A stretch of 64,000 nt of DNA from Tessaracoccus oleiagri (GTDB lineage: Bacteria > Actinomycetota > Actinomycetes > Propionibacteriales > Propionibacteriaceae), in contig NZ_FNGP01000001.1 in NCBI RefSeq assembly GCF_900103275.1, positions 496,001-560,000 on the forward strand, in the 5' to 3' direction. Below are positions 1 to 64,000 of this stretch, in pieces. The translations under genes were made by a program, and so were the position numbers. Each line of letters opens with the position of its first letter. Positions within the stretch are counted from its first letter, which is position 1. The notes under the pieces are model-generated. The model was not told the origin of the DNA. It ran no database searches and saw nothing but the letters and a program-made list of their open reading frames with translations.

Positions 1-1
1 C

Positions 2-376
2 GCCGTGTTCGGCGCCACCGGCCTGTGGTCGAAGTACCACACCGGGCTGGACTTCGCTGCGGCCGGCGGGACGGACGTCTACTCCGTCGTCGACGGCACG
101 GTCGTGGCGGGCTCCGCCGGCGGCTGGGCCGGGCAGCACGTCATCGTCCGCGCCGACGACGGCTCCCACACGCTGTACGCGCACCTCAGCGCCAAGACCG
201 TCCAAGTGGGCGAACGCGTGGAGGCCGGCCAGCACATCGGCGACGTCGGCAGCACCGGTCGCGCGTTCGGCGACCACCTGCACTTCGAGTACTACCCCGC
301 CGGCGCCACGCCGGGCGACGTGTACTCTGCGGGCGACCCGCTCGACTACCTGCGGGGTCTCGGCCTCCAGCCCTGA
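2..376 (+). CDS. M23 family metallopeptidase, C-terminal part (5' truncated by window edge)
   Basis: This is the C-terminal LytM/peptidase_M23 domain of a secreted murein endopeptidase that would cut peptidoglycan cross-links outside the membrane. The zinc site is visible as HTGLD (first His and Asp ligands) and later HLHFE (HxH motif), with the usual glycine-rich beta-sheet segments between. The reading frame is open to the window's first base, so the signal peptide and any N-terminal coiled coil lie outside. The protein ends soon after the catalytic domain (DPLDYLRGLGLQP). A strong hairpin terminator follows directly. Substrate and bond specificity cannot be told from this fragment. Confidence 0.9.
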   Translation, partial: AVFGATGLWSKYHTGLDFAAAGGTDVYSVVDGTVVAGSAGGWAGQHVIVRADDGSHTLYAHLSAKTVQVGERVEAGQHIGDVGSTGRAFGDHLHFEYYPAGATPGDVYSAGDPLDYLRGLGLQP

Positions 377-386
377 CCCTGTCGCC

Positions 387-418
387 GGGGGCCCGGACGG
401 TTCGCCGTCCGGGCCCCC
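387..418 (+). terminator. intrinsic terminator of the M23 gene
   Basis: A perfect 14-bp GC-rich stem (387-400 with 405-418) is closed by a TTCG tetraloop and begins 10 nt after the M23 stop codon. The following bases (GTTGCT) are only weakly T-rich. The stem and its position support termination. Confidence 0.8.
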
Positions 419-436
419 GTTGCTACCGTTCCACCC

Positions 437-973
437 ATGAGTGATCTGATCGTCGTCGCCGCCCACCAGGAGGCCGCCCACCTCCCCGAGGACGTGCGCC
501 TCGTGCTCACCGGGGTCGGCATGGTGCAGGCGGCCGTCGCGACGACCCGCGCCATCTGCGAGCACCGCCCGACACGCGTGGTGAACCTCGGCACCGCCGG
601 CACGCTCGACCCCTCGCTGCGCGGCATCCAGCGCCCCTCTGCCGTCATCAACCGCGACCTCAACGCCGACGCCCTCCGCGCCGCCGGGCTGACCCCCGAC
701 GAGCGCATCGAACTCGGCGGCGACGGCCCCGTCCTCGGGACCGGCGACTCCTTCGTGGTCGGCGGCCCGGAGCGCGACGGGCTCGCAGCCCGCTGCCAGC
801 TCGTCGACATGGAAGGGTTCGCGATCGCCCACGCCTGCCGGATGCTCGGCGTCGAGCTGGTCATGGTCAAGCACGTCTCCGACGGGGCCGACGAGGGCGC
901 GCTGGAGTGGCGCGACATCGTGGACGCCTCGGCCCGTGCCCTCGCCGTCGCCTACGCCGAGCTCCGCACATGA
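437..973 (+). CDS. purine nucleosidase / MTA-SAH nucleosidase-like (PNP_UDP_1 superfamily)
   Basis: A 178-aa cytosolic protein of the nucleoside phosphorylase/nucleosidase superfamily, likely hydrolysing an N-glycosidic bond of a purine nucleoside in salvage or methylthioadenosine/SAH recycling. Superfamily signatures are a glycine-rich N-terminal strand (LTGVGMVQA), NLGTAGTL, and the substrate-binding VDMEGFAIA, which matches the VDMEGAA-type ribose-binding glutamate motif. KHVSDGAD corresponds to the conserved catalytic Asp region. It is shorter than the usual 230 aa. The stop codon overlaps the next gene's ATG (ATGA), so the two are co-transcribed. Exact substrate (MTA, SAH, futalosine, adenosine) is unresolved. 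Confidence 0.75.
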   Translation: MSDLIVVAAHQEAAHLPEDVRLVLTGVGMVQAAVATTRAICEHRPTRVVNLGTAGTLDPSLRGIQRPSAVINRDLNADALRAAGLTPDERIELGGDGPVLGTGDSFVVGGPERDGLAARCQLVDMEGFAIAHACRMLGVELVMVKHVSDGADEGALEWRDIVDASARALAVAYAELRT

Positions 974-1587
974 CGCCGGACCTGGTCGACGGCGACCTCA
1001 CCGACCTGCTCGAGCGCGACGACCACGAACTCACCCGCTTCGCCGAGCTGGACCTCGCCGGCCGCCGCCTCGCGGGCGTGACCTTCCTGGAGTGCCGGCT
1101 CGAGCGACTCCGGCTGGGCGACGCCAACCTCAAGGGTGCGCGCTTCGTCGCCACCACGCTCGCAGAGGTCTCCGCCCCCACGCTGTCCGCAGCCCGCGCC
1201 ACACTCCGGGAGGTGACGATCGCCTCGTCGCGGCTGGGCGCGGCGGAGCTCTACGAGTCGACGTGGCAGTCGGTGGTGGTGGAGGACTGCAAGGTCGAGT
1301 GGTTGAACCTCCGCTCCTCGACGCTCCGCGACGTGGTGTTCCGCCGCTGTCAGGTGGCGGACCTCGACCTTGGCGCCGCCCGCGCCACTGGCGTGAGGTT
1401 CGAGGACTGCGCGATCGGCACGCTCACCATCGACGACGCGCGCCTCTCCGAGGTAGACCTCCGCGACGCCCGCATCGACACCGTCAGCAGCCTCGACGCG
1501 CTCCGCGGCAGCACCATGACCCGCGCACAGGCCGACGGGCTCGTGCCCGCCTTCGCGGAGCGGTTCGGCTTCACCATCGAGGACTGA
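970..1587 (+). CDS. pentapeptide-repeat protein
   Basis: A 205-aa protein made largely of A(D/N)LxX-type repeats, for example LDLAGRRLAG, LRLGDANLKGA, LNLRSSTLRDV, LDLGAARATGV and VDLRDARI. These predict a right-handed quadrilateral beta-helix. The start was placed at the ATG that overlaps the upstream stop (ATGA); an open frame continues further upstream but lies inside the nucleosidase gene. Some pentapeptide-repeat proteins mimic DNA and protect gyrase, but many have no known role and nothing here assigns one. No signal peptide or membrane segment is visible. Confidence 0.8.
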   Translation: MTPDLVDGDLTDLLERDDHELTRFAELDLAGRRLAGVTFLECRLERLRLGDANLKGARFVATTLAEVSAPTLSAARATLREVTIASSRLGAAELYESTWQSVVVEDCKVEWLNLRSSTLRDVVFRRCQVADLDLGAARATGVRFEDCAIGTLTIDDARLSEVDLRDARIDTVSSLDALRGSTMTRAQADGLVPAFAERFGFTIED

Positions 1588-1595
1588 CCGCAGAT

Positions 1596-1674
1596 TTACA
1601 GAAAACTCATTTGCTGGGCGATCTCGCCGCTCCCGCCCAGCGTCGAGATCGCCCAGCAAATGAGTTTTCTGTAA
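1596..1674. repeat. perfect 31-bp inverted repeat (long hairpin element)
   Basis: Arms 1596-1626 and 1644-1674 are exact reverse complements over 31 bp, separated by a 17-nt loop. The outer part of each arm (TTACAGAAAACTCATTTGCTG) is AT-richer than its surroundings, unlike an ordinary GC-rich terminator. It lies between two genes on the same strand (stop at 1587, next start at 1706). It may terminate transcription, but the length and perfection suggest a dispersed palindromic element or structured RNA. Confidence 0.85.
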
Positions 1675-1705
1675 TTCGGCCCCGCTCCCGGGTTAGCGTT
1701 TCGTC

Positions 1706-2083
1706 ATGAGTGAGTACCGCGCCACCTTCGAGGTCGAGTTGCTCCCCACCGAGACGGTGGTGGAGGGGACCGATCGCATGAACCTCACCAAGACGTGGTC
1801 CGGGGACCTCGAGGGCACCAGCCACGGCACCCTCGTCTCCGCGGGCGACCCGGCGCACGGGACCGCCGGCTACGTCGCGATCGAGCGCTTCACCGGCACC
1901 ATCGCCGGCCGGCGCGGCACCGTCGTCTTCCAGCAGTTCGCCACGATGGACGGTGGCGACGCGGCCCTCTACTACGAGGCCACGCCCGGCTCCGGCACCG
2001 ACGAGCTCACCGGCTTCCGCGGCTCCCTGGAGCTCACGGTAGAGGACGGCGTCCACTCGATCGTGCTGCGCACGGGCGACTGA
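1706..2083 (+). CDS. DUF3224 domain-containing protein
   Basis: A 125-aa protein matching the DUF3224 family, small beta-barrel proteins of unknown function common in actinobacteria. The family pattern is visible: an opening beta-strand, a GD..GTSHGT-type strand near residues 38-45, YVAIERFTGT..GRRGTVVFQQ, and a GTDELTGFRGS turn before the last strands. No active-site motif or signal peptide is seen. Its TGA stop abuts the stop of the convergent GNAT gene (palindromic TGATCA at 2081-2086). Confidence 0.75.
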   Translation: MSEYRATFEVELLPTETVVEGTDRMNLTKTWSGDLEGTSHGTLVSAGDPAHGTAGYVAIERFTGTIAGRRGTVVFQQFATMDGGDAALYYEATPGSGTDELTGFRGSLELTVEDGVHSIVLRTGD

Positions 2084-3145
2084 TCATCCCTTGCGCTGGA
2101 ACCAGCCCGAGGCTGCGAACGGCTCGTAGCCCAGGCGGCGGTTGATCGCGAGCATCCACTGGTTCTCCGAAGCGTTGCCGGTGATCAGGCGGCGCACCTC
2201 CGGCCAGCGGCTCCGCAGCGCGGCGTGGTTGTGGGTCTTGACGAACCACCCGAGGCCAAGGCCGCGGTGCTCGCGCAGGACGATGGTGTCCCACTGGTCC
2301 GCCACCTCGTCCCCGGCCGCGAACCGCACGATCGAGGACTTGGCGACGAGCCGCCCCGACGGCACGTGCAGCGCCGCGGTGGTCAGCCGTTCGATGCCCA
2401 CGCGCGTGCGCGCCGCGTCGAGGAGTCGGAGCCGCTCCTCGTCCATCGATTCTTCCTCCAGATCCGCGCCGCCGGTGGGGACGTCGGCCCCCATCGCCCT
2501 GCCGAGCACGGCCAGGTCGTCGGCCCATTCCGGCGGGAAGCCCATCCACTGCACGATCCGGTAGTCGGGCGACGTCGCCTCCCGGGCCGCTCGGGCCTGC
2601 GCCTCAAGTTCCGGTTGCTCCGGCAGAACGAGCCGCGACATGGTGTCCACCTGCATCAGCTTGAAGCCGTGCCGGGTCGCGAACGCCACGGAGTCCCGGT
2701 CGGCGTCCAGTTCCCCGTCGCCGTGGGTGCCGCGGAGCCGACGCGGTCCCGCCGGCTGGAGTGGTTCCCACGTCCAGCCCTGGAAGGTGGTCCGCTCGTC
2801 GCCGCGGCAGAACTGGATCGCCGCGTCCAGGAGGGCGGACCCGACGCCGCGCCGCCGGTACGCCGGGTCGACGATGACGCTGAGGTAGGCGATGTGGCGG
2901 TTGTCGCGTTGCGGCAACTCGATCGCGCACACCCCCAGCCGGCGGTCACCGTCGACCGCGACGAGGTGCAGCACCCGGGAGTACATCGGTGCCTGCGCCT
3001 CGGCCCACCGCGCGACGGGGAGGCTCGCCATGTCGTCGTCCCCGTAGAGGCCCTCGACCACCCCGCGCCAGAGCGCCGCGTCGAGCTCGTAGACCCAGAA
3101 GTCCGGGTGCTCGAGCGGGATTCCTTCGTAGCGGAGGATCTGCAT
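2084..3145 (-). CDS. GNAT N-acetyltransferase with two GNAT-like domains
   Basis: A 353-aa protein. The N-terminal half holds a clear acetyl-CoA-binding motif A (VDPAYRRRGVGSALLDAA), and the C-terminal half a second GNAT-like fold (VLREHRGLGLGWFVKTHNH, then NQWMLAINRRLGYEPF). It would transfer an acetyl group from acetyl-CoA to an unknown amine. It shares organisation and C-terminal pattern with the protein at 12882-13895, so the two are probably paralogues. The open frame extends upstream, but the ATG at 3145 is the sensible start because upstream sequence is the divergent promoter region. MshD is also a double-GNAT protein, but I see no specific MshD signature. Confidence 0.8.
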   Translation of the reverse strand: MQILRYEGIPLEHPDFWVYELDAALWRGVVEGLYGDDDMASLPVARWAEAQAPMYSRVLHLVAVDGDRRLGVCAIELPQRDNRHIAYLSVIVDPAYRRRGVGSALLDAAIQFCRGDERTTFQGWTWEPLQPAGPRRLRGTHGDGELDADRDSVAFATRHGFKLMQVDTMSRLVLPEQPELEAQARAAREATSPDYRIVQWMGFPPEWADDLAVLGRAMGADVPTGGADLEEESMDEERLRLLDAARTRVGIERLTTAALHVPSGRLVAKSSIVRFAAGDEVADQWDTIVLREHRGLGLGWFVKTHNHAALRSRWPEVRRLITGNASENQWMLAINRRLGYEPFAASGWFQRKG

Positions 3146-3302
3146 GGGAAGAAGCCTAAGCAGGCTCGTCGCTGTGTCTCGACAATCGGTCGAGAAAGAG
3201 CTCGGTTGGACACGGCGCGTCGCCTCGACATTTAATGACTGGGTCCATGCAGCCCTTCCGAGGGAGTGCTGTGCCCCCGTCCGGCGAGGAGAGCCGACAC
3301 CC

Positions 3303-4850
3303 ATGAGCCAAGCGACCGAGACCCTGCCGCGCCAGCGCAAGGGCCTGCTGAACAGGTTCCTCGACGTGATCGAGTGGGGTGGCAACAAGCTGCCCGACCC
3401 GATCATCATCTTCGCGGTGCTGTGTGGTCTGATCCTGGTGGCGTCCGCCATCTCGGCGCTCGCCGGGGTGCAGGCGACGCACCCGGCCACCGGCGAGGTC
3501 GTCGAGGCGGTCAACCTCCTCGACCGCGAGGGGCTCGGCCGGATCTTCTCCGAGGCGGCGCGCAACTTCGGCACCTTCCCCGCGCTGGGCATGGTGCTCG
3601 TCGTGATGCTCGGCATCGGCGTGGCCGAGCGCACCGGCTGGTTCGAGGTCATGCTGCAGAACGCGGTCGTCAAGGCCCCGCGCATCCTGATCATCCCGGC
3701 GATCGCCTTCATAGGCCTCCTCGGCAACGTCGCCGGCGACGCGGCGCCGATCGTCCTGCCGCCGCTCGCCGCCATGATCTTCATCAAGATGGGCTGGCAT
3801 CCGATCGCCGGCATCGCGCTCGCGTACGCGTCCGCACTCGGCGGGTTCGCCGCCAACTTCATCCTCGGCATGTCCGACGCGCTCGTCCAGGTGTTCACGC
3901 AGCCCGCCGCCGAGCTCATCGACCCGACCATCCAGACCAACGTCGCGATGAACTGGTACTTCATCGCCGCCTCGGTCCTGTTCCTGCTGCCGATCATCTG
4001 GGTGGTCACCAGCAAGATCACGGTCCCCCGGTTGGGCGCCTACGAGATGGCCGAGCCAGTCGCGGAGATGGCCCCCGGCATCACCCCGCAGCAGCGCCGC
4101 GCACTGCGCTGGGCCAACATCGCCGTCCTGCTGGTGATCGTCGCGCTCGTCGTCGGGTCGCTGCCGCAGAACAGCTTCCTGCGCAACGCCGAGACGGGCA
4201 GCCTCGTCAACGACTCCCCGCTCATGAACGGCGTGGGCCTGGTCCTGGCGATCTTCTTCCTGATCCCGGGCCTCGTCTACGGCATCCTCGCCGGCACCAT
4301 TCGCAACGGCGGCGACGTCACCCGCATGATGGTGGACTCCATGGCGTCCATGGCGAACTTCATCGTCATCGTGTTCTTCGCCGCCCAGATGCTCGCCTAC
4401 TTCGGCTGGTCCAACCTCGGCACCATCATCGCCATCAAGGGCGCGCAGCTGCTCGAGGGCCAGAGCGGCGTGACGATCATCATCGGCATCATCGTCCTGT
4501 CGTCGATCGTCAACCTGTTCATCGGCTCCGCGTCGGCCAAGTGGGCGATCCTCGCGCCGATCTTCGTGCCCATGATGATGCTGCTCGGCTACCACCCGGC
4601 GTTCACGCAGATGATGTACCGAATCGGCGACGCGATCACGAACCCGATCACGCCGATGCTGCCGTACTTCGCGCTCGTCCTCAGCTACGCCCAGCGCTAC
4701 GACAAGAAACTCGGCATGGGCACGCTGATCTCGACCCTGCTGCCGTACTCGATCGCCATGGGCATCGGGTGGACCCTGTTCATGGTCGTCTGGTACCTGC
4801 TCGGGTGGCCGCTCGGCATCGACGGGCCCCTCATGCTCCCCGGCAACTAA
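3303..4850 (+). CDS. AbgT-family transporter (p-aminobenzoyl-glutamate type)
   Basis: A 515-aa integral membrane protein of the AbgT family, which imports p-aminobenzoyl-glutamate or exports sulfonamides/folate-related compounds. Family hallmarks include the N-terminal NKLPDPIIIFAVL segment, GLLGNVAGDAAPIVLPPLA, and the C-terminal SSIVNLFIGSASAKWA and GDAITNPITPMLPYFAL. Roughly a dozen hydrophobic segments are present. The ATG at 3303 has a GAGGAG ribosome-binding site; the longer upstream frame is intergenic. The M20 amidohydrolase starts 30 nt downstream, the classic transporter-plus-hydrolase pairing of aminoacyl-glutamate utilisation. Confidence 0.88.
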   Translation: MSQATETLPRQRKGLLNRFLDVIEWGGNKLPDPIIIFAVLCGLILVASAISALAGVQATHPATGEVVEAVNLLDREGLGRIFSEAARNFGTFPALGMVLVVMLGIGVAERTGWFEVMLQNAVVKAPRILIIPAIAFIGLLGNVAGDAAPIVLPPLAAMIFIKMGWHPIAGIALAYASALGGFAANFILGMSDALVQVFTQPAAELIDPTIQTNVAMNWYFIAASVLFLLPIIWVVTSKITVPRLGAYEMAEPVAEMAPGITPQQRRALRWANIAVLLVIVALVVGSLPQNSFLRNAETGSLVNDSPLMNGVGLVLAIFFLIPGLVYGILAGTIRNGGDVTRMMVDSMASMANFIVIVFFAAQMLAYFGWSNLGTIIAIKGAQLLEGQSGVTIIIGIIVLSSIVNLFIGSASAKWAILAPIFVPMMMLLGYHPAFTQMMYRIGDAITNPITPMLPYFALVLSYAQRYDKKLGMGTLISTLLPYSIAMGIGWTLFMVVWYLLGWPLGIDGPLMLPGN

Positions 4851-4880
4851 GCTGAACCGATCGACCCTGAAAGGCAGCCC

Positions 4881-6065
4881 ATGACCGACACCGAGGCCTA
4901 CGTCGAGCAGCTCGTCGCCTGGCGGCGGCACCTCCACCAGTACCCGGAGGCGTCGTTCGAGGAGCACGAGACGGTCAAGTACCTCCGCGACGAGCTGAGT
5001 CGCCGCACCCCGTCTGCGCAGCTGGAGAACCTCACCCCGACGAGCCTCGTCGCCGTGTTCGACACGGGGCGGCCCGGCCCCAAGATCGGTCTCCGTGCCG
5101 ACATCGACGGCCTCGCCATGACCGAGGACCGGCCCGACCTGGAGTTCGCGTCCAAGGTGCCCGGCCGGATGCACGGCTGCGGGCACGACGGCCACATGGC
5201 GGTCGTCCTCGCGACGCTCGCGTGGGTGGAGGACCACCTCGACGAGCTGTCCGGCACCATCGTCGGCATCTTCCAGCACGCGGAGGAGACGCCGCCCGGC
5301 GGCGCGAAGGACATGGTGGAGACCGGCTGGTTCGAGGGCTTCGACTTCATCTACGGCTTCCACCTCTGGTCGATGCTGCCGACGGGCACCATCGACATCA
5401 AGGAGGGGGCCGCGTCGGCCAACTCCGACCTCTGGGAGGTCACGCTGCAGGGCAAGGGCGCGCACGCGTCGACGCCGGAGCTGTCGATCGACACGGTGGT
5501 CGCCGGGTCGAACCTCGTCCAGCATCTGTTGGCCGTGGCGTCGCGCCGCGTCAACGGGCTGCGCCCCGCGGTCGTGACCGCGACTTGGTTCGAGGCCGGG
5601 CGTCAGCAGGCCCTCAACGTCATCCCGCCGGTGGCGAAGGTGGGCGGGGTCGTCCGCACGCAGGATCCCGAGACCCGGGCGACGGTACGCCGCGCCTTCG
5701 ACGAGATCCTTGCCGGCCTCGAGGCCGCCAACCCGGGGTTGGAGGCGAAGCTCGACTACCTGCTCGGCTACGACATGGTCTGGAACGACCCGGCGCGCAC
5801 CGCGATCGTCCGCGAGCTCGCGGGGGCCCGCTGGCCGGAGGGCATCGTGAACGAGCCCGCGATGCTGGGTGGCGAGGACTTCGCTGCCTTCTCGCAGATC
5901 GCCCCCGCGACGTACGTCTTCATCGGGGCGGGCAACGCCGAGAAGGGCTTCACCGAGGGCCACCACAACCCGAGGTTCGGCCTCGACGAGGACGCCCTCG
6001 AGATCGCCCTGCAACTGGCCATCGACGTGGTCCGCGCCGCACCGCGACTCGCCGCCGGCCACTAG
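4881..6065 (+). CDS. M20 family metallo-amidohydrolase (AbgB/aminoacylase-like)
   Basis: A 394-aa cytosolic M20D peptidase/amidohydrolase. The di-metal site is seen as GCGHDGH (Cys100, His102) and HAEETPPGGA (adjacent Glu135/Glu136), with the dimerisation/substrate segment around GKGAHAST and the final His in EGHHNPRF. It would hydrolyse an N-acyl or aminobenzoyl amino-acid bond. Pairing with the AbgT transporter suggests that imported p-aminobenzoyl-glutamate or a similar N-acyl amino acid is the substrate. The RBS GAAAGG sits 8 nt before the ATG. Length is typical for the family. The gene is followed by a repeat array that separates it from a convergent gene. Confidence 0.88.
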   Translation: MTDTEAYVEQLVAWRRHLHQYPEASFEEHETVKYLRDELSRRTPSAQLENLTPTSLVAVFDTGRPGPKIGLRADIDGLAMTEDRPDLEFASKVPGRMHGCGHDGHMAVVLATLAWVEDHLDELSGTIVGIFQHAEETPPGGAKDMVETGWFEGFDFIYGFHLWSMLPTGTIDIKEGAASANSDLWEVTLQGKGAHASTPELSIDTVVAGSNLVQHLLAVASRRVNGLRPAVVTATWFEAGRQQALNVIPPVAKVGGVVRTQDPETRATVRRAFDEILAGLEAANPGLEAKLDYLLGYDMVWNDPARTAIVRELAGARWPEGIVNEPAMLGGEDFAAFSQIAPATYVFIGAGNAEKGFTEGHHNPRFGLDEDALEIALQLAIDVVRAAPRLAAGH

Positions 6066-6069
6066 GTCC

Positions 6070-6227
6070 CTCAGGCCTTCGAGACGCTCGTACCTCGCTC
6101 CTCAGGCATCGGTACCAGCCGGTCCCTGAGGAGCGAGCGCCTCGAAGCGCACCAGGTCCCTGAGGATCGAGCGCCTCGAAGCGCACCAGGTCCCTGAGGA
6201 GCGAGCGCCAGCGAGCGTCTCGAAGGG
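6070..6227. repeat. intergenic array of ~34-bp direct repeats with an inverted copy
   Basis: Two tandem 34-bp units (6121-6154 and 6155-6188) differ at one base, and a third copy starts at 6189 and diverges after about 20 bases. The core is GGTCCCTGAGGAGCGAGCGC followed by CTCGAAGCGCACCA. A related inverted copy occupies about 6070-6105. The array fills the gap between two convergent genes (stops at 6065 and 6234), so it may act as a bidirectional terminator. Related CTTCGAGAC / CTCAGGGACC wording recurs near 48470-48505. There are no regularly spaced unique spacers, so it is not a CRISPR. Confidence 0.85.
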
Positions 6228-6233
6228 CCGGCG

Positions 6234-7166
6234 TCAGACGACGAGCACGCCGAAGGCGGAGACCGTCACCAGCGCCAGCAGCGTCGAAAGGGCGACGATC
6301 GCGGCGACGATGCGCCCGTCGCCGTCGAACTCCTGCGACAGAGTGAACGACGTGACGCCGGTCGGCATCGCGGCGATCAGCACGAGCACGGCGGTGAGGG
6401 TCCCCGTCGGATCCGGGACGAGCAGCCGCGTGGCGCCCCAGGTGAGCAGCGGGAACGCGACCAGCTTGAGGATCGAGACGATCAGCACGCCGACGATCGA
6501 GTAGCCGCCGTTGCTGAAGGCCTTGAGTGCCGGGCCGAGGGCGAGGCCCACCGCGAAGAGCGCCACCGGGATCACCGCACGGGACAGCAGCTCGATCGGC
6601 GTCGACAGCACCTGCGGCACCTCCCAGCCGAGGGCGTAGACAATCGTCGCCAGCACCACCGAGACGATCATGGGGTTCTTCGGGCCGGCCTTGAGCAGCG
6701 CCTGCCGCAGCCGCGCAGGATCAGCGTGTCCAGCGGAGGCGAGGGCCGGGTAGCCGATCATGAACACGAGGTTGTGGGCCATGGAGCCGAGGACCATGGC
6801 GAGCGTCGCCTCCGGACCGACGACGCTCAGGATGACCGGGTAGGCGAAGTAGGCGACGTTGCCGTATCCCGCGGAGATGGACAGTTGGCCCGCCACCGAC
6901 CGCAGCTTCATGAGCCGCGCCCCGAGGTAGACGAGCGCCGAGAAGAGGAACGTCACGCCGAAGGCGACGACGAAGAACGACTGCGGGAGCGAGGCCCCCG
7001 AAGGTGCGTTGACGATCGAGTCGAACAGGAAGGCCGGCAGCGCGAACCAGTAGACGAACGAGTTGAGGCTGGCGTCGGCGCCGCGGAACACGCCGCTCCG
7101 GCCGGCGAGGAGGCCCGCGACGATGAGCAAGTACAGCGGCACGACGACCGCCAACACCTCCAGCAT
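6234..7166 (-). CDS. AEC (auxin efflux carrier) family permease
   Basis: A 310-aa membrane protein with about ten hydrophobic segments and the AEC-family layout (PF03547). It starts with MLEVLAVVVPLYLLI and contains the central PNLIS-like region and paired five-helix halves. Family members transport organic acids such as malate or citramalate. I chose ATG 7166 because GGGAGGG lies about 5 nt upstream of it; the ATG at 7190 has no such site. It is downstream of the AGCS symporter gene on the same strand, separated by a terminator hairpin, so it is probably transcribed separately. The substrate is unknown. Confidence 0.85.
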   Translation of the reverse strand: MLEVLAVVVPLYLLIVAGLLAGRSGVFRGADASLNSFVYWFALPAFLFDSIVNAPSGASLPQSFFVVAFGVTFLFSALVYLGARLMKLRSVAGQLSISAGYGNVAYFAYPVILSVVGPEATLAMVLGSMAHNLVFMIGYPALASAGHADPARLRQALLKAGPKNPMIVSVVLATIVYALGWEVPQVLSTPIELLSRAVIPVALFAVGLALGPALKAFSNGGYSIVGVLIVSILKLVAFPLLTWGATRLLVPDPTGTLTAVLVLIAAMPTGVTSFTLSQEFDGDGRIVAAIVALSTLLALVTVSAFGVLVV

Positions 7167-7238
7167 GACCCTCCCGATTCCGGCCACCATCTTGGCGCAT
7201 GGTGCGGTGGTCGCCCCATCGTGTCCGCCGGCATGGAA

Positions 7239-7271
7239 CGGCCCCTCCCGTCGAGCAGGCGGGAGGGGCCG
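7239..7271 (-). terminator. hairpin terminator downstream of the AGCS symporter gene
   Basis: A perfect 12-bp stem (7239-7250 with 7260-7271) with a 9-nt loop lies 13 nt beyond the symporter stop codon on the minus strand. The trailing bases are not strongly T-rich. Confidence 0.7.
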
Positions 7272-7284
7272 TGATCGTATCTGG

Positions 7285-8769
7285 CTACTGGTCCTTCACG
7301 GAGGCGCGGCTGGAGCCGACGACGTCGCCCGCCTTCCACTCCGCCCACTCGGGGCGGCCCGACATGAACCGTTCGATCTCGGCCGGGGAGGCCTGGAGCT
7401 TCGGGTCGTGCTTGAGGTACCAGCGGGTCTCGCGGGCGATGAGCCCCGAGAGGATCAGCAGGCCGATCAGGTTCGGCAGCGCCATGAGGCCGTTCATGAT
7501 GTCGGAGAAGTTCCACACCACGCCCAGCTCGAGGGTGGCCCCGGCGAAGACGACCAGCGCGAACAGCACGCGGAACGGCATCACGAGGCCGCGGCCGAAG
7601 AGGCGCTCGATGTTGCGCTCGCCGTAGTAGGCCCAGCCAAGGATGGTGGAGTAGGCGAAGAGGATGATGCCCAGCGTCACCACGTAGTGGCCCCACTGGC
7701 CCGGCAGGCCGTGGGTGAAGGCCTCGCCCGTCATGACCGCGGCGGAGAGCTGCTCCCCCGCGGAGTCGGTCACCGACCACGCGCCGGTGGCGATGATCAC
7801 GAGACCGGTGCAGCTGACCACGATGATGGTGTCGATGAAGGTTTGCGTCATCGAGACGAGGCCCTGGCGCACTGGGTGCGACGTCTTCGCGGCGGCCGCA
7901 GCGATGGCCGCCGAGCCCATGCCCGACTCATTCGAGAAGAGGCCGCGGGCGACGCCGTACTGGACGGCCAGCATGATGGTCGAGCCCAGGAAGCCGCCTG
8001 CAGCGGCGGTGCCGGTGAACGCGTCGGTGAAGATCAGGCCGAAGGCCGCGGGCAGCTCGCCGACGTTGACGATCAGGATGTAGATCGCTGCGACGACGTA
8101 GAAGACGATCATGATCGGCACGAGGTTTGCGGTGACGCGGCCGATCGACTTGATGCCGCCGACGAGGACGAGCAGCGTCAGGATCGTGAGGATGAGGCCC
8201 GTCACCCACGTCGGGACGCCGAAGGAGCCTTCGACGTTGCTGGCGATGGCGTTGCCCTGGGTCATGTTGCCGATGCCGAACGACGCGATGACGGCGAAGA
8301 TCGCGAAGGCGAGCGCGAGCACCTTCCCGATCGGGTGCTTGATGGCGTGCTGCAGGTAGTACTGCGGGCCGCCGGACTTCTCGCCGGCGACGTCGGTCTT
8401 GCGGAAGCGTACGGCGAGGAACGCTTCGGAGTACTTGCTGGCCATGCCGAGCAGGCCGGTGACCCACATCCAGAAGAGGGCGCCCGGGCCGCCGATGCCG
8501 ATGGCCGTGGCGACGCCGACGATGTTGCCGGTGCCCACCGTCGCGGCCAGCGCCGTGGTGAGCGCCTGGAACTGGGAGATGTCACCCTCGGAGTCGGGGT
8601 CGCGTCGTCGCAGGATCCCGAGGTGTAGCCCCGGGCCAAGCTTGAGGAACTGGATCCCTCCGAGCCGAATCGTCAGGTACAGGCCCGTGCCGAGCAGCAG
8701 GGGGATGAGGAAGAAGGGTCCCCAAATCCAGCCGGCCACTGTGCCGAGCCAATCCTCGAGCGCTTCCAT
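7285..8769 (-). CDS. alanine/glycine:cation symporter (AGCS family)
   Basis: A 494-aa membrane protein of the sodium:alanine symporter family (AgcS/DagA type), importing alanine or glycine with Na+ or H+. The family signature is visible in GTGNIVGVATAIGIGGPGALFWMW (read in two parts) and in GLFSNESGMGSAAIAAAAA, which contains the substrate-binding region. There are about eleven hydrophobic segments and a hydrophilic C-terminal tail ending ASVKDQ. The ATG at 8769 has GGAGG 6 nt upstream; the longer open frame upstream is not coding. The Na+ gradient it would use could be maintained by the Mrp antiporter encoded at 48.6-54.9 kb (inference). Confidence 0.92.
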   Translation of the reverse strand: MEALEDWLGTVAGWIWGPFFLIPLLLGTGLYLTIRLGGIQFLKLGPGLHLGILRRRDPDSEGDISQFQALTTALAATVGTGNIVGVATAIGIGGPGALFWMWVTGLLGMASKYSEAFLAVRFRKTDVAGEKSGGPQYYLQHAIKHPIGKVLALAFAIFAVIASFGIGNMTQGNAIASNVEGSFGVPTWVTGLILTILTLLVLVGGIKSIGRVTANLVPIMIVFYVVAAIYILIVNVGELPAAFGLIFTDAFTGTAAAGGFLGSTIMLAVQYGVARGLFSNESGMGSAAIAAAAAKTSHPVRQGLVSMTQTFIDTIIVVSCTGLVIIATGAWSVTDSAGEQLSAAVMTGEAFTHGLPGQWGHYVVTLGIILFAYSTILGWAYYGERNIERLFGRGLVMPFRVLFALVVFAGATLELGVVWNFSDIMNGLMALPNLIGLLILSGLIARETRWYLKHDPKLQASPAEIERFMSGRPEWAEWKAGDVVGSSRASVKDQ

Positions 8770-8949
8770 CGTTCGCCTCCTCCGGTCGAGGCCCCGCCGT
8801 TGGGGCTGGTCGCAACGTACCTGCTCATTCCGCGCTGGCGAGGTATTTCCGGCATTTGGCGGCCGATTCTCTGAAGTTCTCCGGTGCGATATGGCGGGGC
8901 GTCGGCACGGCGACGGTGCACGATGGTCACTGGAGGAAGGAGGCCACCG

Positions 8950-9381
8950 ATGGCCAACGAGACCTGGAGCGACGCCGAGCGCGCCGCTATGAAGGCGCAC
9001 GCCGACGAGCAGAAGAAGGCCGCGAAGCGCAAGGGTGCCGCCGGCAAGAAGGACGACACCGCCGACGTGCTCGCCGCCATCGAGAAGATGTCCCCGAAGG
9101 ACAAGGCGATCGGCGAGCGGCTGCACGCCCTCATCACTGAGGCGGCGCCCGACCTCGCTCCCCGCACCTGGTACGGCATGCCCGCCTACGCGCTGGACGG
9201 GAAGGTGGTCGTGCACTTCCAGGAGGCCGGCAAATTCAAGACGCGCTACCTGACGTTGGGCTTCAGCGACCGCGCGAACCTCGACGACGGCGCGATGTGG
9301 CCCACGTCGTACGCCATCGACGAGCTCACCGAGGAAGCAGAGCACCGCGTCCGCGAGCTCGTCCGCCGCGCGGTCTCCTGA
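8950..9381 (+). CDS. DUF1801 / YdhG-like protein
   Basis: A 143-aa soluble protein. After a lysine-rich N-terminus (residues 20-35) it carries a DUF1801/YdhG-type domain with the conserved WYGMPAYALDGKVVVHFQ strand region and a terminal TRYLTLGFSDRANLDDG segment. Members related to Bacillus FrataxIn-like Fra (YdhG) bind iron, but most are uncharacterised, so function stays open. The start at 8950 is fixed by AGGAAGGAGG just upstream; an open frame continues 5' without an RBS. It is a single gene, divergent from the AGCS symporter. Confidence 0.7.
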   Translation: MANETWSDAERAAMKAHADEQKKAAKRKGAAGKKDDTADVLAAIEKMSPKDKAIGERLHALITEAAPDLAPRTWYGMPAYALDGKVVVHFQEAGKFKTRYLTLGFSDRANLDDGAMWPTSYAIDELTEEAEHRVRELVRRAVS

Positions 9382-9439
9382 GCGGTTGGAGACTGCTCAC
9401 CGGACTCTAATGGTCCTCTCACCCGCTCGACGTAGCGTG

Positions 9440-10120
9440 ATGGACATGAAGCGCAACCAGAAGATCAGCAGCCTGGCCCTGGCGGTTCTCGCCACGGCAG
9501 CCCTCGGCGCCTGTAGCGCCGACGACACCACGGAGGCGCCCGAGCCCGCGGTCACCGTCGCCGGGCCCTCCGAGGTGGTCCCCACGGAGTCCGAGGCGAG
9601 CGCCTCCGAGTCCGAGACCACGCCCTCCGCCACCCCGACCTCCGAGTCGGCCGCGCCCATCGAGTCGGTGACGCCGTCCTCCGACGCACAACTCGTCGCC
9701 GGTACGGTCGAGGACGCGGCCATCGCCCGCGAACTGGCCCTGGCGCACGTCGCCGACGCCGGTGGTGCCGGCGGCGTCGTTATCGGCCAGGACCTCGAGG
9801 ACCGCGACAACCGCTGGGACGTCGACGTGCTCGCCGGCGACCAGCTCTACGAGGTCAAGGTCCGCACGACCGGCGAGTCGACCGCCACCGACGAGCAGGA
9901 GTCGGCCGACGACGATGACCGCGACGCGGCCGCCGCGAGCGTCACCGTCGAACAGGCCATCGATGCCGCCCTCGCCCACACGGCGGGGATCATCGAGGAG
10001 ATCAAGTGGGAGGACGACGACCGCGCCGGCTGGAAGGTCGACGTGGTTCCCACCGGCCAGGACGACGAGGTGGAACTCCGCGTCGACCCGAGCACCGCCG
10101 CGGTGACCGTCGAGGGCTGA
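9440..10120 (+). CDS. lipoprotein with PepSY-like domains
   Basis: A 226-aa predicted lipoprotein with a basic start (MDMKRNQK), a hydrophobic core and lipobox LGAC, after which mature protein begins at the Cys. A Ser/Thr/Glu-rich linker (about residues 30-75) precedes two PepSY-like alpha/beta modules (AIARELALAHV..VVIGQDL..RWDVDVLAGDQLYEVKV and VEQAIDAALAH..IIEEIKWE..GWKVDVV..LRVDPSTAAV). PepSY modules are often found outside the membrane and may inhibit proteases or bind ligands. ATG 9440 or 9446 are both possible; neither has a strong RBS. It is followed by a convincing terminator. Confidence 0.75.
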   Translation: MDMKRNQKISSLALAVLATAALGACSADDTTEAPEPAVTVAGPSEVVPTESEASASESETTPSATPTSESAAPIESVTPSSDAQLVAGTVEDAAIARELALAHVADAGGAGGVVIGQDLEDRDNRWDVDVLAGDQLYEVKVRTTGESTATDEQESADDDDRDAAAASVTVEQAIDAALAHTAGIIEEIKWEDDDRAGWKVDVVPTGQDDEVELRVDPSTAAVTVEG

Positions 10121-10137
10121 CCCACCCCGCCGGAGTT

Positions 10138-10175
10138 CGGCATCCTGTGCGGCTTTGACGCCGCACAGGATGCCG
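10138..10175. terminator. bidirectional terminator hairpin
   Basis: A perfect 16-bp stem (10138-10153 with 10160-10175) with a 6-nt loop sits between the convergent lipoprotein and copper-ATPase genes, 17 nt and 11 nt from their stop codons. Confidence 0.85.
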
Positions 10176-10186
10176 TTCTCCGGGCC

Positions 10187-12334
10187 TCAGGAGCGTGCCA
10201 TCACCCTCGCCGTACTGCGCTCCGGGGTGAGGTCAAGGCGACGGAGCAGCTGCGCGTTGAGCGCCACGATCACCGTGGAGAGCGACATCAGCAGCGCGCC
10301 GACACTCATCGGCATCACGAACCCGATGGGCGCGAGCGCCCCGGCGGCGAGCGGGACGGAGACCAGGTTGTAGCCGGCGGCCCACCAGAGGTTCTGCTTC
10401 ATCTTCCGGTAGGACTCGCGCGACAACTCGATCACCGACAGCACCGACCGCGGGTCCGACGACGCGAGGATGACCCCGGCGGAGCCGATCGCCACGTCGG
10501 TGCCCGCACCGATGGCGATGCCGACGTCCGCCTGCGCCAGCGCGGGAGCGTCGTTCACGCCGTCGCCCACCATCGCGACCTTCCTCCCCTCGGACTGCAG
10601 CTGCGACACCTTCGCGGCCTTGTCCTCGGGCCGGACCCCGGCGAAGACCCGGTCGATGCCGAGGTCGCTGCCCACGTGATTCGCCACCGCCTCGGCGTCG
10701 CCGGTGATCATCACGACCTGGAGGCCGAGCGCGTGCAGGGCGTCCACCGCCTCGCGCGACTCCTGACGCACCTCGTCCTCGAGCCTCAGCGCGCCGGTCA
10801 CCCGGCCGTCGACGAGCACGTGCAGGATGATCGCGCCCTCAGCACGCCAACTATCCGCGACGGGGAGCTCACCCTGCCCCTGCTGCTCCAGCAGGTTCGG
10901 GCCGCCGACCTCGACCGTGCGCCCGCCGACGTCCGCCCGCACCCCGACCGCCGGCGACGAGGTGAAGTCGCCGGGGTGCGCCACCTGCAGCTCGCGCCGC
11001 TCGGCGCCGCGCACGATCGCCTTGGCCAGGGGGTGCTCCGACGGGAGCTCGGCGGCCGCGGCCAGCGCCAGCACCTCGTCCTCGTCCCAGCCTTCCGCAG
11101 GCTCCACCGTCACGACCGTGGGCTCCCCCTTGGTGAGGGTGCCGGTCTTGTCGAAGAGGACGGTGTCGACGGTGCGCATCGACTCGAGCGCGAGCCGGTC
11201 CTTGACCAGCACGCCGCCCTTCGCGGCCCGCTCCGTCGCGATCGACACCACCAGCGGGATCGCCAGCCCGAGCGCGTGCGGACATGCGATCACGAGCACG
11301 GTGATCACCCGAACGACCGCGACCTCGGGCGTCCCGAGCAGCGACCACACCACCGCGGTGACCACCGCCGCGCCGAGCGCGAACCAGAACAGCCAGCCTG
11401 CGGCGGTGTCGGCGAGCCGCTGCGCCCGCGACGAGGACGCCTGGGCGTCGGCGACGAGCTTCCGGATCCCGGCCAGCGTGGTCTCCTCACCCGTCGCCGT
11501 CACCCGCACGCGCAGACCGGAGTCGGTGGCGACCGTGCCCGCGACGACGTGGTCGCCCTCACCCCGTCGCACCGTCCGCGACTCGCCGGTGATCATCGAC
11601 TCGTCCAGCGATGCGCTGCCGTCCACGATCTCGCCGTCGGCGGGGATCGCCGCGCCCGGTCGGACGAGGACGACGTCGCCCGTCGCCAACTCGTCCGGGG
11701 ACACCTCGACGATGTCGTCGCCGACGACCTTCTCGGCGCGGTCGGGCAGCAGCGCGGCCAGGGAGTCCAGTGCGGACGTGGTCTGCGCCAGCGACCGCAT
11801 CTCGATCCAGTGGCCGAGCAGCATGATCACGATCAGCAGCGCGAGCTCCCACCAGAAGTCGAGCTCGTGCCCGAGCAGGCCGAGGTTCGAGCCCCACGAC
11901 GCGACGAACGCGACGGTGATGCCGAGCGAGATGAGCGTCATCATGCCGGGCTTCCGGTCCCGCAGCTCCTGGACGGCGCCCGTGAGGAACGGCCGCCCGC
12001 CCCAGACGTACATCACGGTGCCGAGGACGGGTGAGACCCAGGTGGTCCAGCCGTCCATCGGCAGTTCGTAGCCCAGCAGCATCGCGAACATCGGGTTGAA
12101 GCCGACGACCGGGATCGCCAGCAGGAGCATCACGAGGAACAGTCGCCGGAACATCCCGACGTGGTCCCCGTGACCCGCATGCCCGCCGTGGCCGCCGTGG
12201 CCGCCGTGCGCGTCATGGTCCTGATGTCCCGTGTGCTCGTCTCCTCCGACGTGCATGCCGTGCTGGGTGTGCTCGGCGTGCTTCGCGTGGCCCTCGTGCT
12301 CCTTGGCCGGAGCGTGTGTGTGGTGATCGGTCAT
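10187..12334 (-). CDS. copB: copper/silver-exporting P1B-type ATPase, CopB-like
   Basis: A 715-aa heavy-metal-exporting P-type ATPase of the inner membrane. Residues 1-60 form a His-rich metal-binding tail in place of CxxC HMA domains. The transmembrane metal motif is CPH (IACPHALGLAIP), the P1B-3/CopB signature associated with Cu or Ag export. Catalytic motifs include TGES in the actuator, the phosphorylated Asp in DKTGTLTKGEP, the SEHPLA nucleotide-binding loop and MVGDGVNDAPAL. The ATG at 12334 has GGAGG about 9 nt upstream. A CsoR-like palindrome lies 25 nt upstream of the start, implying copper-responsive repression. No CsoR gene or copper chaperone is in the window. Confidence 0.92.
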   Translation of the reverse strand: MTDHHTHAPAKEHEGHAKHAEHTQHGMHVGGDEHTGHQDHDAHGGHGGHGGHAGHGDHVGMFRRLFLVMLLLAIPVVGFNPMFAMLLGYELPMDGWTTWVSPVLGTVMYVWGGRPFLTGAVQELRDRKPGMMTLISLGITVAFVASWGSNLGLLGHELDFWWELALLIVIMLLGHWIEMRSLAQTTSALDSLAALLPDRAEKVVGDDIVEVSPDELATGDVVLVRPGAAIPADGEIVDGSASLDESMITGESRTVRRGEGDHVVAGTVATDSGLRVRVTATGEETTLAGIRKLVADAQASSSRAQRLADTAAGWLFWFALGAAVVTAVVWSLLGTPEVAVVRVITVLVIACPHALGLAIPLVVSIATERAAKGGVLVKDRLALESMRTVDTVLFDKTGTLTKGEPTVVTVEPAEGWDEDEVLALAAAAELPSEHPLAKAIVRGAERRELQVAHPGDFTSSPAVGVRADVGGRTVEVGGPNLLEQQGQGELPVADSWRAEGAIILHVLVDGRVTGALRLEDEVRQESREAVDALHALGLQVVMITGDAEAVANHVGSDLGIDRVFAGVRPEDKAAKVSQLQSEGRKVAMVGDGVNDAPALAQADVGIAIGAGTDVAIGSAGVILASSDPRSVLSVIELSRESYRKMKQNLWWAAGYNLVSVPLAAGALAPIGFVMPMSVGALLMSLSTVIVALNAQLLRRLDLTPERSTARVMARS

Positions 12335-12358
12335 AGTCCTTACCTCCACCCCCAACCT

Positions 12359-12375
12359 ATACCCCCTGGGGGTAT
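12359..12375. promoter_or_regulatory. CsoR-like copper operator
   Basis: ATACCCCCTGGGGGTAT is a perfect 17-bp palindrome around a central T, matching the G-tract operators recognised by CsoR/RcnR-family repressors. It lies between the copper ATPase start (12334, minus strand) and the VOC gene (12456, plus strand). Confidence 0.8.
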
Positions 12376-12455
12376 CAGCTCAAGAGTTGTCGCAAACCCG
12401 TTTCCTGCGACCTCGCGGACTTACGATGGCCCCATCCGGCGACCAAGGAGGAGCC

Positions 12456-12833
12456 ATGCCCCACGGCGACATCACCCATCTCGACATCCCCGTCAACGAC
12501 TTCGGCAAGGCCACGGCGTTCTACCGCGACCTCTTCGGCTGGGACATCCAGGAGTACCCCGGCTTCGAGGGCTACCCGATGTGGCAGGCGCCCAACAAGG
12601 TCAGCGGCGGGGGTCTCGCCGACCGCGCCACCTCCCCCACCAAGCACCCGGTGGCGTTCGTCGAGGTGGACAGCATCGACGACGTGCTCGCGAAGGCGAC
12701 GGCAGCGGGCGGCCAGATCGTGTCAGAGAAGATGCCCATCGACGCCACCAGCTGGCTCGCCACCTTCCAGGACCCCGACGGCAACGTCATCGGCCTCTAC
12801 GAGGGCAGGACCGACACGAGCGAGCAAGGCTGA
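12456..12833 (+). CDS. VOC (glyoxalase/bleomycin resistance) family protein
   Basis: A 125-aa single-domain VOC protein with paired beta-alpha-beta-beta-beta modules: DITHLDIPVNDFGKATAFYRDLFGW at the N-terminus (read in two parts) and FVEVDSIDDVLAKATAAGG followed by FQDPDGNVIGLYE at the C-terminus. The metal-ligand positions His (THLDI) and the terminal Glu (LYEG) are present. Similar proteins are annotated as glyoxalases or dioxygenase-like, and the substrate cannot be inferred. AAGGAGGAG directly precedes ATG 12456; a longer frame upstream overlaps the CsoR-like promoter region and is rejected. Confidence 0.8.
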   Translation: MPHGDITHLDIPVNDFGKATAFYRDLFGWDIQEYPGFEGYPMWQAPNKVSGGGLADRATSPTKHPVAFVEVDSIDDVLAKATAAGGQIVSEKMPIDATSWLATFQDPDGNVIGLYEGRTDTSEQG

Positions 12834-12881
12834 CGAGCCAGCCCTTGCGGCGCGGGCACGTCGCCCAGCAGACTCGTGCCC

Positions 12882-13895
12882 ATGCAGCTTGATTGCCGCC
12901 CGGCCAACCTCGACGACGAGCGCGAACTCGAGCAGATCGGTCGCCTCCTCATCGCCGACGAGATCGCCACCTACGGCGGCGCCGAGGGGCGCACGCCCGA
13001 GGCCACCCGGATCGAGCTCAGCTCCACGCGGTACTGGGACGTGCGGTCACACGTCGCCGTCGACGAGTCGGGCGACGTGGTGGCCTTCGCCCAACTCCTG
13101 CTGCCGCAGGCCGAGAACCTCGACCAGGTGATGGTCGTCCTCTACGTCCATCCCGACCGCCGCGGGCAGCGCATCGGCGGCCGGTTCGTCGACCACCTCC
13201 TCCCGCACATCCGGGAGGCGGGGCGACCCGTCGTCGTCGGCTGGCCGGTGCTGCCGCCGGACCAGGACGACGCGCCCGGCGCCCGACTCTGCACCCGGAT
13301 CGGCCTCACCCGCCGGTCAGTGGCGGCGATCCGCGCCTGTCCGCTGCCCATCCCCGAGGAGGTCGCCGCGGAACTGCAGGCCGAGGTGGACGGCAAGCTC
13401 GGCGACTACCGCATCGAACTCTGGACCGGCAGGATCCCCGATGAGCACATCGAGGCCTTCTGCGTGCTGCAGCGCCAGCTCGACGCCGACGACCCGCGCG
13501 AGGAGTACGAGGACGAGCCGAGCAACTACTCCCCCGAACGGCTCCGCGTGGCCGAGGAGCGGATGTTCGCCGGCGGGAAGAACCGCATCCTCGCCGTTGC
13601 GTTCGCGCCCGACGGGGCGATCGTCGGCATGTCGGAGATCATCTACAGCACCGTGCCGGGGACGACCTTCGCCCATCAGGAGGACACCGTCGTGATGCCG
13701 GGGCACCGCGGGCACCGGCTCGGACTGGGACTGAAGCTCGCGACGCACCGCCGGGCGTCGGAGGTGGCGCCACACCTCAAGGTGCTGATCACGTACAACT
13801 CCCACATCAACGACCAGATGATCGGCATCAACGAGCGGCTCGGGTACCGGCTCATCGCACGGGAGGGCGCCTTCCAAGGGCGACTCGACGGCTGA
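12882..13895 (+). CDS. GNAT N-acetyltransferase with two GNAT-like domains (paralogue of 2084-3145)
   Basis: A 337-aa protein with an N-terminal GNAT domain (VLYVHPDRRGQRIGGRFVDHLL, motif A) and a C-terminal one (VVMPGHRGHRLGLGLKLATH, then INERLGYRLIAREGAF). It would acetylate an unknown amine using acetyl-CoA. Domain order and C-terminal pattern match the protein at 2084-3145, pointing to an older duplication. The ATG at 12882 is preferred over a GTG two codons earlier. It follows the VOC gene by 48 nt on the same strand and could share its transcript. Confidence 0.8.
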   Translation: MQLDCRPANLDDERELEQIGRLLIADEIATYGGAEGRTPEATRIELSSTRYWDVRSHVAVDESGDVVAFAQLLLPQAENLDQVMVVLYVHPDRRGQRIGGRFVDHLLPHIREAGRPVVVGWPVLPPDQDDAPGARLCTRIGLTRRSVAAIRACPLPIPEEVAAELQAEVDGKLGDYRIELWTGRIPDEHIEAFCVLQRQLDADDPREEYEDEPSNYSPERLRVAEERMFAGGKNRILAVAFAPDGAIVGMSEIIYSTVPGTTFAHQEDTVVMPGHRGHRLGLGLKLATHRRASEVAPHLKVLITYNSHINDQMIGINERLGYRLIAREGAFQGRLDG

Positions 13896-13947
13896 CCGTT
13901 CGCGGAAATCTCCGCTCGTCGCGGTGGGATGTGGGAAGGTGATCGGC

Positions 13948-14601
13948 ATGGCGAGTGTCGACGACGTGGGACCCGGGGACGGGTCGGAACTCGTGCCCGC
14001 CACCGGCTTCGACAGCCTCTGGCGGATGCAGTTCGGCGCCGACGTCGACGGCCACCGCTACACCCTCGAGGCCGACGTGCTCGGCTGGGACGAGGAGTGC
14101 TTCCTCTACCGGGACGGCGTGCAGGTGGCCGTCGCGACGAGTCCGGCGACGTTCCCCCTCGCCGAACTGGCCACGACTCCCAAGCATGCGGTGGGCGCTG
14201 CCGGGCGCGAACACCGGTCGGACGCGCGGATCGAGGCGCGGATCGGCTGGTTCGGGATGCGACGGGCCCACGTCGTCACCGCCGAGGGCGAGCGGGAGAT
14301 GACGCCGCTGAAGGGCTCGTGGGAGTACCGGCGGGCGAAGTTCTCCGCCCGGCAGCCCGCGCTCGCGGTCGCCGGGGTCGTCGTCGCGGCCATCCTGCTG
14401 CTGGCGGCCCTGTTCCTGGAGGTCACGCAGTCGGTCCAGTGGGTGACGCGCGCCGACTGGTTCGACGCGGTCTCCGCCTGGGAGTACGCCGCCCCGGTGG
14501 ACCTGCCGCTCGCCGCGAACATCGGCATCACCCTGGTGGGCATCCTGGCCGCCGCCTACTGCGCGATCAACCTCCGCCACCGCTGGCTCTACAGCGACTG
14601 A
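13948..14601 (+). CDS. two-TM membrane protein of unknown function
   Basis: A 217-aa protein that I do not recognise. The first 130 residues are soluble and beta-rich, with WRMQFGADVDGHRYTLEADV and a EARIGWFGMRRAHVV strand pair. Two hydrophobic helices follow (about residues 133-155, rich in AVAGVVVAAILLLAALFL, and about 190-210, IGITLVGILAAAYCAINL). It ends with a short basic/aromatic tail (RHRWLYSD). ATG 13948 follows GGAAGGTG; a GTG eight codons earlier is possible. It stands alone, with a large imperfect hairpin just after its stop. Confidence 0.65.
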   Translation: MASVDDVGPGDGSELVPATGFDSLWRMQFGADVDGHRYTLEADVLGWDEECFLYRDGVQVAVATSPATFPLAELATTPKHAVGAAGREHRSDARIEARIGWFGMRRAHVVTAEGEREMTPLKGSWEYRRAKFSARQPALAVAGVVVAAILLLAALFLEVTQSVQWVTRADWFDAVSAWEYAAPVDLPLAANIGITLVGILAAAYCAINLRHRWLYSD

Positions 14602-14627
14602 GCGCGCCGCCGAGGGCGGTGCCGGAA

Positions 14628-14695
14628 TTATGGGGTGGGCTCACTGCCGTTGAGCCCCCTGGGGAGGGCTGAGCGGCAGAAACCTCACCCCTAAA
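14628..14695. repeat. long imperfect inverted repeat / hairpin
   Basis: Arms 14628-14657 and 14666-14695 pair over about 30 positions with six or seven mismatches and an 8-nt loop. The element fills the gap between the convergent genes ending at 14601 and 14696. It probably terminates both, but it shares size, arm length and a TGAG(G/T)TTTCTG core with the perfect hairpin at 1596-1674. Confidence 0.75.
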
Positions 14696-15358
14696 TCAGT
14701 CCACCAGGTCCGCGTCGTGCACCAGGAGCGCCACCTGGGTGCGGTTGGTGCAGCCGAGCTTCGCGAGGATCCTGGTGACGGTGGCCTTCACCGTGGCCAC
14801 CGACTGGTAGAGCTTCCCGGCGATCTCCGCGTTGGAAAGCCCGCGGCCGAGCTCGACCGCCACCTCGAGTTCCCGCTCCGACAAGCCGTCCAGCTCCGCC
14901 CGGGCCCGCCGGATGCGCTCGTCGCCGGGATGCGACGTGGCCGCCGCGATCACCGCCGACACCACCTGTGGCGACAGCGCCCGCTCCCCGTCCGCGGCCC
15001 GGCGGATCGCCTCCACCATCTCCGGCGGGGCGGTGTCCTTCAGCAGGAATCCGTGGGCGCCGGCCCGCAGCGCCTCGACGACGAGGTCGTCGGACGAGAA
15101 AGTCGTGAGGACGATCACCTTGGGCGGGTCGGGCAGCGCCAGCACCTGCCGGGTGGCGGCGACCCCGTCGACGCGCGGCATGCGGATGTCCATGAGGACG
15201 ATGTCCGGCCGGTGTGCCTCGACGAGCGGGACCGCGTCGGACCCGTCGGCGCCCTCCCCGACGATCTCGAAGCCGGACCGGCCGCCGCCCAGCAGCATGC
15301 CGAGCCCCGCGCGGACGAGCGCGTCATCGTCGATGATGACCAACCGGATCGTGTGCAC
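14696..15358 (-). CDS. two-component response regulator, NarL/LuxR family
   Basis: A 220-aa response regulator. The receiver domain (about 1-120) shows the acidic pocket IIDDD, phospho-acceptor Asp in IVLMDIRMPRVDG, the Thr in VIVLTTFSS and the conserved Lys in FLLKDTAPPEM. The C-terminal LuxR-type HTH (about 150-215) shows LSERELEVAVELGRGLSNAEIA and VATVKATVTRILAKLGCTNR. It is encoded 9 nt after the histidine kinase and would be phosphorylated by it. The divergent ABC exporter is the likely target. Confidence 0.92.
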   Translation of the reverse strand: MHTIRLVIIDDDALVRAGLGMLLGGGRSGFEIVGEGADGSDAVPLVEAHRPDIVLMDIRMPRVDGVAATRQVLALPDPPKVIVLTTFSSDDLVVEALRAGAHGFLLKDTAPPEMVEAIRRAADGERALSPQVVSAVIAAATSHPGDERIRRARAELDGLSERELEVAVELGRGLSNAEIAGKLYQSVATVKATVTRILAKLGCTNRTQVALLVHDADLVD

Positions 15359-15367
15359 GTCGTCAGC

Positions 15368-16501
15368 CTACGCCGGGGCCCACGCGAGCCAGGCGTCGAC
15401 GACGAAGTGGCCGTCCACCTCGCCCGCGGTCATGTGGCCCCCCGCCAGGTCGACCCGCTCCTCGAGCCCGACGAGTCCCAGCCCGGCGCCGGGCGACGTG
15501 GCGGCGACGAGGCTCAGCGGGTTGCTGATCCTCAGGGACAACCCCATCTCCGGGCCGCCGGCGATGACGATCTCGACGGGCGTGCCGGGCGCGTGCCGGG
15601 CGGCGTTGGTGAGCGCCTCCTGCGCGATGCGGTAGGCGTGCCGGCTGACGGTCTGCAGGGGCTCGGCCTCGAGCCGGTCGTCGAGGACGACCTGGTGGCC
15701 GGCCTCGCGGTGCCCCTCGACGAGCGCGGGCAGGTCCGCGAGCGTGGGCTGCGGCTTGGCGGGGGCGCCGCCGTCGGTCTGGCGCAGTTGCCCGAGGATC
15801 ATGCGGAGTTCGGCGAGCGCGTCGTGGGCGCTGGCTCGGATGGTCTCGCCGGCCTGCCGCACCTCGTCGGGCGCGAGGTCGTCGCGGTACGCCAGCGCTC
15901 CGGCGTGCAGCGAGATGAGGGTGATCTTGTGTGCGAGGACGTCGTGCATCTCGCGGGCGATGCGGTTGCGCTCCTCGGCCTTGGCGTTCTCGCGCTCCAA
16001 CCGCTGCTGGCGCTCCGCCAGCTCGAGCCGGGCCTGGATCGCGGCCTCCTCGCGGCGCCGCGACCCGAGGTAGCTGCCGAGCGCGCCCAGGGCGACGACG
16101 GAGATCCCGGACAGCACGACGGCGCCGGCGACGTCCGACGGCGTGGGCAGCTCCGACTCCACGACGGTGCCGAGGGTGAAGCAGACTACGACGAGGAGGC
16201 CCACCAGTACCGTCGCCCGCGTCCGGAGGTGGGTGGCCAGGCTGAGATACGCCCACCCCGACACCAGCCAGAGTGAGGGGAACGGGAGCATCAGCACGCT
16301 GAGCGCGACCGTGAGGGTGACGGGATGGCGACGGCGCCAGCGCATCGCCACGAGTCCCAACACCAGGGCGACCGCGTTCGCGGCGAGCGCCCAGTACCGA
16401 CCCTCGAGCCCCAGCGGGAGGAGTTGTCCGACGACGGTGAAGAAGGCGATCGGCACGATCCTCGCCGCCTCCGGCAGCCACGCGCGTTTCGTCCGCTCCA
16501 T
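15368..16501 (-). CDS. two-component sensor histidine kinase (HPK7/NarX-like)
   Basis: A 377-aa sensor kinase. The N-terminal half has about five or six membrane helices with little extracellular sequence, suggesting intramembrane or envelope sensing. A coiled segment (LERENAKAEERNRIAREMHDVLAH, split) leads into the HisKA_3 domain with phospho-acceptor His in MHDVLAH, followed by a HATPase_c domain (AQEALTNAARHAPGTPV N-box; GAGLGLVGLEERV G-box). It is the partner of the regulator at 14696-15358. ATG 16501 is the only clear start. The operon is divergent from an ABC exporter, an arrangement typical of antibiotic- or envelope-stress modules. Confidence 0.9.
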   Translation of the reverse strand: MERTKRAWLPEAARIVPIAFFTVVGQLLPLGLEGRYWALAANAVALVLGLVAMRWRRRHPVTLTVALSVLMLPFPSLWLVSGWAYLSLATHLRTRATVLVGLLVVVCFTLGTVVESELPTPSDVAGAVVLSGISVVALGALGSYLGSRRREEAAIQARLELAERQQRLERENAKAEERNRIAREMHDVLAHKITLISLHAGALAYRDDLAPDEVRQAGETIRASAHDALAELRMILGQLRQTDGGAPAKPQPTLADLPALVEGHREAGHQVVLDDRLEAEPLQTVSRHAYRIAQEALTNAARHAPGTPVEIVIAGGPEMGLSLRISNPLSLVAATSPGAGLGLVGLEERVDLAGGHMTAGEVDGHFVVDAWLAWAPA

Positions 16502-16541
16502 CCCGCAAGCCTAGGGCTTGCCGAGGCGTCGGCCACAGCAT

Positions 16542-16569
16542 CCAAAGTCTCTCGTCGGCGCAACTTTGG
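16542..16569. promoter_or_regulatory. candidate operator (CCAAAGT-N14-ACTTTGG)
   Basis: The inverted repeat CCAAAGT (16542-16548) / ACTTTGG (16563-16569) is each followed outward or inward by CTCTC/GAGAG wording. It lies in the 131-bp divergent promoter between the two-component operon and the ABC exporter, so it is a plausible response-regulator site. This is inference only. Confidence 0.4.
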
Positions 16570-16632
16570 AGAGCCGGAAGTCGCTACTTCTGCCCCTCGC
16601 GCGCACCCGGGCGGCCAGCGTGTGATGAAGCC

Positions 16633-17355
16633 ATGATCACGATCCAGAATCTGACCAAGCGCTACGGCGACGTCCTCGCCGTCGACGACATCTCGTTCAC
16701 CGTCTCCCCCGGCAACGTGTGCGGCTTCCTCGGCCCCAATGGCGCCGGCAAGTCCACCACCATGCGCTGCCTCGTCGGCCTCGCCGAGCCCACCAGCGGC
16801 ACCGCCACGGTCCTCGACCACCGCTACCACGACCTGACGTCGCCGGCGGCCCAGGTCGGCACCATGCTCGACGCGTCCGCCCTGCATCCCGGCCGCACCG
16901 GCCTCGAGATCCTCACGCAGGGAGCCATCGTCCTCGGCCTGCCCCGCACCCGGGTCCGCGAGGTGCTCGACCTCGTCGGCCTCACCGCCAAGGAGTCGAA
17001 GCGCCGCGTCGCGAAGTACTCGCTCGGCATGCGGCAGCGCCTCGGCATCGCCCATGCGCTGCTCGGTTCGCCGTCGGTCCTCGTCCTCGACGAGCCGGCC
17101 AACGGCCTCGACCCCGCAGGCATTCGCTGGATGCGCGGCCTGCTGCGCGACTTCGTCAGCCGGGGCGGCACCGTCCTGCTCAGTTCCCACCTCCTCCACG
17201 AGGTCCAGCAGATCGCCGACGAGCTGGTCATGATCGGCCAGGGCCGCATCGTCGCCCACGGCACCCTGGCCGAACTGCTCGCCTCCGGCGACGATCTCGA
17301 GGAGATGTTCATCACCCGCACCGCCAGCACCTCCCGTGAAGGAGCCCTGTCATGA
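16633..17355 (+). CDS. ABC transporter ATP-binding protein
   Basis: A 240-aa ABC ATPase of the drug/antimicrobial-peptide exporter type. The Walker A is GPNGAGKST, the signature YSLGMRQRLGIAHALLG, Walker B VLVLDEPANGLDP, and the switch His in LLSSHLLHEV. It couples ATP hydrolysis to the membrane protein encoded immediately downstream (4-nt ATGA overlap). The start at 16633 follows the divergent promoter. Control by the adjacent two-component system is inferred from position. Confidence 0.92.
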   Translation: MITIQNLTKRYGDVLAVDDISFTVSPGNVCGFLGPNGAGKSTTMRCLVGLAEPTSGTATVLDHRYHDLTSPAAQVGTMLDASALHPGRTGLEILTQGAIVLGLPRTRVREVLDLVGLTAKESKRRVAKYSLGMRQRLGIAHALLGSPSVLVLDEPANGLDPAGIRWMRGLLRDFVSRGGTVLLSSHLLHEVQQIADELVMIGQGRIVAHGTLAELLASGDDLEEMFITRTASTSREGALS

Positions 17356-18155
17356 CCACCGCCCCGCTCGACCGCACCCACGCCCAGTTCCGACGGGGTG
17401 AGGCCACCCCCCTGCGGTTCGCCAACGTCCTCACCGTGGAGTTCCGGAAGCTCCTCGCCACTCGCGCCAACCAGGTTCTGGCGCTGCTCACCCTCGGCTC
17501 GGCCCTCGTGGTCGCGGCACTCATCGTCGCCTTCTACGACACGCTGTTCGACGGTGCAGCGAACCACTGGCTCGTGGGCGCCTTCCTCATCCGCATGCCG
17601 GTGCAGTACCTATTCGCGCCGCTGATCGTGCTGCTGCTCACCTCCGAGTGGGGCACCCGGTCGGTGATGACGACGTTCACCCTCGTCCCCAGGCGCGGGC
17701 TCATCATGGCCGCCAAGGGCATCGTCACCGCCGTCACCACGCTCGTGGTCTGGGGGCTTGTCGCAGGACTCGGGGTCGCCTCCACCTACCTCGGGCGCGA
17801 CGTGGCCGGTATGGACACGGCCGGCATGTGGATCCCCGCGAAGGACGTCGCGCTCGATCTGCTGGCGTTCGGACTGTTCATGGCCAGCGCCTTCGCGATC
17901 GCTCTGCTCGTGCAGAACAGTGCCGCCGCGATCGCGATCGTCCTCGTCGGGCCGATGGCCGTGCAGATCCTGCGCCAGTTCGGGCAGTGGATGAACGAGG
18001 CCTTCGCCTGGATCGACATGAACGGCGTCGCGCAGCAGATGCAGATGGGTGGCGACCCCGGGTTGTGGCCGCAGTTGCTCGTTGCGTCCGTCGTCTGGGT
18101 GGTGCTGCCACTCGTGGCCGGCATCTGGTGGACGTCCCGGCGCGAGGCGGCTTAG
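17352..18155 (+). CDS. ABC-2 type transporter permease
   Basis: A 267-aa membrane protein with six hydrophobic segments. An N-terminal cytosolic stretch with RFANVLTVEFRKLLATRANQ is typical of ABC-2 permeases, and the last helix ends in WWTSRREAA. It forms the channel for the ATPase encoded just upstream. The substrate is unknown; exporters with this arrangement often confer bacteriocin or antibiotic resistance. Its TAG stop overlaps the TAA of the convergent HTH gene (18152-18155). Confidence 0.88.
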   Translation: MTTAPLDRTHAQFRRGEATPLRFANVLTVEFRKLLATRANQVLALLTLGSALVVAALIVAFYDTLFDGAANHWLVGAFLIRMPVQYLFAPLIVLLLTSEWGTRSVMTTFTLVPRRGLIMAAKGIVTAVTTLVVWGLVAGLGVASTYLGRDVAGMDTAGMWIPAKDVALDLLAFGLFMASAFAIALLVQNSAAAIAIVLVGPMAVQILRQFGQWMNEAFAWIDMNGVAQQMQMGGDPGLWPQLLVASVVWVVLPLVAGIWWTSRREAA

Positions 18156-18373
18156 TCCCTCATCTCGAACAGGTCGCCGGGCTGACAGCCCAGCGCGTCG
18201 CACAGGGCGATCAGGGTGGTGAACCTGATCGCCCTCGCTCGGTCGTTCTTCAGGACCGAGAGGTTGACCAGCGAGATCCCCACCCTCTCCGCGAGTTCGG
18301 TGAGGGTGAGGCCGCGTTCGGCGGCCAGCTCCCCGACGCGGCAGTGCAGCCGCGACAGATCCTCTTCCGGCAT
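18152..18373 (-). CDS. small HTH transcriptional regulator (YozG/Cro-CI type)
   Basis: A 73-aa protein that is almost entirely an XRE-like helix-turn-helix: LSRLHCRVGELAAERGLTLTELAERVGISLVNLSVLKNDRAR (split), then FTTLIALCDALGCQPGDLFEM. It matches the small YozG-type regulators encoded beside DUF2975 membrane proteins. Its ATG overlaps the DUF2975 stop (ATGA), so the two are translationally coupled. It probably controls its own operon through the TTATCGA repeats upstream. A longer open frame on this strand runs through the DUF2975 gene in the wrong frame and was rejected. Confidence 0.85.
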   Translation of the reverse strand: MPEEDLSRLHCRVGELAAERGLTLTELAERVGISLVNLSVLKNDRARAIRFTTLIALCDALGCQPGDLFEMRD

Positions 18374-18939
18374 CAGACCAGCCCGTCCGAGTCGCGGCGG
18401 AGCCGGGCGCCGACGTCGAACAGCGCGGCGATCACGCCGAGCACCACGACGATGAGGATGGGGGCGAAGTTGAACGTCGCGAAGAACTCGAAGCCCTCCG
18501 GCATGTCGCGGTAGGCGATCGCGCTGGTGACGCCGGGGAGCACGTCGGCGCCGACGGTCCACACCACGATCCCCAATCCGACGAGCTTCAGCGCCTCGAG
18601 CATCCCGGGCAGGAACGCCTCGCCGGCTCGGGCGGTGGCGACGAGCCGCAGGAGCGCCACCATGATGATGATTTGGCCGCCGGCGGCGACGAGCACGGAG
18701 AAGAGGTAGGAGGCGAGGAGCAGCAGCGACGGGTCGGCGATCTCCACGGCGCCCTCGAACTTCGCCTCCTGACCGGGGATCTGGGTGAACGCCTGCGCGG
18801 GGACGCCGTTGCCCGTCAGGAAGGGGTACACCGCCCCGGAGAAGGCGTAGATGCCCGCGAAGGCCAGGCCCACCCATGCGACGGCCTTGGCGACGGACAG
18901 GATCGTGCGGTCGCGGGGGACCATGGTCAGCTCGGTCAC
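18373..18939 (-). CDS. DUF2975 membrane protein
   Basis: A 188-aa membrane protein with four hydrophobic helices (AVAWVGLAFAGIYAFSGAVY, LLLLASYLFSVLVAAGGQIIIMVALL, LVGLGIVVWTVGADVL and FAPILIVVVLGVIAALF, abbreviated), matching DUF2975. The molecular function is unknown. The GTG at 18939 is preferred because AAGGAG lies 6 nt upstream. The first ATG in frame (18975) would place the start codon inside the operator repeats. It is the first gene of a two-gene operon with the HTH regulator. Confidence 0.8.
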   Translation of the reverse strand: MTELTMVPRDRTILSVAKAVAWVGLAFAGIYAFSGAVYPFLTGNGVPAQAFTQIPGQEAKFEGAVEIADPSLLLLASYLFSVLVAAGGQIIIMVALLRLVATARAGEAFLPGMLEALKLVGLGIVVWTVGADVLPGVTSAIAYRDMPEGFEFFATFNFAPILIVVVLGVIAALFDVGARLRRDSDGLV

Positions 18940-18949
18940 GACGGGCTCC

Positions 18950-18991
18950 TTATCGAAAGTCGTTGTTATCGACATTCGATAGTATTATCGA
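18950..18991. promoter_or_regulatory. operator: three TTATCGA repeats with an inverted half-site
   Basis: TTATCGA occurs at 18950-18956, 18966-18972 and 18985-18991. TATCGA-CAT-TCGATA at 18967-18981 forms a perfect inverted repeat with a 3-nt spacer. The block sits upstream of the DUF2975/HTH operon and 57 bp from the divergent MFS gene, so it is a likely binding site for the encoded HTH protein and may affect both promoters. Confidence 0.6.
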
Positions 18992-19038
18992 GATTCGTTA
19001 AGGCGTCAAGGGGTTCGCCAGATTGGCCCATGACATAG

Positions 19039-21102
<2,064 letters not shown>

Positions 21103-21104
21103 CG

Positions 21105-21611
21105 TCAGCTCTCCTTGGCGACCTGCGCGGCCTTGGCGTTCGCCTCGGCGTCGGCGATCTTGGTGAGCAGCTCGTCGGTGCGGCGCTCCTCCTCGAGGCT
21201 CTCGGTCAGCAGGTCGTAGGCGTTGCCGATGCTCAGCATCTTCGCCCAACGGCGCAGCGTGCCGTAGCGAGTGATCTCGTAGTGCTCGACGGCCTGGGCC
21301 GACGAGATGAGCCCGGCGTCGAGTGCGGTGGTGTCCTTGTACTCCTCCAGCACGCTGGACCCCTCCGCCAGGATGCCGTCGATCGCCTCACAACGCTTGG
21401 ACGTCGCCGGCCGGTCGATCAGGCCGAAGACCTTCTCCAGGCGGTCGATCTGGCCCTGCGTCTCCTTGGTGTGCGTCTGGAACGCGGCCTTCAGTTCGTC
21501 CGAGGCCGCCTCCGCCTCGAGCTTCGGCAGGTTCTTCAGGATGTGGCGCTCCGCGTAGTAGATGTCGCGGAGGGTGTCGAAAAAGAGGTTCTCAAGTCCC
21601 TTGTCGGACAT
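21105..21611 (-). CDS. DUF892 ferritin-like protein (YciE/YciF family)
   Basis: A 168-aa helical protein of the YciE/YciF (DUF892) family, ferritin-like four-helix bundles linked to stress responses. Characteristic pieces are LENLFFDTLRDIYYAERHILKNLPKL at the start (split), HTKETQGQIDRLEKVF with metal-ligand-type His/Glu, and EHYEITRYGTLRRWAKML. The Glu and His ligands of the di-iron-type site are in place. ATG 21611 is preceded by TAAGGAG. It ends 2 nt from the convergent MFS stop. Confidence 0.88.
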   Translation of the reverse strand: MSDKGLENLFFDTLRDIYYAERHILKNLPKLEAEAASDELKAAFQTHTKETQGQIDRLEKVFGLIDRPATSKRCEAIDGILAEGSSVLEEYKDTTALDAGLISSAQAVEHYEITRYGTLRRWAKMLSIGNAYDLLTESLEEERRTDELLTKIADAEANAKAAQVAKES

Positions 21612-21626
21612 GTGCGTTTCTCCTTA

Positions 21627-21647
21627 CCACCGCCCGTTTGGCGGTGG
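21627..21647 (-). terminator. hairpin downstream of LLM oxidoreductase gene
   Basis: An 8-bp perfect stem (21627-21634 with 21640-21647) with a 5-nt loop lies between the LLM gene and the DUF892 gene, both on the minus strand. There is no T-run. It is immediately upstream of the DUF892 ribosome-binding site, so it could also affect its translation. Confidence 0.45.
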
Positions 21648-21727
21648 ACCGACTCTACCGACGCACCGGTCCACCACCGCCCAGAACCGTCCCCTGAGGA
21701 GGGGCGAAGCCCCGTCTTGAAGGGCCG

Positions 21728-22747
21728 TCAGGCGTTCGCCGGTTCCCAGCCGAGTTCGGGCGCGACGTGGCGGGCGAACGACTCGAGGACGTGGAGGTTG
21801 TACTCCGTGCCGATCTGGTTGGGGATCGTCATCATGAGGGTGTCGGCCTCCATGACCGCCTCGTCGGCCTTGAGCTGCTCGACGAGGCGGTGCGGCTCGT
21901 CGGCGTAGGTGCGGCCGAACGTCGACGTGAATCCGTCGATGACGCCCACCTGGTCGCGACCCTCCCCGCCGGAGCCGAAGAATCGTCGGTCGAGGTCGGA
22001 GACGATCGGGAACACGGAGCGGCTGACGGAGACGCGCGGCTCCCAGTTGTGGCCGGCCTCCTTCCAGGCCTCGCGGTAGGCGCGGATCTGCTCGGCCTGG
22101 AGCTCCCCGAGCGTCTGCCCGGTGGCCTCGGTGAGCAGGGTCGAGCTCATGAGGTTGACGCCCATCTTGGCCGCCCAGACGGCGGTCTCGCGGGTGCCCG
22201 CCCCCCACCAGATCCGACGGTGCAGGCCCGGCGAGTGCGGTTGCACCGAGAGACGGTGACCCTGGGGGAACTGCTTCGGGTCCCCGTCGACCATCGGCTC
22301 GCCCTTGATCGCGGCGAGGAACTTCGGGAACTTCTCGCGGGCGATGTCGGCGCCACGGGGGTCGGTGGAGCCGGTGTACCCGAAGGCCTCCCAACCGCGG
22401 AAGGCGGGCTCGGGCGATCCGCGGCTGACGCCGAGGGCGACGCGCCCGTCGGAGATGAGGTCGAGCGCGGCCGCCTCCTCGGCGAGGTGGAGCGGGTTCT
22501 CGTAGCGGAGGTCGATGACGCCGGTGCCCACCTCGATGTGCCGCGTGCGCGCCGCGATGGCGGAGAGCAGCGGCATCGGCGCGGCGGCCTGCCGGGCGAA
22601 GTGGTGCACCCGGAAGTAGGCGCCGTTGACTCCGATCTCGTCGGCGGCGACGGCGAGGTCGATCGCGCTGTGCAGCGAGGCGCGCGCGTCGAACGCATCA
22701 CCGTCGGCGCCGTGGTGGCCGAAGCTCAAGAACCCGAATTTCTTCAT
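21728..22747 (-). CDS. LLM class flavin-dependent oxidoreductase
   Basis: A 339-aa bacterial luciferase-like (TIM-barrel) flavin monooxygenase. It shows KKFGFLSFGHHG at the start, GVNGAYFRVHHFARQAAAPMPLLSAIAART (split), the ligand region VDLRYENPLHLAEEAAALD, and GVSRGSPEPAF. It would use FMNH2/F420H2 and O2 on an unknown substrate. The VOC gene lies 22 nt upstream on the same strand, so they likely form an operon. A TTCAAC/GTTGAA palindrome lies in that gap. Confidence 0.85.
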   Translation of the reverse strand: MKKFGFLSFGHHGADGDAFDARASLHSAIDLAVAADEIGVNGAYFRVHHFARQAAAPMPLLSAIAARTRHIEVGTGVIDLRYENPLHLAEEAAALDLISDGRVALGVSRGSPEPAFRGWEAFGYTGSTDPRGADIAREKFPKFLAAIKGEPMVDGDPKQFPQGHRLSVQPHSPGLHRRIWWGAGTRETAVWAAKMGVNLMSSTLLTEATGQTLGELQAEQIRAYREAWKEAGHNWEPRVSVSRSVFPIVSDLDRRFFGSGGEGRDQVGVIDGFTSTFGRTYADEPHRLVEQLKADEAVMEADTLMMTIPNQIGTEYNLHVLESFARHVAPELGWEPANA

Positions 22748-22768
22748 GACTCCCCGTTTGATTGAGAT

Positions 22769-22784
22769 TTCAACTTACGTTGAA
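22769..22784. promoter_or_regulatory. TTCAAC-N4-GTTGAA palindrome
   Basis: A perfect 6+6 bp inverted repeat with a 4-nt spacer overlaps the VOC stop codon and lies 22 bp upstream of the LLM start codon. It resembles dimeric-regulator operators, but no partner regulator is adjacent. Confidence 0.35.
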
Positions 22785-23180
22785 GTGCCAGAGTACCCCG
22801 TACTTGTCGATCACCTGGCCGTAGTAGGCGCCCCAGGGGGCGCGGTCGAACGGCATCGGCTGCTCGCCGCCGTCGTCGACGAGGCGCTCGATCAACTGCG
22901 TCGCGCGCTCGAGCGACGGCTGCAGCATGAAGGAGTAGGTGTGGTTGCGGAGGTCGGGCGCCTCGCCCATCACGGCGTCGCCGCCCGAGATGGTCACGTC
23001 GCCGCCGCTGAGCTCGCCGTGGGCGACGGCGCCCTCCGGCACCGGGAAGCCCATGGCCTCGATGACCTCCGGGGTGTACTCCATTATCGAGACCTCACCC
23101 CCGAAGACGGACTGGTAGTAGCCGAGCATCTCGGCGGCATTCATGGGGAAGGAGATGTAGGGGCTGAACGTAACGGCCAT
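22770..23180 (-). CDS. VOC family protein (PhnB-like)
   Basis: A 136-aa PhnB-type VOC protein. The usual pattern is visible: YISFPMNAAEMLGYYQSVFGGEVSI, GAVAHGELSGGDVTISGGDA and the C-terminal DRAPWGAYYGQVIDKYGVLWHFNV (each read in parts). Members resemble 3-demethylubiquinone methyltransferase-like or antibiotic-binding proteins; the biochemical role is usually unknown. It is first in a probable operon with the LLM oxidoreductase. ATG 23180 follows AAGGGAGC. Confidence 0.82.
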   Translation of the reverse strand: MAVTFSPYISFPMNAAEMLGYYQSVFGGEVSIMEYTPEVIEAMGFPVPEGAVAHGELSGGDVTISGGDAVMGEAPDLRNHTYSFMLQPSLERATQLIERLVDDGGEQPMPFDRAPWGAYYGQVIDKYGVLWHFNVS

Positions 23181-23290
23181 CTTGCGGCTCCCTTGCTAGT
23201 CGGTCGCGCCGAGGCGCCTACCCGCAAGCATGCTATTTCGGGGCTGGTCACACAACGGTTCCGGCGGATCCGCCGAAGTAGGCTGGCTGG

Positions 23291-25273
23291 GTGCAGCACC
23301 TACGAATCGCCATGGTGAGCCTCCACACGTCGCCGCTCGCCTCGCCCGGCGGCAGCGACGCCGGGGGGATGAACGTCGTCGTGCTCGCGCAGGCGAAGGC
23401 CCTCGCTGCCGCCGGCCACGACGTGACGATCTTCACCCGCCGCTCGGACGATGCCGCCGACGTCGTGAGCGTCGACGGGGCGCCGCTCGCCGTCCGCTAC
23501 CTCCCCGCCGGTCCGCCGACCGCCCTGCCGAAGAGCGAGATCGACCAGCACATCCCCGAGTTCGCCGCCGCACTGCGCGACGCCGTCGCGCTGCTGGCCG
23601 ACTCCGGCCGCAGACCACACCTGTTCCACTCGCACCATTGGATGTCCGGCGTCGCCGCCCTCGACGTGGCGCGCGAGTTCGGCATCCCGCACCTGCAGTC
23701 CTTCCACTCGATCGCCGCCACCGGCCACGACCAGGAGCTGAGCAAGGGCGAGCCGCCCGAGAGCCCTGCACGCGTCCCCGGCGAGGCCCGCTGCGCGCAG
23801 GAGTCCGACCTCATCGTCGCCGTCTCCCGCGCCGAGGCCCGCACCGCGATCCGACGGCTGGGCGCCGACCCGGCGCGGGTCACGGTCGTCCGGCCGGGGG
23901 TGGACCCCAGCGTGTTCTTCCCGGCCGAGCGGCCCGCCGAGCCGGCGTACCTCGTCGCCGCGGCCCGGCTGCAGCCGCTGAAGGGCGTCGACCTCGCCAT
24001 CGAGTCCCTCGCCCACGTGAGCGACGACGTACGCCCCCGCCTGCTGGTGGCTGGCGCCGGGTCGGCCGACTTCGCCGACTACGAGACCGAGCTGCGCCGA
24101 CTCGTCGCCGATCTCGGGCTCGACGAGCAGGTGGAGTTCGTCGGCGCGAAGGGCCGGGCCGAGCTCGCCGACCTCCTCCGCGGCGCCACCCTCGCCCTCG
24201 TCCCATCCCACTCGGAGACCTACGGCCTGATCGCCCTCGAGTCGGCCGCCTGCGGCGCGCCCGTCATCGCGTGGAAGGCCGGCGGGCTCGTCGAGGCCGT
24301 GCGCGACGGGGAGTCGGGCCTCCTGCTGGAGTCCCGCGAGCCCGCCGAGTGGGGCGCGACCATCGAGCGACTGCTGCGGGACGACGCTCGCCTCACCCAG
24401 TTGCGGGAGGACGCCGTCGCCCACGCGGCCGAGCGGACTTGGGAGCAGTCGGCCCGCGAACTGGCGGAGTGCTACTGGGGCGTGGCGGACCCGTCGCTGT
24501 GGCTGCCCGAGGGCGACGGCCCGGTGGTGTTCCTGCACGCACATCCCGACGACGAGACCATCCAGACCGGTGCCCTGATCCGGCACCTGACCGCCGCCGG
24601 GCAGCGCGTCGACCTCCTCACCGCCACCCGTGGGGAGCGCGGCGGCGTCGTGCCCGGGCCGCTCAGCCACCTCGAGGGGACGCCGGAGCTGGAGACCCAT
24701 CGTCGCGGCGAACTGGAGCGAGCGATCGACCACCTCGGGATCGCCGAGCACCGCTTCCTCGGCGAGCCGCCCGCCCGCGCAGCCGACGAGTCGCCCCGCC
24801 GGTACCGCGACTCGGGCATGCGTTGGATCACGGACCACCTGGCGGGCCCGGCCGAGGACGCCGAGGCCGACGCGTTCACCTCCACCTCGGTCGACGAGGC
24901 GGCCGACGACGTGGCCGCCTACCTGCGCGCCGTCGGGGCACGGGCGCTGATCAGCTACGACGCGTTCGGCACCTACGGCCACCCGGACCACGTGCGCTGC
25001 CATGAGGTCGCGGCCCTCGCCGCCGTGCTGGCCGGGGTGCCGCTCTACGAGGTGCTGTCCCCGGAGGTCAATCAGCAGGCGGCCGGCGGCGGCGAGGCCG
25101 CCGAGGGCGAGTTAGTTCTGATGCGGCTGGGGCAGCATCGCGAGGCGCTCGTCGAGGCGCTCCGGGCGCACGCCAGCCAGGTCAGCGTCGACGAGGAAGC
25201 CGGCGAAATCGTGCACACCGGCGGGCAGCGCGAACCAATCGAGGCGAGCGCGGGCGTCCGGCGCGTGCGCTGA
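23291..25273 (+). CDS. MshA-like glycosyltransferase fused to MshB-like PIG-L deacetylase
   Basis: A 660-aa two-domain protein. Residues 1-400 are a GT-B (GT4) glycosyltransferase with the MshA-type signature HTSPLASPGGSDAGGMNVVV, HSHHWMSG, and the donor-binding ETYGLIALE (EX7E). Residues 410-600 are a PIG-L/LmbE zinc deacetylase: HAHPDDE at 416-422, RYRDSGM, and GHPDH at 563-567 supply the zinc ligands and catalytic Asp. In mycothiol synthesis MshA makes GlcNAc-inositol phosphate and MshB deacetylates the dephosphorylated product, so both activities are fused here. GTG 23291 is the assumed start; ATG 23312 is an alternative. Assignment to mycothiol, not another glycoconjugate, is inference. 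Confidence 0.78.
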   Translation: MQHLRIAMVSLHTSPLASPGGSDAGGMNVVVLAQAKALAAAGHDVTIFTRRSDDAADVVSVDGAPLAVRYLPAGPPTALPKSEIDQHIPEFAAALRDAVALLADSGRRPHLFHSHHWMSGVAALDVAREFGIPHLQSFHSIAATGHDQELSKGEPPESPARVPGEARCAQESDLIVAVSRAEARTAIRRLGADPARVTVVRPGVDPSVFFPAERPAEPAYLVAAARLQPLKGVDLAIESLAHVSDDVRPRLLVAGAGSADFADYETELRRLVADLGLDEQVEFVGAKGRAELADLLRGATLALVPSHSETYGLIALESAACGAPVIAWKAGGLVEAVRDGESGLLLESREPAEWGATIERLLRDDARLTQLREDAVAHAAERTWEQSARELAECYWGVADPSLWLPEGDGPVVFLHAHPDDETIQTGALIRHLTAAGQRVDLLTATRGERGGVVPGPLSHLEGTPELETHRRGELERAIDHLGIAEHRFLGEPPARAADESPRRYRDSGMRWITDHLAGPAEDAEADAFTSTSVDEAADDVAAYLRAVGARALISYDAFGTYGHPDHVRCHEVAALAAVLAGVPLYEVLSPEVNQQAAGGGEAAEGELVLMRLGQHREALVEALRAHASQVSVDEEAGEIVHTGGQREPIEASAGVRRVR

Positions 25274-25334
25274 ACGCCAGTCGAGCGTCTCTGGCCTTAC
25301 CCTTGACCGGGTACCCGAACGAAAGGTGACGACC

Positions 25335-26315
25335 ATGGCCGCCGGTCTTGCAGCGCTCCTCGACGACATCGCCGCCATCGCGAAGATGGCCGCGGCTTCC
25401 GTTGACGACATCAGCGCGGCGGCCGGCCGCGCCGGAGCGAAGGCGGCAGCGGTCGTCGTCGACGACGCGGCCGTCACACCGAAGTACGTGCAGGGCTTCA
25501 CCCCGCAGCGCGAGCTGCCGATGATCTGGAAGATCGCGCAGGGGTCGCTGCTCAACAAGGCGATCATCATCGTCCTGGCGCTGGCGTTGAGCGCGTTCCT
25601 GCCGCAGCTGCTGACGCCGCTGCTGATGATCGGCGGCACCTACCTCGCCTACGAGGGCACCGAGAAGCTGTGGGAGTGGGTCTCCGGACACCATCCCGAG
25701 CAGAAGGCGGCGGCCATCGAGCAGGGTCCCGACCACGAGAAGAAGATGGTCACCGGCGCGATCCGCACGGACTTCATCCTGTCGGCCGAGATCATGGTGA
25801 TCTCGCTCAAGGAGGTCGCCGACGAGGCGTTCTGGACCCGCGCGGGGGTGCTGGTCGTCGTCGGCATCGCGATCACTGCGATCGTCTACGGGGTCGTCGG
25901 CCTGATCGTGAAGCTGGACGACATCGGCCTCCACATGGCGGCCAAGCCGTCCGAGTCGTCGCAGCGCTTCGGCGCGCTGCTCGTCAAGGCGATGCCGATC
26001 ATCCTCAAGTGGCTGTCGATCATCGGCACCATCGCGATGCTCTGGGTGGGCGGCCACATCCTGCTCGTCGGCTTCGACGAGCTCGGCTTCCACGCGCCGT
26101 ATGGCTTCGTGCACGCGATCGAGGTCGCCGTGGCCGACGCGGTGCCCGGCGTCGGCGGCGCGCTCGGCTGGCTGGTCAACACGCTGTTCTCGGCAATCAT
26201 GGGCGTGATCATCGGCGCCATCGTCGTGACGATCATCCACTTCCTGCCCAAGCGGAAGAGCCATGCCGACGAGGCACTGCCCGCCGACGCGCCCCGGCCG
26301 CAAGACTCCCACTGA
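25335..26315 (+). CDS. DUF808 (YedI-like) membrane protein
   Basis: A 326-aa membrane protein of the DUF808/YedI family. The N-terminal AGLAALLDDIAAIAKMAAASVDDISAAAG (split), VDDAAVTPKYVQGF and PQRELPMIWKIAQGS are diagnostic, as is LAYEGTEKLWEW. Five or six hydrophobic helices follow. No molecular function is established. ATG 25335 has GAAAGG nearby; the GTG three codons earlier is less likely. It is monocistronic. Confidence 0.88.
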   Translation: MAAGLAALLDDIAAIAKMAAASVDDISAAAGRAGAKAAAVVVDDAAVTPKYVQGFTPQRELPMIWKIAQGSLLNKAIIIVLALALSAFLPQLLTPLLMIGGTYLAYEGTEKLWEWVSGHHPEQKAAAIEQGPDHEKKMVTGAIRTDFILSAEIMVISLKEVADEAFWTRAGVLVVVGIAITAIVYGVVGLIVKLDDIGLHMAAKPSESSQRFGALLVKAMPIILKWLSIIGTIAMLWVGGHILLVGFDELGFHAPYGFVHAIEVAVADAVPGVGGALGWLVNTLFSAIMGVIIGAIVVTIIHFLPKRKSHADEALPADAPRPQDSH

Positions 26316-26421
26316 CGAGCGGTTAAGCCTCGCACGCGGCCAGCCGGTAGCAGGTACTCCGTGGTCTCGTAGTGAAATGTCGCCATTACTGAGAACATCG
26401 GATGGACCGGCATCGAGACCG

Positions 26422-26850
26422 TCACGGCGATTCCATGTTGATCAGGCTGACCAAGAGCTTTTGCTCAGCCACGATCAGGCTGCAAACCCGCTCAGGGTTG
26501 CTCTTGACGCCTCGCCAACCAGTCGCCAGATCCATCTCTCCGGTCCCGGGTTGCTGCTGCCAGTCTGCCCCCACGGCGGCAGCGACGGCGTCGGCAAGCA
26601 CGCGCTCGGGATCCCTGTTTTGTATGTCGAAGGTCCGGTTGAGGGACGCGTTGTGGGTCTTGCCCAGCGCGGTCCCGACGTCTTCTTCTTACGAGGACTG
26701 CAGGGGAAGGCCGAGCAGGTCCTCGCTGGCCATCGGATCCTCTTGGAGCACCTGAAGGAACTCGCGGCCCCGTGAGGGCAGGCAGCCCGCCAGCGCAGTG
26801 ACGGCGAGCGACAACAAGAAACGGCGGCGCAGCTGCCCTCCAGTAGTCAA
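26422..26850 (-). pseudogene. lipoprotein gene interrupted by an in-frame TAA
   Basis: Reading the minus strand from TTG 26850 (GGGAGG upstream) gives a lipoprotein signal with a twin-arginine-like RRRFLLSL and lipobox ALAGC, then REFLQVLQEDPMASEDLLG. An in-frame TAA stands at 26689-26691. The same frame then stays open for 88 more codons with normal high GC3 and sensible sequence (EEDVGTALGKTHNASL, RDPERVLADAVAAAVGADW) to a TGA at 26422. Either the gene carries a nonsense mutation, for instance TAC to TAA, or there is a sequence error; otherwise a 53-aa lipoprotein is made. It follows the MOSC gene by 53 nt. No function can be assigned. Confidence 0.65.
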
Positions 26851-26903
26851 TTGGTTCACCCCTCCCTTGAATGAGAAATCGTCGGCACCGGCGAGATTGA
26901 GCC

Positions 26904-27443
26904 CTAGATGGCAGTGAGCGGGTGGTGCGGTTCTGCCGGCAGTTCGACCTTGATCCTGTCCCCCGCGGTGACGGCTCCACTGCGGGCCACGATGCCCATA
27001 ACCCCAGCCAGTTGCACGACCTGCCCGTCGTCTTGCGTGCGGAGGACCTGCTTGAGGAGGCCAGCCTGAAAGTCATTGATCTGCCGGCAGGGGTTCCGCA
27101 AGCCGGTGACCACGACGATGGCCTCGCCGATGAGCAGTCGGGTTCCGACTGGCAGACCCAGCAGATCGAGACCGTGGGTGGTGATGTTCTCGCCCAGGTC
27201 GCCCGGGTGCACGTCGTGCCCGACGGCGCGGAGGTCGTCGAACAGTTCCTCGTGAATCAGGTGCACCTGACGCATGTTCGGGGTGCTGGGGTTGGCCTTG
27301 ACTCTGCTGCGGTGCTGCACGGTGACCCCGCAGTGGGCGTCGCCTTCGACGCCGATCCCTTCGATGAGCCGGATGACTTCGACAGTAGTTTTGCTGAAGC
27401 CGTGCACGGGACTGCGGTGCACCTGGGAGACGTGAGGGCTCAT
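26904..27443 (-). CDS. MOSC domain-containing protein
   Basis: A 179-aa MOSC domain protein, related to the C-terminus of molybdenum cofactor sulfurases and to YiiM. Conserved elements are GIGVEGDAHCG, RQVHLIHEELFDDLR, HPGDLGENITTHGLDLLGLPVGTRLLIG (split) and TGLRNPCRQI, whose Cys is the candidate sulfur carrier. Such stand-alone proteins often act on N-hydroxylated compounds or carry sulfur to metal clusters. ATG 27443 is chosen; a longer open frame upstream overlaps the arsR promoter. Codon use is somewhat less GC-biased than neighbours. It probably leads an operon with the interrupted lipoprotein gene. Confidence 0.85.
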   Translation of the reverse strand: MSPHVSQVHRSPVHGFSKTTVEVIRLIEGIGVEGDAHCGVTVQHRSRVKANPSTPNMRQVHLIHEELFDDLRAVGHDVHPGDLGENITTHGLDLLGLPVGTRLLIGEAIVVVTGLRNPCRQINDFQAGLLKQVLRTQDDGQVVQLAGVMGIVARSGAVTAGDRIKVELPAEPHHPLTAI

Positions 27444-27581
27444 GGTGCCTATCCAAGCACCTACCCTCTCGGAGTTCGCCCATCTGAGGCTGCTTCGCGG
27501 CAGCTCGGGACGGCTCCCCGGATAGCCACAGACAGCGGCAACAGGCTCGCCAAACTCCGCGTTCGGCGCTAATATCGCCCT

Positions 27582-28007
27582 ATGACGATGATATCCGCGA
27601 ATGGTCGTGTCGAAGTGGACCCCGCCCCGGCACCCAACCTCGATGTGGCGGCGGCGCTCTTCCACGGGCTGTCGGACCCTTCGCGACTGATGATCCTCCG
27701 GCACCTGACCACAGGGGAGCACCGGGTGCGTGACCTGACCGACCACCTCGGCCTCGCGCAGTCGACGGTGAGCGCGCATCTCGCCTGCCTGCGTGACTGC
27801 GGCCTCGTCGTCTCACGCCCCGAGGGGCGGGCGTCGATGTTCTCCCTCACCAGCGCCCCACACCTGCTCGGCCTGCTGGAGGCGGCGGAGCAGCTGCTCG
27901 CCGACTCGGGCCATGCGGTGGCGCTGTGCCCGAACTACGGCATCGGCACCGAGGGGCTGCCCGCCCCGGAGGAACTGCGCTCCCACACGAAGGGAACGGG
28001 CGCATGA
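27582..28007 (+). CDS. ArsR/SmtB family metal-responsive repressor
   Basis: A 141-aa winged-helix repressor. The HTH core is visible as LFHGLSDPSRLMILRHLTTGEHRVRDLTDHLGLAQSTVSAHLACLRDCGLV (split). The tail contains His (SGHAVALCPNYG) and Cys residues suitable for Zn/Cd/Co binding, as in CmtR/KmtR-type sensors. It heads a three-gene metal-efflux operon and should repress it until metal binds. An ATATC-N13-GATAT inverted repeat (27572-27594) spans the start codon and could be its operator. The short distance to a possible -10 suggests a leaderless or nearly leaderless transcript. Its stop overlaps the next ATG. Confidence 0.9.
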   Translation: MTMISANGRVEVDPAPAPNLDVAAALFHGLSDPSRLMILRHLTTGEHRVRDLTDHLGLAQSTVSAHLACLRDCGLVVSRPEGRASMFSLTSAPHLLGLLEAAEQLLADSGHAVALCPNYGIGTEGLPAPEELRSHTKGTGA

Positions 28008-29986
28008 GCACCCGGCGCGAGGAGGAGGTCCTCGTCGACGCGTGCGGATGCGAGATCCAGCCGCCTCCTCCACCAACCGGCCAACCCGCGGAAGAGCCGG
28101 TCACGAGGGTCTGGCAGGTACGCGAGGTGCAGCTCGGACTGCTGTCGGGCGCGCTGCTCGGGGCCGCACTGCTTGCCGGGCTGGCGGGCTGGGAACTGGC
28201 CGAGCTCCTGCTGGCCTGGGCCGCGCTGCTCGTCGGCGGCTCGACCTTCGTACCCGGCGCGCTGCGACGCCTGGCGCGCGGCAAGCTCGGGGTCGGGCTG
28301 CTGATGACGATCGGCGCCGTGGGAGCCACCCTGCTCGGGCAGGTCGAGGAGGCCGCCGCGCTGGCGTTCCTCTTCTCGCTCAGCGAGGGCCTGGAGGAGT
28401 ACTCCCTGGCCCGGGCGCGCCACGGGCTGCGCGCGCTGCTCGACCTCGTGCCGAAGCAGGCGACCGTCATCCGAGGCGGCCGCGAGCTCGTCATGGGCCC
28501 GGCCGAGTTGCTCGTCGGCGACGTGATGGTCGTCCGCCCCGGCGAGCGGCTCGCCACCGACGGAACGGTGCGCTCCGGCCGCAGCAGCCTGGACACGTCG
28601 GCGATCACGGGCGAGTCCATGCCGGTGGAGACGTGGCCGGGACAGGAGGTGTTCGCCGGGTCGATCAACGGCGCCGGCGCCCTCGAGGTGGAGGTGACCT
28701 CGACGGCGCAGGGCAACTCCCTCGCGCGGATCGTGCACATCGTGGAGGCGGAGCAGTCACGACGCGGAGCCACCCAGCGGCTGGCCGACCGGATCGCAGG
28801 GCCGCTGGTGCCCGGCATCCTGATCGCGGGTGCGCTGACGGCGCTGCTCGGCTCGCTGCTGGGCGACCCGTCGGTGTGGATCCACCGGGGCCTGGTCATG
28901 GTGGTGGCCGCCTCACCGTGCGCGCTCGCCATCTCGGTGCCGGTGACCGCGGTCGCCTCGATCGGGGCGGCCAGCCGTCGCGGCATCCTCGTCAAGGGCG
29001 GCGCCGCGATGGAGGCGCTCGGCCGGGTGCGCACCGTCGCCTTCGACAAGACCGGCACCCTCACGCGCAACCAACCGGCCGTGATCGACGTCGTCGCCGC
29101 ACCGGGCCACGACCGCGACCAGGTGCTGGGGTGGGCGGCCGCGCTGGAGAGCCGCAGCGAGCACCCGCTCGCCGCAGCGATCCTGGCCGCCGCCGATGAG
29201 GTGCCGGCCGCGCAGGACGTCGAGGCGGTCGTCGGTGCGGGGCTTTCAGGCACGGTCAACGGCGCGCGTGTCCGGTTGGGGAAGCCCAGCTGGGTGGATG
29301 CCGGCGCCCTGTCCGCTGCCGTAACCGAGCTTCAGCGCGCGGGGGCCACCGCCATCGTCGTGGAGGTCGACGGCCGACCGGTAGGCGCCGTCGGCATCCG
29401 CGACGAGCTGCGCCCGGAGGCTGCGGAAGTGCTTCGTCGCTTCGCCGATCACGGCTACACCGTCGCGATGCTCACCGGCGACAACGAGACCACCGCCCGC
29501 GCCCTGGCTGCCCAGGCGGGCATCGAGCGGGTGCACGCCGACCTCCGCCCGGAGGACAAGTCGACGGCGGTCCGGGAGCTGCGGGCCCACGGGTCGATCG
29601 CGATGGTGGGCGACGGCGTGAACGACGCTCCCGCCCTGGCCACGGCCGACGTCGGCGTCGCGATGGGCGCGATGGCCACCGACGTCGCCCTCGAGACCGC
29701 CGACGTGGCGCTGCTGGGCGACGACCTCCGGCTCCTGCCGTTCGCCTTCGACCACGCCCGACGCACCAGGGCGATCATGCTGCAGAACGTCGTGCTCTCC
29801 CTGGCCCTGATCGCGATCCTCATCCCCCTGGCGCTGTTCGGCGTCCTCGGCCTGGCAGCGGTAGTCCTGATCCACGAACTGGCGGAGGTCGTCGTCATCG
29901 CCAACGGCGTCCGCGCCGGCCGGGCAGGACAATCGCCGGTACCTGCCACACCCGCAGCGGGACGGCTCGAGGGAGCACGCGCATGA
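28004..29986 (+). CDS. heavy-metal P1B-type ATPase (Zn/Cd/Co type)
   Basis: A 660-aa membrane metal exporter. The N-terminal tail has a short CGC pair (Cys14, Cys16) and a Pro run but no HMA domain. Catalytic motifs are TGES, DKTGTLTRNQP, SEHPLAAAIL and MVGDGVNDAPAL. The transmembrane metal motif is SPC (AASPCALAISVP), with IHELAEV in the last helix pair. SPC is typical of P1B-4 pumps (Co/Zn/Cd), although the family's HEGGT is replaced by HELAE. ATG 28004 overlaps the arsR stop, and the stop overlaps the CDF start. The metal is inferred from the operon: zinc, cadmium or cobalt. Confidence 0.88.
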   Translation: MSTRREEEVLVDACGCEIQPPPPPTGQPAEEPVTRVWQVREVQLGLLSGALLGAALLAGLAGWELAELLLAWAALLVGGSTFVPGALRRLARGKLGVGLLMTIGAVGATLLGQVEEAAALAFLFSLSEGLEEYSLARARHGLRALLDLVPKQATVIRGGRELVMGPAELLVGDVMVVRPGERLATDGTVRSGRSSLDTSAITGESMPVETWPGQEVFAGSINGAGALEVEVTSTAQGNSLARIVHIVEAEQSRRGATQRLADRIAGPLVPGILIAGALTALLGSLLGDPSVWIHRGLVMVVAASPCALAISVPVTAVASIGAASRRGILVKGGAAMEALGRVRTVAFDKTGTLTRNQPAVIDVVAAPGHDRDQVLGWAAALESRSEHPLAAAILAAADEVPAAQDVEAVVGAGLSGTVNGARVRLGKPSWVDAGALSAAVTELQRAGATAIVVEVDGRPVGAVGIRDELRPEAAEVLRRFADHGYTVAMLTGDNETTARALAAQAGIERVHADLRPEDKSTAVRELRAHGSIAMVGDGVNDAPALATADVGVAMGAMATDVALETADVALLGDDLRLLPFAFDHARRTRAIMLQNVVLSLALIAILIPLALFGVLGLAAVVLIHELAEVVVIANGVRAGRAGQSPVPATPAAGRLEGARA

Positions 29987-30903
29987 GCAGCGGTCACGAC
30001 CACGGCACAGCCACCACCCACCGCGGCCGCCTCGCCTGGGCGTTCGGGATCACGGCGACGATCCTGGTCGCCGAGGTCCTCGGCGCACTCTGGACGGGGT
30101 CGCTGGCTCTCCTCGTCGACGCGGGGCACATGCTCACCGACGCGGCCGGCCTGGCGATGGCGCTCGTCGCCGCGTCCCTGGCGCTGCGGCCCCCGACTCC
30201 GGAGCGTACCTGGGGGTCGCGTCGCGCCGAGATCCTCGCGGCGGGAGGCCAAGCCATCGTCCTCCTGGGCGTCGGGGTCTACGCCTTCGTCGAGGGCGTC
30301 CGCCGACTCTTCGTGCCGCACGAGGTCAGCTCCACCGGACTGCTCGTCTTCGGCATCGTGGGCCTCGCCGGCAACGTCGCATCGATGCTGATACTCAGCG
30401 CGGGGCGCGGAGCCAACCTCAACATGAGGGCCGCCTTCCTCGAGGTGGTGAACGACGCCCTCGGATCCGTCGCCGTGATCATCAGTGCGATCGTCATCGC
30501 CAGCACGGGATGGGTCTACATCGACGCCATCGCCGGCATGCTCATCGCCGCCCTCATCGTGCCGCGCGCCGTCACGATCCTCCGCGAGGCCAGCCACATC
30601 CTGCTCGAGTCCGTCCCGAAAGGGCTGGACCTCGCCGACGTGCGCGCCCACCTGGTGGCGATGCCGCACGTCCAAGATGTCCACGACCTGCATGCGTCCA
30701 CCGTCGCCACCGGCCTCCCGATCCTCACCGCCCACGTCGTCCTCGACGAGGAGTGCTTCACCGACGGCCACGCCGCCGAGATGCTCGCGCGGCTCCAGGA
30801 GTGCGTGGCGTCACACTTCGAGGTCAGCATCGAGCACTCCACCTTCCAGCTCGAGCCACCCGGGCACGCCGAACGCGAGCACGCCACCCACGCCTGGACC
30901 TAG
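29983..30903 (+). CDS. cation diffusion facilitator (CzcD/ZitB-like)
   Basis: A 306-aa CDF exporter with six TM helices. The metal site appears as LLVDAGHMLTDAAG (HxxxD in TM2) and NDALGSVAVIISAIVI (TM5). A His-rich N-terminus (SGHDHGTATTHRG) precedes TM1, and the cytosolic C-terminal domain contains VQDVHDLHAST. It would export Zn2+ or Cd2+/Co2+ by H+ antiport and completes the arsR / ATPase / CDF operon (ATGA overlap with the ATPase gene). A second pump in the operon suggests metal detoxification, not trace supply. Confidence 0.92.
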   Translation: MSSGHDHGTATTHRGRLAWAFGITATILVAEVLGALWTGSLALLVDAGHMLTDAAGLAMALVAASLALRPPTPERTWGSRRAEILAAGGQAIVLLGVGVYAFVEGVRRLFVPHEVSSTGLLVFGIVGLAGNVASMLILSAGRGANLNMRAAFLEVVNDALGSVAVIISAIVIASTGWVYIDAIAGMLIAALIVPRAVTILREASHILLESVPKGLDLADVRAHLVAMPHVQDVHDLHASTVATGLPILTAHVVLDEECFTDGHAAEMLARLQECVASHFEVSIEHSTFQLEPPGHAEREHATHAWT

Positions 30904-30922
30904 GCGACTCGGGCTGCTGGCA

Positions 30923-31348
30923 TCAGGCTGAGCCGGCGTTGCTCCGGCTCCGCAGCGCCGTGTGGAGCACGGCGACCGGCACCATCCAGCCGACCATTGC
31001 CCAGGACCCCCACCAGAGTCCGCCTGCCCAACCGAGTGCCGCGCCGCCCAGCAGGTCGTCTCCTGTCGCCGCAGGGACCGCCCAAACGAAGAGGACGACG
31101 CTTGCCCATTGCCCGGCGACCAGGAGCGGCCAATGGCGGCGCACGTCGACGAAGTAGTAGATGGCGGCCCAGCCGAGGGCGAGTCCGATCACCAGGACCG
31201 TCCAGTACCAGGCCATCTCCGGCCAGACTCTGCCCGCCGCCACCACCGCCCAAGTGAACACCGCCACGAGTGGCACCACCGCCACGGTCATGGCCGTGGG
31301 GACCCGCAGCGGAGCCGCGCGCTGCTCGTCGTGCGCCAAGACCGTCAT
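30923..31348 (-). CDS. four-TM membrane protein of unknown function
   Basis: A 141-aa protein I do not recognise. Four hydrophobic segments (about residues 19-42, 48-68, 75-96 and 100-128) are Trp-rich, and the termini are short and charged. There is no catalytic motif. It is convergent with the CDF gene and divergent from the pfl locus. The upstream sequence contains a long leader shared with pflB. Confidence 0.6.
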   Translation of the reverse strand: MTVLAHDEQRAAPLRVPTAMTVAVVPLVAVFTWAVVAAGRVWPEMAWYWTVLVIGLALGWAAIYYFVDVRRHWPLLVAGQWASVVLFVWAVPAATGDDLLGGAALGWAGGLWWGSWAMVGWMVPVAVLHTALRSRSNAGSA

Positions 31349-31488
31349 CGCTCAACCCCTCTGCCACCACACCGTCGTGTCCAGCCACTCCGTCAATGGT
31401 TCCACGTCTCTCAGCCGTTTGGTCAGCCTTCCCTTAACCGACCCCGGGTGATTGCTGGTTCTACCAATTTGCGAGAATCGACGTATCA

Positions 31489-31523
31489 CGCCAGAGCGGG
31501 CCACCCGCCTGGCGTTTTCGTTT
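31489..31523 (+). promoter_or_regulatory. terminator-like hairpin in the pflB leader
   Basis: Bases 31489-31514 form an 11-bp stem (CGCCAG, bulged A, GCGGG / CCCGC, CTGGCG) with a 3-nt loop, followed by TTTTCGTTT. It ends 24 nt before the pflB start codon. No gene on this strand ends upstream of it, so it looks like an attenuator or RNA structure in the pfl leader. Confidence 0.6.
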
Positions 31524-31546
31524 GACTCTTCCAAGGAAGGCATCTC

Positions 31547-33640
31547 GTGACCGACACCCTCGTCCCCCAGTCCGTCGAGGCTTGGGAGGGGTTCGCGGAC
31601 GGGCCGTGGACCACGGCGATCGACGTGCGTGACTTCATCCAGCGCAACTACACCCCCTACACGGGCGACGCGGCGTTCCTCGCCGGCCCGACCGAGAAGA
31701 CGCTGCGGGTCTGGGACACACTCGAGAAGGAGTACCTCTCCGTCGAGCGCGAGCGCCGGGTGTACGACGTCGACACCGACACCCCCGCCGACATCGATGC
31801 CTTCGCCCCCGGCTTCATATCCGCCGACGACGACGTCGTGGTGGGCCTGCAGACCGACACCCCGCTGAAGCGCGCCATGATGCCCAACGGCGGCTGGCGC
31901 ATGGTGGAGACCGCCATCAAGGAGGCCGGCAAGGAGGTCAACGAGGACGTCAAGCGGATCTTCACGCAATACCGCAAGACCCACAACACCGCCGTCTTCG
32001 ACATCTACACCCCGCGCATCCGCGCCGCCCGCTCCGCGCACGTCATCACCGGCCTGCCCGACGCGTACGGCCGCGGCCGAATCATCGGCGACTACCGCCG
32101 CGTCGCGCTGTACGGCGTCGACACCTTGATCGAGTTCAAGCAGCGCGACAAGGACGCCGTCGCGGACCAGCCGTTCAGCGAGCACTGGGCCCGCTACCGC
32201 GAGGAGCACAGCGACCAGATCCGCGCCCTGAAGCAACTCAAGGCCATGGCCGCCTCCTACGGCATCGACATCTCCGGCCCGGCCACCACCGCCCAGGAGG
32301 CGGTGCAGTGGACCTACTTCGGCTACCTGGCCTCCGTGAAGTCGCAGGACGGCGCCGCCATGTCGATCGGCCGCCTGTCGAGCTTCTTCGACATCTACTT
32401 CGAGCGCGACCTCGCCGCCGGCCGCCTCACCGAGTCCGGGGCGCAGGAGATCATCGACGCCCTGGTCCTCAAGTTGCGCATCGTGCGGTTCCTCCGCACC
32501 ATCGACTACGACCAGATCTTCTCCGGCGACCCCTACTGGGCCACCTGGTCCGACGCCGGCCTCGGCGAGGACGGCCGCACGCTGGTGACCAAGACGTCGT
32601 TCCGCCTCCTCCAGACGCTGCGCAACCTCGGCCCCGCCCCGGAGCCAAACATCACGATCTTCTGGGACCCCGAACTGCCGCAGGGCTACAAGGACTTCTG
32701 CGCCGCGATCTCGATCGAGACCTCCGCGATCCAGTACGAGTCCGACCGCGACATCCGCCGCCACTGGGGCGACGACGCCGCCATCGCCTGCTGCGTCTCC
32801 CCGATGAAGGTGGGCAAACAGATGCAGTTCTTCGGCGCCCGCATGAACGCCGGCAAGACGCTCCTCTACGCCATCAACGGCGGCCGCGACGAGATGACCG
32901 GCAAGCAGGTCGTCGACGGGTTTGCCCCGATCGAGGGCGACGGGCCGCTGGACTTCTACGAGGTGTGGGCCAAGTACGAGGACATGCTCGACTGGGTGGT
33001 GGGCACCTACGTCGAGGCGCTCAACATCATTCACTACAGCCACGACAAGTACGCCTACGAGTCGATGGAGATGGCGCTGCACGACTCGGAGATCATCCGC
33101 ACCATGGGCTGCGGGATCGCGGGACTCGCGATCGTCGCCGACTCCCTGTCCGCCATCAAGTACGCGACGGTGACCCCCGTCCGCGACGAGACCGGCCTGG
33201 TCGTCGACTACATCACCGAGGGCGACTTCCCGAAGTACGGCAACGACGACGACCGCGCCGACGAGATCGCCGCCACCGTCGTCCACACGATCATGGCCAA
33301 GATCAAGGCGATCCCGATGTACCGCGACGCGATCCCCACGCAGTCGGTGCTCACCATCACGTCGAACGTCGTCTACGGTCGCGCGACGGGCGCCTTCCCG
33401 TCGGGCCACGCCGCCGGCACCCCCTTCTCCCCGGGCGCGAACCCCGAGAACGGGGCCGACACCCACGGCATGGTCGCCTCCATGCTGAGCGTCGGCAAGC
33501 TCGACTACCAGGACGCCCTCGACGGCATCTCGCTGACCAACACCATCACCCCGCAGGGGCTGGGCCGGACGAAGGACGAGCAGGTCGCGAACCTGGTCGG
33601 CATCCTCGACGCCGGCTTCGTCCCGGACGCCGACTGCTAA
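31547..33640 (+). CDS. pflB: pyruvate formate-lyase catalytic core, lacking the glycyl-radical domain
   Basis: A 697-aa formate C-acetyltransferase core converting pyruvate and CoA to acetyl-CoA and formate. The adjacent catalytic cysteines are Cys415-Cys416 (IACCVSP), matching the canonical pair. The protein stops at [15 protein letters not shown], where typical PflB (about 750-760 aa) continues into the C-terminal glycyl-radical domain. That domain is encoded separately 11 nt downstream. GTG 31547 has AAGGAAGG upstream. Activase follows in the same operon. Acetyl-CoA would pass to Pta-AckA at 54.9-58.2 kb. Confidence 0.92.
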
Positions 33641-33651
33641 GGAGCACCACC

Positions 33652-33903
33652 ATGGCCACCAAGACATTCGACGAGCGCCTCGCCGCCATGCAGGCCTCCC
33701 GCGCCAAGAACGGGACCGTCGCTGGGCTGTACCACGCGAACATCAACGTCCTGAACAAGGAGACGCTCGAGGACGCCATGGCGCACCCGGAGAACTACCC
33801 CAACCTCACCGTTCGGGTCTCCGGCTACGCCGTGAACTTCGTCAAGCTGACCCGCGAGCAGCAGCTCGACGTGATGGACCGCACCTTCCACCAGTCCGCC
33901 TGA
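33652..33903 (+). CDS. stand-alone glycyl-radical domain of pyruvate formate-lyase (GrcA-like)
   Basis: An 83-aa protein equal to the C-terminal end of PFL. It shows the core VNVxNxE-like [13 protein letters not shown], the radical glycine Gly58 in RVSGYAVNF, and [17 protein letters not shown] at the end. GGAG (overlapping the pflB stop) precedes its ATG, so it is a separately translated gene, not a frameshift of pflB. It should dock on the truncated core and carry the radical put on Gly58 by the activase. E. coli YfiD/GrcA is a repair version of the same module; here it seems obligatory. Confidence 0.9.
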
Positions 33904-33904
33904 C

Positions 33905-34696
33905 ATGACGGTCGAGGCCAGCACCGTCGTCGGCACGCGAGCGGACCGGTTGCAGAGGATGCGAGCCGGCGAGCTCGGCTCCGTGCACTCGTGGGAGCTG
34001 GTCACCGCGGTCGACGGGCCGGGCACCCGCCTGACGGTGTTCCTGTCCGGCTGCCCGCTGCGCTGCCTCTACTGCCACAACCCCGACACGTTCGAGATGC
34101 GCCGCGGTGAGCCGACGGACGCCGACGAGCTGCTGGGCCGCATGAAGCGCTACCGCGGCATCTTCCGCGCGACCGGCGGCGGGATCACGCTGACCGGCGG
34201 TGAGGTGCTGATGCAGCCGGCGTTCGCCGCCCGGCTGTTGCGCGGCGCGAAGGAGATGGGCATCCACACGGCGCTGGACACGTCGGGCTTCCTCGGCGCC
34301 CAGTGCACCGACGAGATGCTCGCCGACATCGACCTCGTCCTGCTCGACGTGAAGTCCGGCGACGAGCTCACCTACCGCCGGGTCACCGGCCGCTCGCTGC
34401 AGCCGACGATCGACTTCGGCGACCGCCTTGCTGCCGCCGGCGTGGAGACCTGGGTCCGCTTCGTGCTCGTCCCCGGGCTGACGGACAATCCGGTCAACGT
34501 CGCGGCGGTGGCCGACATCGTCGCCCGCTGGGGCAACGTCACCCGCGTCGAGGTCCTCCCGTTCCACCAGATGGGCGCCGACAAATGGTCGTCCCTCGGC
34601 CTGGACTACGAGCTGGCCGACGTGCGGCCCCCGTCGCACGACGAGGTGGAGGCCGCCCGGGTGATCTTCCGCTCTCGGGGGCTCACCGCCTACTGA
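33905..34696 (+). CDS. pflA: pyruvate formate-lyase activating enzyme (radical SAM)
   Basis: A 263-aa radical-SAM glycyl radical enzyme activase. The 4Fe-4S site is CX3CX2C at Cys50, Cys54 and Cys57 (CPLRCLYC). GGGITLTGGEVLMQP is the SAM-binding GGE-type motif, and DTSGFLG and LLDVKS follow. It abstracts H from the radical glycine (Gly58 of the small upstream protein), which is its real substrate here. ATG 33905 lies 1 nt after the previous stop, so translation is coupled. The length is normal for the family. Confidence 0.93.
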   Translation: MTVEASTVVGTRADRLQRMRAGELGSVHSWELVTAVDGPGTRLTVFLSGCPLRCLYCHNPDTFEMRRGEPTDADELLGRMKRYRGIFRATGGGITLTGGEVLMQPAFAARLLRGAKEMGIHTALDTSGFLGAQCTDEMLADIDLVLLDVKSGDELTYRRVTGRSLQPTIDFGDRLAAAGVETWVRFVLVPGLTDNPVNVAAVADIVARWGNVTRVEVLPFHQMGADKWSSLGLDYELADVRPPSHDEVEAARVIFRSRGLTAY

Positions 34697-34731
34697 CCGC
34701 GTTCGGCTTCTGGCCGGAGCACAATGGGCAC

Positions 34732-35103
34732 ATGAGCTCCGACGAGTACCTCGCCCGCCTGCGTGCCATCGCCCTGGCGCTTCCCGACGCCCGGGAGAAG
34801 CTCGTCGTGGGGCACCCGGCGTTCTACACCAGGAAGGTGTTCGCCTACTACGCGATGAGCCACAAGGTGGGCGACGAGGTGGTCCGCCGCCCGCAGGCGG
34901 TGAGCGTCCTCCTCCCCGAGGACGAGCGACAGGCGCTGCTCCAGTCCGGCCGCGCCCACCGGCCGATGTACATCGGGCCCAGCGGGTGGATCGGGGTGCC
35001 CGTCGACGGGGAGACTGACTGGGACGAGATCGCCGAACTGGTCGAGGAGTCCTACCGCCAGACCGCCGGCACCCAGCGCGTCAGGCGGCTCGACTCACGC
35101 TAG
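34732..35103 (+). CDS. MmcQ/YjbR family protein
   Basis: A 123-aa MmcQ/YjbR-like protein (CyaY-like fold). It has the family pattern: an N-terminal helix LRAIALALPDAREKLVVGHPAFYTRKVFAYY (split), SVLLPEDERQALLQSG, and the C-terminal GVPVDGETDWDEIAELVEESY. Members are called DNA-binding or remain unassigned. ATG 34732 is used; the open frame further upstream runs in a wrong frame of pflA. The stop overlaps the convergent hydrolase stop (35100-35103). Confidence 0.8.
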   Translation: MSSDEYLARLRAIALALPDAREKLVVGHPAFYTRKVFAYYAMSHKVGDEVVRRPQAVSVLLPEDERQALLQSGRAHRPMYIGPSGWIGVPVDGETDWDEIAELVEESYRQTAGTQRVRRLDSR

Positions 35104-35903
35104 AGCGTCGCCCGCAGCCAGTTGGCGCAGAGCTCCACCCAGTGGTGGACGTTCTCCGGCAGCTCGGGGCGGTCGAAGTTGGCCAGCCTGTCGCCGGTGG
35201 CGAGGCCGTGCACCCCGCGGGTGAAGTGGTGGTACTCGAACGGCACCCCCTGCTCCGCCAACGCCGTGACGAACCTCAACGACTGCGACGGCGGCACCAC
35301 CGCGTCCTCGCCCGTCGTCCAGACGAAGGCCGGCGGGGTCTCGCGGGTCACGGCCGAGACGGTGTCGACCCATCGCAGGTCGGCCGCGTCCGGCACCCAG
35401 TCGAAGTTGAACACCGCGTAGGCGGGGACGATCGCGTCGGGGCGTGCCGGCTGCCGCAGCAGCGACTCGTCGTCGCACTCGGCCCGCTCCGACTCCAGCA
35501 CGTCCGGGTGGTCGTAGAGCGTGCCGGCGAGCGCCGCGACGTGGCCGCCGGCGGAGAAGCCCATCACCGTCACCTTCGTGGGGTCGACGCCGAGTTCGTC
35601 CGCGTGGGCCCTGACCCACCGGATCGCGCGGACCACGTCGACCGCCGGGTGGGGGAACTCCGCGAACTCCATGATCGAGTAGCGGAGGATGAACGTCGCG
35701 AAGCCGAACCGCTGGAAGGCCACTGCGACGGGATCGGCCTCACGCTGGGAGAGGAACTCGAAGCCGCCGCCGGGGCAGATGATGATGGCGGGCCTGGGGT
35801 GCTCGAGGGGCGTCTCGAAGTTGCCCGGTGTCGGGAGGTCCAGGCCGGTGACCTCGAGGGTGACCCGTCGGTCGGCGTTGAGTTCAACAGTGTATTGGCG
35901 CAC
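35100..35903 (-). CDS. alpha/beta hydrolase (BD-FAE / acetyl-xylan esterase-like)
   Basis: A 267-aa serine hydrolase of the alpha/beta fold. The nucleophile elbow is GFSAGG, an oxyanion-type motif CPGGGF lies near residue 45, and the acid and base are likely the Asp in TTGEDAVVPP and His in RGVHGL. There is no signal peptide, so it is cytosolic. Similar proteins hydrolyse acetyl or short-chain esters of sugars. It is convergent with the MmcQ gene and divergent from the AlkD-like gene. Confidence 0.85.
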   Translation of the reverse strand: MRQYTVELNADRRVTLEVTGLDLPTPGNFETPLEHPRPAIIICPGGGFEFLSQREADPVAVAFQRFGFATFILRYSIMEFAEFPHPAVDVVRAIRWVRAHADELGVDPTKVTVMGFSAGGHVAALAGTLYDHPDVLESERAECDDESLLRQPARPDAIVPAYAVFNFDWVPDAADLRWVDTVSAVTRETPPAFVWTTGEDAVVPPSQSLRFVTALAEQGVPFEYHHFTRGVHGLATGDRLANFDRPELPENVHHWVELCANWLRATL

Positions 35904-35963
35904 GCGTCAAGGCTAGTGGGACGCGGGTCGGCACGTCGTCGCGACGGGCCGCACAATGAGTTC

Positions 35964-36665
35964 ATGGACCCCGACGAAGGGCTCGTCACCCAATTGCGCC
36001 TGGCGCTCGCGGCCGCGGGCGACCCGGAGCGCGCCGCCCAGCAGCGGCGCTACATGCGCTCGCCGCTCCCGTTCCACGGCGTCGGCCGGAGCGAGCTCGA
36101 TGTGCTCCTGCGGCAGCTCTTGTCCGAGCACGCCCTCACCACGCGCGACCGCTGGGACGCCACCGTCCGGGAACTGTGGTTCGGCGCCACGCACCGGGAG
36201 GAGCGGTACGCGGCGCTCGTCGTCGCCGCCCACCGCTCCGCGCGCCCCTGGCAGGACGTCGACACGCTGGCGCTCTACCGCGAGCTGATCACCGACGGCG
36301 CCTGGTGGGACCTCGTCGACGAGATCGCCACCCGCCTCGTCGGCCCCATCCTCCGCGGCCAGCGCGACCAAGCCACCCCCATCATCGACGCTTGGGCGGT
36401 CTCGGGCGACCTCTGGCTGCGACGGGCCGCCATCCTCTCCCAGTTGAAGCACCGCGCCGACACCGATGCCGAGCTGCTGGCGCGCTGCCTCGTCGCCAAC
36501 CTGGAGCCGACGCGCTTCGGACGCGAGTTCTTCATCCGCAAGGCCGTCGGCTGGGCGCTGCGGGAGTACTCGAAGACCGACGCCGGCTGGGTCCGCGGCT
36601 TCCTCGTCGCGCACGACGAGGAGCTGAGCGGGCTCAGCCGGCGGGAGGCCTCGAAGTACCTCTAG
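35964..36665 (+). CDS. DNA alkylation repair protein (AlkD-like HEAT repeat)
   Basis: A 233-aa HEAT-repeat protein. The AlkD signatures are FHGVGRSELD near the N-terminus, WWDLVDEIATRLVG, LWLRRAAILSQLKH and the hallmark FFIRKAVGWALREYSKTD. AlkD-type glycosylases excise N3- and N7-alkylated purines. The ATG at 35964 is the start; an open frame extends 5' through the antisense of the hydrolase and is discarded. The stop overlaps the convergent nucleotidase stop. Confidence 0.88.
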   Translation: MDPDEGLVTQLRLALAAAGDPERAAQQRRYMRSPLPFHGVGRSELDVLLRQLLSEHALTTRDRWDATVRELWFGATHREERYAALVVAAHRSARPWQDVDTLALYRELITDGAWWDLVDEIATRLVGPILRGQRDQATPIIDAWAVSGDLWLRRAAILSQLKHRADTDAELLARCLVANLEPTRFGREFFIRKAVGWALREYSKTDAGWVRGFLVAHDEELSGLSRREASKYL

Positions 36666-38560
36666 GCGCCGGTGCTCGGCAGCCCGGGCCGGACCGGCGC
36701 CGGCGTGGCCGTCGGGGACGGCTCCGGCGTCGGGGTCGGGGTGGGGCTCGGCGTCGGGGTGACGCCGCCGCCCGTGGTGTGGAGGATGTCGTCGGCGAAC
36801 ACCGGCTCGTCGGCGATCGTCAGGCGCCAGTTGCGGACGAAGAAGTCGTCGCCGTCGATGGTGCCGTGCTCGATGGCCCAGTCGATGAGCACCTGCCGGA
36901 TCTCCACCAGGTCGTTGTAGACCACCGGGACCTCGGAGATGTGCGGGAAGCCACCGCCGCCGGAGCGCCGGTAGTTGTTGACCGCGACGACGAACTGGTC
37001 GTCGTCGCCGACCGGGGTGCCGTCGACGTACTGCAGGTTCTCGATGCGGCTGCCCACCGGCTGCGACAGGTCGATCTCGTAGTTGATGCCGGCGATGATG
37101 TCGTAGAGGTAGTCGGGGATCGTCTGCCCGTTGTACTCGACGCCGGTCATGGTCTCGGGGACGAACGCCTCCCCCGGCTCGACCTGCGCGTAGTACTTCG
37201 CGGAGAACTCGAGGAAGTCGCGCACCTGCGCGCCGGTCATCAGCACGCCCTCGAGCGTATTGTCGTAGATGTAGAGCGCCGCCATGTCGCGGACCGTGAC
37301 GTCACCCTCGGGGAAGACCGCCGTCCGGCTGAACGGGGCCGCGATGGAGAGCACCGGCAGGTCGGCGTACTCCCCGCCCGCGAGCGCCGCCCGGACGGTC
37401 TCCGTCTGCACCATCTGGATGTAGTCGATGATCGCCGTGTCGCGATAGCGGGACTCGGTGGCGGGTAGTTCGCTGACCGACGTCGCGATCTTCGTGTTGA
37501 CCCACTCGATCGTGTCGGCGTGGCCGGCGGCGACCGCGTCGACCACGGCTTGGCTGGGCTCGTAGTCCTTCGAGTAGAGCGGGACGGCGTCGACGGACTC
37601 GACGGTCCACGCGCCGTCGGCCTGGACGAGGTCGAAGGTCATGTCGGTGATGCCGGAGCCCCAGTAGCGGGGCTGGGTCACGGCCACCTGGTCGCCGGTC
37701 TCGGCGTTGGTGAACCACTGGATCGGCTCGTCGCGGTGGGTGTGCCCGATGACCATGGCGTCGATGCCGGGCACCTGCTCGGCGATGGCCTGCGACTGGT
37801 TCTCCGGCGGCAGGTCCGCGTCGGCGTAGCTGGAGCCCGACAGGCCGGAGTGCGAGAGCACCACGACGATGTCCGCCCCCGCGGCGCGGACCTCCGGCAC
37901 CCACCGCTGGGCGGCCTCGACCATGTCCTCAATCACGACGTTGCCGTCGAGGTGCTTCGAGTCCCAGATCATCGACCCGGGCGTCGTGAGGCCGAGGAAA
38001 CCGACGGTGACCTCGGCGTCGCCGAGCTGCCGCGTCACGAGGGTGTACGGGTCGAACAGCGGCTCGCCCGTGGCGGCGTCGAGCACGTTGGCGCCGAGGA
38101 GCGGGTGGTCGATCTGGCCCTCGAACGCGGCCAGGTAGTCGAGACCGTAGTTGAACTCGTGGTTGCCGAGGTTGCCCACGTCGTAGCCGACCGCGTCGAA
38201 GGCGGCGGCGACGGCGTGCTCGTCGCCCGTCTCCGTGATGGGCGCCTGCGTGGCGTAGTAGGTGTCGAGCGGGGAGCCCTGCAGGAAGTCGCCGTTGTCG
38301 ACGACGATGACGGACTCGGCGCCGCGGGCGTCGCGGAGCGACTCGATCGCGGACGCGGCCTGCGCCAGGCCGATCTCGTGGCCGGCGCGGTCGCTGTACG
38401 GGGCGTCCCGGAAGTAGTCCCAGTTCAGCATGTAGCCGTGGAGGTCGGTGGTGGAGGCGATGGTGAGGGTTGCGGTGTCGCCGTCGACGGCGACCGACTG
38501 CAGGGGTCCGACGGCGCCGATGCCGAGGGCGAGTGCAGCCAGTAGGGAGAGCTTGCGCAT
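36662..38560 (-). CDS. secreted 5'-nucleotidase / 2',3'-cyclic phosphodiesterase with terminal LPSTGA
   Basis: A 632-aa exported UshA/YfkN-like enzyme. An N-terminal signal (MRKLSLLAALALGIGAVGPL) precedes a calcineurin-like metallophosphatase domain (TTDLHGYM, VIVVDNGDFLQGSP, GNHEFNYG, VVLSHSG, GHTH with Asp/His/Asn ligands) and a 5'-nucleotidase C-terminal domain (VAVNNYRRSGGGGFP). A PTPSPTPTP-type Pro/Ser/Thr linker follows. The protein ends at LPSTGA and stop, without the hydrophobic helix and basic tail required for sortase anchoring. ATG 38560 has AAGGAG upstream. It would release nucleosides and phosphate outside the cell. Confidence 0.9.
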   Translation of the reverse strand: MRKLSLLAALALGIGAVGPLQSVAVDGDTATLTIASTTDLHGYMLNWDYFRDAPYSDRAGHEIGLAQAASAIESLRDARGAESVIVVDNGDFLQGSPLDTYYATQAPITETGDEHAVAAAFDAVGYDVGNLGNHEFNYGLDYLAAFEGQIDHPLLGANVLDAATGEPLFDPYTLVTRQLGDAEVTVGFLGLTTPGSMIWDSKHLDGNVVIEDMVEAAQRWVPEVRAAGADIVVVLSHSGLSGSSYADADLPPENQSQAIAEQVPGIDAMVIGHTHRDEPIQWFTNAETGDQVAVTQPRYWGSGITDMTFDLVQADGAWTVESVDAVPLYSKDYEPSQAVVDAVAAGHADTIEWVNTKIATSVSELPATESRYRDTAIIDYIQMVQTETVRAALAGGEYADLPVLSIAAPFSRTAVFPEGDVTVRDMAALYIYDNTLEGVLMTGAQVRDFLEFSAKYYAQVEPGEAFVPETMTGVEYNGQTIPDYLYDIIAGINYEIDLSQPVGSRIENLQYVDGTPVGDDDQFVVAVNNYRRSGGGGFPHISEVPVVYNDLVEIRQVLIDWAIEHGTIDGDDFFVRNWRLTIADEPVFADDILHTTGGGVTPTPSPTPTPTPEPSPTATPAPVRPGLPSTGA

Positions 38561-38672
38561 GGGTGTGGTGGCTCCTTCGTGGATACGTTCCACGAGGAGG
38601 CTAACCGGTGAGGCGGACATTTTCGCCCGATCACGGCGAGTTCACCGAAGCTTCACCGGGTGTTGGAACGCA

Positions 38673-38707
38673 CCGGCCCCGCGCACCTGGACGGTGTGCG
38701 GGGCCGG
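38673..38707 (-). terminator. terminator of the rpsF-ssb-rpsR-rplI operon
   Basis: A 14-bp stem with one wobble (38673-38686 with 38694-38707) and a 7-nt loop lies 19 nt beyond the rplI stop codon on the minus strand. Confidence 0.75.
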
Positions 38708-38726
38708 AGCGAATCGGTGCTGGTGG

Positions 38727-39173
38727 TCAGCCGGCGACGACCTCGAAGGGGACGTGCGCGGTGACACCGGCGTGCAGCTTGACCGCGGCCGAGTGCTTGC
38801 CGACGAGCTTCACCGGCTTGGCGAAGCTGACGGAGCGCTTGTCGATCGTCGGTCCGCCAGCCTTCTTCACGGCGACGGCGAAGTCGTTCGACGTCACGGA
38901 GCCGAAGAGGTGACCCTCCTCGGAGGCGCGGGCGGCGACGGTGACCGTCAGGCCCTCGAGCTGCTCGCGGATCTGCTGGGCGTGCTCGACGCCGCGGATC
39001 TCGCGCGCGTCGCGGGCGCGCTTGATGCCCTCGATCTGCTTCTCCGCACCCGGGGACCAGACGATGGCCTTGCCCTGGGGGACGAGGAAGTTGCGGCCGT
39101 AGCCGTCGCGGACCTCGACGACGTCACCCGGGATGCCGAGCTTGTCGATGGTGCTGGTGAGAATGAGCTTCAT
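38727..39173 (-). CDS. rplI: 50S ribosomal protein L9
   Basis: A 148-aa L9 protein. The N-terminal domain MKLILTSTIDKLGIPGDVVEVRDGYGRNFLVPQGKA (split) is diagnostic, followed by the long connecting helix (VEHAQQIREQLEGL) and the C-terminal RNA-binding domain (GHLFGSVTSNDFAVAV, DKRSVSF). It binds 23S rRNA near the L1 stalk. It is the last gene of the S6-SSB-S18-L9 cluster, with 14 nt to rpsR. Confidence 0.98.
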   Translation of the reverse strand: MKLILTSTIDKLGIPGDVVEVRDGYGRNFLVPQGKAIVWSPGAEKQIEGIKRARDAREIRGVEHAQQIREQLEGLTVTVAARASEEGHLFGSVTSNDFAVAVKKAGGPTIDKRSVSFAKPVKLVGKHSAAVKLHAGVTAHVPFEVVAG

Positions 39174-39187
39174 GAGTCCTCCTCCGA

Positions 39188-39427
39188 TCAGCGAGCGGTC
39201 GACGCGTAGGGCAGCAGGGCGACTTCACGCGCGTTCTTGACGGCGATGGCGACCTTGCGCTGGTCCTGGACCGAGAGGCCAGTGACGCGACGGGCACGGA
39301 TCTTGCCACGCTCGGAGATGAACTTCTTGAGCGTGTTGATGTCCTTGTAGTCGATGTTGGCCACGCGAGTGGTCTTCACCGGCAGGATCTTCTTCTTGTT
39401 CACAGACTTGCGCTGTGGACCGGCCAT
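39188..39427 (-). CDS. rpsR: 30S ribosomal protein S18
   Basis: A 79-aa S18 protein with [50 protein letters not shown] as core (split), typical of S18. It pairs with S6 in the platform of the small subunit. No zinc-type N-terminal Cys is present, so it is of the zinc-independent form. It has an AAGGAGC-type RBS and follows ssb after about 106 nt. Confidence 0.98.
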
Positions 39428-39533
39428 TGTGGTGCTCCTTTCGTCCCGGGTCTTGCCCGGGCAAGCCCGTCTCTCGACGGAATGTGCCTTGATTTACGGA
39501 TTGCTTGGACGCGCCGCGGAGCGACGCGACTCG

Positions 39534-40061
39534 TCAGAACGGGGGTTCGTCGGACTGCGACGGCTGACCCCACGGGTCGTCGCCGCCGCGGTTGCGGTCG
39601 GAGCTGCCGGAGCTCGACCACGAGTCGCCGCCGCCACCCTGGTTCTGGTTGCCCTGCCACTGGCCGCCACCGCCACCGCGGTTGCCGCCACCCCCGCCGG
39701 AGGTCTTGGTGACCTTGGCGGTGGCATAGCGCAGGGTGGGACCGACCTCGTCGACGTCGATTTCGAAGACAGTGCGCTTCTGGCCCTCGCGCGTCTCGTA
39801 GGAACGAGAGCGGAGCTTGCCGTGCACGATCACCTGCATGCCCTTGGAGAGGGACTCCGCGACGTTCTCCGCGTACTGCCGCCAGACGGAGCAGTTGAGG
39901 AACATCGCTTCGCCGTCGCGCCACTCGTTCGTCTGGCGATCGAGGGTGCGGGGCGTCGAGGCCACCGTGAAGCTGGCCACGGGTGCGCCGTTCGCGGTGA
40001 ATCGGAGTTCGGGATCGGCCGTCAGGTTGCCGATGACCGTGATTTGAGGTTCGCCTGCCAT
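39534..40061 (-). CDS. ssb: single-stranded DNA-binding protein
   Basis: A 175-aa SSB. The OB-fold (about 1-110) shows [36 protein letters not shown] and [21 protein letters not shown] Gly/Asn/Gln-rich linker and the acidic tip SDEPPF follow, the docking site for repair and replication proteins. It sits between rpsF and rpsR as in most actinobacteria. Confidence 0.97.
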
Positions 40062-40161
40062 TGAAAGATGCCTCCGGGGGTCGGACTTGGTCTAGGTACT
40101 CACACTATGCGCACGAACTCGCGCCCGTGTGCAGAGATCAGGAGCACTGTGCAGAAAGGGT

Positions 40162-40449
40162 TCAGTCCTCGCGACGGAGAACCTTGGTGCGCACGACCTT
40201 CTCGTCGATCGACATGAGTCGATCCATCTCGGAAACGGTCGCGGGCTCCGCGGTGATCTGCAGGACGACGTAGATCGCTTCCGACTTCTTGTTGATGTCG
40301 TAGGCGAGACGGCGACGGCCCCAGATGTCGGTGTTGTCGACGGTGCCGCCATCGTTGGTGATGGTCTCGAGGTGCTTCTCGATGAGACCGGGAACCTGAC
40401 GCTCGTCAACATCGGAGTCAATGAGAACCATGACTTCGTACTTGCGCAT
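40162..40449 (-). CDS. rpsF: 30S ribosomal protein S6
   Basis: A 95-aa S6 with MRKYEVMVLIDSDVDERQV at the N-terminus and WGRRRLAYDINKKSEAIYVV, the conserved RNA/S18-facing strand. It starts the S6-SSB-S18-L9 operon and has GGAGG just upstream of ATG 40449. Confidence 0.98.
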   Translation of the reverse strand: MRKYEVMVLIDSDVDERQVPGLIEKHLETITNDGGTVDNTDIWGRRRLAYDINKKSEAIYVVLQITAEPATVSEMDRLMSIDEKVVRTKVLRRED

Positions 40450-40580
40450 GCTTTAGCCCCACCTCCTTCGGACTAATCGGCCACGGGTACGTCCCGCAGC
40501 AGGAGGGCACGGCCGAACGGATTCAGCCGACTTGTCACTGTACCGGTCGACCGCGCCCCTCGCGAAATCTCCTTTCGCGC

Positions 40581-42230
40581 TCAGCCCCGCTGGAGCACCT
40601 CGCGACGCGTCAGTCCCACCAGGCCGACGAGGACGCCCGTCAGGGCGATGCCGGCCAACACCAGCACGGGCACGATCTCGAACTCCTCCACCGGGTAGTT
40701 GGCGGGGTGGCTGAGCGGCGAGAGATCGATGAGCCACTGCGGCGCGTCCATCATCGGGGCGAAGTTGCCGACGAAGAACATCACGCCCACCATCGTCCAG
40801 CCGATGATGCCGAGGAAGCGGGGCAGCCAGCCGAACACCAGCGCGCACAGCCCGAGCACGACGAGGACCGCCGGCAGGAGGTTGGCGTGGGCGAGCACCG
40901 AGTCGGCGACAAACGACCACGTGCCGGTGACCGCCGCCGCGGCGGTGCCCGTGAGCAGCCCGGTCACCAGCATGATCCCCGACGCACCCAGCGCCACCAC
41001 CCCGAGGTGGGAGCCGGCCCAGGCGACGCGGCTCGTCGGGGTGGCCAGGACGGCCTCGCCCCTGCCGCTGCGCTCCTCGGCCCGCAGTGCCTGCACGGAG
41101 TAGACGACGTACGCGGCGGTCATGTAGCCGGAGAACACGGCGAGGAAGGCGAGGTAACCCGTCGCCAGTGCGTCCGAGCCGAACACCTGGCCGAGCGCCT
41201 CTGGCATGGTGTCCCCGACGTCGAGCATGGTCTGGGTGAACAGCCCGTCCACCACGCCGAGCGCGACGATGCCGCCGCCCCACGCGAGGATCGCGCTGCG
41301 CTGCAGCCGAGCCGCCAGACCCCACGGCCCGGCGAGCCAGCGGCCGGCCTCCGGGCGCCCCTGGCGCGCGGCGACGAGACCGGCGCCGAGGTCCCGTCGG
41401 GCCTGCAGCAGGTAAGCGACTACGACCGCCGCGACGGCGAGCGCCGCCACCAGGGCCAGTGGCCACCACCGGTCGAGGACGAACGGCGCGGTCTGCGTCG
41501 CCCATCCGAGCGGCGAGGCCCAGGAGAGGGCGCTGCCGCCGATCGCGGCCATGTCGCCGAGGGCACGGATGATGAACGCGAGCCCCAGGATCGCGCCGGC
41601 CAGGCCGGCCGCGGCGCGGGAGTACTCGGTGAGCTGCACGGTGACGGCGGTGATCCCGGCGAAGCACAGCGCGACGAACACCACGCCGAGCCCGACGAGG
41701 ACGGAGCCGGTGACTGCGAATCCCTGCGACACGGCCGTCGCCGTGACCAGCAGCCCCGCGACCAGGCTCGTGATGAGCGCGACGACCAGCGCCGCGGTGA
41801 GCGGGGTGTGGCGCCCGACGACGTTGGCGCGGATGAGCTCGGCGCGGCCGGTCTGCTCCTCGGTGCGGGTGTGCCGGGTGACGAGGAAGATCGTCATCAG
41901 CGCGGCGACGATGTAGAGGTAGGCGACGTAGCCGGCGGAGAAGAACCGCTCGTAGGTGATGGCGTCGAGGCCGTACGCGGGGCCGGTGAACATGCGCCCG
42001 ATCGGCTGCTGCAGCATCGGCACCGACGCGGTCAGTTCCTGCTCCGTGGGGGCGATGACCGGCAGCGCCGAGCCGATGTAGACGACGAACAGGGCGAGGC
42101 CCAAGGTCCAGGCCGGGAACTTGATCCGGTCGCGGCGCAGCATGAACCGCACCATCGCGCCGAGCCCCGCCAGGGCGGACGCCTCCCCCGTCGCGGCGCG
42201 CTCCGGCGCCCGGGTGGCTGTGGCGGTCAT
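40581..42230 (-). CDS. ABC exporter permease (two-unit, ABC-2 type)
   Basis: A 549-aa membrane protein with about twelve hydrophobic segments in two similar halves, as in actinobacterial Tet/macrolide-type exporter permeases. Each half has a loop like TRHTRTEEQTGRAELIRANVVG and RAEERSGRGEAVLATPTSR, repeated elements of this family. ATG 42230 begins just after the ATPase stop. It forms the transport channel of the TetR-controlled exporter; the substrate is unknown. Confidence 0.85.
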   Translation of the reverse strand: MTATATRAPERAATGEASALAGLGAMVRFMLRRDRIKFPAWTLGLALFVVYIGSALPVIAPTEQELTASVPMLQQPIGRMFTGPAYGLDAITYERFFSAGYVAYLYIVAALMTIFLVTRHTRTEEQTGRAELIRANVVGRHTPLTAALVVALITSLVAGLLVTATAVSQGFAVTGSVLVGLGVVFVALCFAGITAVTVQLTEYSRAAAGLAGAILGLAFIIRALGDMAAIGGSALSWASPLGWATQTAPFVLDRWWPLALVAALAVAAVVVAYLLQARRDLGAGLVAARQGRPEAGRWLAGPWGLAARLQRSAILAWGGGIVALGVVDGLFTQTMLDVGDTMPEALGQVFGSDALATGYLAFLAVFSGYMTAAYVVYSVQALRAEERSGRGEAVLATPTSRVAWAGSHLGVVALGASGIMLVTGLLTGTAAAAVTGTWSFVADSVLAHANLLPAVLVVLGLCALVFGWLPRFLGIIGWTMVGVMFFVGNFAPMMDAPQWLIDLSPLSHPANYPVEEFEIVPVLVLAGIALTGVLVGLVGLTRREVLQRG

Positions 42231-42231
42231 G

Positions 42232-43128
42232 TCACGCCACCTTGTCGCCGTAGTGGCGCAGCAGGAGTTGCTCGAGCGTCGGCGGGTGCGCGACGATGGA
42301 GCGGACCCCCAGCGCGGAGACCTCACGGAGGACCGACTCGACGTGTTCGCCGTCGACCTCGAAGCTCACCTGCCCGTCGTTGGTGCGCACGTCATGGACG
42401 CCGACGACGCGGGTCAGCCCGTCCGCGGGGGCCGCGGTCTCGACCGTGATCGTCGTGCGCGTCATGTGGCGCATGCTCTTCAGGGTCCCCGTCTGCACCA
42501 CCTGGCCCTGCCGGATGATCGACACCCGGTCGGCCAGCGCCTCCACCTGGGCGAGGATGTGCGACGAGAGGAACACCGTGGTGCCCTTCGCCTGCTCCTC
42601 GCGGATGCACTCCTGGAAGATGATCTCCATCAGCGGGTCGAGGCCGGCGGTGGGCTCGTCGAGGAGCAGGAGGTCCACCTGCGAGGCGAGCGCCGAGATG
42701 AGCGCCACCTTCTGCCGGTTGCCCTTCGAGTAGGTGCGCGCCTTCTTGCTGGGGTCGAGGTCGAACCGCTCGCAGAGCGTGTCGCGACGTTTCTTGTCCA
42801 GGTGGCCGCGGAGGCGGGCGAACAGGTCGATGGCCTCACCGCCGGTGAGGTTGGGCCAGAGCTCCACGTCGCCGGGCACGTACGCGAGGCGGCGGTGCAG
42901 GTCGACGGCGTCGGCCCAGGGGTCGCGGCCGAAGAGCTGCGCGGAGCCGCCGTCGGCGCGCAGCAGGCCGAGCAGCACGCGGATCGTCGTGGACTTCCCG
43001 GCGCCGTTCGGGCCCAGGAACCCGTGGATCTCGCCCTGCGAGATCTGCAGGTCCAGTCCGTCGAGCGCGCGGACGTTGCCGAAGTTCTTGACCAGGCCGT
43101 TGGCCTGGATCACAGCGGGTTGGGACAT
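42232..43128 (-). CDS. ABC transporter ATP-binding protein
   Basis: A 298-aa ABC ATPase of the drug-resistance type. Walker A is GPNGAGKST, the signature region is [16 protein letters not shown] (a degenerate C-loop SKGNRQ), Walker [14 protein letters not shown] and the switch His [10 protein letters not shown]-terminal extra domain (about 215-298) follows. It energises the permease encoded 1 nt downstream. ATG 43128 is used. Confidence 0.92.
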
Positions 43129-43153
43129 GGTTTCCTCTGTTCGTGAGGTCCGG

Positions 43154-43768
43154 TCACTCCTGGCCGGGTTGCCTGAGTTGGTGGAAGGCGTCGGGCATGA
43201 AGACGCCGTCGGTGAAGATCTCGAGCGCCGCCTGGACGTAGGGCAGGATGTCGCCCTTCTCGCCCAGCAGGTCCGCGCCCAGCAGGCGCTCGAGTTGCTC
43301 GTGGAGGACGAGGGTGCCCAGGCTCCAGAGCGTGAGCACCACCATGCGGGCGTGCGGGTCGGCGCTCGGCCGGATGAGGCCGGCCCGCTCGGCGTCGGCC
43401 GTGTAGCCCTCGGCGTCGCGGATGAGGTCGTCGATGAGGTCGTTGATGTGCGGATTGCCGTCGACGAGCGCCTTGGCGAGGTAGCGCAGCAGGGGACGGT
43501 TCTCGTCGACGAGCGCCATTGCCGTGAGCAGGTCCATCCCGGTTCCCTGCGCCATCGCACCGGACTTGTAGGTGCGGATCGCGTCCGTGACGGTGCGATC
43601 GCACGCCTCTCGCAGCCCCTCCTTGGAGCCGAAGTGGTGCAGGATCAGCGCCGGCGAGACACCGGCAGCGGTGGCGATGCTCTTCAGGCTGGTGGCGCGC
43701 ACCCCGTCGCGGCCGAAGGCCTCGATCGCAGCACGGAGGATCCGGTCGTTGCCGGACAACTCCTCCAT
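43154..43768 (-). CDS. TetR family transcriptional repressor
   Basis: A 204-aa TetR-type regulator. The HTH is [44 protein letters not shown] (split), and the rest is the helical ligand domain. It starts at ATG 43768; a GTG five codons upstream lies inside the operator. It precedes the ABC exporter genes by 25 nt and most likely represses its own operon through the palindromes upstream. Confidence 0.9.
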
Positions 43769-43776
43769 CGCTTGAC

Positions 43777-43812
43777 TGAACACGTGTTCAGCGTACTGAC
43801 TGAACAGTCAGT
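43777..43812. promoter_or_regulatory. two palindromic TetR operators
   Basis: TGAACACGTGTTCA (43777-43790) is a perfect 14-bp palindrome, and CTGACTG-AA-CAGTCAG at 43796-43811 is a second with a 2-nt spacer. They lie directly upstream of the TetR gene and 74 bp from the divergent lactonase gene. Confidence 0.75.
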
Positions 43813-43885
43813 CAGTCAAGAACTTTTGTGGGCGCGGATCGACGTCGCGCGCCCGGCGGACTGGCGCGCTGCCTAGAGTGGAGTC

Positions 43886-44905
43886 ATGACGACGAACCCA
43901 TTGGTCCTGGTAGCGAACGCGAAGGCGGGCACGCTCGCCGCCTTCACCATCGCCGACGATGCGCTGCGGCCGGCGTCGGTGAGCAACGTCGGGCCGGGGT
44001 GCAGCACGTTCGCCGTCGACGACGTGCGCAACCTCGTCTACACGACCGTCCGCGAGCCGGAGCCCGCCATCGTCACCCTCGCCCTCGACCCGGCGACCGG
44101 CGGCCTGAGCGAGGCTTCGCGCCGGGGCATCGACGACCCGCTCGCCTACCTCGCGCTCGCCAACAACGGCACGCTCGTGCTCGGCGCGTCGTACCACGGC
44201 TCGTGGGGTGCCGCCTGGCCGTCGAAGGACGGCGTACTCGGGGAGCCGACGTCGCGCGTCGAACACGAGAACCTGCACGCCGTCGTCCCCACCGCCGACG
44301 GCAACCACGCCTACTTCGTCTCCCTCGGCGACGACCTCATCGCCCCCGTCGCGCTCCTCGAGGACGGGTTCCGTGCGCTGGACGTCGTGGAATGCCCCGA
44401 GGGGTCCGGCCCCCGCCACCTGATCCTCTCCGACGACGAGACCTCCGCCTACCTGATCACCGAGTTCACCGGGGAGGTCATCCGCTTCGACCGTGACGCC
44501 ACCTCCGGCAGGCTCACGCGGGCCGAATCCGTGCCCGGCTACGACCCGGCCCGCAACCTCCACACCAGCCGCTACGGCGCCAAGCCGCTCGACGAGCACC
44601 TGATCTGGGGCGCCGACCTCCACCTCGCCGGCGAGGGCCGCTGGCTGCTCGCCTCGGAGCGCACGGAGTCGACCATCGTCACCATCTCCCTCGACGAGCA
44701 GGACCGGCTCGGGGAGACCGTCGCCATCACCGACACGGAGAAGCAACCCCGCGGGTTCGGGGTCTCCGCCAACGGCAGCCGCGTGGTCGTCGTCGGCGAG
44801 CGGTCAGGGCACGCGACGCTCTACCGCGTCCTCAGCGACGGCTCGCTCAAGGCGGTCGACCGCGTCCCCACCGGCGACGGCCCCAACTGGGTCCGCTTCG
44901 TCTGA
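43886..44905 (+). CDS. lactonase family beta-propeller protein (6-phosphogluconolactonase-like)
   Basis: A 339-aa seven-bladed beta-propeller of the lactonase family (Lactonase PF10282). Blade repeats include NLVYTTVREPEPAIVTLALDPATGGL, HAYFVSLGDDLIAPVAL and GPRHLILSDDETSAYLITE; the WGADLHLAGEGRWLLASER and QPRGFGVSANGSRVVVVGE blades close it (each split here). YbhE/Pgl members hydrolyse 6-phosphogluconolactone in the pentose phosphate route. No signal peptide is seen. It is a single gene. Confidence 0.8.
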   Translation: MTTNPLVLVANAKAGTLAAFTIADDALRPASVSNVGPGCSTFAVDDVRNLVYTTVREPEPAIVTLALDPATGGLSEASRRGIDDPLAYLALANNGTLVLGASYHGSWGAAWPSKDGVLGEPTSRVEHENLHAVVPTADGNHAYFVSLGDDLIAPVALLEDGFRALDVVECPEGSGPRHLILSDDETSAYLITEFTGEVIRFDRDATSGRLTRAESVPGYDPARNLHTSRYGAKPLDEHLIWGADLHLAGEGRWLLASERTESTIVTISLDEQDRLGETVAITDTEKQPRGFGVSANGSRVVVVGERSGHATLYRVLSDGSLKAVDRVPTGDGPNWVRFV

Positions 44906-44915
44906 TCCGGGCCGG

Positions 44916-45296
44916 TCAGCGGCGGCGGCGGTACGGGCCGGGGAGGATCGGGTTGCCGTCGCGGCCCCAGGCGATCAGGCCCCCGGCCACCGACTCCGCG
45001 AGGAAGCCGCCCTGCCGCAGCTCGGCCGCGACCATGGACGAGCGCAGCCCGTTGTCGCAGATCACGATGATCGCCGCCTCGCGGTCCGCCAGCGGATCGT
45101 CGCCGAAGATCACGTCAAGCGGCTCCTCCTTGAGCGCCTTGGGGTCGACGGGTCGGGCGCCCGGCGCGTGACCGGCCTCGTACTCGTTCTGAGTGCGCAC
45201 GTCGATGAGGACCGCGCCCTTGCTGAGCGCGATGAGCGTCTCCTCCACCGTCAGCCCGGAGGAGGACCGCTTGCCCAGGAAGTCCAGAAGTCCCAT
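44916..45296 (-). CDS. rhodanese-like domain protein
   Basis: A 126-aa single rhodanese domain. The active loop is CDNGLRSS with the sulfur-carrying Cys, and VLIDVRTQNEYEAGHAPGARPVD is the preceding CDC25-like strand (split). It may take part in sulfur transfer or detoxification. ATG 45296 is the start; a longer open frame reaches into the palindrome and is discarded. It is convergent with the lactonase gene. Confidence 0.85.
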   Translation of the reverse strand: MGLLDFLGKRSSSGLTVEETLIALSKGAVLIDVRTQNEYEAGHAPGARPVDPKALKEEPLDVIFGDDPLADREAAIIVICDNGLRSSMVAAELRQGGFLAESVAGGLIAWGRDGNPILPGPYRRRR

Positions 45297-45384
45297 GCGG
45301 CCATTCTGGCACAGCACTTCCCGGGGGCCGAGGGGCTTCCGTGGTCTCGCTGGGGCCGTCGGCTGCGGCGCTTCGCCTGCCAAG

Positions 45385-45422
45385 TTTCGGAAAACCTGCC
45401 GGATCCGGCAGGTTTTTCGAAA
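45385..45422. repeat. 38-bp loopless palindrome
   Basis: A 38-bp palindrome centred on GGATCC (45401-45406) has 18 of 19 pairs matched, the exception a G-T pair, with no loop. Its core is AAAACCTGCCGGATCCGGCA. It lies in the 219-bp gap between the rhodanese and membrane-protein genes, both on the minus strand. Flanking sequence contains repeated CGCAGGCGAA and inverted TTCGCCTGC words. Confidence 0.85.
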
Positions 45423-45515
45423 GTTCACGGGCGGCTTCGAGCAAGACAGGCCAACCGCGCAACGCCGCAGGCGAACCGGAATACCGCAGGCGAACCCGCT
45501 CCGCCGCAGCCGCCG

Positions 45516-45848
45516 TCAGAGGATGCCGAACAGCCACAGTCCGACGGCGAGCACCACCACGCTGATGATTGCGCCGAGGAGCAGGAACCCCAGCCACGCC
45601 TTGCGGGCCCAGCGCGCGACGAAGAGCGGCAGCGTCATCGTCGCGAGGGCCCCGAAGGCGGCGAGCCAGCGGAGCCAGGGGTCGGGGCCGGGATCGACGG
45701 TCATGTCGGTGCCGGCCTGGTTCTCGATCGGGTAGAGCGCGTAGAGGCCCCAGCCGAGGACGGCCGGGAACACCGCCAGTGCCGCCAGCACGAACCACGC
45801 GATGACGGCCCACCAGGTCGACCACCAAGGGCGGGGTTGCGACGACAT
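45516..45848 (-). CDS. small three-TM membrane protein
   Basis: A 110-aa protein with three hydrophobic helices (about 13-37, 63-82 and 88-108) and a Trp-rich N-terminus (PWWSTWWAVIAWF). No known domain is recognised. It begins 8 nt after the acyl-CoA synthetase stop on the same strand, so both may be co-transcribed. Confidence 0.6.
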   Translation of the reverse strand: MSSQPRPWWSTWWAVIAWFVLAALAVFPAVLGWGLYALYPIENQAGTDMTVDPGPDPWLRWLAAFGALATMTLPLFVARWARKAWLGFLLLGAIISVVVLAVGLWLFGIL

Positions 45849-45855
45849 CGCCGGC

Positions 45856-47634
45856 TCAGCCGTGGCGCAGCTTCTCGAGCCGCTCGTACATGGCGTCGAT
45901 CTTCTCCTTGAACCGCTTCTCCACCTCGCGACGGCGCACCTTCAGCGTCGGCGTCAGCAGGCCGTTGTCCATGCTGAACTCCTCCGCGAGGACCTCGGTC
46001 TCCTTCGGCCGCTCCTGCGAAGGGAGCTTGGCGGTGATCTCGTCGACGCGCTTCTTCAGCTCGGCGAGGAGTTCGGAGCTGTTCATCCAGTCGGGCAGCT
46101 CACCCGGCCAGTGGAGCTTCTTCGCCAGCTCCTCCACCGACGGGGCGTGGGGCTTCACGAGCAGGGTGACGAAGGGGCGCGTGTCGCCGATCAGGACCGC
46201 ATGCTCGAACAGCGGGTCCGACAGGATGAGACCCTCGATCGGCTGCGGGGCGACGTTCTTCCCGCCCAGGGTGACGATGATGTCCTTCAACCGGTCGGTG
46301 ATGGTGAGGAACCCGTCGCTGTCGATGTAGCCGACGTCGCCGGTGTGGAGCCAGCCGTCCTCGTCGATGGTCTCGGCGGTGGCCTCGGGGTTGTTCCAGT
46401 AGCCGGCCATGACGTTGGGGCCCCGGAAGAGGATCTCGCCGTGCTCCGCGATGCTCAGCTCGCCGCCGGTCAGCACGCGGCCGACGGTGCCGATCTTGAA
46501 GTCGCCGGGGGCGTTGAACGTGACCAGCGGCGACGCCTCGGTCAGGCCGTAGCCGGTGCTGATCGGGAGGCCGACCGCGGAGAAGAACTCCTCGATCTCG
46601 GGCCGGAGCGGTGCCCCGCCGCAGGCCAGCACCTTCTTGGGCCCGCCCATCGCCTCTCGGACGGCCTTGAACACCAGCTTGTCGGCGAGCGCCCGCTGGG
46701 TCGTGAGGATCGGCCCGGGGGTGCGGCCGGAGCGGTAGGCGTACTGGTTGTGGCGGCCCACCTTGAGCGCCCAGCTGAAGATCTGCTTCTTCGCGGCGGA
46801 GGCCTGCACCTTCTGGTGGACGGTCGTGAACACCGTCTCGTACAGCTTCGGGACCGAGACCATCATCGTCGGCTTCGCCAGCTGCAGCTGCTCGGCGACG
46901 GTGCGGGGGTTGGCGACGTACGTGTTGAGGCAGCCGTGGAGCAGCACGACGATGGTCCAGGCCCGCTCGAGCGCGTGGCTGAGCGGCAGGAACGACAGCG
47001 AGGAGTCCTCGGGGCTGAAGTCGAAGAAGTCCTCGAGCGCGTCAACCTGCGCGGTGAGGCCGCCGTGGGTGAGCATGGCGCCCTTCGGCAACCCGGTGGT
47101 GCCGGAGGTGTAGACGATGGCGGACAGGTCGTCGCCGGTGCCCTGCTCGAGCCGGGTGTCGACGGCGGTGGTCGGCTCCTTCAGGAGCTCGGCGAAGGGG
47201 CGGACGTCGTCGGGGCGGCCTTCGTAGTCGTCGAACACGTAGATGGGGGGCATGGGGTGCTCGTCGCGAGCCTCGATGACGCGCTCGGCCTCGCTGCGGC
47301 CGCCGACGATGATCAGCTTGCTGCCGGAGTCGGCGACGATGTGCGCGATCTGCTCGGGCGTGGAGGTGGCGTAGAGCGGGACGACGACGCCGCGCGCGGT
47401 GTTGATGCCGAAGTCGGCCCCGGACCACTCGGGGCTGTTGCCCGCGAACAGGGCGACGCGGTCGCCGGCCTCGATGCCGGCGTCGATCAATCCCTGCGCG
47501 AGTGAGTCGACCCGTCGGCGGAACTCCGCGTAGGTCTGGACGCGCCAGCCGTCACCGACCCTGATCCGGGTGGCCGGGCGCGAGGCGTGCCTCTCCGCGG
47601 TGGCCCGGAAGCGCTTGATTACGTGATCGACCAT
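45856..47634 (-). CDS. long-chain acyl-CoA synthetase (AMP-binding, FadD15-like)
   Basis: A 592-aa acyl-adenylate-forming enzyme. The phosphate-binding loop is YTSGTTGLPKGAMLTHGG (split), GYGLTEASP is the A5 motif, TGDVGYIDSDGFLTITDRLKDI is A7/A8 (split) and GGKNVAPQPIE includes the conserved turn. It activates long-chain fatty acids to acyl-CoA at the membrane for lipid synthesis or degradation. It is a close match to mycobacterial FadD15-type enzymes. It is divergent from the endonuclease IV gene. Confidence 0.92.
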   Translation of the reverse strand: MVDHVIKRFRATAERHASRPATRIRVGDGWRVQTYAEFRRRVDSLAQGLIDAGIEAGDRVALFAGNSPEWSGADFGINTARGVVVPLYATSTPEQIAHIVADSGSKLIIVGGRSEAERVIEARDEHPMPPIYVFDDYEGRPDDVRPFAELLKEPTTAVDTRLEQGTGDDLSAIVYTSGTTGLPKGAMLTHGGLTAQVDALEDFFDFSPEDSSLSFLPLSHALERAWTIVVLLHGCLNTYVANPRTVAEQLQLAKPTMMVSVPKLYETVFTTVHQKVQASAAKKQIFSWALKVGRHNQYAYRSGRTPGPILTTQRALADKLVFKAVREAMGGPKKVLACGGAPLRPEIEEFFSAVGLPISTGYGLTEASPLVTFNAPGDFKIGTVGRVLTGGELSIAEHGEILFRGPNVMAGYWNNPEATAETIDEDGWLHTGDVGYIDSDGFLTITDRLKDIIVTLGGKNVAPQPIEGLILSDPLFEHAVLIGDTRPFVTLLVKPHAPSVEELAKKLHWPGELPDWMNSSELLAELKKRVDEITAKLPSQERPKETEVLAEEFSMDNGLLTPTLKVRRREVEKRFKEKIDAMYERLEKLRHG

Positions 47635-47689
47635 GATGCTCCTCTGCAGCGGAATTCCAGCTTATCGAGCCGCCGCTAGGCTGACCGCC

Positions 47690-48466
47690 ATGACGATTCG
47701 ATTCGGCGCGCACTCCCACTCCGCCAACCCGCTGGACTGGGCCAGGGACCTCGGCACGAACGTCCTGCAGTTCTACCTCGACGACCCGCAGGGCTGGAAG
47801 AAGCCGGACTTCACCGTCGACATCTCCGCGGCCGCCGCCGAGGGCATCGACGTGTACGTCCACGCCCCGTACGTCGTCAACGTCGCGTCGACGAACAACC
47901 GCGTCCGCATCCCGTCGCGCAAGCTGCTGCAGCAGCACGTCACCGAGGCGGCCCGGGTGGGCGCGAAGGGTGTCGTGGTGCACGGCGGCCACGTGACCGG
48001 CGGCGACGACCTCGTCGACGGCTTCACCAACTGGCGCAAGGCCATCGACGGCCTCGACCTCCCGATTCCGATCCTCATCGAGAACACCGCCGGCGGGACG
48101 TACGCGATGGCGCGGTTCCTGGAGTCGCTGCAGGTCCTGTGGGCCGCGATCGAGGGCAGCGACAACATCGGCCAGGTCGGGTTCTGTCTCGACACCTGCC
48201 ACGCCTTCGCCGCCGGACTGGACATGACCACGCTCGTCGACGACGTGCGCGCCATCACGGGCCGCATCGACCTCGTCCACCTCAACGACTCCAAGGGTGC
48301 CGCCGGCAGTGGCGTCGACCGGCACGCGAACCTTGGCACCGGCCAGGTGCCGGCGGAGCAGTTGGTGGAGGTCGCCCGCACCGCCGGGGCACCCCTCATC
48401 CTGGAGACGCCGGGCGGGATGGAGGGCCACGTCGCCGACATCGCGTGGCTGCGCGAGCGCCTCTGA
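47690..48466 (+). CDS. nfo: deoxyribonuclease IV (AP endonuclease)
   Basis: A 258-aa apurinic/apyrimidinic endonuclease with three Zn sites. The signatures are VHAPYVVN, HGGHVTGG, GFCLDTCHAFAAG, HLNDSKG and RHANLGTG, and LETPGG near the C-terminus, all ligands of the family. It cuts 5' of abasic sites in base-excision repair. ATG 47690 is used; an earlier in-frame ATG lies too close to the divergent gene. It is a single gene followed by a hairpin. Confidence 0.93.
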   Translation: MTIRFGAHSHSANPLDWARDLGTNVLQFYLDDPQGWKKPDFTVDISAAAAEGIDVYVHAPYVVNVASTNNRVRIPSRKLLQQHVTEAARVGAKGVVVHGGHVTGGDDLVDGFTNWRKAIDGLDLPIPILIENTAGGTYAMARFLESLQVLWAAIEGSDNIGQVGFCLDTCHAFAAGLDMTTLVDDVRAITGRIDLVHLNDSKGAAGSGVDRHANLGTGQVPAEQLVEVARTAGAPLILETPGGMEGHVADIAWLRERL

Positions 48467-48509
48467 GCCCTTCGAGACGAACGCTCCGCGTCCTCCTCAG
48501 GGACCGGGA

Positions 48510-48585
48510 CCCCCGCTCCGGTGGGAGCCCTTGCACCAAGCTCGGTGCAAACCGTCCCACCGGAGTCGCGGCTCGGGAGCGGGGG
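48510..48585. repeat. nested long hairpin between nfo and mrpA
   Basis: CCCCCGCTC (48510-48518) pairs with GAGCGGGGG (48577-48585). Alternatively or inside it, CTCCGGTGGGA (48516-48526) pairs with 48555-48565, and TTGCACC (48531-48537) pairs with GGTGCAA (48544-48550) around a 6-nt loop. It may terminate nfo, but it is more elaborate than a simple terminator. Confidence 0.7.
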
Positions 48586-48646
48586 CTTGTGCGCACCCGA
48601 TAAGGTGAGAAAGTCCATGCCCCATTTCTGACAGAAGGGACCTGGT

Positions 48647-51583
48647 GTGCTGCTTGCCCTGATCGCTGCCCACGCGGTCATGGCTGCGTTGACACCGGTG
48701 TTCACCCGATTCCTGCGGGCGCGGACGTTCTACGTGCTGGCGCTGGCGCCCGCCGTGTCGGCCGCCTACCTCATCGCGCGGGCCCCGGTGATCCTCGAGG
48801 GCGGCCGGGTGCTCGAGGAGTTCAACTGGATCCCGGCGCTGGGCATCGGCATCACGCTCAGCATGGGGTTGGTCCAGTGGGTGCTGGGCCTGATCGTCAC
48901 CATCATCGGCGTCCTCATCCTCCTCTACTGCCGCTGGTACTTCGCGGAGAAGATGCCCAACCTCTCGGGCGCGATCCTGCTCGCCTTCGCGGGCGCCATG
49001 CTCGGTCTCGTCACCGCCGACGACCTCATCGTGCTGTTCGTCTTCTGGGAGCTGACCACCGTCTTCTCCTACCTGCTCATCGGCCACGACTCCACCCGAC
49101 GGGCCAACCGCGGCGCGGCGACGACGGCGCTGGTGGTCACCACCACCGGCGGCCTCACGATGCTGCTGGGCATCGTCGCCGTCGGATATTCGGCCGGCAC
49201 CTACTCGCTGTCGGAGATCGTGGTCAGCCCGCCGACGGGGCTGCTCGCCACCGTCGGGGCACTGATGATGCTCGTCGGAGCGCTGAGCAAGTCGGCGCTG
49301 ATCCCGTTCCACTTCTGGCTGCCGGGCGCGATGGCCGCCCCGACGCCCATCTCCGCCTACCTGCACGCGGCCGCGATGGTGAAGGCCGGCATCTACCTCG
49401 TCGCCGTGCTCGCGCCGGCGTTCGCCTCGGTCCCCTACTGGCGGCCAGCCGTGCTGATCCTCGGCGCGCTGACGATGATCACCGGCGGCTGGCGCGCCCT
49501 GCGACAGACCGACCTCAAGTTGCTGCTGGCATACGGCACCGTCTCGCAGCTGGGCTTCATGGTGCTGCTCGTCGGCATGGGCACCAAGGCCGGCGCGCTC
49601 GCCGGCCTCGGCATGGTGATCGCCCACGCGCTGTTCAAGTCCACTCTCTTCATGATCGTCGGCATCGTCGACCACGCCGCCGGCACCCGCGACCTGACGC
49701 AGCTGAGCGGCGTCGGCTATCGCGCTCCGTGGCTCGCGGTGTTCGGCGGCCTGGCCGCGCTGTCGATGGCCGGGTTCCCGCCCCTGCTGGGCTTCGTCAC
49801 GAAGGAGGCGGCGTTCGAGTCGATCGTCTACCTCATCACCGGCGACCAGTACCAGATCACCCCGCTCGCGGGCGCGCTGCTGGCGGTGGCCATGGTCTTC
49901 GGCTCGGCCATCACCGTCGCCTACTCGCTGCGCTGGTGGTGGGGGGCGTTCGCCAGCAAGGACGGCGCCCCGGTGCTCGAGTGGAAGGCCCCCGCCATCG
50001 GCAAGGAGGCGATCCCGGCCCTGCTCGGCCTGGCCTCGCTCGTCGGCGGCTTCCTGGGCGGCCCGCTCACCGAGGTGCTCGGCCCCTACGCCGAGACCGT
50101 GCCGTGGGGGAAGCCGTCGCACGGCTTCGGGCTGTGGCACGGGTTCACGGCGCCGCTCATGATGTCGCTGATCGCGATGGCGAGCGGCATCGCGCTGTTC
50201 TGGTTCCGCGAACCGATCGCCCGCGTCCAGAGCACCTTCCCGGAGACGACGTCGGCCGAAGACCTCTACCACCGCTCGATGGGTGGCCTCGACCGCCTCG
50301 CCGTCGAGACCACCGCCCGCACCCAGCGCGGTTCGCTGCCGGTCTACCTGGGCACCATCCTCGTCACCTTCGTCGCGCTCACGCTCTACGCGCTGATGGA
50401 CATCCGCTTCTGGCCGCAGGTGCGCTGGTTCGACTCCATCGCGCAGATCGCCGTCGCCATCGTCATCTCGGCGGCCGCCATCGCCGCCGCCAAGTCCCGC
50501 GGCCGCGTGCGCGGCATCCTCCTCACCAGCGCCACCGGCTACGGCCTTGCCGCCACGTTCCTGATGTGGGGGGCGCCCGACCTCGCCCTCACCCAGGTGC
50601 TCGTGGAGACCGTCACGCTGATCGTGTTCGTGCTCGTCATCCGCAAGCTGCCCCGCTACTTCACCAACCGGCCACTGACCTCGTCCCGCTGGTGGCGCGT
50701 GCTGCTCGCCGCGGCGGTGGGCACCACGGCCACACTCATCGCGCTCGTCACCGCCGGCGCCCGCATGCACGAGCCCGTCTCCGAGGCGTGGTACCAGGCG
50801 GCCTACGAGATCGGGTTCGGAAAGAACATCGTCAACGTCGCGCTCGTCGACACCCGCGCCTGGGACACCTTCGGGGAGATCTCGGTGCTCGTCATCGCGG
50901 CCACCGGCGTCGCGTCGCTCATCTTTCTCCAGACCCGCATGGCCGAGGTCAAGCGCACCGACGAGGCGCTCGCCGCCAAGAACCGCAAGCGGGAGGCGGA
51001 TTCATCGCCCGCCGTGTGGCTGCGGGCCGGCCAGACGATGTCGCCGCTGGCGCGCTCGCTGATGTTCGAGGTGGTCACGCGCGTCCTGTTCTGGGTGCTG
51101 CTCATCGTGAGCCTGTACCTGCTGCTCGCCGGCCACAACAACCCCGGCGGCGGCTTCGCGGGCGGGCTCGTCGCCGGGCTCGCGCTGATGATCCGCTACC
51201 TCGCCGCGGGCCGCTACGAGCTCGACGAGGCCGCCCCCTTCGACGCGGGCCGCCTCCTCGGCGCCGGCCTGGTCCTGTCGATCGGCACCGCGGTGGTGCC
51301 GGTGTTCGTCGGCGGCAAGGTCTTCCAGAGCTACGACTACTACCTGAACCTCCCCGGCCCCGACACCTGGTCGCTGTTCGGCCACCAGTTGCCGCTGTTC
51401 GGCGAGCTGCACCTGGTGTCGTCGACGATCTTCGACGTGGGCGTGTACCTCGTTGTCATCGGCACGATCCTCGACTTCGCCCGCAGCCTCGGCTCCGGCA
51501 TCGACGTGCACACCCTGCAGGACAAGGCGCCCACCCCCGTCGTGAACTCCGCCAAGGCGCTCCCCGGAGGTGACCGTCGATGA
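48647..51583 (+). CDS. mrpA: Mrp-type Na+/H+ antiporter subunit A (with MrpB domain)
   Basis: A 978-aa membrane protein. Residues 120-400 are the complex I NuoL-like proton-translocating domain (GALSKSALIPFHFWLPGAMAAPTPISAYLHAAAMVKAG, split). The C-terminal part after residue 600 has the MrpA tail and then an MrpB domain (GGGFAGGLVAGLAL), so A and B are fused. GTG 48647 has GAAGGGA upstream. It opens a six-gene operon with stop/start overlaps throughout. The complex exports Na+ (or K+) in exchange for H+, supporting alkaline and salt tolerance. Confidence 0.94.
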   Translation: MLLALIAAHAVMAALTPVFTRFLRARTFYVLALAPAVSAAYLIARAPVILEGGRVLEEFNWIPALGIGITLSMGLVQWVLGLIVTIIGVLILLYCRWYFAEKMPNLSGAILLAFAGAMLGLVTADDLIVLFVFWELTTVFSYLLIGHDSTRRANRGAATTALVVTTTGGLTMLLGIVAVGYSAGTYSLSEIVVSPPTGLLATVGALMMLVGALSKSALIPFHFWLPGAMAAPTPISAYLHAAAMVKAGIYLVAVLAPAFASVPYWRPAVLILGALTMITGGWRALRQTDLKLLLAYGTVSQLGFMVLLVGMGTKAGALAGLGMVIAHALFKSTLFMIVGIVDHAAGTRDLTQLSGVGYRAPWLAVFGGLAALSMAGFPPLLGFVTKEAAFESIVYLITGDQYQITPLAGALLAVAMVFGSAITVAYSLRWWWGAFASKDGAPVLEWKAPAIGKEAIPALLGLASLVGGFLGGPLTEVLGPYAETVPWGKPSHGFGLWHGFTAPLMMSLIAMASGIALFWFREPIARVQSTFPETTSAEDLYHRSMGGLDRLAVETTARTQRGSLPVYLGTILVTFVALTLYALMDIRFWPQVRWFDSIAQIAVAIVISAAAIAAAKSRGRVRGILLTSATGYGLAATFLMWGAPDLALTQVLVETVTLIVFVLVIRKLPRYFTNRPLTSSRWWRVLLAAAVGTTATLIALVTAGARMHEPVSEAWYQAAYEIGFGKNIVNVALVDTRAWDTFGEISVLVIAATGVASLIFLQTRMAEVKRTDEALAAKNRKREADSSPAVWLRAGQTMSPLARSLMFEVVTRVLFWVLLIVSLYLLLAGHNNPGGGFAGGLVAGLALMIRYLAAGRYELDEAAPFDAGRLLGAGLVLSIGTAVVPVFVGGKVFQSYDYYLNLPGPDTWSLFGHQLPLFGELHLVSSTIFDVGVYLVVIGTILDFARSLGSGIDVHTLQDKAPTPVVNSAKALPGGDRR

Positions 51584-52008
51584 ACGCCAACATGACCCTC
51601 GCGATCGCGGCCGGCATCCTCATCGCCTGCGGCGTGTACCTGATCCTCGAGCGCTCGCTGACGCGCATCCTGCTCGGGGTGATCATCGTCAGCAACGGCG
51701 TGAACATCCTCTTCCTCGTCGCGTCCGGCCACCCCGGCACCCCACCGATCCACGGGCTGTTCAGCGAGGAGACCGCGGCGGACCCGCTGCCGCAGGCGAT
51801 GGTGCTCACCGCCATCGTCATCACCATGGCCGTCACCGCGTTCGTGCTCGCGATGGCCTACCGGAGCTTCCAGCTCAACGGCCACGACGAGGTCGCCGAC
51901 GACGTCGAGGACGCGCGCATCCGCCAGCTCGCGCAGGCCGACGAGCAGTCCGAGTCCTATGAGGCGACGCGCTTCTCCGACACCGGCGAGGACGTGGTGA
52001 GCGAATGA
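51580..52008 (+). CDS. mrpC: Na+/H+ antiporter subunit C
   Basis: A 142-aa NuoK-like subunit with three TM helices: AGILIACGVYLILERSLTRILLGVIIVSNGVNILFL (split), then AMVLTAIVITMAVTAFVLAMAYR. A longer soluble acidic tail follows. ATGA overlaps with mrpA, and the stop overlaps mrpD. Confidence 0.95.
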   Translation: MNANMTLAIAAGILIACGVYLILERSLTRILLGVIIVSNGVNILFLVASGHPGTPPIHGLFSEETAADPLPQAMVLTAIVITMAVTAFVLAMAYRSFQLNGHDEVADDVEDARIRQLAQADEQSESYEATRFSDTGEDVVSE

Positions 52009-53543
52009 TCAACCTCGTCCCCGTACCCGTGATGCTCGCCCTCCTGGGGGCCGCCGTCACGCTCATGATCCCTCGCCGACCGGTGGCGCAGCGCGTCATC
52101 TCGATCGGCTGCCTGACCGGCATCGTCGCGCTGGCCGGGCTGTTCATCTGGTACACCGACACCCAGGGCCCGATGGCGCTGTGGATCGGCGACTGGCCCG
52201 TCCTGCTGGGCATCGTGCTCGTCGCCGACCGGCTGAGCTCGCTCATGCTGCTGGTGGCGGGTGTGGTTGCGCTGTGCGTGTTGATCTTCTCCACCGGGCA
52301 GGACAAGGGCGAGGTCCGCCGCGAGACCCCGGTGTCGATCTTCCACCCCACGTTCCTGCTGCTGGTGGGCGGCATCGCCAACGCGTTCCTCGCCGGTGAC
52401 CTGTTCAACCTCTTCGTCGGCTTCGAGATCTTCCTCTTCGCCTCCTACGTGCTGCTCACGCTGGGCGGCACCAAGGAGCGGATCCGCGCGGGCACCACCT
52501 ACGTGATCGTGTCGCTGCTCAGCTCGATGCTGTTCCTCACCTCGATCGCGTCGATCTACGCCGCCACCGGCACGGTGAACATGGCGCACGTCGCGGTGCG
52601 GGTGGCGGAGCTGTCCGAACCCGTGCAGCTGCTGCTGCAGGTGATGCTGCTCACCACCTTCTCGATCAAGGCCGCGGTCTTCCCGCTGTCGATGTGGCTG
52701 CCCGACTCCTACCCGACCGCCCCGGCCCCCGTCACCGCCGTCTTCGCCGGCCTGCTCACCAAGGTGGGCATCTACGCGATCATCCGCACCCAGACGCTGC
52801 TCTTCCCCGACTCAGACCTCTCGACGCTGCTGATGATCGCCGCGCTGGCCACCATGCTGATCGGCATCCTGGGCGCGCTGGCCCAGGTGGAGATCAAACG
52901 TATGTTGTCGTTCACGCTGGTCAGCCACCTGGGCTACATGGTGTTCGGCATCTCGCTCGCCAGCGACGCGGGCATGGCGGCGACGATCTACTACACCGCC
53001 CACCACATCACGATCCAGGCGGCGCTGTTCCTCGTCACCGGGCTGATCGAGCGGCGCGGCGGCACGTCGTCGCTCGACGGGCTCGGCGGGCTGCTGAAGG
53101 TGTCGCCGGTCCTCGCCCTGCTCTTCTTCGTCCCGGCCATGAACCTCGGCGGCATCCCGCCGATGTCGGGCTTCCTCGGCAAGGTGGGCCTGCTGCAGGC
53201 CGGCGCCGAGTACGGCGGTCCCCTGGTGTGGGTCGTCATGGCCGGCGGCATCGTCACCAGCCTGCTGACGCTGATGTCGATGACGAAGGTCTGGAACCGC
53301 GCCTTCTGGGGCAACGTGCCCGACCGCATCCACGCCACCCAGGACAGCTACGACGGGGACGCCGGCGACGACGACGTCCGATTCCTGCCCCCGCTGATGG
53401 TCTTCGCGACCAGCGTCCTGATCCTCTTCAGCCTGGCACTCACCGTGTTCGCGGGACCGCTGTACAGCTACTCGGAGCGGGCCGCGGTGTCCATCCGCAG
53501 CGAGAACTACATCAGCGCCGTACTGCCGGAGGGGGTGCGATGA
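52005..53543 (+). CDS. mrpD: Na+/H+ antiporter subunit D
   Basis: A 512-aa NuoM/N-like subunit with about 14 TM helices. Conserved pieces are GDLFNLFVGFEIFLFASYVLL (split), FSIKAAVFPLSMWLPDSYPTAPAPVTAVFAGLLTKVGIYA (split, with functional Lys/Glu) and HLGYMVFGI. It is the second proton-conducting subunit. It is linked by ATGA overlaps on both sides. Confidence 0.95.
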   Translation: MINLVPVPVMLALLGAAVTLMIPRRPVAQRVISIGCLTGIVALAGLFIWYTDTQGPMALWIGDWPVLLGIVLVADRLSSLMLLVAGVVALCVLIFSTGQDKGEVRRETPVSIFHPTFLLLVGGIANAFLAGDLFNLFVGFEIFLFASYVLLTLGGTKERIRAGTTYVIVSLLSSMLFLTSIASIYAATGTVNMAHVAVRVAELSEPVQLLLQVMLLTTFSIKAAVFPLSMWLPDSYPTAPAPVTAVFAGLLTKVGIYAIIRTQTLLFPDSDLSTLLMIAALATMLIGILGALAQVEIKRMLSFTLVSHLGYMVFGISLASDAGMAATIYYTAHHITIQAALFLVTGLIERRGGTSSLDGLGGLLKVSPVLALLFFVPAMNLGGIPPMSGFLGKVGLLQAGAEYGGPLVWVVMAGGIVTSLLTLMSMTKVWNRAFWGNVPDRIHATQDSYDGDAGDDDVRFLPPLMVFATSVLILFSLALTVFAGPLYSYSERAAVSIRSENYISAVLPEGVR

Positions 53544-54163
53544 CCACCACCGCGCCGAACTGGAAGACCAGCCGCTGGCGGCTCCGCCCCACGGTGATGA
53601 TCATCAGCGCCCTCCTCTGGTCGATGCTGTGGGCGAGCATCGCGCCGCACATCCTCATCTCGGGGGCGATCCTCGGCTGGGTCATCGGCGTGGTCTTCCC
53701 GCTCCCGCCCATGCACTGGAGGGGCCGCTTCTCGCCGGTGTGGGCGGCGTGGCTTGTCGTGCGCCTGTTTTGGGACCTCACGGTCTCGTCGTTCCGGCTC
53801 ATCAAGTACGCGTTCGAGCGCAAGGTCGACCTGCACGCCGGCATAGTGCGCGTCGACCTGCTCTCCGACGACGACCTCTACCAGGTGGGCGTCGCATCGA
53901 TGATCTCCCTCGTGCCGGGCACGGTGGTGGTGGAGGTCGTGCGGCACCCGCGGCGGCTCTACCTGCACTGCGTCGGACTCGAGGGCGAGGACCCGGAGGA
54001 CGCCATCCAGGAGATGACCACCCAGGTGGAGGCCCGGCTGCTGCGCGCCATCGGGTCGAAGGAGGACTGGCAGCGGTTCCAGGAGGAGCGCATCACGCCG
54101 TCGGTGATGCCGCCGACGGACTGGATGGCCGAGGAGGCCGACGCGGAAGGGGAACCGCAATGA
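53540..54163 (+). CDS. mrpE: Na+/H+ antiporter subunit E
   Basis: A 207-aa MrpE with an N-terminal pair of TM helices (TVMIISALLWSMLWASI, ISGAILGWVIGVVFPL). The family motif SMISLVPGTVVVEVV is present, followed by a soluble C-terminus ending EGEPQ. ATG 53540 overlaps the mrpD stop; its own stop overlaps mrpF. Confidence 0.93.
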   Translation: MTTTAPNWKTSRWRLRPTVMIISALLWSMLWASIAPHILISGAILGWVIGVVFPLPPMHWRGRFSPVWAAWLVVRLFWDLTVSSFRLIKYAFERKVDLHAGIVRVDLLSDDDLYQVGVASMISLVPGTVVVEVVRHPRRLYLHCVGLEGEDPEDAIQEMTTQVEARLLRAIGSKEDWQRFQEERITPSVMPPTDWMAEEADAEGEPQ

Positions 54164-54471
54164 CCGTCGTCGTCAACGCGATCCTGCTGCTGGCGGCGCT
54201 GCTGCTGACGATCTCGGCGCTCGTCGCGATCCAGCGCATCGCCGTCGGACCGAGCCAGCTGGACCGGAGCATAGGCTCCGACTTGATGGTCGCCGTCGTG
54301 ATCGGCTCCGTGGGGCTGTGGGCCACCTGGGCGGACCAGGACACGGAGATCGTGATCCCGCTGCTGCTGTCGATGGTCGGTTTCACCGGTGCCGTCTCGA
54401 TCGCCCGCCTGGTCAGCGAGCGCGTCGTCTACCGTCCGAAGTCCGGCGAGAAGATCAGGGGGGACCGCTGA
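54160..54471 (+). CDS. mrpF: Na+/H+ antiporter subunit F
   Basis: A 103-aa MrpF with three TM helices. The motif AVGPSQLDRSIGSDLM matches the family GPS..DR pattern, and the third helix is IVIPLLLSMVGFTGAVSIA. ATG 54160 is within the mrpE stop overlap. TGATG links it to mrpG. Confidence 0.93.
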   Translation: MTVVVNAILLLAALLLTISALVAIQRIAVGPSQLDRSIGSDLMVAVVIGSVGLWATWADQDTEIVIPLLLSMVGFTGAVSIARLVSERVVYRPKSGEKIRGDR

Positions 54472-54881
54472 TGACCGCCGTCCTCGACCTAGTCTCCGCG
54501 CTCTTCGTGCTCGTCGGCGCCTTCATGTGCTTCGCGGCCGCCGTGTCGCTGGTGCGCTACCCCGACGTGCTCGGCAAGCTGCACGCCATCACCAAGCCGC
54601 AGTCGCTCGGGGTCATGGCCATCGCGATCGGGGTCGCGCTCGGGGTGCGCACGTGGTGGGCGCTGTCCGTCGCGATCATCACGATCGTCTTCCAGTTGCT
54701 CACCTCACCGGTGGCGGCCAACATGGTGGCGCGCGGCGCCTATCGCTCCGGGATCGTGCCCAGCCGCAACTTGAACGTCGACCACCTCGCCGAGGACCTC
54801 GACGAGGCGGACGCCCGCCCCGACCGACTGACCCCGCCACCGGGCGGCAACAGTGAGCCCTCGGGGGATCACACCCGCTAA
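54471..54881 (+). CDS. mrpG: Na+/H+ antiporter subunit G
   Basis: A 136-aa MrpG with three TM helices. Its motif VRYPDVLGKLHAITKPQSLGVM is typical (split), and LLTSPVAANMVARGAYRSG ends the membrane part. An acidic tail of 40 residues follows. It closes the mrpA-G operon and pta starts 18 nt later, so read-through into pta is possible. Confidence 0.93.
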   Translation: MTAVLDLVSALFVLVGAFMCFAAAVSLVRYPDVLGKLHAITKPQSLGVMAIAIGVALGVRTWWALSVAIITIVFQLLTSPVAANMVARGAYRSGIVPSRNLNVDHLAEDLDEADARPDRLTPPPGGNSEPSGDHTR

Positions 54882-54899
54882 TTCGGATAGGCTGACGGC

Positions 54900-56951
54900 G
54901 TGACCAAGAGCGTTTACATTTCAGCTGCCGAGCGGCAGGTCAGCAAGTCCGCGATAGCACTCGGAGTGCTGGAGCTCTTCGAGAGCCGCGTGAAACGTGT
55001 TGGCGTGTTCCGCCCGCTGGTGCACTCCCTCGAGCACGACATCGTCGCCGAGGCGCTCCTCGGCGAGAGCAAGCAGTCGCTGCAGTCCGCGCTGGGCGTC
55101 ACCTACGAGCAGTACGCGAACGACCCCGAGGCCGCCATCGACACCGTCGTGGCGAAGTACTCCGCGCTGGCCGAGAACTACGACGCCATGGTGATCGTCG
55201 GCTCCGACTACACCGACATAGAGTCCGCGCAGGAGCTCGACCACAACGCCGTGTTCGCCGCCAACCTGAACGCCCCGGTGATCTTCGTCACCCGCGCCGG
55301 CAAGCGGACCCCCGACGAGGTCGCCCGCCTCACCGAGACCGCCGTCGACGCCTTCGAGGCCCGCCACAACTCCGTGATCGCGATCATCGGCACCCACGCC
55401 GACCCCGCCGGACGCGAGGAGGTCGCCGAGCAGCTGCGCGCGATCCGCGACGTGCCGGTCGCCGTCGTGCCGTTCAACGCGCTGCTCGGGGCGCCCACCG
55501 TCGGCCAGCAGTTCGAGGCCACCGGCGCGCAGTTCTGGCGCGGCAAGGAGCGGTTCCTCAACGCGGAGGCGCTGCACACCATCGTCGGCGCCATGACCCT
55601 GCCGAACCTGCTGCCTTACCTGCAGCGCGAGGCCACCGTCGTGCTCCCGTCGGACCGCACCGAGCTGGTGCCAGCGCTGATCATGGCGCACCTCTCCCCC
55701 GAGTACGGGCCGCTCGCGTCGTTGATCCTCACCGGCGGCTTCCAGATCCCCGAGTCGATCGAGAAGCTGTTCGCCGACTCCGGCATCGACCTGCCGATCG
55801 GCATCACGAAGGAGGACACGTTCACGACGGCGACGAAGCTGCAGTCGGTGAACTCGTTCTCCACCTCGTCCCCGCGCAAGATCGAGGCGGCGCGCAACCT
55901 GTTCGCCTCCTACGTCGACTCCGAGGCGCTCCTCGCGGCGATCGACCTGCCGCGCACCGGCATCCGCACGCCCACGATGTTCGAGCACCAGCTGATGGGC
56001 CTGGCGCGGGCGCACCGCCGGCGCATCGTCCTGCCCGAGGCCACCGACGACCGCGTGCTCACCGCCGCCGACATCGTCCTGACCCGCGGCGTGGCCGACA
56101 TCATACTGCTGGGCGACGCGGGCCGCATCGCGCGACGCGCCTCCGAGCTGGGCCTCAACCTGTCCGCCGCCGAGGTCGTCAACCCGAACGACCCGGAACT
56201 GGTCGAGCGCTTCGCCCACGAGTACGCGCATCTGCGCGCCCACAAGGGCGTCAACGTGGAGCAGGCCCGCGAGAAGCTGCAGGACCTGTCCTACTTCGGC
56301 ACCATGATGGTCCACCTCGGCATGGCCGACGGCATGGTCTCCGGCGCCATCAACACCACCGCCAACACCATCCGCCCGTCGCTGGAGTTCATCAAGACCC
56401 GCCCCGGCGTGAGCGTCGTGTCCGGCTCGTTCCTGATGGCCATGTCGGACCGCGTCCTCGTCTACGCCGACTGCGCCGTCAACCCCGACCCCACCCCCGC
56501 GCAGCTCGCCGACATCGCGATCAGCTCCGCCGCCACCGCCGAGACCTTCGGCATCGAGCCGCGGATCGCGATGCTGTCGTACTCGACGGGCGACTCCGGC
56601 TCCGGCGCGGACGTCGACAAGGTCCGCGAGGCCACGCAGCTCGTGCGCGAGCGGGCCCCGCACCTGAAGGTCGACGGCCCGATGCAGTTCGACGCGGCGG
56701 TCGACCGCGTCGTCGCCGAGAAGAAGATGCCGAACTCCGAGGTGGCCGGCCGGGCGACGGTGTTCATCTTCCCGGACCTCAACACCGGCAACAACACTTA
56801 CAAGGCCGTTCAGCGCCACTCCGGCGCTGTCGCCATCGGACCCCTGCTGCAGGGCCTGAACAAGGCGGTCAATGACCTTTCGCGCGGTGCGCTCGTCGAC
56901 GACATCGTCTCGACGATCACGATCACCGCCGTGCAGTCCCAGACCCTCTGA
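54900..56951 (+). CDS. pta: phosphate acetyltransferase
   Basis: A 683-aa long-form Pta converting acetyl-CoA and phosphate to acetyl phosphate and CoA. Residues 1-200 form a BioD-like domain (SAAERQVSKSAIALGVLE), about 215-325 a DRTGG domain, and 355-675 the catalytic PTA_PTB domain (LPEATDDRVLTAADIVL; NPDPTPAQLADIAISSAAT; SYSTGDSGSG). GTG 54900 is the start. It pairs with ackA, which begins 19 nt later, forming the ATP-yielding acetate branch that would follow PFL. Confidence 0.95.
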   Translation: MTKSVYISAAERQVSKSAIALGVLELFESRVKRVGVFRPLVHSLEHDIVAEALLGESKQSLQSALGVTYEQYANDPEAAIDTVVAKYSALAENYDAMVIVGSDYTDIESAQELDHNAVFAANLNAPVIFVTRAGKRTPDEVARLTETAVDAFEARHNSVIAIIGTHADPAGREEVAEQLRAIRDVPVAVVPFNALLGAPTVGQQFEATGAQFWRGKERFLNAEALHTIVGAMTLPNLLPYLQREATVVLPSDRTELVPALIMAHLSPEYGPLASLILTGGFQIPESIEKLFADSGIDLPIGITKEDTFTTATKLQSVNSFSTSSPRKIEAARNLFASYVDSEALLAAIDLPRTGIRTPTMFEHQLMGLARAHRRRIVLPEATDDRVLTAADIVLTRGVADIILLGDAGRIARRASELGLNLSAAEVVNPNDPELVERFAHEYAHLRAHKGVNVEQAREKLQDLSYFGTMMVHLGMADGMVSGAINTTANTIRPSLEFIKTRPGVSVVSGSFLMAMSDRVLVYADCAVNPDPTPAQLADIAISSAATAETFGIEPRIAMLSYSTGDSGSGADVDKVREATQLVRERAPHLKVDGPMQFDAAVDRVVAEKKMPNSEVAGRATVFIFPDLNTGNNTYKAVQRHSGAVAIGPLLQGLNKAVNDLSRGALVDDIVSTITITAVQSQTL

Positions 56952-56970
56952 CCCGAGAAAGGCGCCGACG

Positions 56971-58155
56971 TTGGCTTCCATCCTTCTGCTCAACTGCGGT
57001 TCATCGTCCATCAAGTACCAGCTCCTCGACCCGGAGGTGGGCGTGCCGGAGGCGGTGGGCATCGTCCAGCGCATCGGCCAGGACGTCTCCACCATCGACC
57101 ACGAGGTGGGCGACCAGGAGCTGCATGACGAGCGGCGCTTCGCCGACCACACGGAGGCGGTCGCCGCCGTCGTGAAGATGTTCGACGAGCACGGGCCGAG
57201 CCTCGACAAGGTCGTCGCGGTGGGTCACCGCACCGTCCACGGAGGTGACGAGTTCGTCGAGTCCGTGGAGATCACCGACGCCGTGGTCGCCAAGCTGCAC
57301 GAGCTGATCCCGCTGGCGCCGCTGCACAACCCGCCGGCCATCGCCGGCATCGAGGGCGCCAAGGCCGTGCTGCCCGACGTCCCGCACGTCGCGATCTTCG
57401 ACACCGCCTTCTTCTCCTCGCTGCCCGAGGAGGCCTACACCTACGCGATCGACCGCGAGGTGGGGCGCAAGCACGGCATCCGCCGCTACGGCTTCCACGG
57501 CACGTCGCACCAGTTCGTCTCGCAGGAGGCCGCGAAGTTCCTCGGCCGCCCGCTCGAGGACCTGAAGCTCATCGTCGCCCACATCGGCAACGGCGCCTCC
57601 ATGTCGGCCATCGACGGGGGCGTCGCCATCGACACCTCCATGGGCCTCACGCCGCTCGAGGGGCTCGTGATGGGGACCCGCTCCGGCGACATCGACCCCG
57701 GCGTGCACCAGTTCCTCGTGGGCAAGGGCATGACGATCCAAGAGGTCGACACGCTGCTCAACAAGCAGTCGGGCCTGCTGGGCATGGCGGACAAGACGGA
57801 CATGCGCGACATCGTCGCCGCCGTCGAGGCCGGTGACCACGACGCCGAGCTGGCGCTGAAGATCTACACGCGCCGCATCGTGAAGTACATCGGCGCCTAC
57901 GCCGCCATCCTCGGCGGGGTCGACGCGGTCGTGTTCACGGCCGGCGTCGGCGAGAACGCCGCCGAGGTGCGGCGCCGCGTCGTCGAGTCCCTCTCCGGCC
58001 TCGGCTTCGAGCTCGACCCCGAGGCGAACGCCGTCCGCTCCAAGGTGGCTCGCGAGATCACCGCGCCCACGTCGAGGGTGAAGGTGCTCGTCGTCCCGAC
58101 CAACGAGGAGTTGGCCATGGCCCGCGAGACGATGCGTGTGATCAGCGAGGGCTGA
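56971..58155 (+). CDS. ackA: acetate kinase
   Basis: A 394-aa acetate kinase making ATP and acetate from acetyl phosphate. Signature pieces are LLLNCGSSSIKYQL (adenosine/phosphate-binding N-terminus), HRTVHGGDEF, FDTAFFSSLP, YGFHGTSHQFVS, HIGNGASMSAIDGG, TRSGDIDP and FTAGVGENA. The likely start is TTG 56971, eight bases after GAGAAAGG; no ATG fits. It is translationally close to pta. Confidence 0.95.
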   Translation: MASILLLNCGSSSIKYQLLDPEVGVPEAVGIVQRIGQDVSTIDHEVGDQELHDERRFADHTEAVAAVVKMFDEHGPSLDKVVAVGHRTVHGGDEFVESVEITDAVVAKLHELIPLAPLHNPPAIAGIEGAKAVLPDVPHVAIFDTAFFSSLPEEAYTYAIDREVGRKHGIRRYGFHGTSHQFVSQEAAKFLGRPLEDLKLIVAHIGNGASMSAIDGGVAIDTSMGLTPLEGLVMGTRSGDIDPGVHQFLVGKGMTIQEVDTLLNKQSGLLGMADKTDMRDIVAAVEAGDHDAELALKIYTRRIVKYIGAYAAILGGVDAVVFTAGVGENAAEVRRRVVESLSGLGFELDPEANAVRSKVAREITAPTSRVKVLVVPTNEELAMARETMRVISEG

Positions 58156-58158
58156 CCC

Positions 58159-58560
58159 TCAGCTGCGCCGCACGAAGCCCCAGATACCGATGGCGGCGAC
58201 GGCGAGCGCGAACACCACCAGCACCACCTGGACCACCACCGCGGCCCCGCTCCCGAGCGGGGCCGCGAAGTCTCCCAGCATGGGCCCGGCGACGAGTGCG
58301 CCGGCGGCGCCAAGCAGCCCCAGCAACAGCGCCGACCAGCGGCCCGCGTCGCGGGTGCCGCCCTGACCCCGCGCCGCCCGCAACTGACCGATCGCCATCG
58401 CGGTCACCGCCAGCGCGCCCACCACCGCCAGCACGGCCAGCAGCCGGACGCCGGGGAGGTCGGTGGGGACGACGAAGATGAGCGCCACGGCCAGGGCCGT
58501 CGCCACGACGCCGAGGCCGGTCGCGGAGCGCCAGAGACGCTCTTCCCGTGTGCGTGACAT
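58159..58560 (-). CDS. four-TM small membrane protein
   Basis: A 133-aa protein with four hydrophobic segments (about 11-32, 38-57, 75-95 and 103-128) and a basic N-terminus (SRTREERLWRS). I do not recognise a family. It is convergent with ackA (stops 3 nt apart) and divergent from the cassette starting at 58613. Confidence 0.55.
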   Translation of the reverse strand: MSRTREERLWRSATGLGVVATALAVALIFVVPTDLPGVRLLAVLAVVGALAVTAMAIGQLRAARGQGGTRDAGRWSALLLGLLGAAGALVAGPMLGDFAAPLGSGAAVVVQVVLVVFALAVAAIGIWGFVRRS

Positions 58561-58612
58561 GGTCGGCAGTATGCCAGAGCGTACTGATCGGGACAGTTGC
58601 TAGTGTGCGGCC

Positions 58613-59182
58613 ATGCAAACCCAGACGGAACCGTCGAGCGTGGTCGCATTCACCTTCTCCGGTGGCCTCGTCGAGTCCGTGACCATCGCCGACGGCTGGT
58701 CCGGCACGGTGGACCCGGAGCAGTTCGGGTCGCTCGCCCTCGTCGCCTTCCACGAGCAGCGCGCCCGCGCCACCGCACCGTCCCCCACCGGGCCAGGGGC
58801 GGGACCCCTGCGCGTCCCGGCGTCGGTGCGCGATGACGTCGGCCAGCGCCTGCAGGCGCTCAACACCCGGGCCTTCGCCGCCCTGCGCTCCGCCGTCGAG
58901 ATGCTCGACGCGAAGTCCGCCCCACCCGAGCCCGAGACCCACACCGACCGCTACCGGCACGTGACGGTGACCGCGCGGGGCGGGCACGTCACCGGCATCG
59001 AGGTGAGTCCGCGCCACCTGTCGCAGGACCCGGTGCAGATCGAGCACGACCTCGCGGAAGCCCTCAATTCCGCCCTGGGGGCGGCGCGCGCCGGCGGCCC
59101 CGGCGACGACCTCGCCGCGCTCTGGGCCGAGCACGCCTCCATCAGCAAGATCCTCGACGACTACCGGGAGCCGCCCCGATGA
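58613..59182 (+). CDS. YbaB/EbfC-like protein, first gene of an unassigned three-gene cassette
   Basis: A 189-aa protein. Residues 1-40 form a beta-meander (VVAFTFSGGLVESVTI), then a helical stretch, and from about 115 a second strand set (RYRHVTVTARGGHVTGIEVSP) and a helix resembling YbaB/EbfC folds. YbaB-like proteins occur next to WXG100 genes in actinobacteria. No signal peptide or TM is present. Its stop overlaps the next gene (ATGA). Function is unknown. Confidence 0.6.
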   Translation: MQTQTEPSSVVAFTFSGGLVESVTIADGWSGTVDPEQFGSLALVAFHEQRARATAPSPTGPGAGPLRVPASVRDDVGQRLQALNTRAFAALRSAVEMLDAKSAPPEPETHTDRYRHVTVTARGGHVTGIEVSPRHLSQDPVQIEHDLAEALNSALGAARAGGPGDDLAALWAEHASISKILDDYREPPR

Positions 59183-59520
59183 CTGACTACGACACCCTCG
59201 CGTTCCGCGCCTCCTGGTTCAAGGCCCAGGAGGAGAAGCTCGAGGCGGCCGCCGACGAGCTGGCCTGCATCAGCGCCGACCTCCTCGCCATCGACTATGA
59301 CTGGCAGGAGAGCTACCGCTTCGCCCCCTTCCGGGACGCCTACGACGAGATGCGCACGGCGCTGACCTCCGGCCCGGCCGGCGCCGACGAGGGGGTGGCC
59401 CTGCTGAACGACCTGCGCAGCGGCGTCGTCGACACGGGGCGCGAGTACCTGCGCACCGAGGCGCAGAACGCGGGCATCGCCCGCGAGATCGAAACGCTCA
59501 TCGAAGAACTCGACCTCTGA
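59179..59520 (+). CDS. WXG100/ESX-associated-like helical protein
   Basis: A 113-aa helical protein with two long amphipathic helices, a first one around ASWFKAQEEKLEAAADELA and a second around NDLRSGVVDTGREYLRTEAQNAGIAREIETL (split), joined by a turn containing DWQESYRF. Size and helix-turn-helix shape resemble WXG100/ESX secretion-associated (DUF2580-like) proteins, though a clean W-x-G is not seen. No T7SS machinery lies in the window. ATG 59179 overlaps the upstream stop. Confidence 0.6.
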   Translation: MTDYDTLAFRASWFKAQEEKLEAAADELACISADLLAIDYDWQESYRFAPFRDAYDEMRTALTSGPAGADEGVALLNDLRSGVVDTGREYLRTEAQNAGIAREIETLIEELDL

Positions 59521-59530
59521 GAGGAACGCA

Positions 59531-60280
59531 ATGACCGCGACCGAGGACCAGTACCTCGCCGATCTGAACGAGCTGAAGAGCGGCCTGCAGAAGGACCTGC
59601 CCCGCGTGCCGGGCGTCATCGACGGCTGCTGCGACGCCCTCCGCTGGGTGGTGTTCTGGGACCGCGGCTGGGTGGAGGGCAAACGCGCGGAGGCCCACGC
59701 CGAGTTCGCGAAACTGCAGACCGAGGCCGACCGCTTCATCACCGCCTGCGAGGAGGAGTGCGGCATGGTGGTCACCGTGAAGTCCATGCGCGAGGCGGCC
59801 GACGCGTACGAGGACATCGACTGGGACGCGCTCCTGTCGCAGGTCGACGTCGGCACCATGATGGGCGACCGCTCCGGCTGGGTGTCCCCCAACCAGGCGC
59901 TCTACGAGGCGAAGGTGGAGCCGCTGAAGGCGAAGATCCTCGGCCTCGAGTCCCAGCTCACCAAGATGATCGAGTCCATGCGGACCCTGGACGACACGCT
60001 GCAGAGCTACATCCTCGGTGCGCTGCTCGCGCTGGCCGGCATGCTGCTCGCCTACGTGGGGCTCATCGTCGCGCTGGCCACCGGGTGGACGGGCGTGGGC
60101 GCGATCATCGGGCTCGTCGTCGCCATCGTGAGCTTCCTGTTCTCGTTCGTGGCGTTCTTCACGCTGCCGGACGTGCGCGGCGAGGTCGAGGGCCAGCGGG
60201 ACTCCGTCTCGCAGGCGGCCTCGGTCGTCGACCAGTCGCGGTGGCCCGCGCCGCCGGCGCTCCCCGCCGGCAGCTGGTAG
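59531..60280 (+). CDS. helical protein with a C-terminal two-TM hairpin, possible effector
   Basis: A 249-aa protein with an N-terminal helical region (about 1-150, two or three long amphipathic helices, Cys pairs at 33-34 and near 73-77). Two TM helices (161-183 and 188-211) follow, then a 38-residue Pro-rich tail. The layout of helical bundle plus TM hairpin recalls pore-forming or WXG-linked effectors, but no family is recognised. It follows the previous gene by 10 nt with GAGAGGAACG as RBS, so all three are one operon. Confidence 0.6.
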   Translation: MTATEDQYLADLNELKSGLQKDLPRVPGVIDGCCDALRWVVFWDRGWVEGKRAEAHAEFAKLQTEADRFITACEEECGMVVTVKSMREAADAYEDIDWDALLSQVDVGTMMGDRSGWVSPNQALYEAKVEPLKAKILGLESQLTKMIESMRTLDDTLQSYILGALLALAGMLLAYVGLIVALATGWTGVGAIIGLVVAIVSFLFSFVAFFTLPDVRGEVEGQRDSVSQAASVVDQSRWPAPPALPAGSW

Positions 60281-60340
60281 CCGCCCCGGTGGTGCGAACG
60301 GCCGGGCGACGGCTCCCCGGAACGCGGTACGGTTAGCGTC

Positions 60341-61117
60341 ATGGCTACAGCGTTGATCACGGGAGGCACCGCCGGCATCGGATACGAGTTCGCTCGCGAA
60401 TTCGCGGCCCGTGGGACCGACCTCGTGCTCGTCGCCCGGGACACCGCCCGGCTGGAGTCCATCTCGTCGGACTTGCAGCAGACGTTCGGTGTACGGGTGG
60501 AGACCCACACTGCGGACTTGTCCGTGCGCGCCGACATGGAGCGCATCGCCGCGATCATCGAGGATGAGTCGAAGCCGCTCGACTGGGTGGTCAACAACGC
60601 CGGCTTCGGCCTCCACTCCACCGTGCTGGACCCCTCGGAGACCGACGTGCACGCGCGGGCCCTGGACGTGATGTGCCTGGCCGTGCTCGTGCTCGGCGGG
60701 GCCGCCGGACGGGCGATGCGTCGTCGCGGCTCCGGGCGGATCATCAACGTCGCATCCTCCGCCAGCCAGATCTTCACGGGCAACTACTCCGCCGTGAAGG
60801 CCTGGTGCCTGAACTATTCCGAGTCGCTCGGCGTCGAGCTCCACGGCACCGGCGTCACCGTCACTGCGCTGTGCCCCGGCTGGGTGCGCACCGAGTTCCA
60901 TGAGCGTGCCGGCATCAAGGCCCACAGCCTCCCGGACATCGTCTGGATCGACTCGGGGAAGCTCGTCAAGGAGGCGTTGCGCGACGCCGAGAAGGGCAGG
61001 CCGGTCAGCGTGCCCACGCTCAAGTGGAAGCTGGCGCTGCTGCTCGCCAAGTTCGCCCCGAAGAGCTTCCTACGGTGGTTCTCGCGTAAGCTCACCGCAT
61101 CCCGCAAGAAGAAGTAG
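60341..61117 (+). CDS. short-chain dehydrogenase/reductase
   Basis: A 258-aa classical SDR. NAD(P) motif GGTAGIG at 8-14, NNAG at 85-88, and the catalytic Tyr149-X3-Lys153 (YSAVK) with Ser at 139/140. The helical tail is basic (KLTASRKKK). It precedes the acyltransferase by 2 nt and is co-transcribed with the AGPS-like enzyme, so it may reduce an acyl- or alkyl-dihydroxyacetone phosphate, as the SDR PexRAP does in eukaryotes (inference). Confidence 0.88.
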   Translation: MATALITGGTAGIGYEFAREFAARGTDLVLVARDTARLESISSDLQQTFGVRVETHTADLSVRADMERIAAIIEDESKPLDWVVNNAGFGLHSTVLDPSETDVHARALDVMCLAVLVLGGAAGRAMRRRGSGRIINVASSASQIFTGNYSAVKAWCLNYSESLGVELHGTGVTVTALCPGWVRTEFHERAGIKAHSLPDIVWIDSGKLVKEALRDAEKGRPVSVPTLKWKLALLLAKFAPKSFLRWFSRKLTASRKKK

Positions 61118-61119
61118 TG

Positions 61120-61923
61120 ATGGCCAAGTCGCTCGACGAGCAGCGCAAGCGCTATACGACGAAGACCGGCGCCGTCACGCGGCAAACGGCGCAGATGCTG
61201 TTGCTCAAGCCGGCGCTGCACCGGATGCTGAAGATCCGCGTCCACGGGCTGGCCAACCTGCACGGCCTGGAGAGCCCGTTCGTCGTCTTCGGCAACCACA
61301 GCTCCCACCTCGACGCGCCGCTGATCCTCACGTCGCTGCCGTCGCGGCTCGGGAAGCAGGTGGCCGTCGGCGCCGCGGGCGACCACTTCTACGACAAGTG
61401 GTGGAAGACCGGCCCCATGAGCCTCTTCCTCAACGGCTTCCCGATCGACCGCGGCAAGGGCGGGAAGGGTCAGCGCGGCATGTCCTCGGCCCTTCTTGCC
61501 GACGGTGTCCCGATCATGCTGTTCCCCGAGGGCACCCGGTCGCGCAACGGCGCGATGGGTCCCTTCAAGCCCGGCGCGGCCGCGCTATGCATCTCCAACG
61601 GCTGCCCGGCCGTGCCCGTCGCGCTGGTCGGCGCGCACGAGGCGTGGCCGGCACAGCAGAAGCACCTGCCTCGGTCGCGGCCCGAGGTGCACGTCGTGAT
61701 CGGCCGCCCCATGTACCCGAGCCCCGGAGAGATCGCCCACAGCTTCAGCGAGCGGATGCGTCGCCAGCTGCTGGAGCTCCACGACACCACTGCCCAGGCG
61801 TATGGCAGGAAGACGCTCGTCGAATACGCCCGCACCGCCGCGCTCGAGGCGGCCCAAGCCACCGAGATTGCTCACCTGGCCGAACAGGCGAAGCATCAGG
61901 CCGAAATCCAGGAGGATCGATGA
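61120..61923 (+). CDS. PlsC-type lysophospholipid / DHAP acyltransferase-like protein
   Basis: A 267-aa PlsC-superfamily acyltransferase. NHSSHLD (59-65) is the HX4D catalytic block and FPEGTRSR (135-142) the glycerol-phosphate-binding block. It would acylate a phosphorylated glycerol or dihydroxyacetone backbone from acyl-CoA or acyl-ACP at the membrane. ATG 61120 is used instead of GTG 61117. Its stop overlaps the AGPS-like gene, fitting a joint role in ether-lipid assembly (inference). Confidence 0.88.
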   Translation: MAKSLDEQRKRYTTKTGAVTRQTAQMLLLKPALHRMLKIRVHGLANLHGLESPFVVFGNHSSHLDAPLILTSLPSRLGKQVAVGAAGDHFYDKWWKTGPMSLFLNGFPIDRGKGGKGQRGMSSALLADGVPIMLFPEGTRSRNGAMGPFKPGAAALCISNGCPAVPVALVGAHEAWPAQQKHLPRSRPEVHVVIGRPMYPSPGEIAHSFSERMRRQLLELHDTTAQAYGRKTLVEYARTAALEAAQATEIAHLAEQAKHQAEIQEDR

Positions 61924-63626
61924 TCGAAGGCGTCAAGCAGCAGAAGTGGTGGGGCTGGGGCGAGGAGGGACATGCCTACTCCGCGGAGGGGAAGCCCAAG
62001 TTCGCACCGTTCGTGTTGAAGATGACCGGACTCGACATCAATGCCCCCATCAAGCCGGCGCCGAAGTTCGAGGACCTGACGGTGCCGCCGTCGATCCTCG
62101 GCGACGAGCTCCGCGCGAAGCTGGTCGACGCCCTCGGTGAGGGCTACGTGCAGGACGACGACCTGACCCGCGTCGTGCACGCGTTCGGCAAGGGCGTGCG
62201 AGACCTGATGCGCGTCCGACGGGGAGACCTGGGCCGCGTGCCCGACGTCGTGGTCTACCCCGCCGACGAGGCACAGGTGGCTGCCGTGATGGACGCGGTC
62301 GTCGAGGCCGACGGCGTGGTCATCCCGTTCGGCGGCGGCTCCAACATCGTCGCCGCCCTCGAAGCGGTCCCGGGCGAGTCCCGGCCCGTCGTGAGCGTCA
62401 ACCTCGGCCGCCTCAACAAGGTCCTCGAGATCGACGAGCAGTCCGGCCTCGCCCGCATCCAGGCCGGCGTCTTCGGGCCCGACATGGAGGAGCAGCTGCA
62501 GGCCAAGGGCTGGACCATGGGCCACCACCCCGACTCCTTCGTGTGGTCCACGCTCGGCGGCTGGATCGCCACCCGCAGCTCCGGCATGCAGTCCGACAAG
62601 TACGGCGACATCGCCGACATCACCCGCGGCCTGCGCATGGTCATGCCCGGCCAGATCCTCGAGCTCCGCCCGCTGCCGTCGACGTCGTCGGGCCCCAGCG
62701 TCCGCGAGATGGTGATCGGATCCGAGGGCCGGCTCGGCATAATCACCGAGGCGTGGGTCAACGTCCACCGCATCCCCGAGGTCCGCGAGATCCAGGCCTA
62801 CTTCTTCCCCGACTACTACGCCGGCCTCAAGGCCTGCGAGGAGATCGTCCACTCCGACGCCAAGGTGATGATGGCGCGCGTGTCCGACGCGATCGAGACG
62901 CAGTACATCATGGCCAACGGCAAGGAGACGAAGTCGAAGGTCAAGAAGCTCGCCAGCAAGGGCATCCAGAAGCTCATGGAGTCCAAGAAGTGGGACCTCG
63001 AGCAGATCGCGATGAGCTTCATCGGGTTCGAGGGGTCCGCCAACGACGTGCGCTACCAGAAGGGCCTCGTCGGCAAGATCGTGAAGAAGCACGGCGGCTT
63101 CGGCGTCGGCTCCGGGCCGGGCGCGCTGTACGACCAGAAGAAGTACGACACCCCGTACCTCCGCGACTACATGCTCGACCGAGGCCTCGTCTGCGACGTG
63201 TCGGAGACCACCACGCCGTGGCGCCACGCGGCGGACCTGCACCGCAAGACCACCAAGGCCTTCAACGAGGCGATGGAGCGGATCGGGAAGCGCGGCGTCG
63301 TGTTCTGCCACCTGAGCCACTCCTACCACTCGGGCGCGTGCCAGTACTTCACGTTCGTCGTCAACGACGACACCGAGACCGCCGAGCGCAACTACGACGT
63401 CGCGAAGCGGACCATCCAGCAGTCGTTCGTCGACCACCACGCCACCATTTCGCACCACCACGGCGTCGGCGAGGAGCACAGCCCCTGGCTGGAGCAGGAC
63501 ATCTCCCCCGCCGGCGTCTTCATCCAGCGCAAGCTGTTCGAGGGCGTCGACCCGGGCAACAACCTGAACCCCGGCAAGATCATCCACGACGGCGAGCCCG
63601 GCATCACGTCGAACTCGCCCCGCTGA
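61920..63626 (+). CDS. FAD-binding oxidase, alkyl-DHAP synthase (AGPS)-like
   Basis: A 568-aa FAD-dependent enzyme similar to alkylglycerone-phosphate synthase, which swaps an acyl for an alkyl chain on DHAP to make the ether bond. The PP-loop is PFGGGSN (136-142), STLGGWIATRSSG (210-222) is the FAD/SAD-type signature, MVIGSEGRLGIITEA follows, and near the end SHSYHSGACQYFTF and SHHHGVGEEHSPWL (His 512-514) match the AGPS active site. Its ATG overlaps the acyltransferase stop. A glycolate/D-lactate-type oxidase is the fallback identity. Confidence 0.82.
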   Translation: MIEGVKQQKWWGWGEEGHAYSAEGKPKFAPFVLKMTGLDINAPIKPAPKFEDLTVPPSILGDELRAKLVDALGEGYVQDDDLTRVVHAFGKGVRDLMRVRRGDLGRVPDVVVYPADEAQVAAVMDAVVEADGVVIPFGGGSNIVAALEAVPGESRPVVSVNLGRLNKVLEIDEQSGLARIQAGVFGPDMEEQLQAKGWTMGHHPDSFVWSTLGGWIATRSSGMQSDKYGDIADITRGLRMVMPGQILELRPLPSTSSGPSVREMVIGSEGRLGIITEAWVNVHRIPEVREIQAYFFPDYYAGLKACEEIVHSDAKVMMARVSDAIETQYIMANGKETKSKVKKLASKGIQKLMESKKWDLEQIAMSFIGFEGSANDVRYQKGLVGKIVKKHGGFGVGSGPGALYDQKKYDTPYLRDYMLDRGLVCDVSETTTPWRHAADLHRKTTKAFNEAMERIGKRGVVFCHLSHSYHSGACQYFTFVVNDDTETAERNYDVAKRTIQQSFVDHHATISHHHGVGEEHSPWLEQDISPAGVFIQRKLFEGVDPGNNLNPGKIIHDGEPGITSNSPR

Positions 63627-63638
63627 CCCGGATCGCCC

Positions 63639-64000
63639 ATGGCCCCGCCCGACCACACCGACAGCGGCTCCCCGGCGTACCTCGCGGGTCTGCTGCTGCG
63701 CGGCCGCGACGTGCTCGTCGCCGGCGCGGGGGCCGTGGCGGAGCGCAGGCTCGAGCGGCTGCTCGAGGTGGGCGCGAACGTGCGCGTGGTGGCGCCCGAC
63801 GCCACCGCCTGGGTCGCCGGGCGCGCCGAAGAGGGCGCACTGGTGTGGCACCGCCGCCCGGTGGCCGAGTCGGACGTCGATGGCGCCTGGTACGTGATCG
63901 CCGCGACGGACTCCCCCGAGGTCAACGCCGCCGTCGCCGCGGCCGCGGAGGCCCGGCACACCTTCTGCGTCCGCTGCGACGACGCCCGCCACGGCTCCGC
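63639..64000 (+). CDS. siroheme synthase / precorrin-2 dehydrogenase N-terminal domain (3' truncated)
   Basis: Open from ATG 63639 to the window edge, 120 codons. It begins with YLAGLLLRGRDVLVAGAGAVAERRLERLLEVGANVRVVAPD (split), a Rossmann NAD-binding start typical of CysG-N/Met8, and VIAATDSPEVN follows. It would oxidise precorrin-2 to sirohydrochlorin for siroheme. CysG-type C-terminal methylase, if any, lies outside. It is 12 nt after the AGPS-like gene. Confidence 0.85.
   Translation, partial: MAPPDHTDSGSPAYLAGLLLRGRDVLVAGAGAVAERRLERLLEVGANVRVVAPDATAWVAGRAEEGALVWHRRPVAESDVDGAWYVIAATDSPEVNAAVAAAAEARHTFCVRCDDARHGS

Follow-up and report, generated by a model that had tools for sequence, protein, structure and literature searches.

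A candidate ether-lipid operon around an AGPS-type flavoenzyme in Tessaracoccus oleiagri

The acyl-DHAP pathway is commonly regarded as eukaryotic. For AGPS (ADPS), the catalytic roles of an Arg/Arg/Tyr set, including Y508 of the Dictyostelium enzyme, are described in the accessible portion of PMC3509576, and the solved structures include, by their PDB titles, the mutants Tyr578Phe and Arg419His. In Myxococcus xanthus, the MXAN_1676-1674 operon joins an AGPS to an acyltransferase domain resembling GNPAT and to an NAD-dependent enzyme, as given in the available part of PMC9131029. The anaerobic plasmalogen route via PlsA/PlsR, known from Propionibacteriales according to the available part of PMC9702350, also makes ether lipids but acts on finished diacyl lipids. 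A literature search confined to top-ranked results brought up no account of Tessaracoccus ether lipids. PF09989, which we take to be the marker of PlsA, is absent from 18 of the 21 genomes of the genus set, that of T. oleiagri included, and this speaks against the anaerobic PlsA route in the latter genome.

Within the 64-kb window, the whole stretch of T. oleiagri DNA that was analysed, three genes lie on the plus strand between 60341 and 63626, downstream of genes for acetate metabolism-type enzymes:

60341..61117, plus strand: SDR of 258 aa (adh_short, 1.5e-36), candidate acyl/alkyl-DHAP reductase in a PexRAP/DHRS7B-like role
61117..61923 (start at GTG 61117 or ATG 61120), plus strand: PlsC-type acyltransferase (PF01553, 5.5e-21), candidate DHAP acyltransferase
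61920..63626, plus strand: AGPS-type flavoenzyme of 568 aa (phmmer 2uuu, E 5.4e-110, and 4bby, 1.3e-73; tree; fold)
54900..56951, plus strand: phosphotransacetylase-type gene, PTA_PTB (PF01515, 4.5e-128)
56872..58155, plus strand: acetate-kinase-type gene (PF00871, 4.1e-146), the true start probably lying inside this ORF

The SDR stop touches the GTG/ATG start of the PlsC-type gene (TAGTGATG), and the PlsC-type stop and the AGPS-type start share ATGA, which bears out an earlier note that had described overlapping or near-overlapping ends of three genes on one strand. A 908-aa ORF from 60900 was rejected as the AGPS-type reading; it is a mechanical extension, and homology to relatives sets in with the first residue of the 568-aa frame.

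We propose, with a probability of roughly 0.7, that this operon uses DHAP to build the glycerol-ether backbone of alkyl ether phospholipids, the alcohol being supplied by a fusion of a fatty acyl reductase (FAR) with a HAD phosphatase that is encoded at an unlinked locus. The PlsC-type enzyme would convert DHAP to acyl-DHAP, the AGPS-type flavoenzyme would exchange the acyl group for a fatty alcohol supplied by the FAR-HAD protein, and the SDR would reduce the resulting alkyl-DHAP, and probably acyl-DHAP too. The product, glycerol 3-phosphate with a 1-alkyl (or 1-acyl) chain, would then enter normal phospholipid synthesis. The substrates and cofactor of the PlsC-type enzyme and the SDR, the FAR as alcohol source and ether-lipid production itself are predicted. 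The one-to-one map onto ether-lipid steps drawn in the earlier note is plausible, and for the AGPS step it agrees with search, tree and fold; it is incomplete in that the candidate fatty-alcohol enzyme lies outside the operon.

The best PDB match of the FAD enzyme is Dictyostelium ADPS (E 5e-110, against 3e-20 for D-lactate dehydrogenase), and its predicted model is closest to solved AGPS, with an AGPS fold over the whole chain, N-terminal stretch included; identity in the structural alignment is 28 percent with the guinea pig enzyme and 34–36 percent with that of Dictyostelium. What had been called a SAD/FAD motif corresponds more exactly to two Pfam domains, FAD_binding_4 over residues 108-243 and FAD-oxidase_C over residues 285-554. 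The domain and the aligned residues are located as follows:

62241..62648, plus strand: FAD-binding domain, residues 108-243 (PF01565, 5.5e-32)
62877..62879, plus strand: Arg320, aligned with Dictyostelium R352 and guinea pig R419, invariant in 31 sequences
63162..63164, plus strand: Arg415, aligned with Dictyostelium R447 and guinea pig R515
63345..63347, plus strand: Tyr476, aligned with Dictyostelium Y508 and guinea pig Y578
63453..63461, plus strand: His512-His514 of SHHHGVG, aligned with guinea pig H615-617

The HHH of HHHGVG thus lies at residues 512-514 as first noticed, and we presume these histidines to be catalytic, as in AGPS. In a quick tree, which carried warnings of long branches meeting and of uneven letter make-up, the enzyme groups with AGPS and is split from lactate/glycolate-type enzymes (SH-aLRT 100). 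Sequence search, tree and structural alignment, among the checks proposed in the earlier note, all point to AGPS. By sequence, tree and predicted model the FAD enzyme is a member of the AGPS group with the catalytic residues kept, and AGPS-type chemistry, an acyl-for-alkyl exchange on DHAP, is very likely. It is highly improbable that the protein is a 2-hydroxy-acid dehydrogenase of the glycolate or D-lactate type: although Pfam domains are held in common and TIGR00387 matches weakly (118.7 bits against a cut-off of 567.9), the PDB matches, the tree, the catalytic residues and the fold all contradict this assignment, and the glycolate/lactate oxidase reading was rejected.

The three-gene order recurs in relatives, as the earlier note had suggested checking. 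It holds in 32 of the 34 loci from named records (L036-L069, of which several are truncated at contig ends and L068 is in pieces; the haloarchaeal L070, matching at 32 percent, was left out of the count), so that the linkage is more than chance; in the remaining 2 the contig begins within AGPS or shortly before it. Among named organisms, the close relatives belong to Tessaracoccus, Arachnia and other Propionibacteriaceae. In 48 of the 60 AGPS-bearing family genomes PlsC is the immediate upstream neighbour of AGPS, the others comprising 7 rearranged cases, 4 with the genes on other contigs and 1 foreign copy. Upstream of the SDR-PlsC pair, homologues of the phosphotransacetylase-type gene occur in 27/34 named loci and 15/40 family regions, and those of the acetate-kinase-type gene in 27/34 and 19/40.

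The FAR-HAD fusion of T. oleiagri is encoded on another contig (G000:C6:18204-20546). The FAR (P0004) has the motifs TGxTGFxG and YxxxK and matches NAD_binding_4 (PF07993, 9.6e-46), and its Sterile (FAR C-terminal) domain reaches 34.5 bits with a cut-off of 35.4. AGPS and FAR are both present in 59 of 117 family genomes and both absent from 56, while 2 have one alone; G091 carries AGPS without FAR. In one genus the two genes are near neighbours, and in the 5 inspected genomes of genus g17 an SDR lies between them. The 12 genomes from other families include one with FAR but no AGPS (G026) and one with AGPS but no FAR (G023), and FAR also occurs outside the AGPS context, beside Lar_N and PlsC-like genes. 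Overall, the unlinked FAR-HAD is a likely candidate for the alcohol supplier of AGPS. The cases of FAR or AGPS alone weigh against our preferred explanation, and so do others: a test of independent pairs, scored on 110 of 123 rows, the 13 extra genus genomes with placeholder labels in the tree being left out of the counts, gave only p 0.0625, and loss of the AGPS gene in Myxococcus lowers ether lipids only slightly, as stated in the available part of PMC9131029.

The SDR (TGGTAGIG, NNAG and YSAVK, with nucleotide-binding and YxxxK motifs) and the PlsC-type protein (NHSSHLD, FPEGTRS) owe their candidate roles as alkyl-DHAP reductase and DHAP acyltransferase to linkage, not to family membership. 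The best curated match of the SDR is mycolate reductase (134.9 bits against a cut-off of 380). That of the acyltransferase is AGP_acyltrn (54.9 against 102.95), a cut-off that the two other PlsC-type proteins of the same genome also miss (82 and 73.9). The PDB yields a single match with E of 0.01 or lower, among sequences that included no GNPAT: an LPA acyltransferase (1.5e-10). These matches would suit an ordinary lysophosphatidate/G3P acyltransferase next to an unrelated ketoacyl-type reductase, with AGPS alone related to ether lipids and acyl-DHAP coming from elsewhere; so would the retention of the SDR-PlsC pair in genomes without AGPS. We consider this unlikely, as it leaves AGPS with neither an acyl-DHAP source nor a reductase and does not explain an SDR beside AGPS where PlsC is far off. 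Since both persist without AGPS, SDR and PlsC are not purely ether enzymes, and the idea of the operon as an ether-lipid module stands for AGPS and falls for a dedicated SDR-PlsC pair.

Most loci (110 of 123) have the SDR upstream of PlsC and in the same orientation, and 4 of the 5 inspected g17 genomes have a second SDR beside PlsC. No SDR accompanies PlsC-AGPS in the examined stretches of three AGPS-bearing genomes (G037, G061, G047). In a tree of 42 SDRs the family proteins are separated from the 9 SDRs taken from elsewhere (support 92/92, unstarred); the four AGPS-linked SDRs fall at two places inside the family, and the tree therefore does not establish that the AGPS-linked copy arose only once. 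In other families, 8 inspected stretches carry homologues at about 42-49 percent without PlsC, AGPS or FAR nearby. Because these lone homologues come from mostly GpsA-bearing genomes (11 of the 12 other-family genomes have GpsA), the SDR may have another job.

The preferred ether-lipid explanation is contained in a wider one that extends it to all glycerolipids of GpsA-less genomes: SDR-PlsC could be a bacterial route of general use, leading through acyl-DHAP to lysophosphatidate and replacing GpsA, with AGPS as an optional branch. A GpsA match counted as strong (E no higher than 1e-44, a threshold set in this analysis) occurs in 22 of 117 family genomes plus one split copy and is missing from 94, T. 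oleiagri included; PlsY is unmatched in all 117, and the T. oleiagri genome has only 3 PF01553 matches, short frames of which none is PlsB-sized. The order plsC-gpsA-ddl is seen in G105 and G051 and in G020 and G029 of one other family, and in T. oleiagri the place between plsC and ddl is taken by an AHSA1 gene and an ArsR-like ORF. The SDR positions in the family and in g17 fit as well, and mammalian DHRS7B reduces acyl- and alkyl-DHAP alike according to the available part of PMC13200781.

Against this, glycerol kinase exceeds its cut-off in 102/117 genomes, and glycerol could therefore give G3P. Phosphatidylglycerol synthesis requires free G3P. G040, 100 percent complete, lacks a GpsA match, and its best SDR reaches about 32-33 percent; in G145 PlsC is without a nearby SDR; and the lone homologues in other families also speak against a general route. 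Strong GpsA is found in 0 of the 56 genomes without AGPS and FAR, but this pattern does not represent many independent events, because all AGPS losses sit in one GpsA-less clade, and in 5 independent pairs GpsA loss and AGPS loss bear no relation. Overall, the general route is possible, with the balance tilting against it. An obligatory acyl-DHAP pathway was set aside as best explanation because of glycerol kinase and G040. Only tentatively would we suggest that most Propionibacteriaceae dropped GpsA and make glycerophospholipids via PlsC-type enzyme and SDR, with AGPS and FAR-HAD as an ether branch co-lost several times. Four weak PF07479 proteins were rejected as canonical GpsA: all scored below every curated cut-off shown, whereas the one strong reference in the same scan exceeded two. 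Two of the four adjoin FGGY kinases and such proteins may form G3P; T. oleiagri has no weak PF07479 match. A Cutibacterium acnes model names a glycerol-3-phosphate dehydrogenase reaction (available part of PMC10374032).

If the proposed pathway holds, a large actinobacterial family would make alkyl ether lipids by an animal-type route without peroxisomes, using a simple, separable enzyme set helpful for tracing the origin of the eukaryotic ether-lipid pathway. A bacterial acyl-DHAP pathway would also be predicted, against the usual view of G3P as the only start of bacterial phospholipids. The flavoenzyme resembles mammalian and Dictyostelium AGPS in sequence family, in the aligned Arg/Arg/Tyr and HHH and in fold, but is bacterial and acts without a peroxisome. 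DHRS7B/PexRAP, an SDR acting on acyl- and alkyl-DHAP according to the available part of PMC13200781, is alike in superfamily and proposed role only. The elb cluster of myxobacteria likewise combines a FAR function with a PlsC-like one and encodes its HAD protein, ElbB, separately, but its ElbD is one large multifunctional protein, and AGPS is not named in the cluster in the available part of PMC9131029. In Myxococcus xanthus, the same portion indicates, FAR is fused to the acyltransferase, whereas in T. oleiagri the acyltransferase stands alone, an SDR takes the partner's place, and FAR forms a fusion with HAD elsewhere in the genome.

The SDR, PlsC-type acyltransferase and AGPS-type genes of Tessaracoccus oleiagri form a real, conserved candidate ether-lipid operon. 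Its genome comprises 3.16 Mb on 11 contigs, and the close named relatives are Tessaracoccus, Arachnia and other Propionibacteriaceae.

60341-61117, + strand: SDR
61117 or 61120-61923, + strand: PlsC-type acyltransferase
61920-63626, + strand: AGPS-type FAD enzyme (568 aa)

An earlier note on this DNA had described three genes on one strand with near-overlapping ends, and the ends indeed touch. It had also proposed checking gene order among relatives: PlsC lies immediately upstream of AGPS in 48 of the 60 AGPS-bearing family genomes, the other 12 being seven rearranged genomes of g17 (one genus of the family), four with PlsC and AGPS on separate contigs, and G132. The proposed one-to-one correspondence with the steps of ether-lipid synthesis stood only in part. 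Sequence and model comparison strongly support the assignment of the FAD enzyme to AGPS (alkyl-DHAP synthase), but the reaction steps of SDR and PlsC are putative and this pair is more widespread than the ether branch. In two genus records, L068 and L024 (the latter from a genome 60 percent complete), AGPS is broken across frames, which may be an assembly error. Between an acetate kinase gene and the SDR, three small genes (58613-60280) resemble ESX/WXG-type secretion genes by eye; they have no Pfam match except a weak one to DUF2157, and homologues occur at one of 34 named loci and in none of 40 family regions.

AGPS requires a fatty alcohol, and a fatty acyl reductase (FAR) is its likely partner. 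On another contig (G000:C6:18204-20546), the window's genome encodes a 781-aa FAR fused to an HAD-IB phosphatase (FAR-HAD) with the expected motifs and a full NAD_binding_4 match; this profile matched at full length in 14 of 16 genus-set genomes and as fragments in the other two. Scored over one draw of 117 family genomes (AGPS threshold E up to 1e-40), AGPS and FAR were each present in 60, both in 59 and neither in 56, the exceptions being G091 with AGPS only and G034 (82 percent complete) with FAR only. With a tree of SDR and PlsC proteins standing in for the species tree, FAR differed likewise in five of six independent pairs differing in AGPS, was unchanged in one and never differed oppositely (sign test p 0.0625). 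FAR and AGPS are only 0.8-1.0 kb apart in seven g17 genomes. An SDR sits between them in 5/5 inspected, split into two pieces in one, and a second SDR adjoins PlsC in 4/5; in G139 none was found beside PlsC in the stretch inspected. G132 (L154, L155), from an otherwise AGPS-less genus, carries a foreign AGPS that clusters with guinea pig AGPS, and its FAR-HAD (43 percent match) lies at a different locus.

A hisA-type gene precedes FAR-HAD; behind FAR-HAD (L086 11562-13861) come a Lar_N protein and one of 261 aa that has no Pfam match and, read by eye, resembles an acyltransferase without the usual catalytic histidine. Similar neighbours recur in other families: a PlsC-like gene some 3 kb behind FAR in 4/4 stretches inspected, a Lar_N gene between the two in the one stretch tested, and an adjoining hisA-type gene in 2/2. 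Directly behind FAR-HAD in G113, near SDR and AGPS, a 299-aa protein belonging to no Pfam family (L149 11796-12695) could be an additional lipid enzyme. The AGPS-FAR link is looser outside Propionibacteriaceae: of the 12 genomes examined from three other families, nine have FAR, nine AGPS (E up to 1e-40) and eight both, with FAR alone in G026, AGPS alone in G023 and neither in G020 and G029. A stretch of the haloarchaeon Salinigranum (L070 8001-8531) encodes a segment that shares 32 percent identity with the AGPS-type enzyme across residues 62-229.

PlsC was matched in 114 of the 117 family genomes (E up to 1e-12; G034 at 31 percent only) and the SDR lies upstream of it at 110 of 123 loci, so the pair extends beyond the ether branch. 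At the other 13 loci, two reach a contig edge, one SDR is reversed, one is degenerate, and in nine, including those of AGPS-bearing G037, G061, G047, G139 and G099, none was found in the stretch examined. Because the pair is so wide, PlsY is matched in 0/117 family genomes, GpsA often goes unmatched and the window's genome has only three PF01553 matches, the data suggest that PlsC and SDR form lysophosphatidate from DHAP, with AGPS as a branch of that route. In mammals, GNPAT and DHRS7B can likewise make lysophosphatidate from DHAP (PMC13200781). GpsA (PF07479) was strong in 22 of the 117 and split in one; 38 gave a weak match and 56, the window's genome included, none. In the window's genome gpsA is missing from between plsC and ddl (L088 7709-10460, G000:C3), where an AHSA1 gene stands with an ORF that by eye resembles ArsR; two genomes of the family (G105, G051) and two from one other family (G020, G029) do have gpsA at this position. 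Divergent GpsA-like proteins adjoin FGGY kinases at L171 and L173, below curated cut-offs and patchy inside genera. Consistent with the DHAP route, G039 (95 percent complete, a single incomplete genome) keeps SDR-PlsC and matches neither GpsA nor glycerol kinase. However, glycerol kinase exceeds its cut-off in 102/117, neither a GpsA match nor a good SDR is present in G040, the AGPS losses are confined to a single GpsA-less clade, and across five independent pairs GpsA and AGPS do not vary together. In the other families, moreover, SDR homologues had no PlsC, AGPS or FAR nearby in eight inspected stretches, and GpsA is strong in 11/12 genomes. A general acyl-DHAP pathway is possible.

No prior report of the SDR-PlsC-AGPS arrangement, the FAR-HAD partner, the family distribution or the tie to missing GpsA appeared among the top literature-search results. 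Anaerobic pls genes are said to occur in Propionibacteriales (PMC9702350); their marker was absent in 18 of 21 genus-set genomes, the window's included. AGPS itself is already known in bacteria: homologues have been noted in metagenome Actinobacteria (PMC11868695), AGPS also occurs in genomes that have another type of fatty alcohol enzyme (PMC11948995), and in Myxococcus xanthus AGPS shares an operon with an NAD enzyme and a fused FAR-GNPAT protein, the loss of AGPS there having only a slight effect on ether lipids (PMC9131029).
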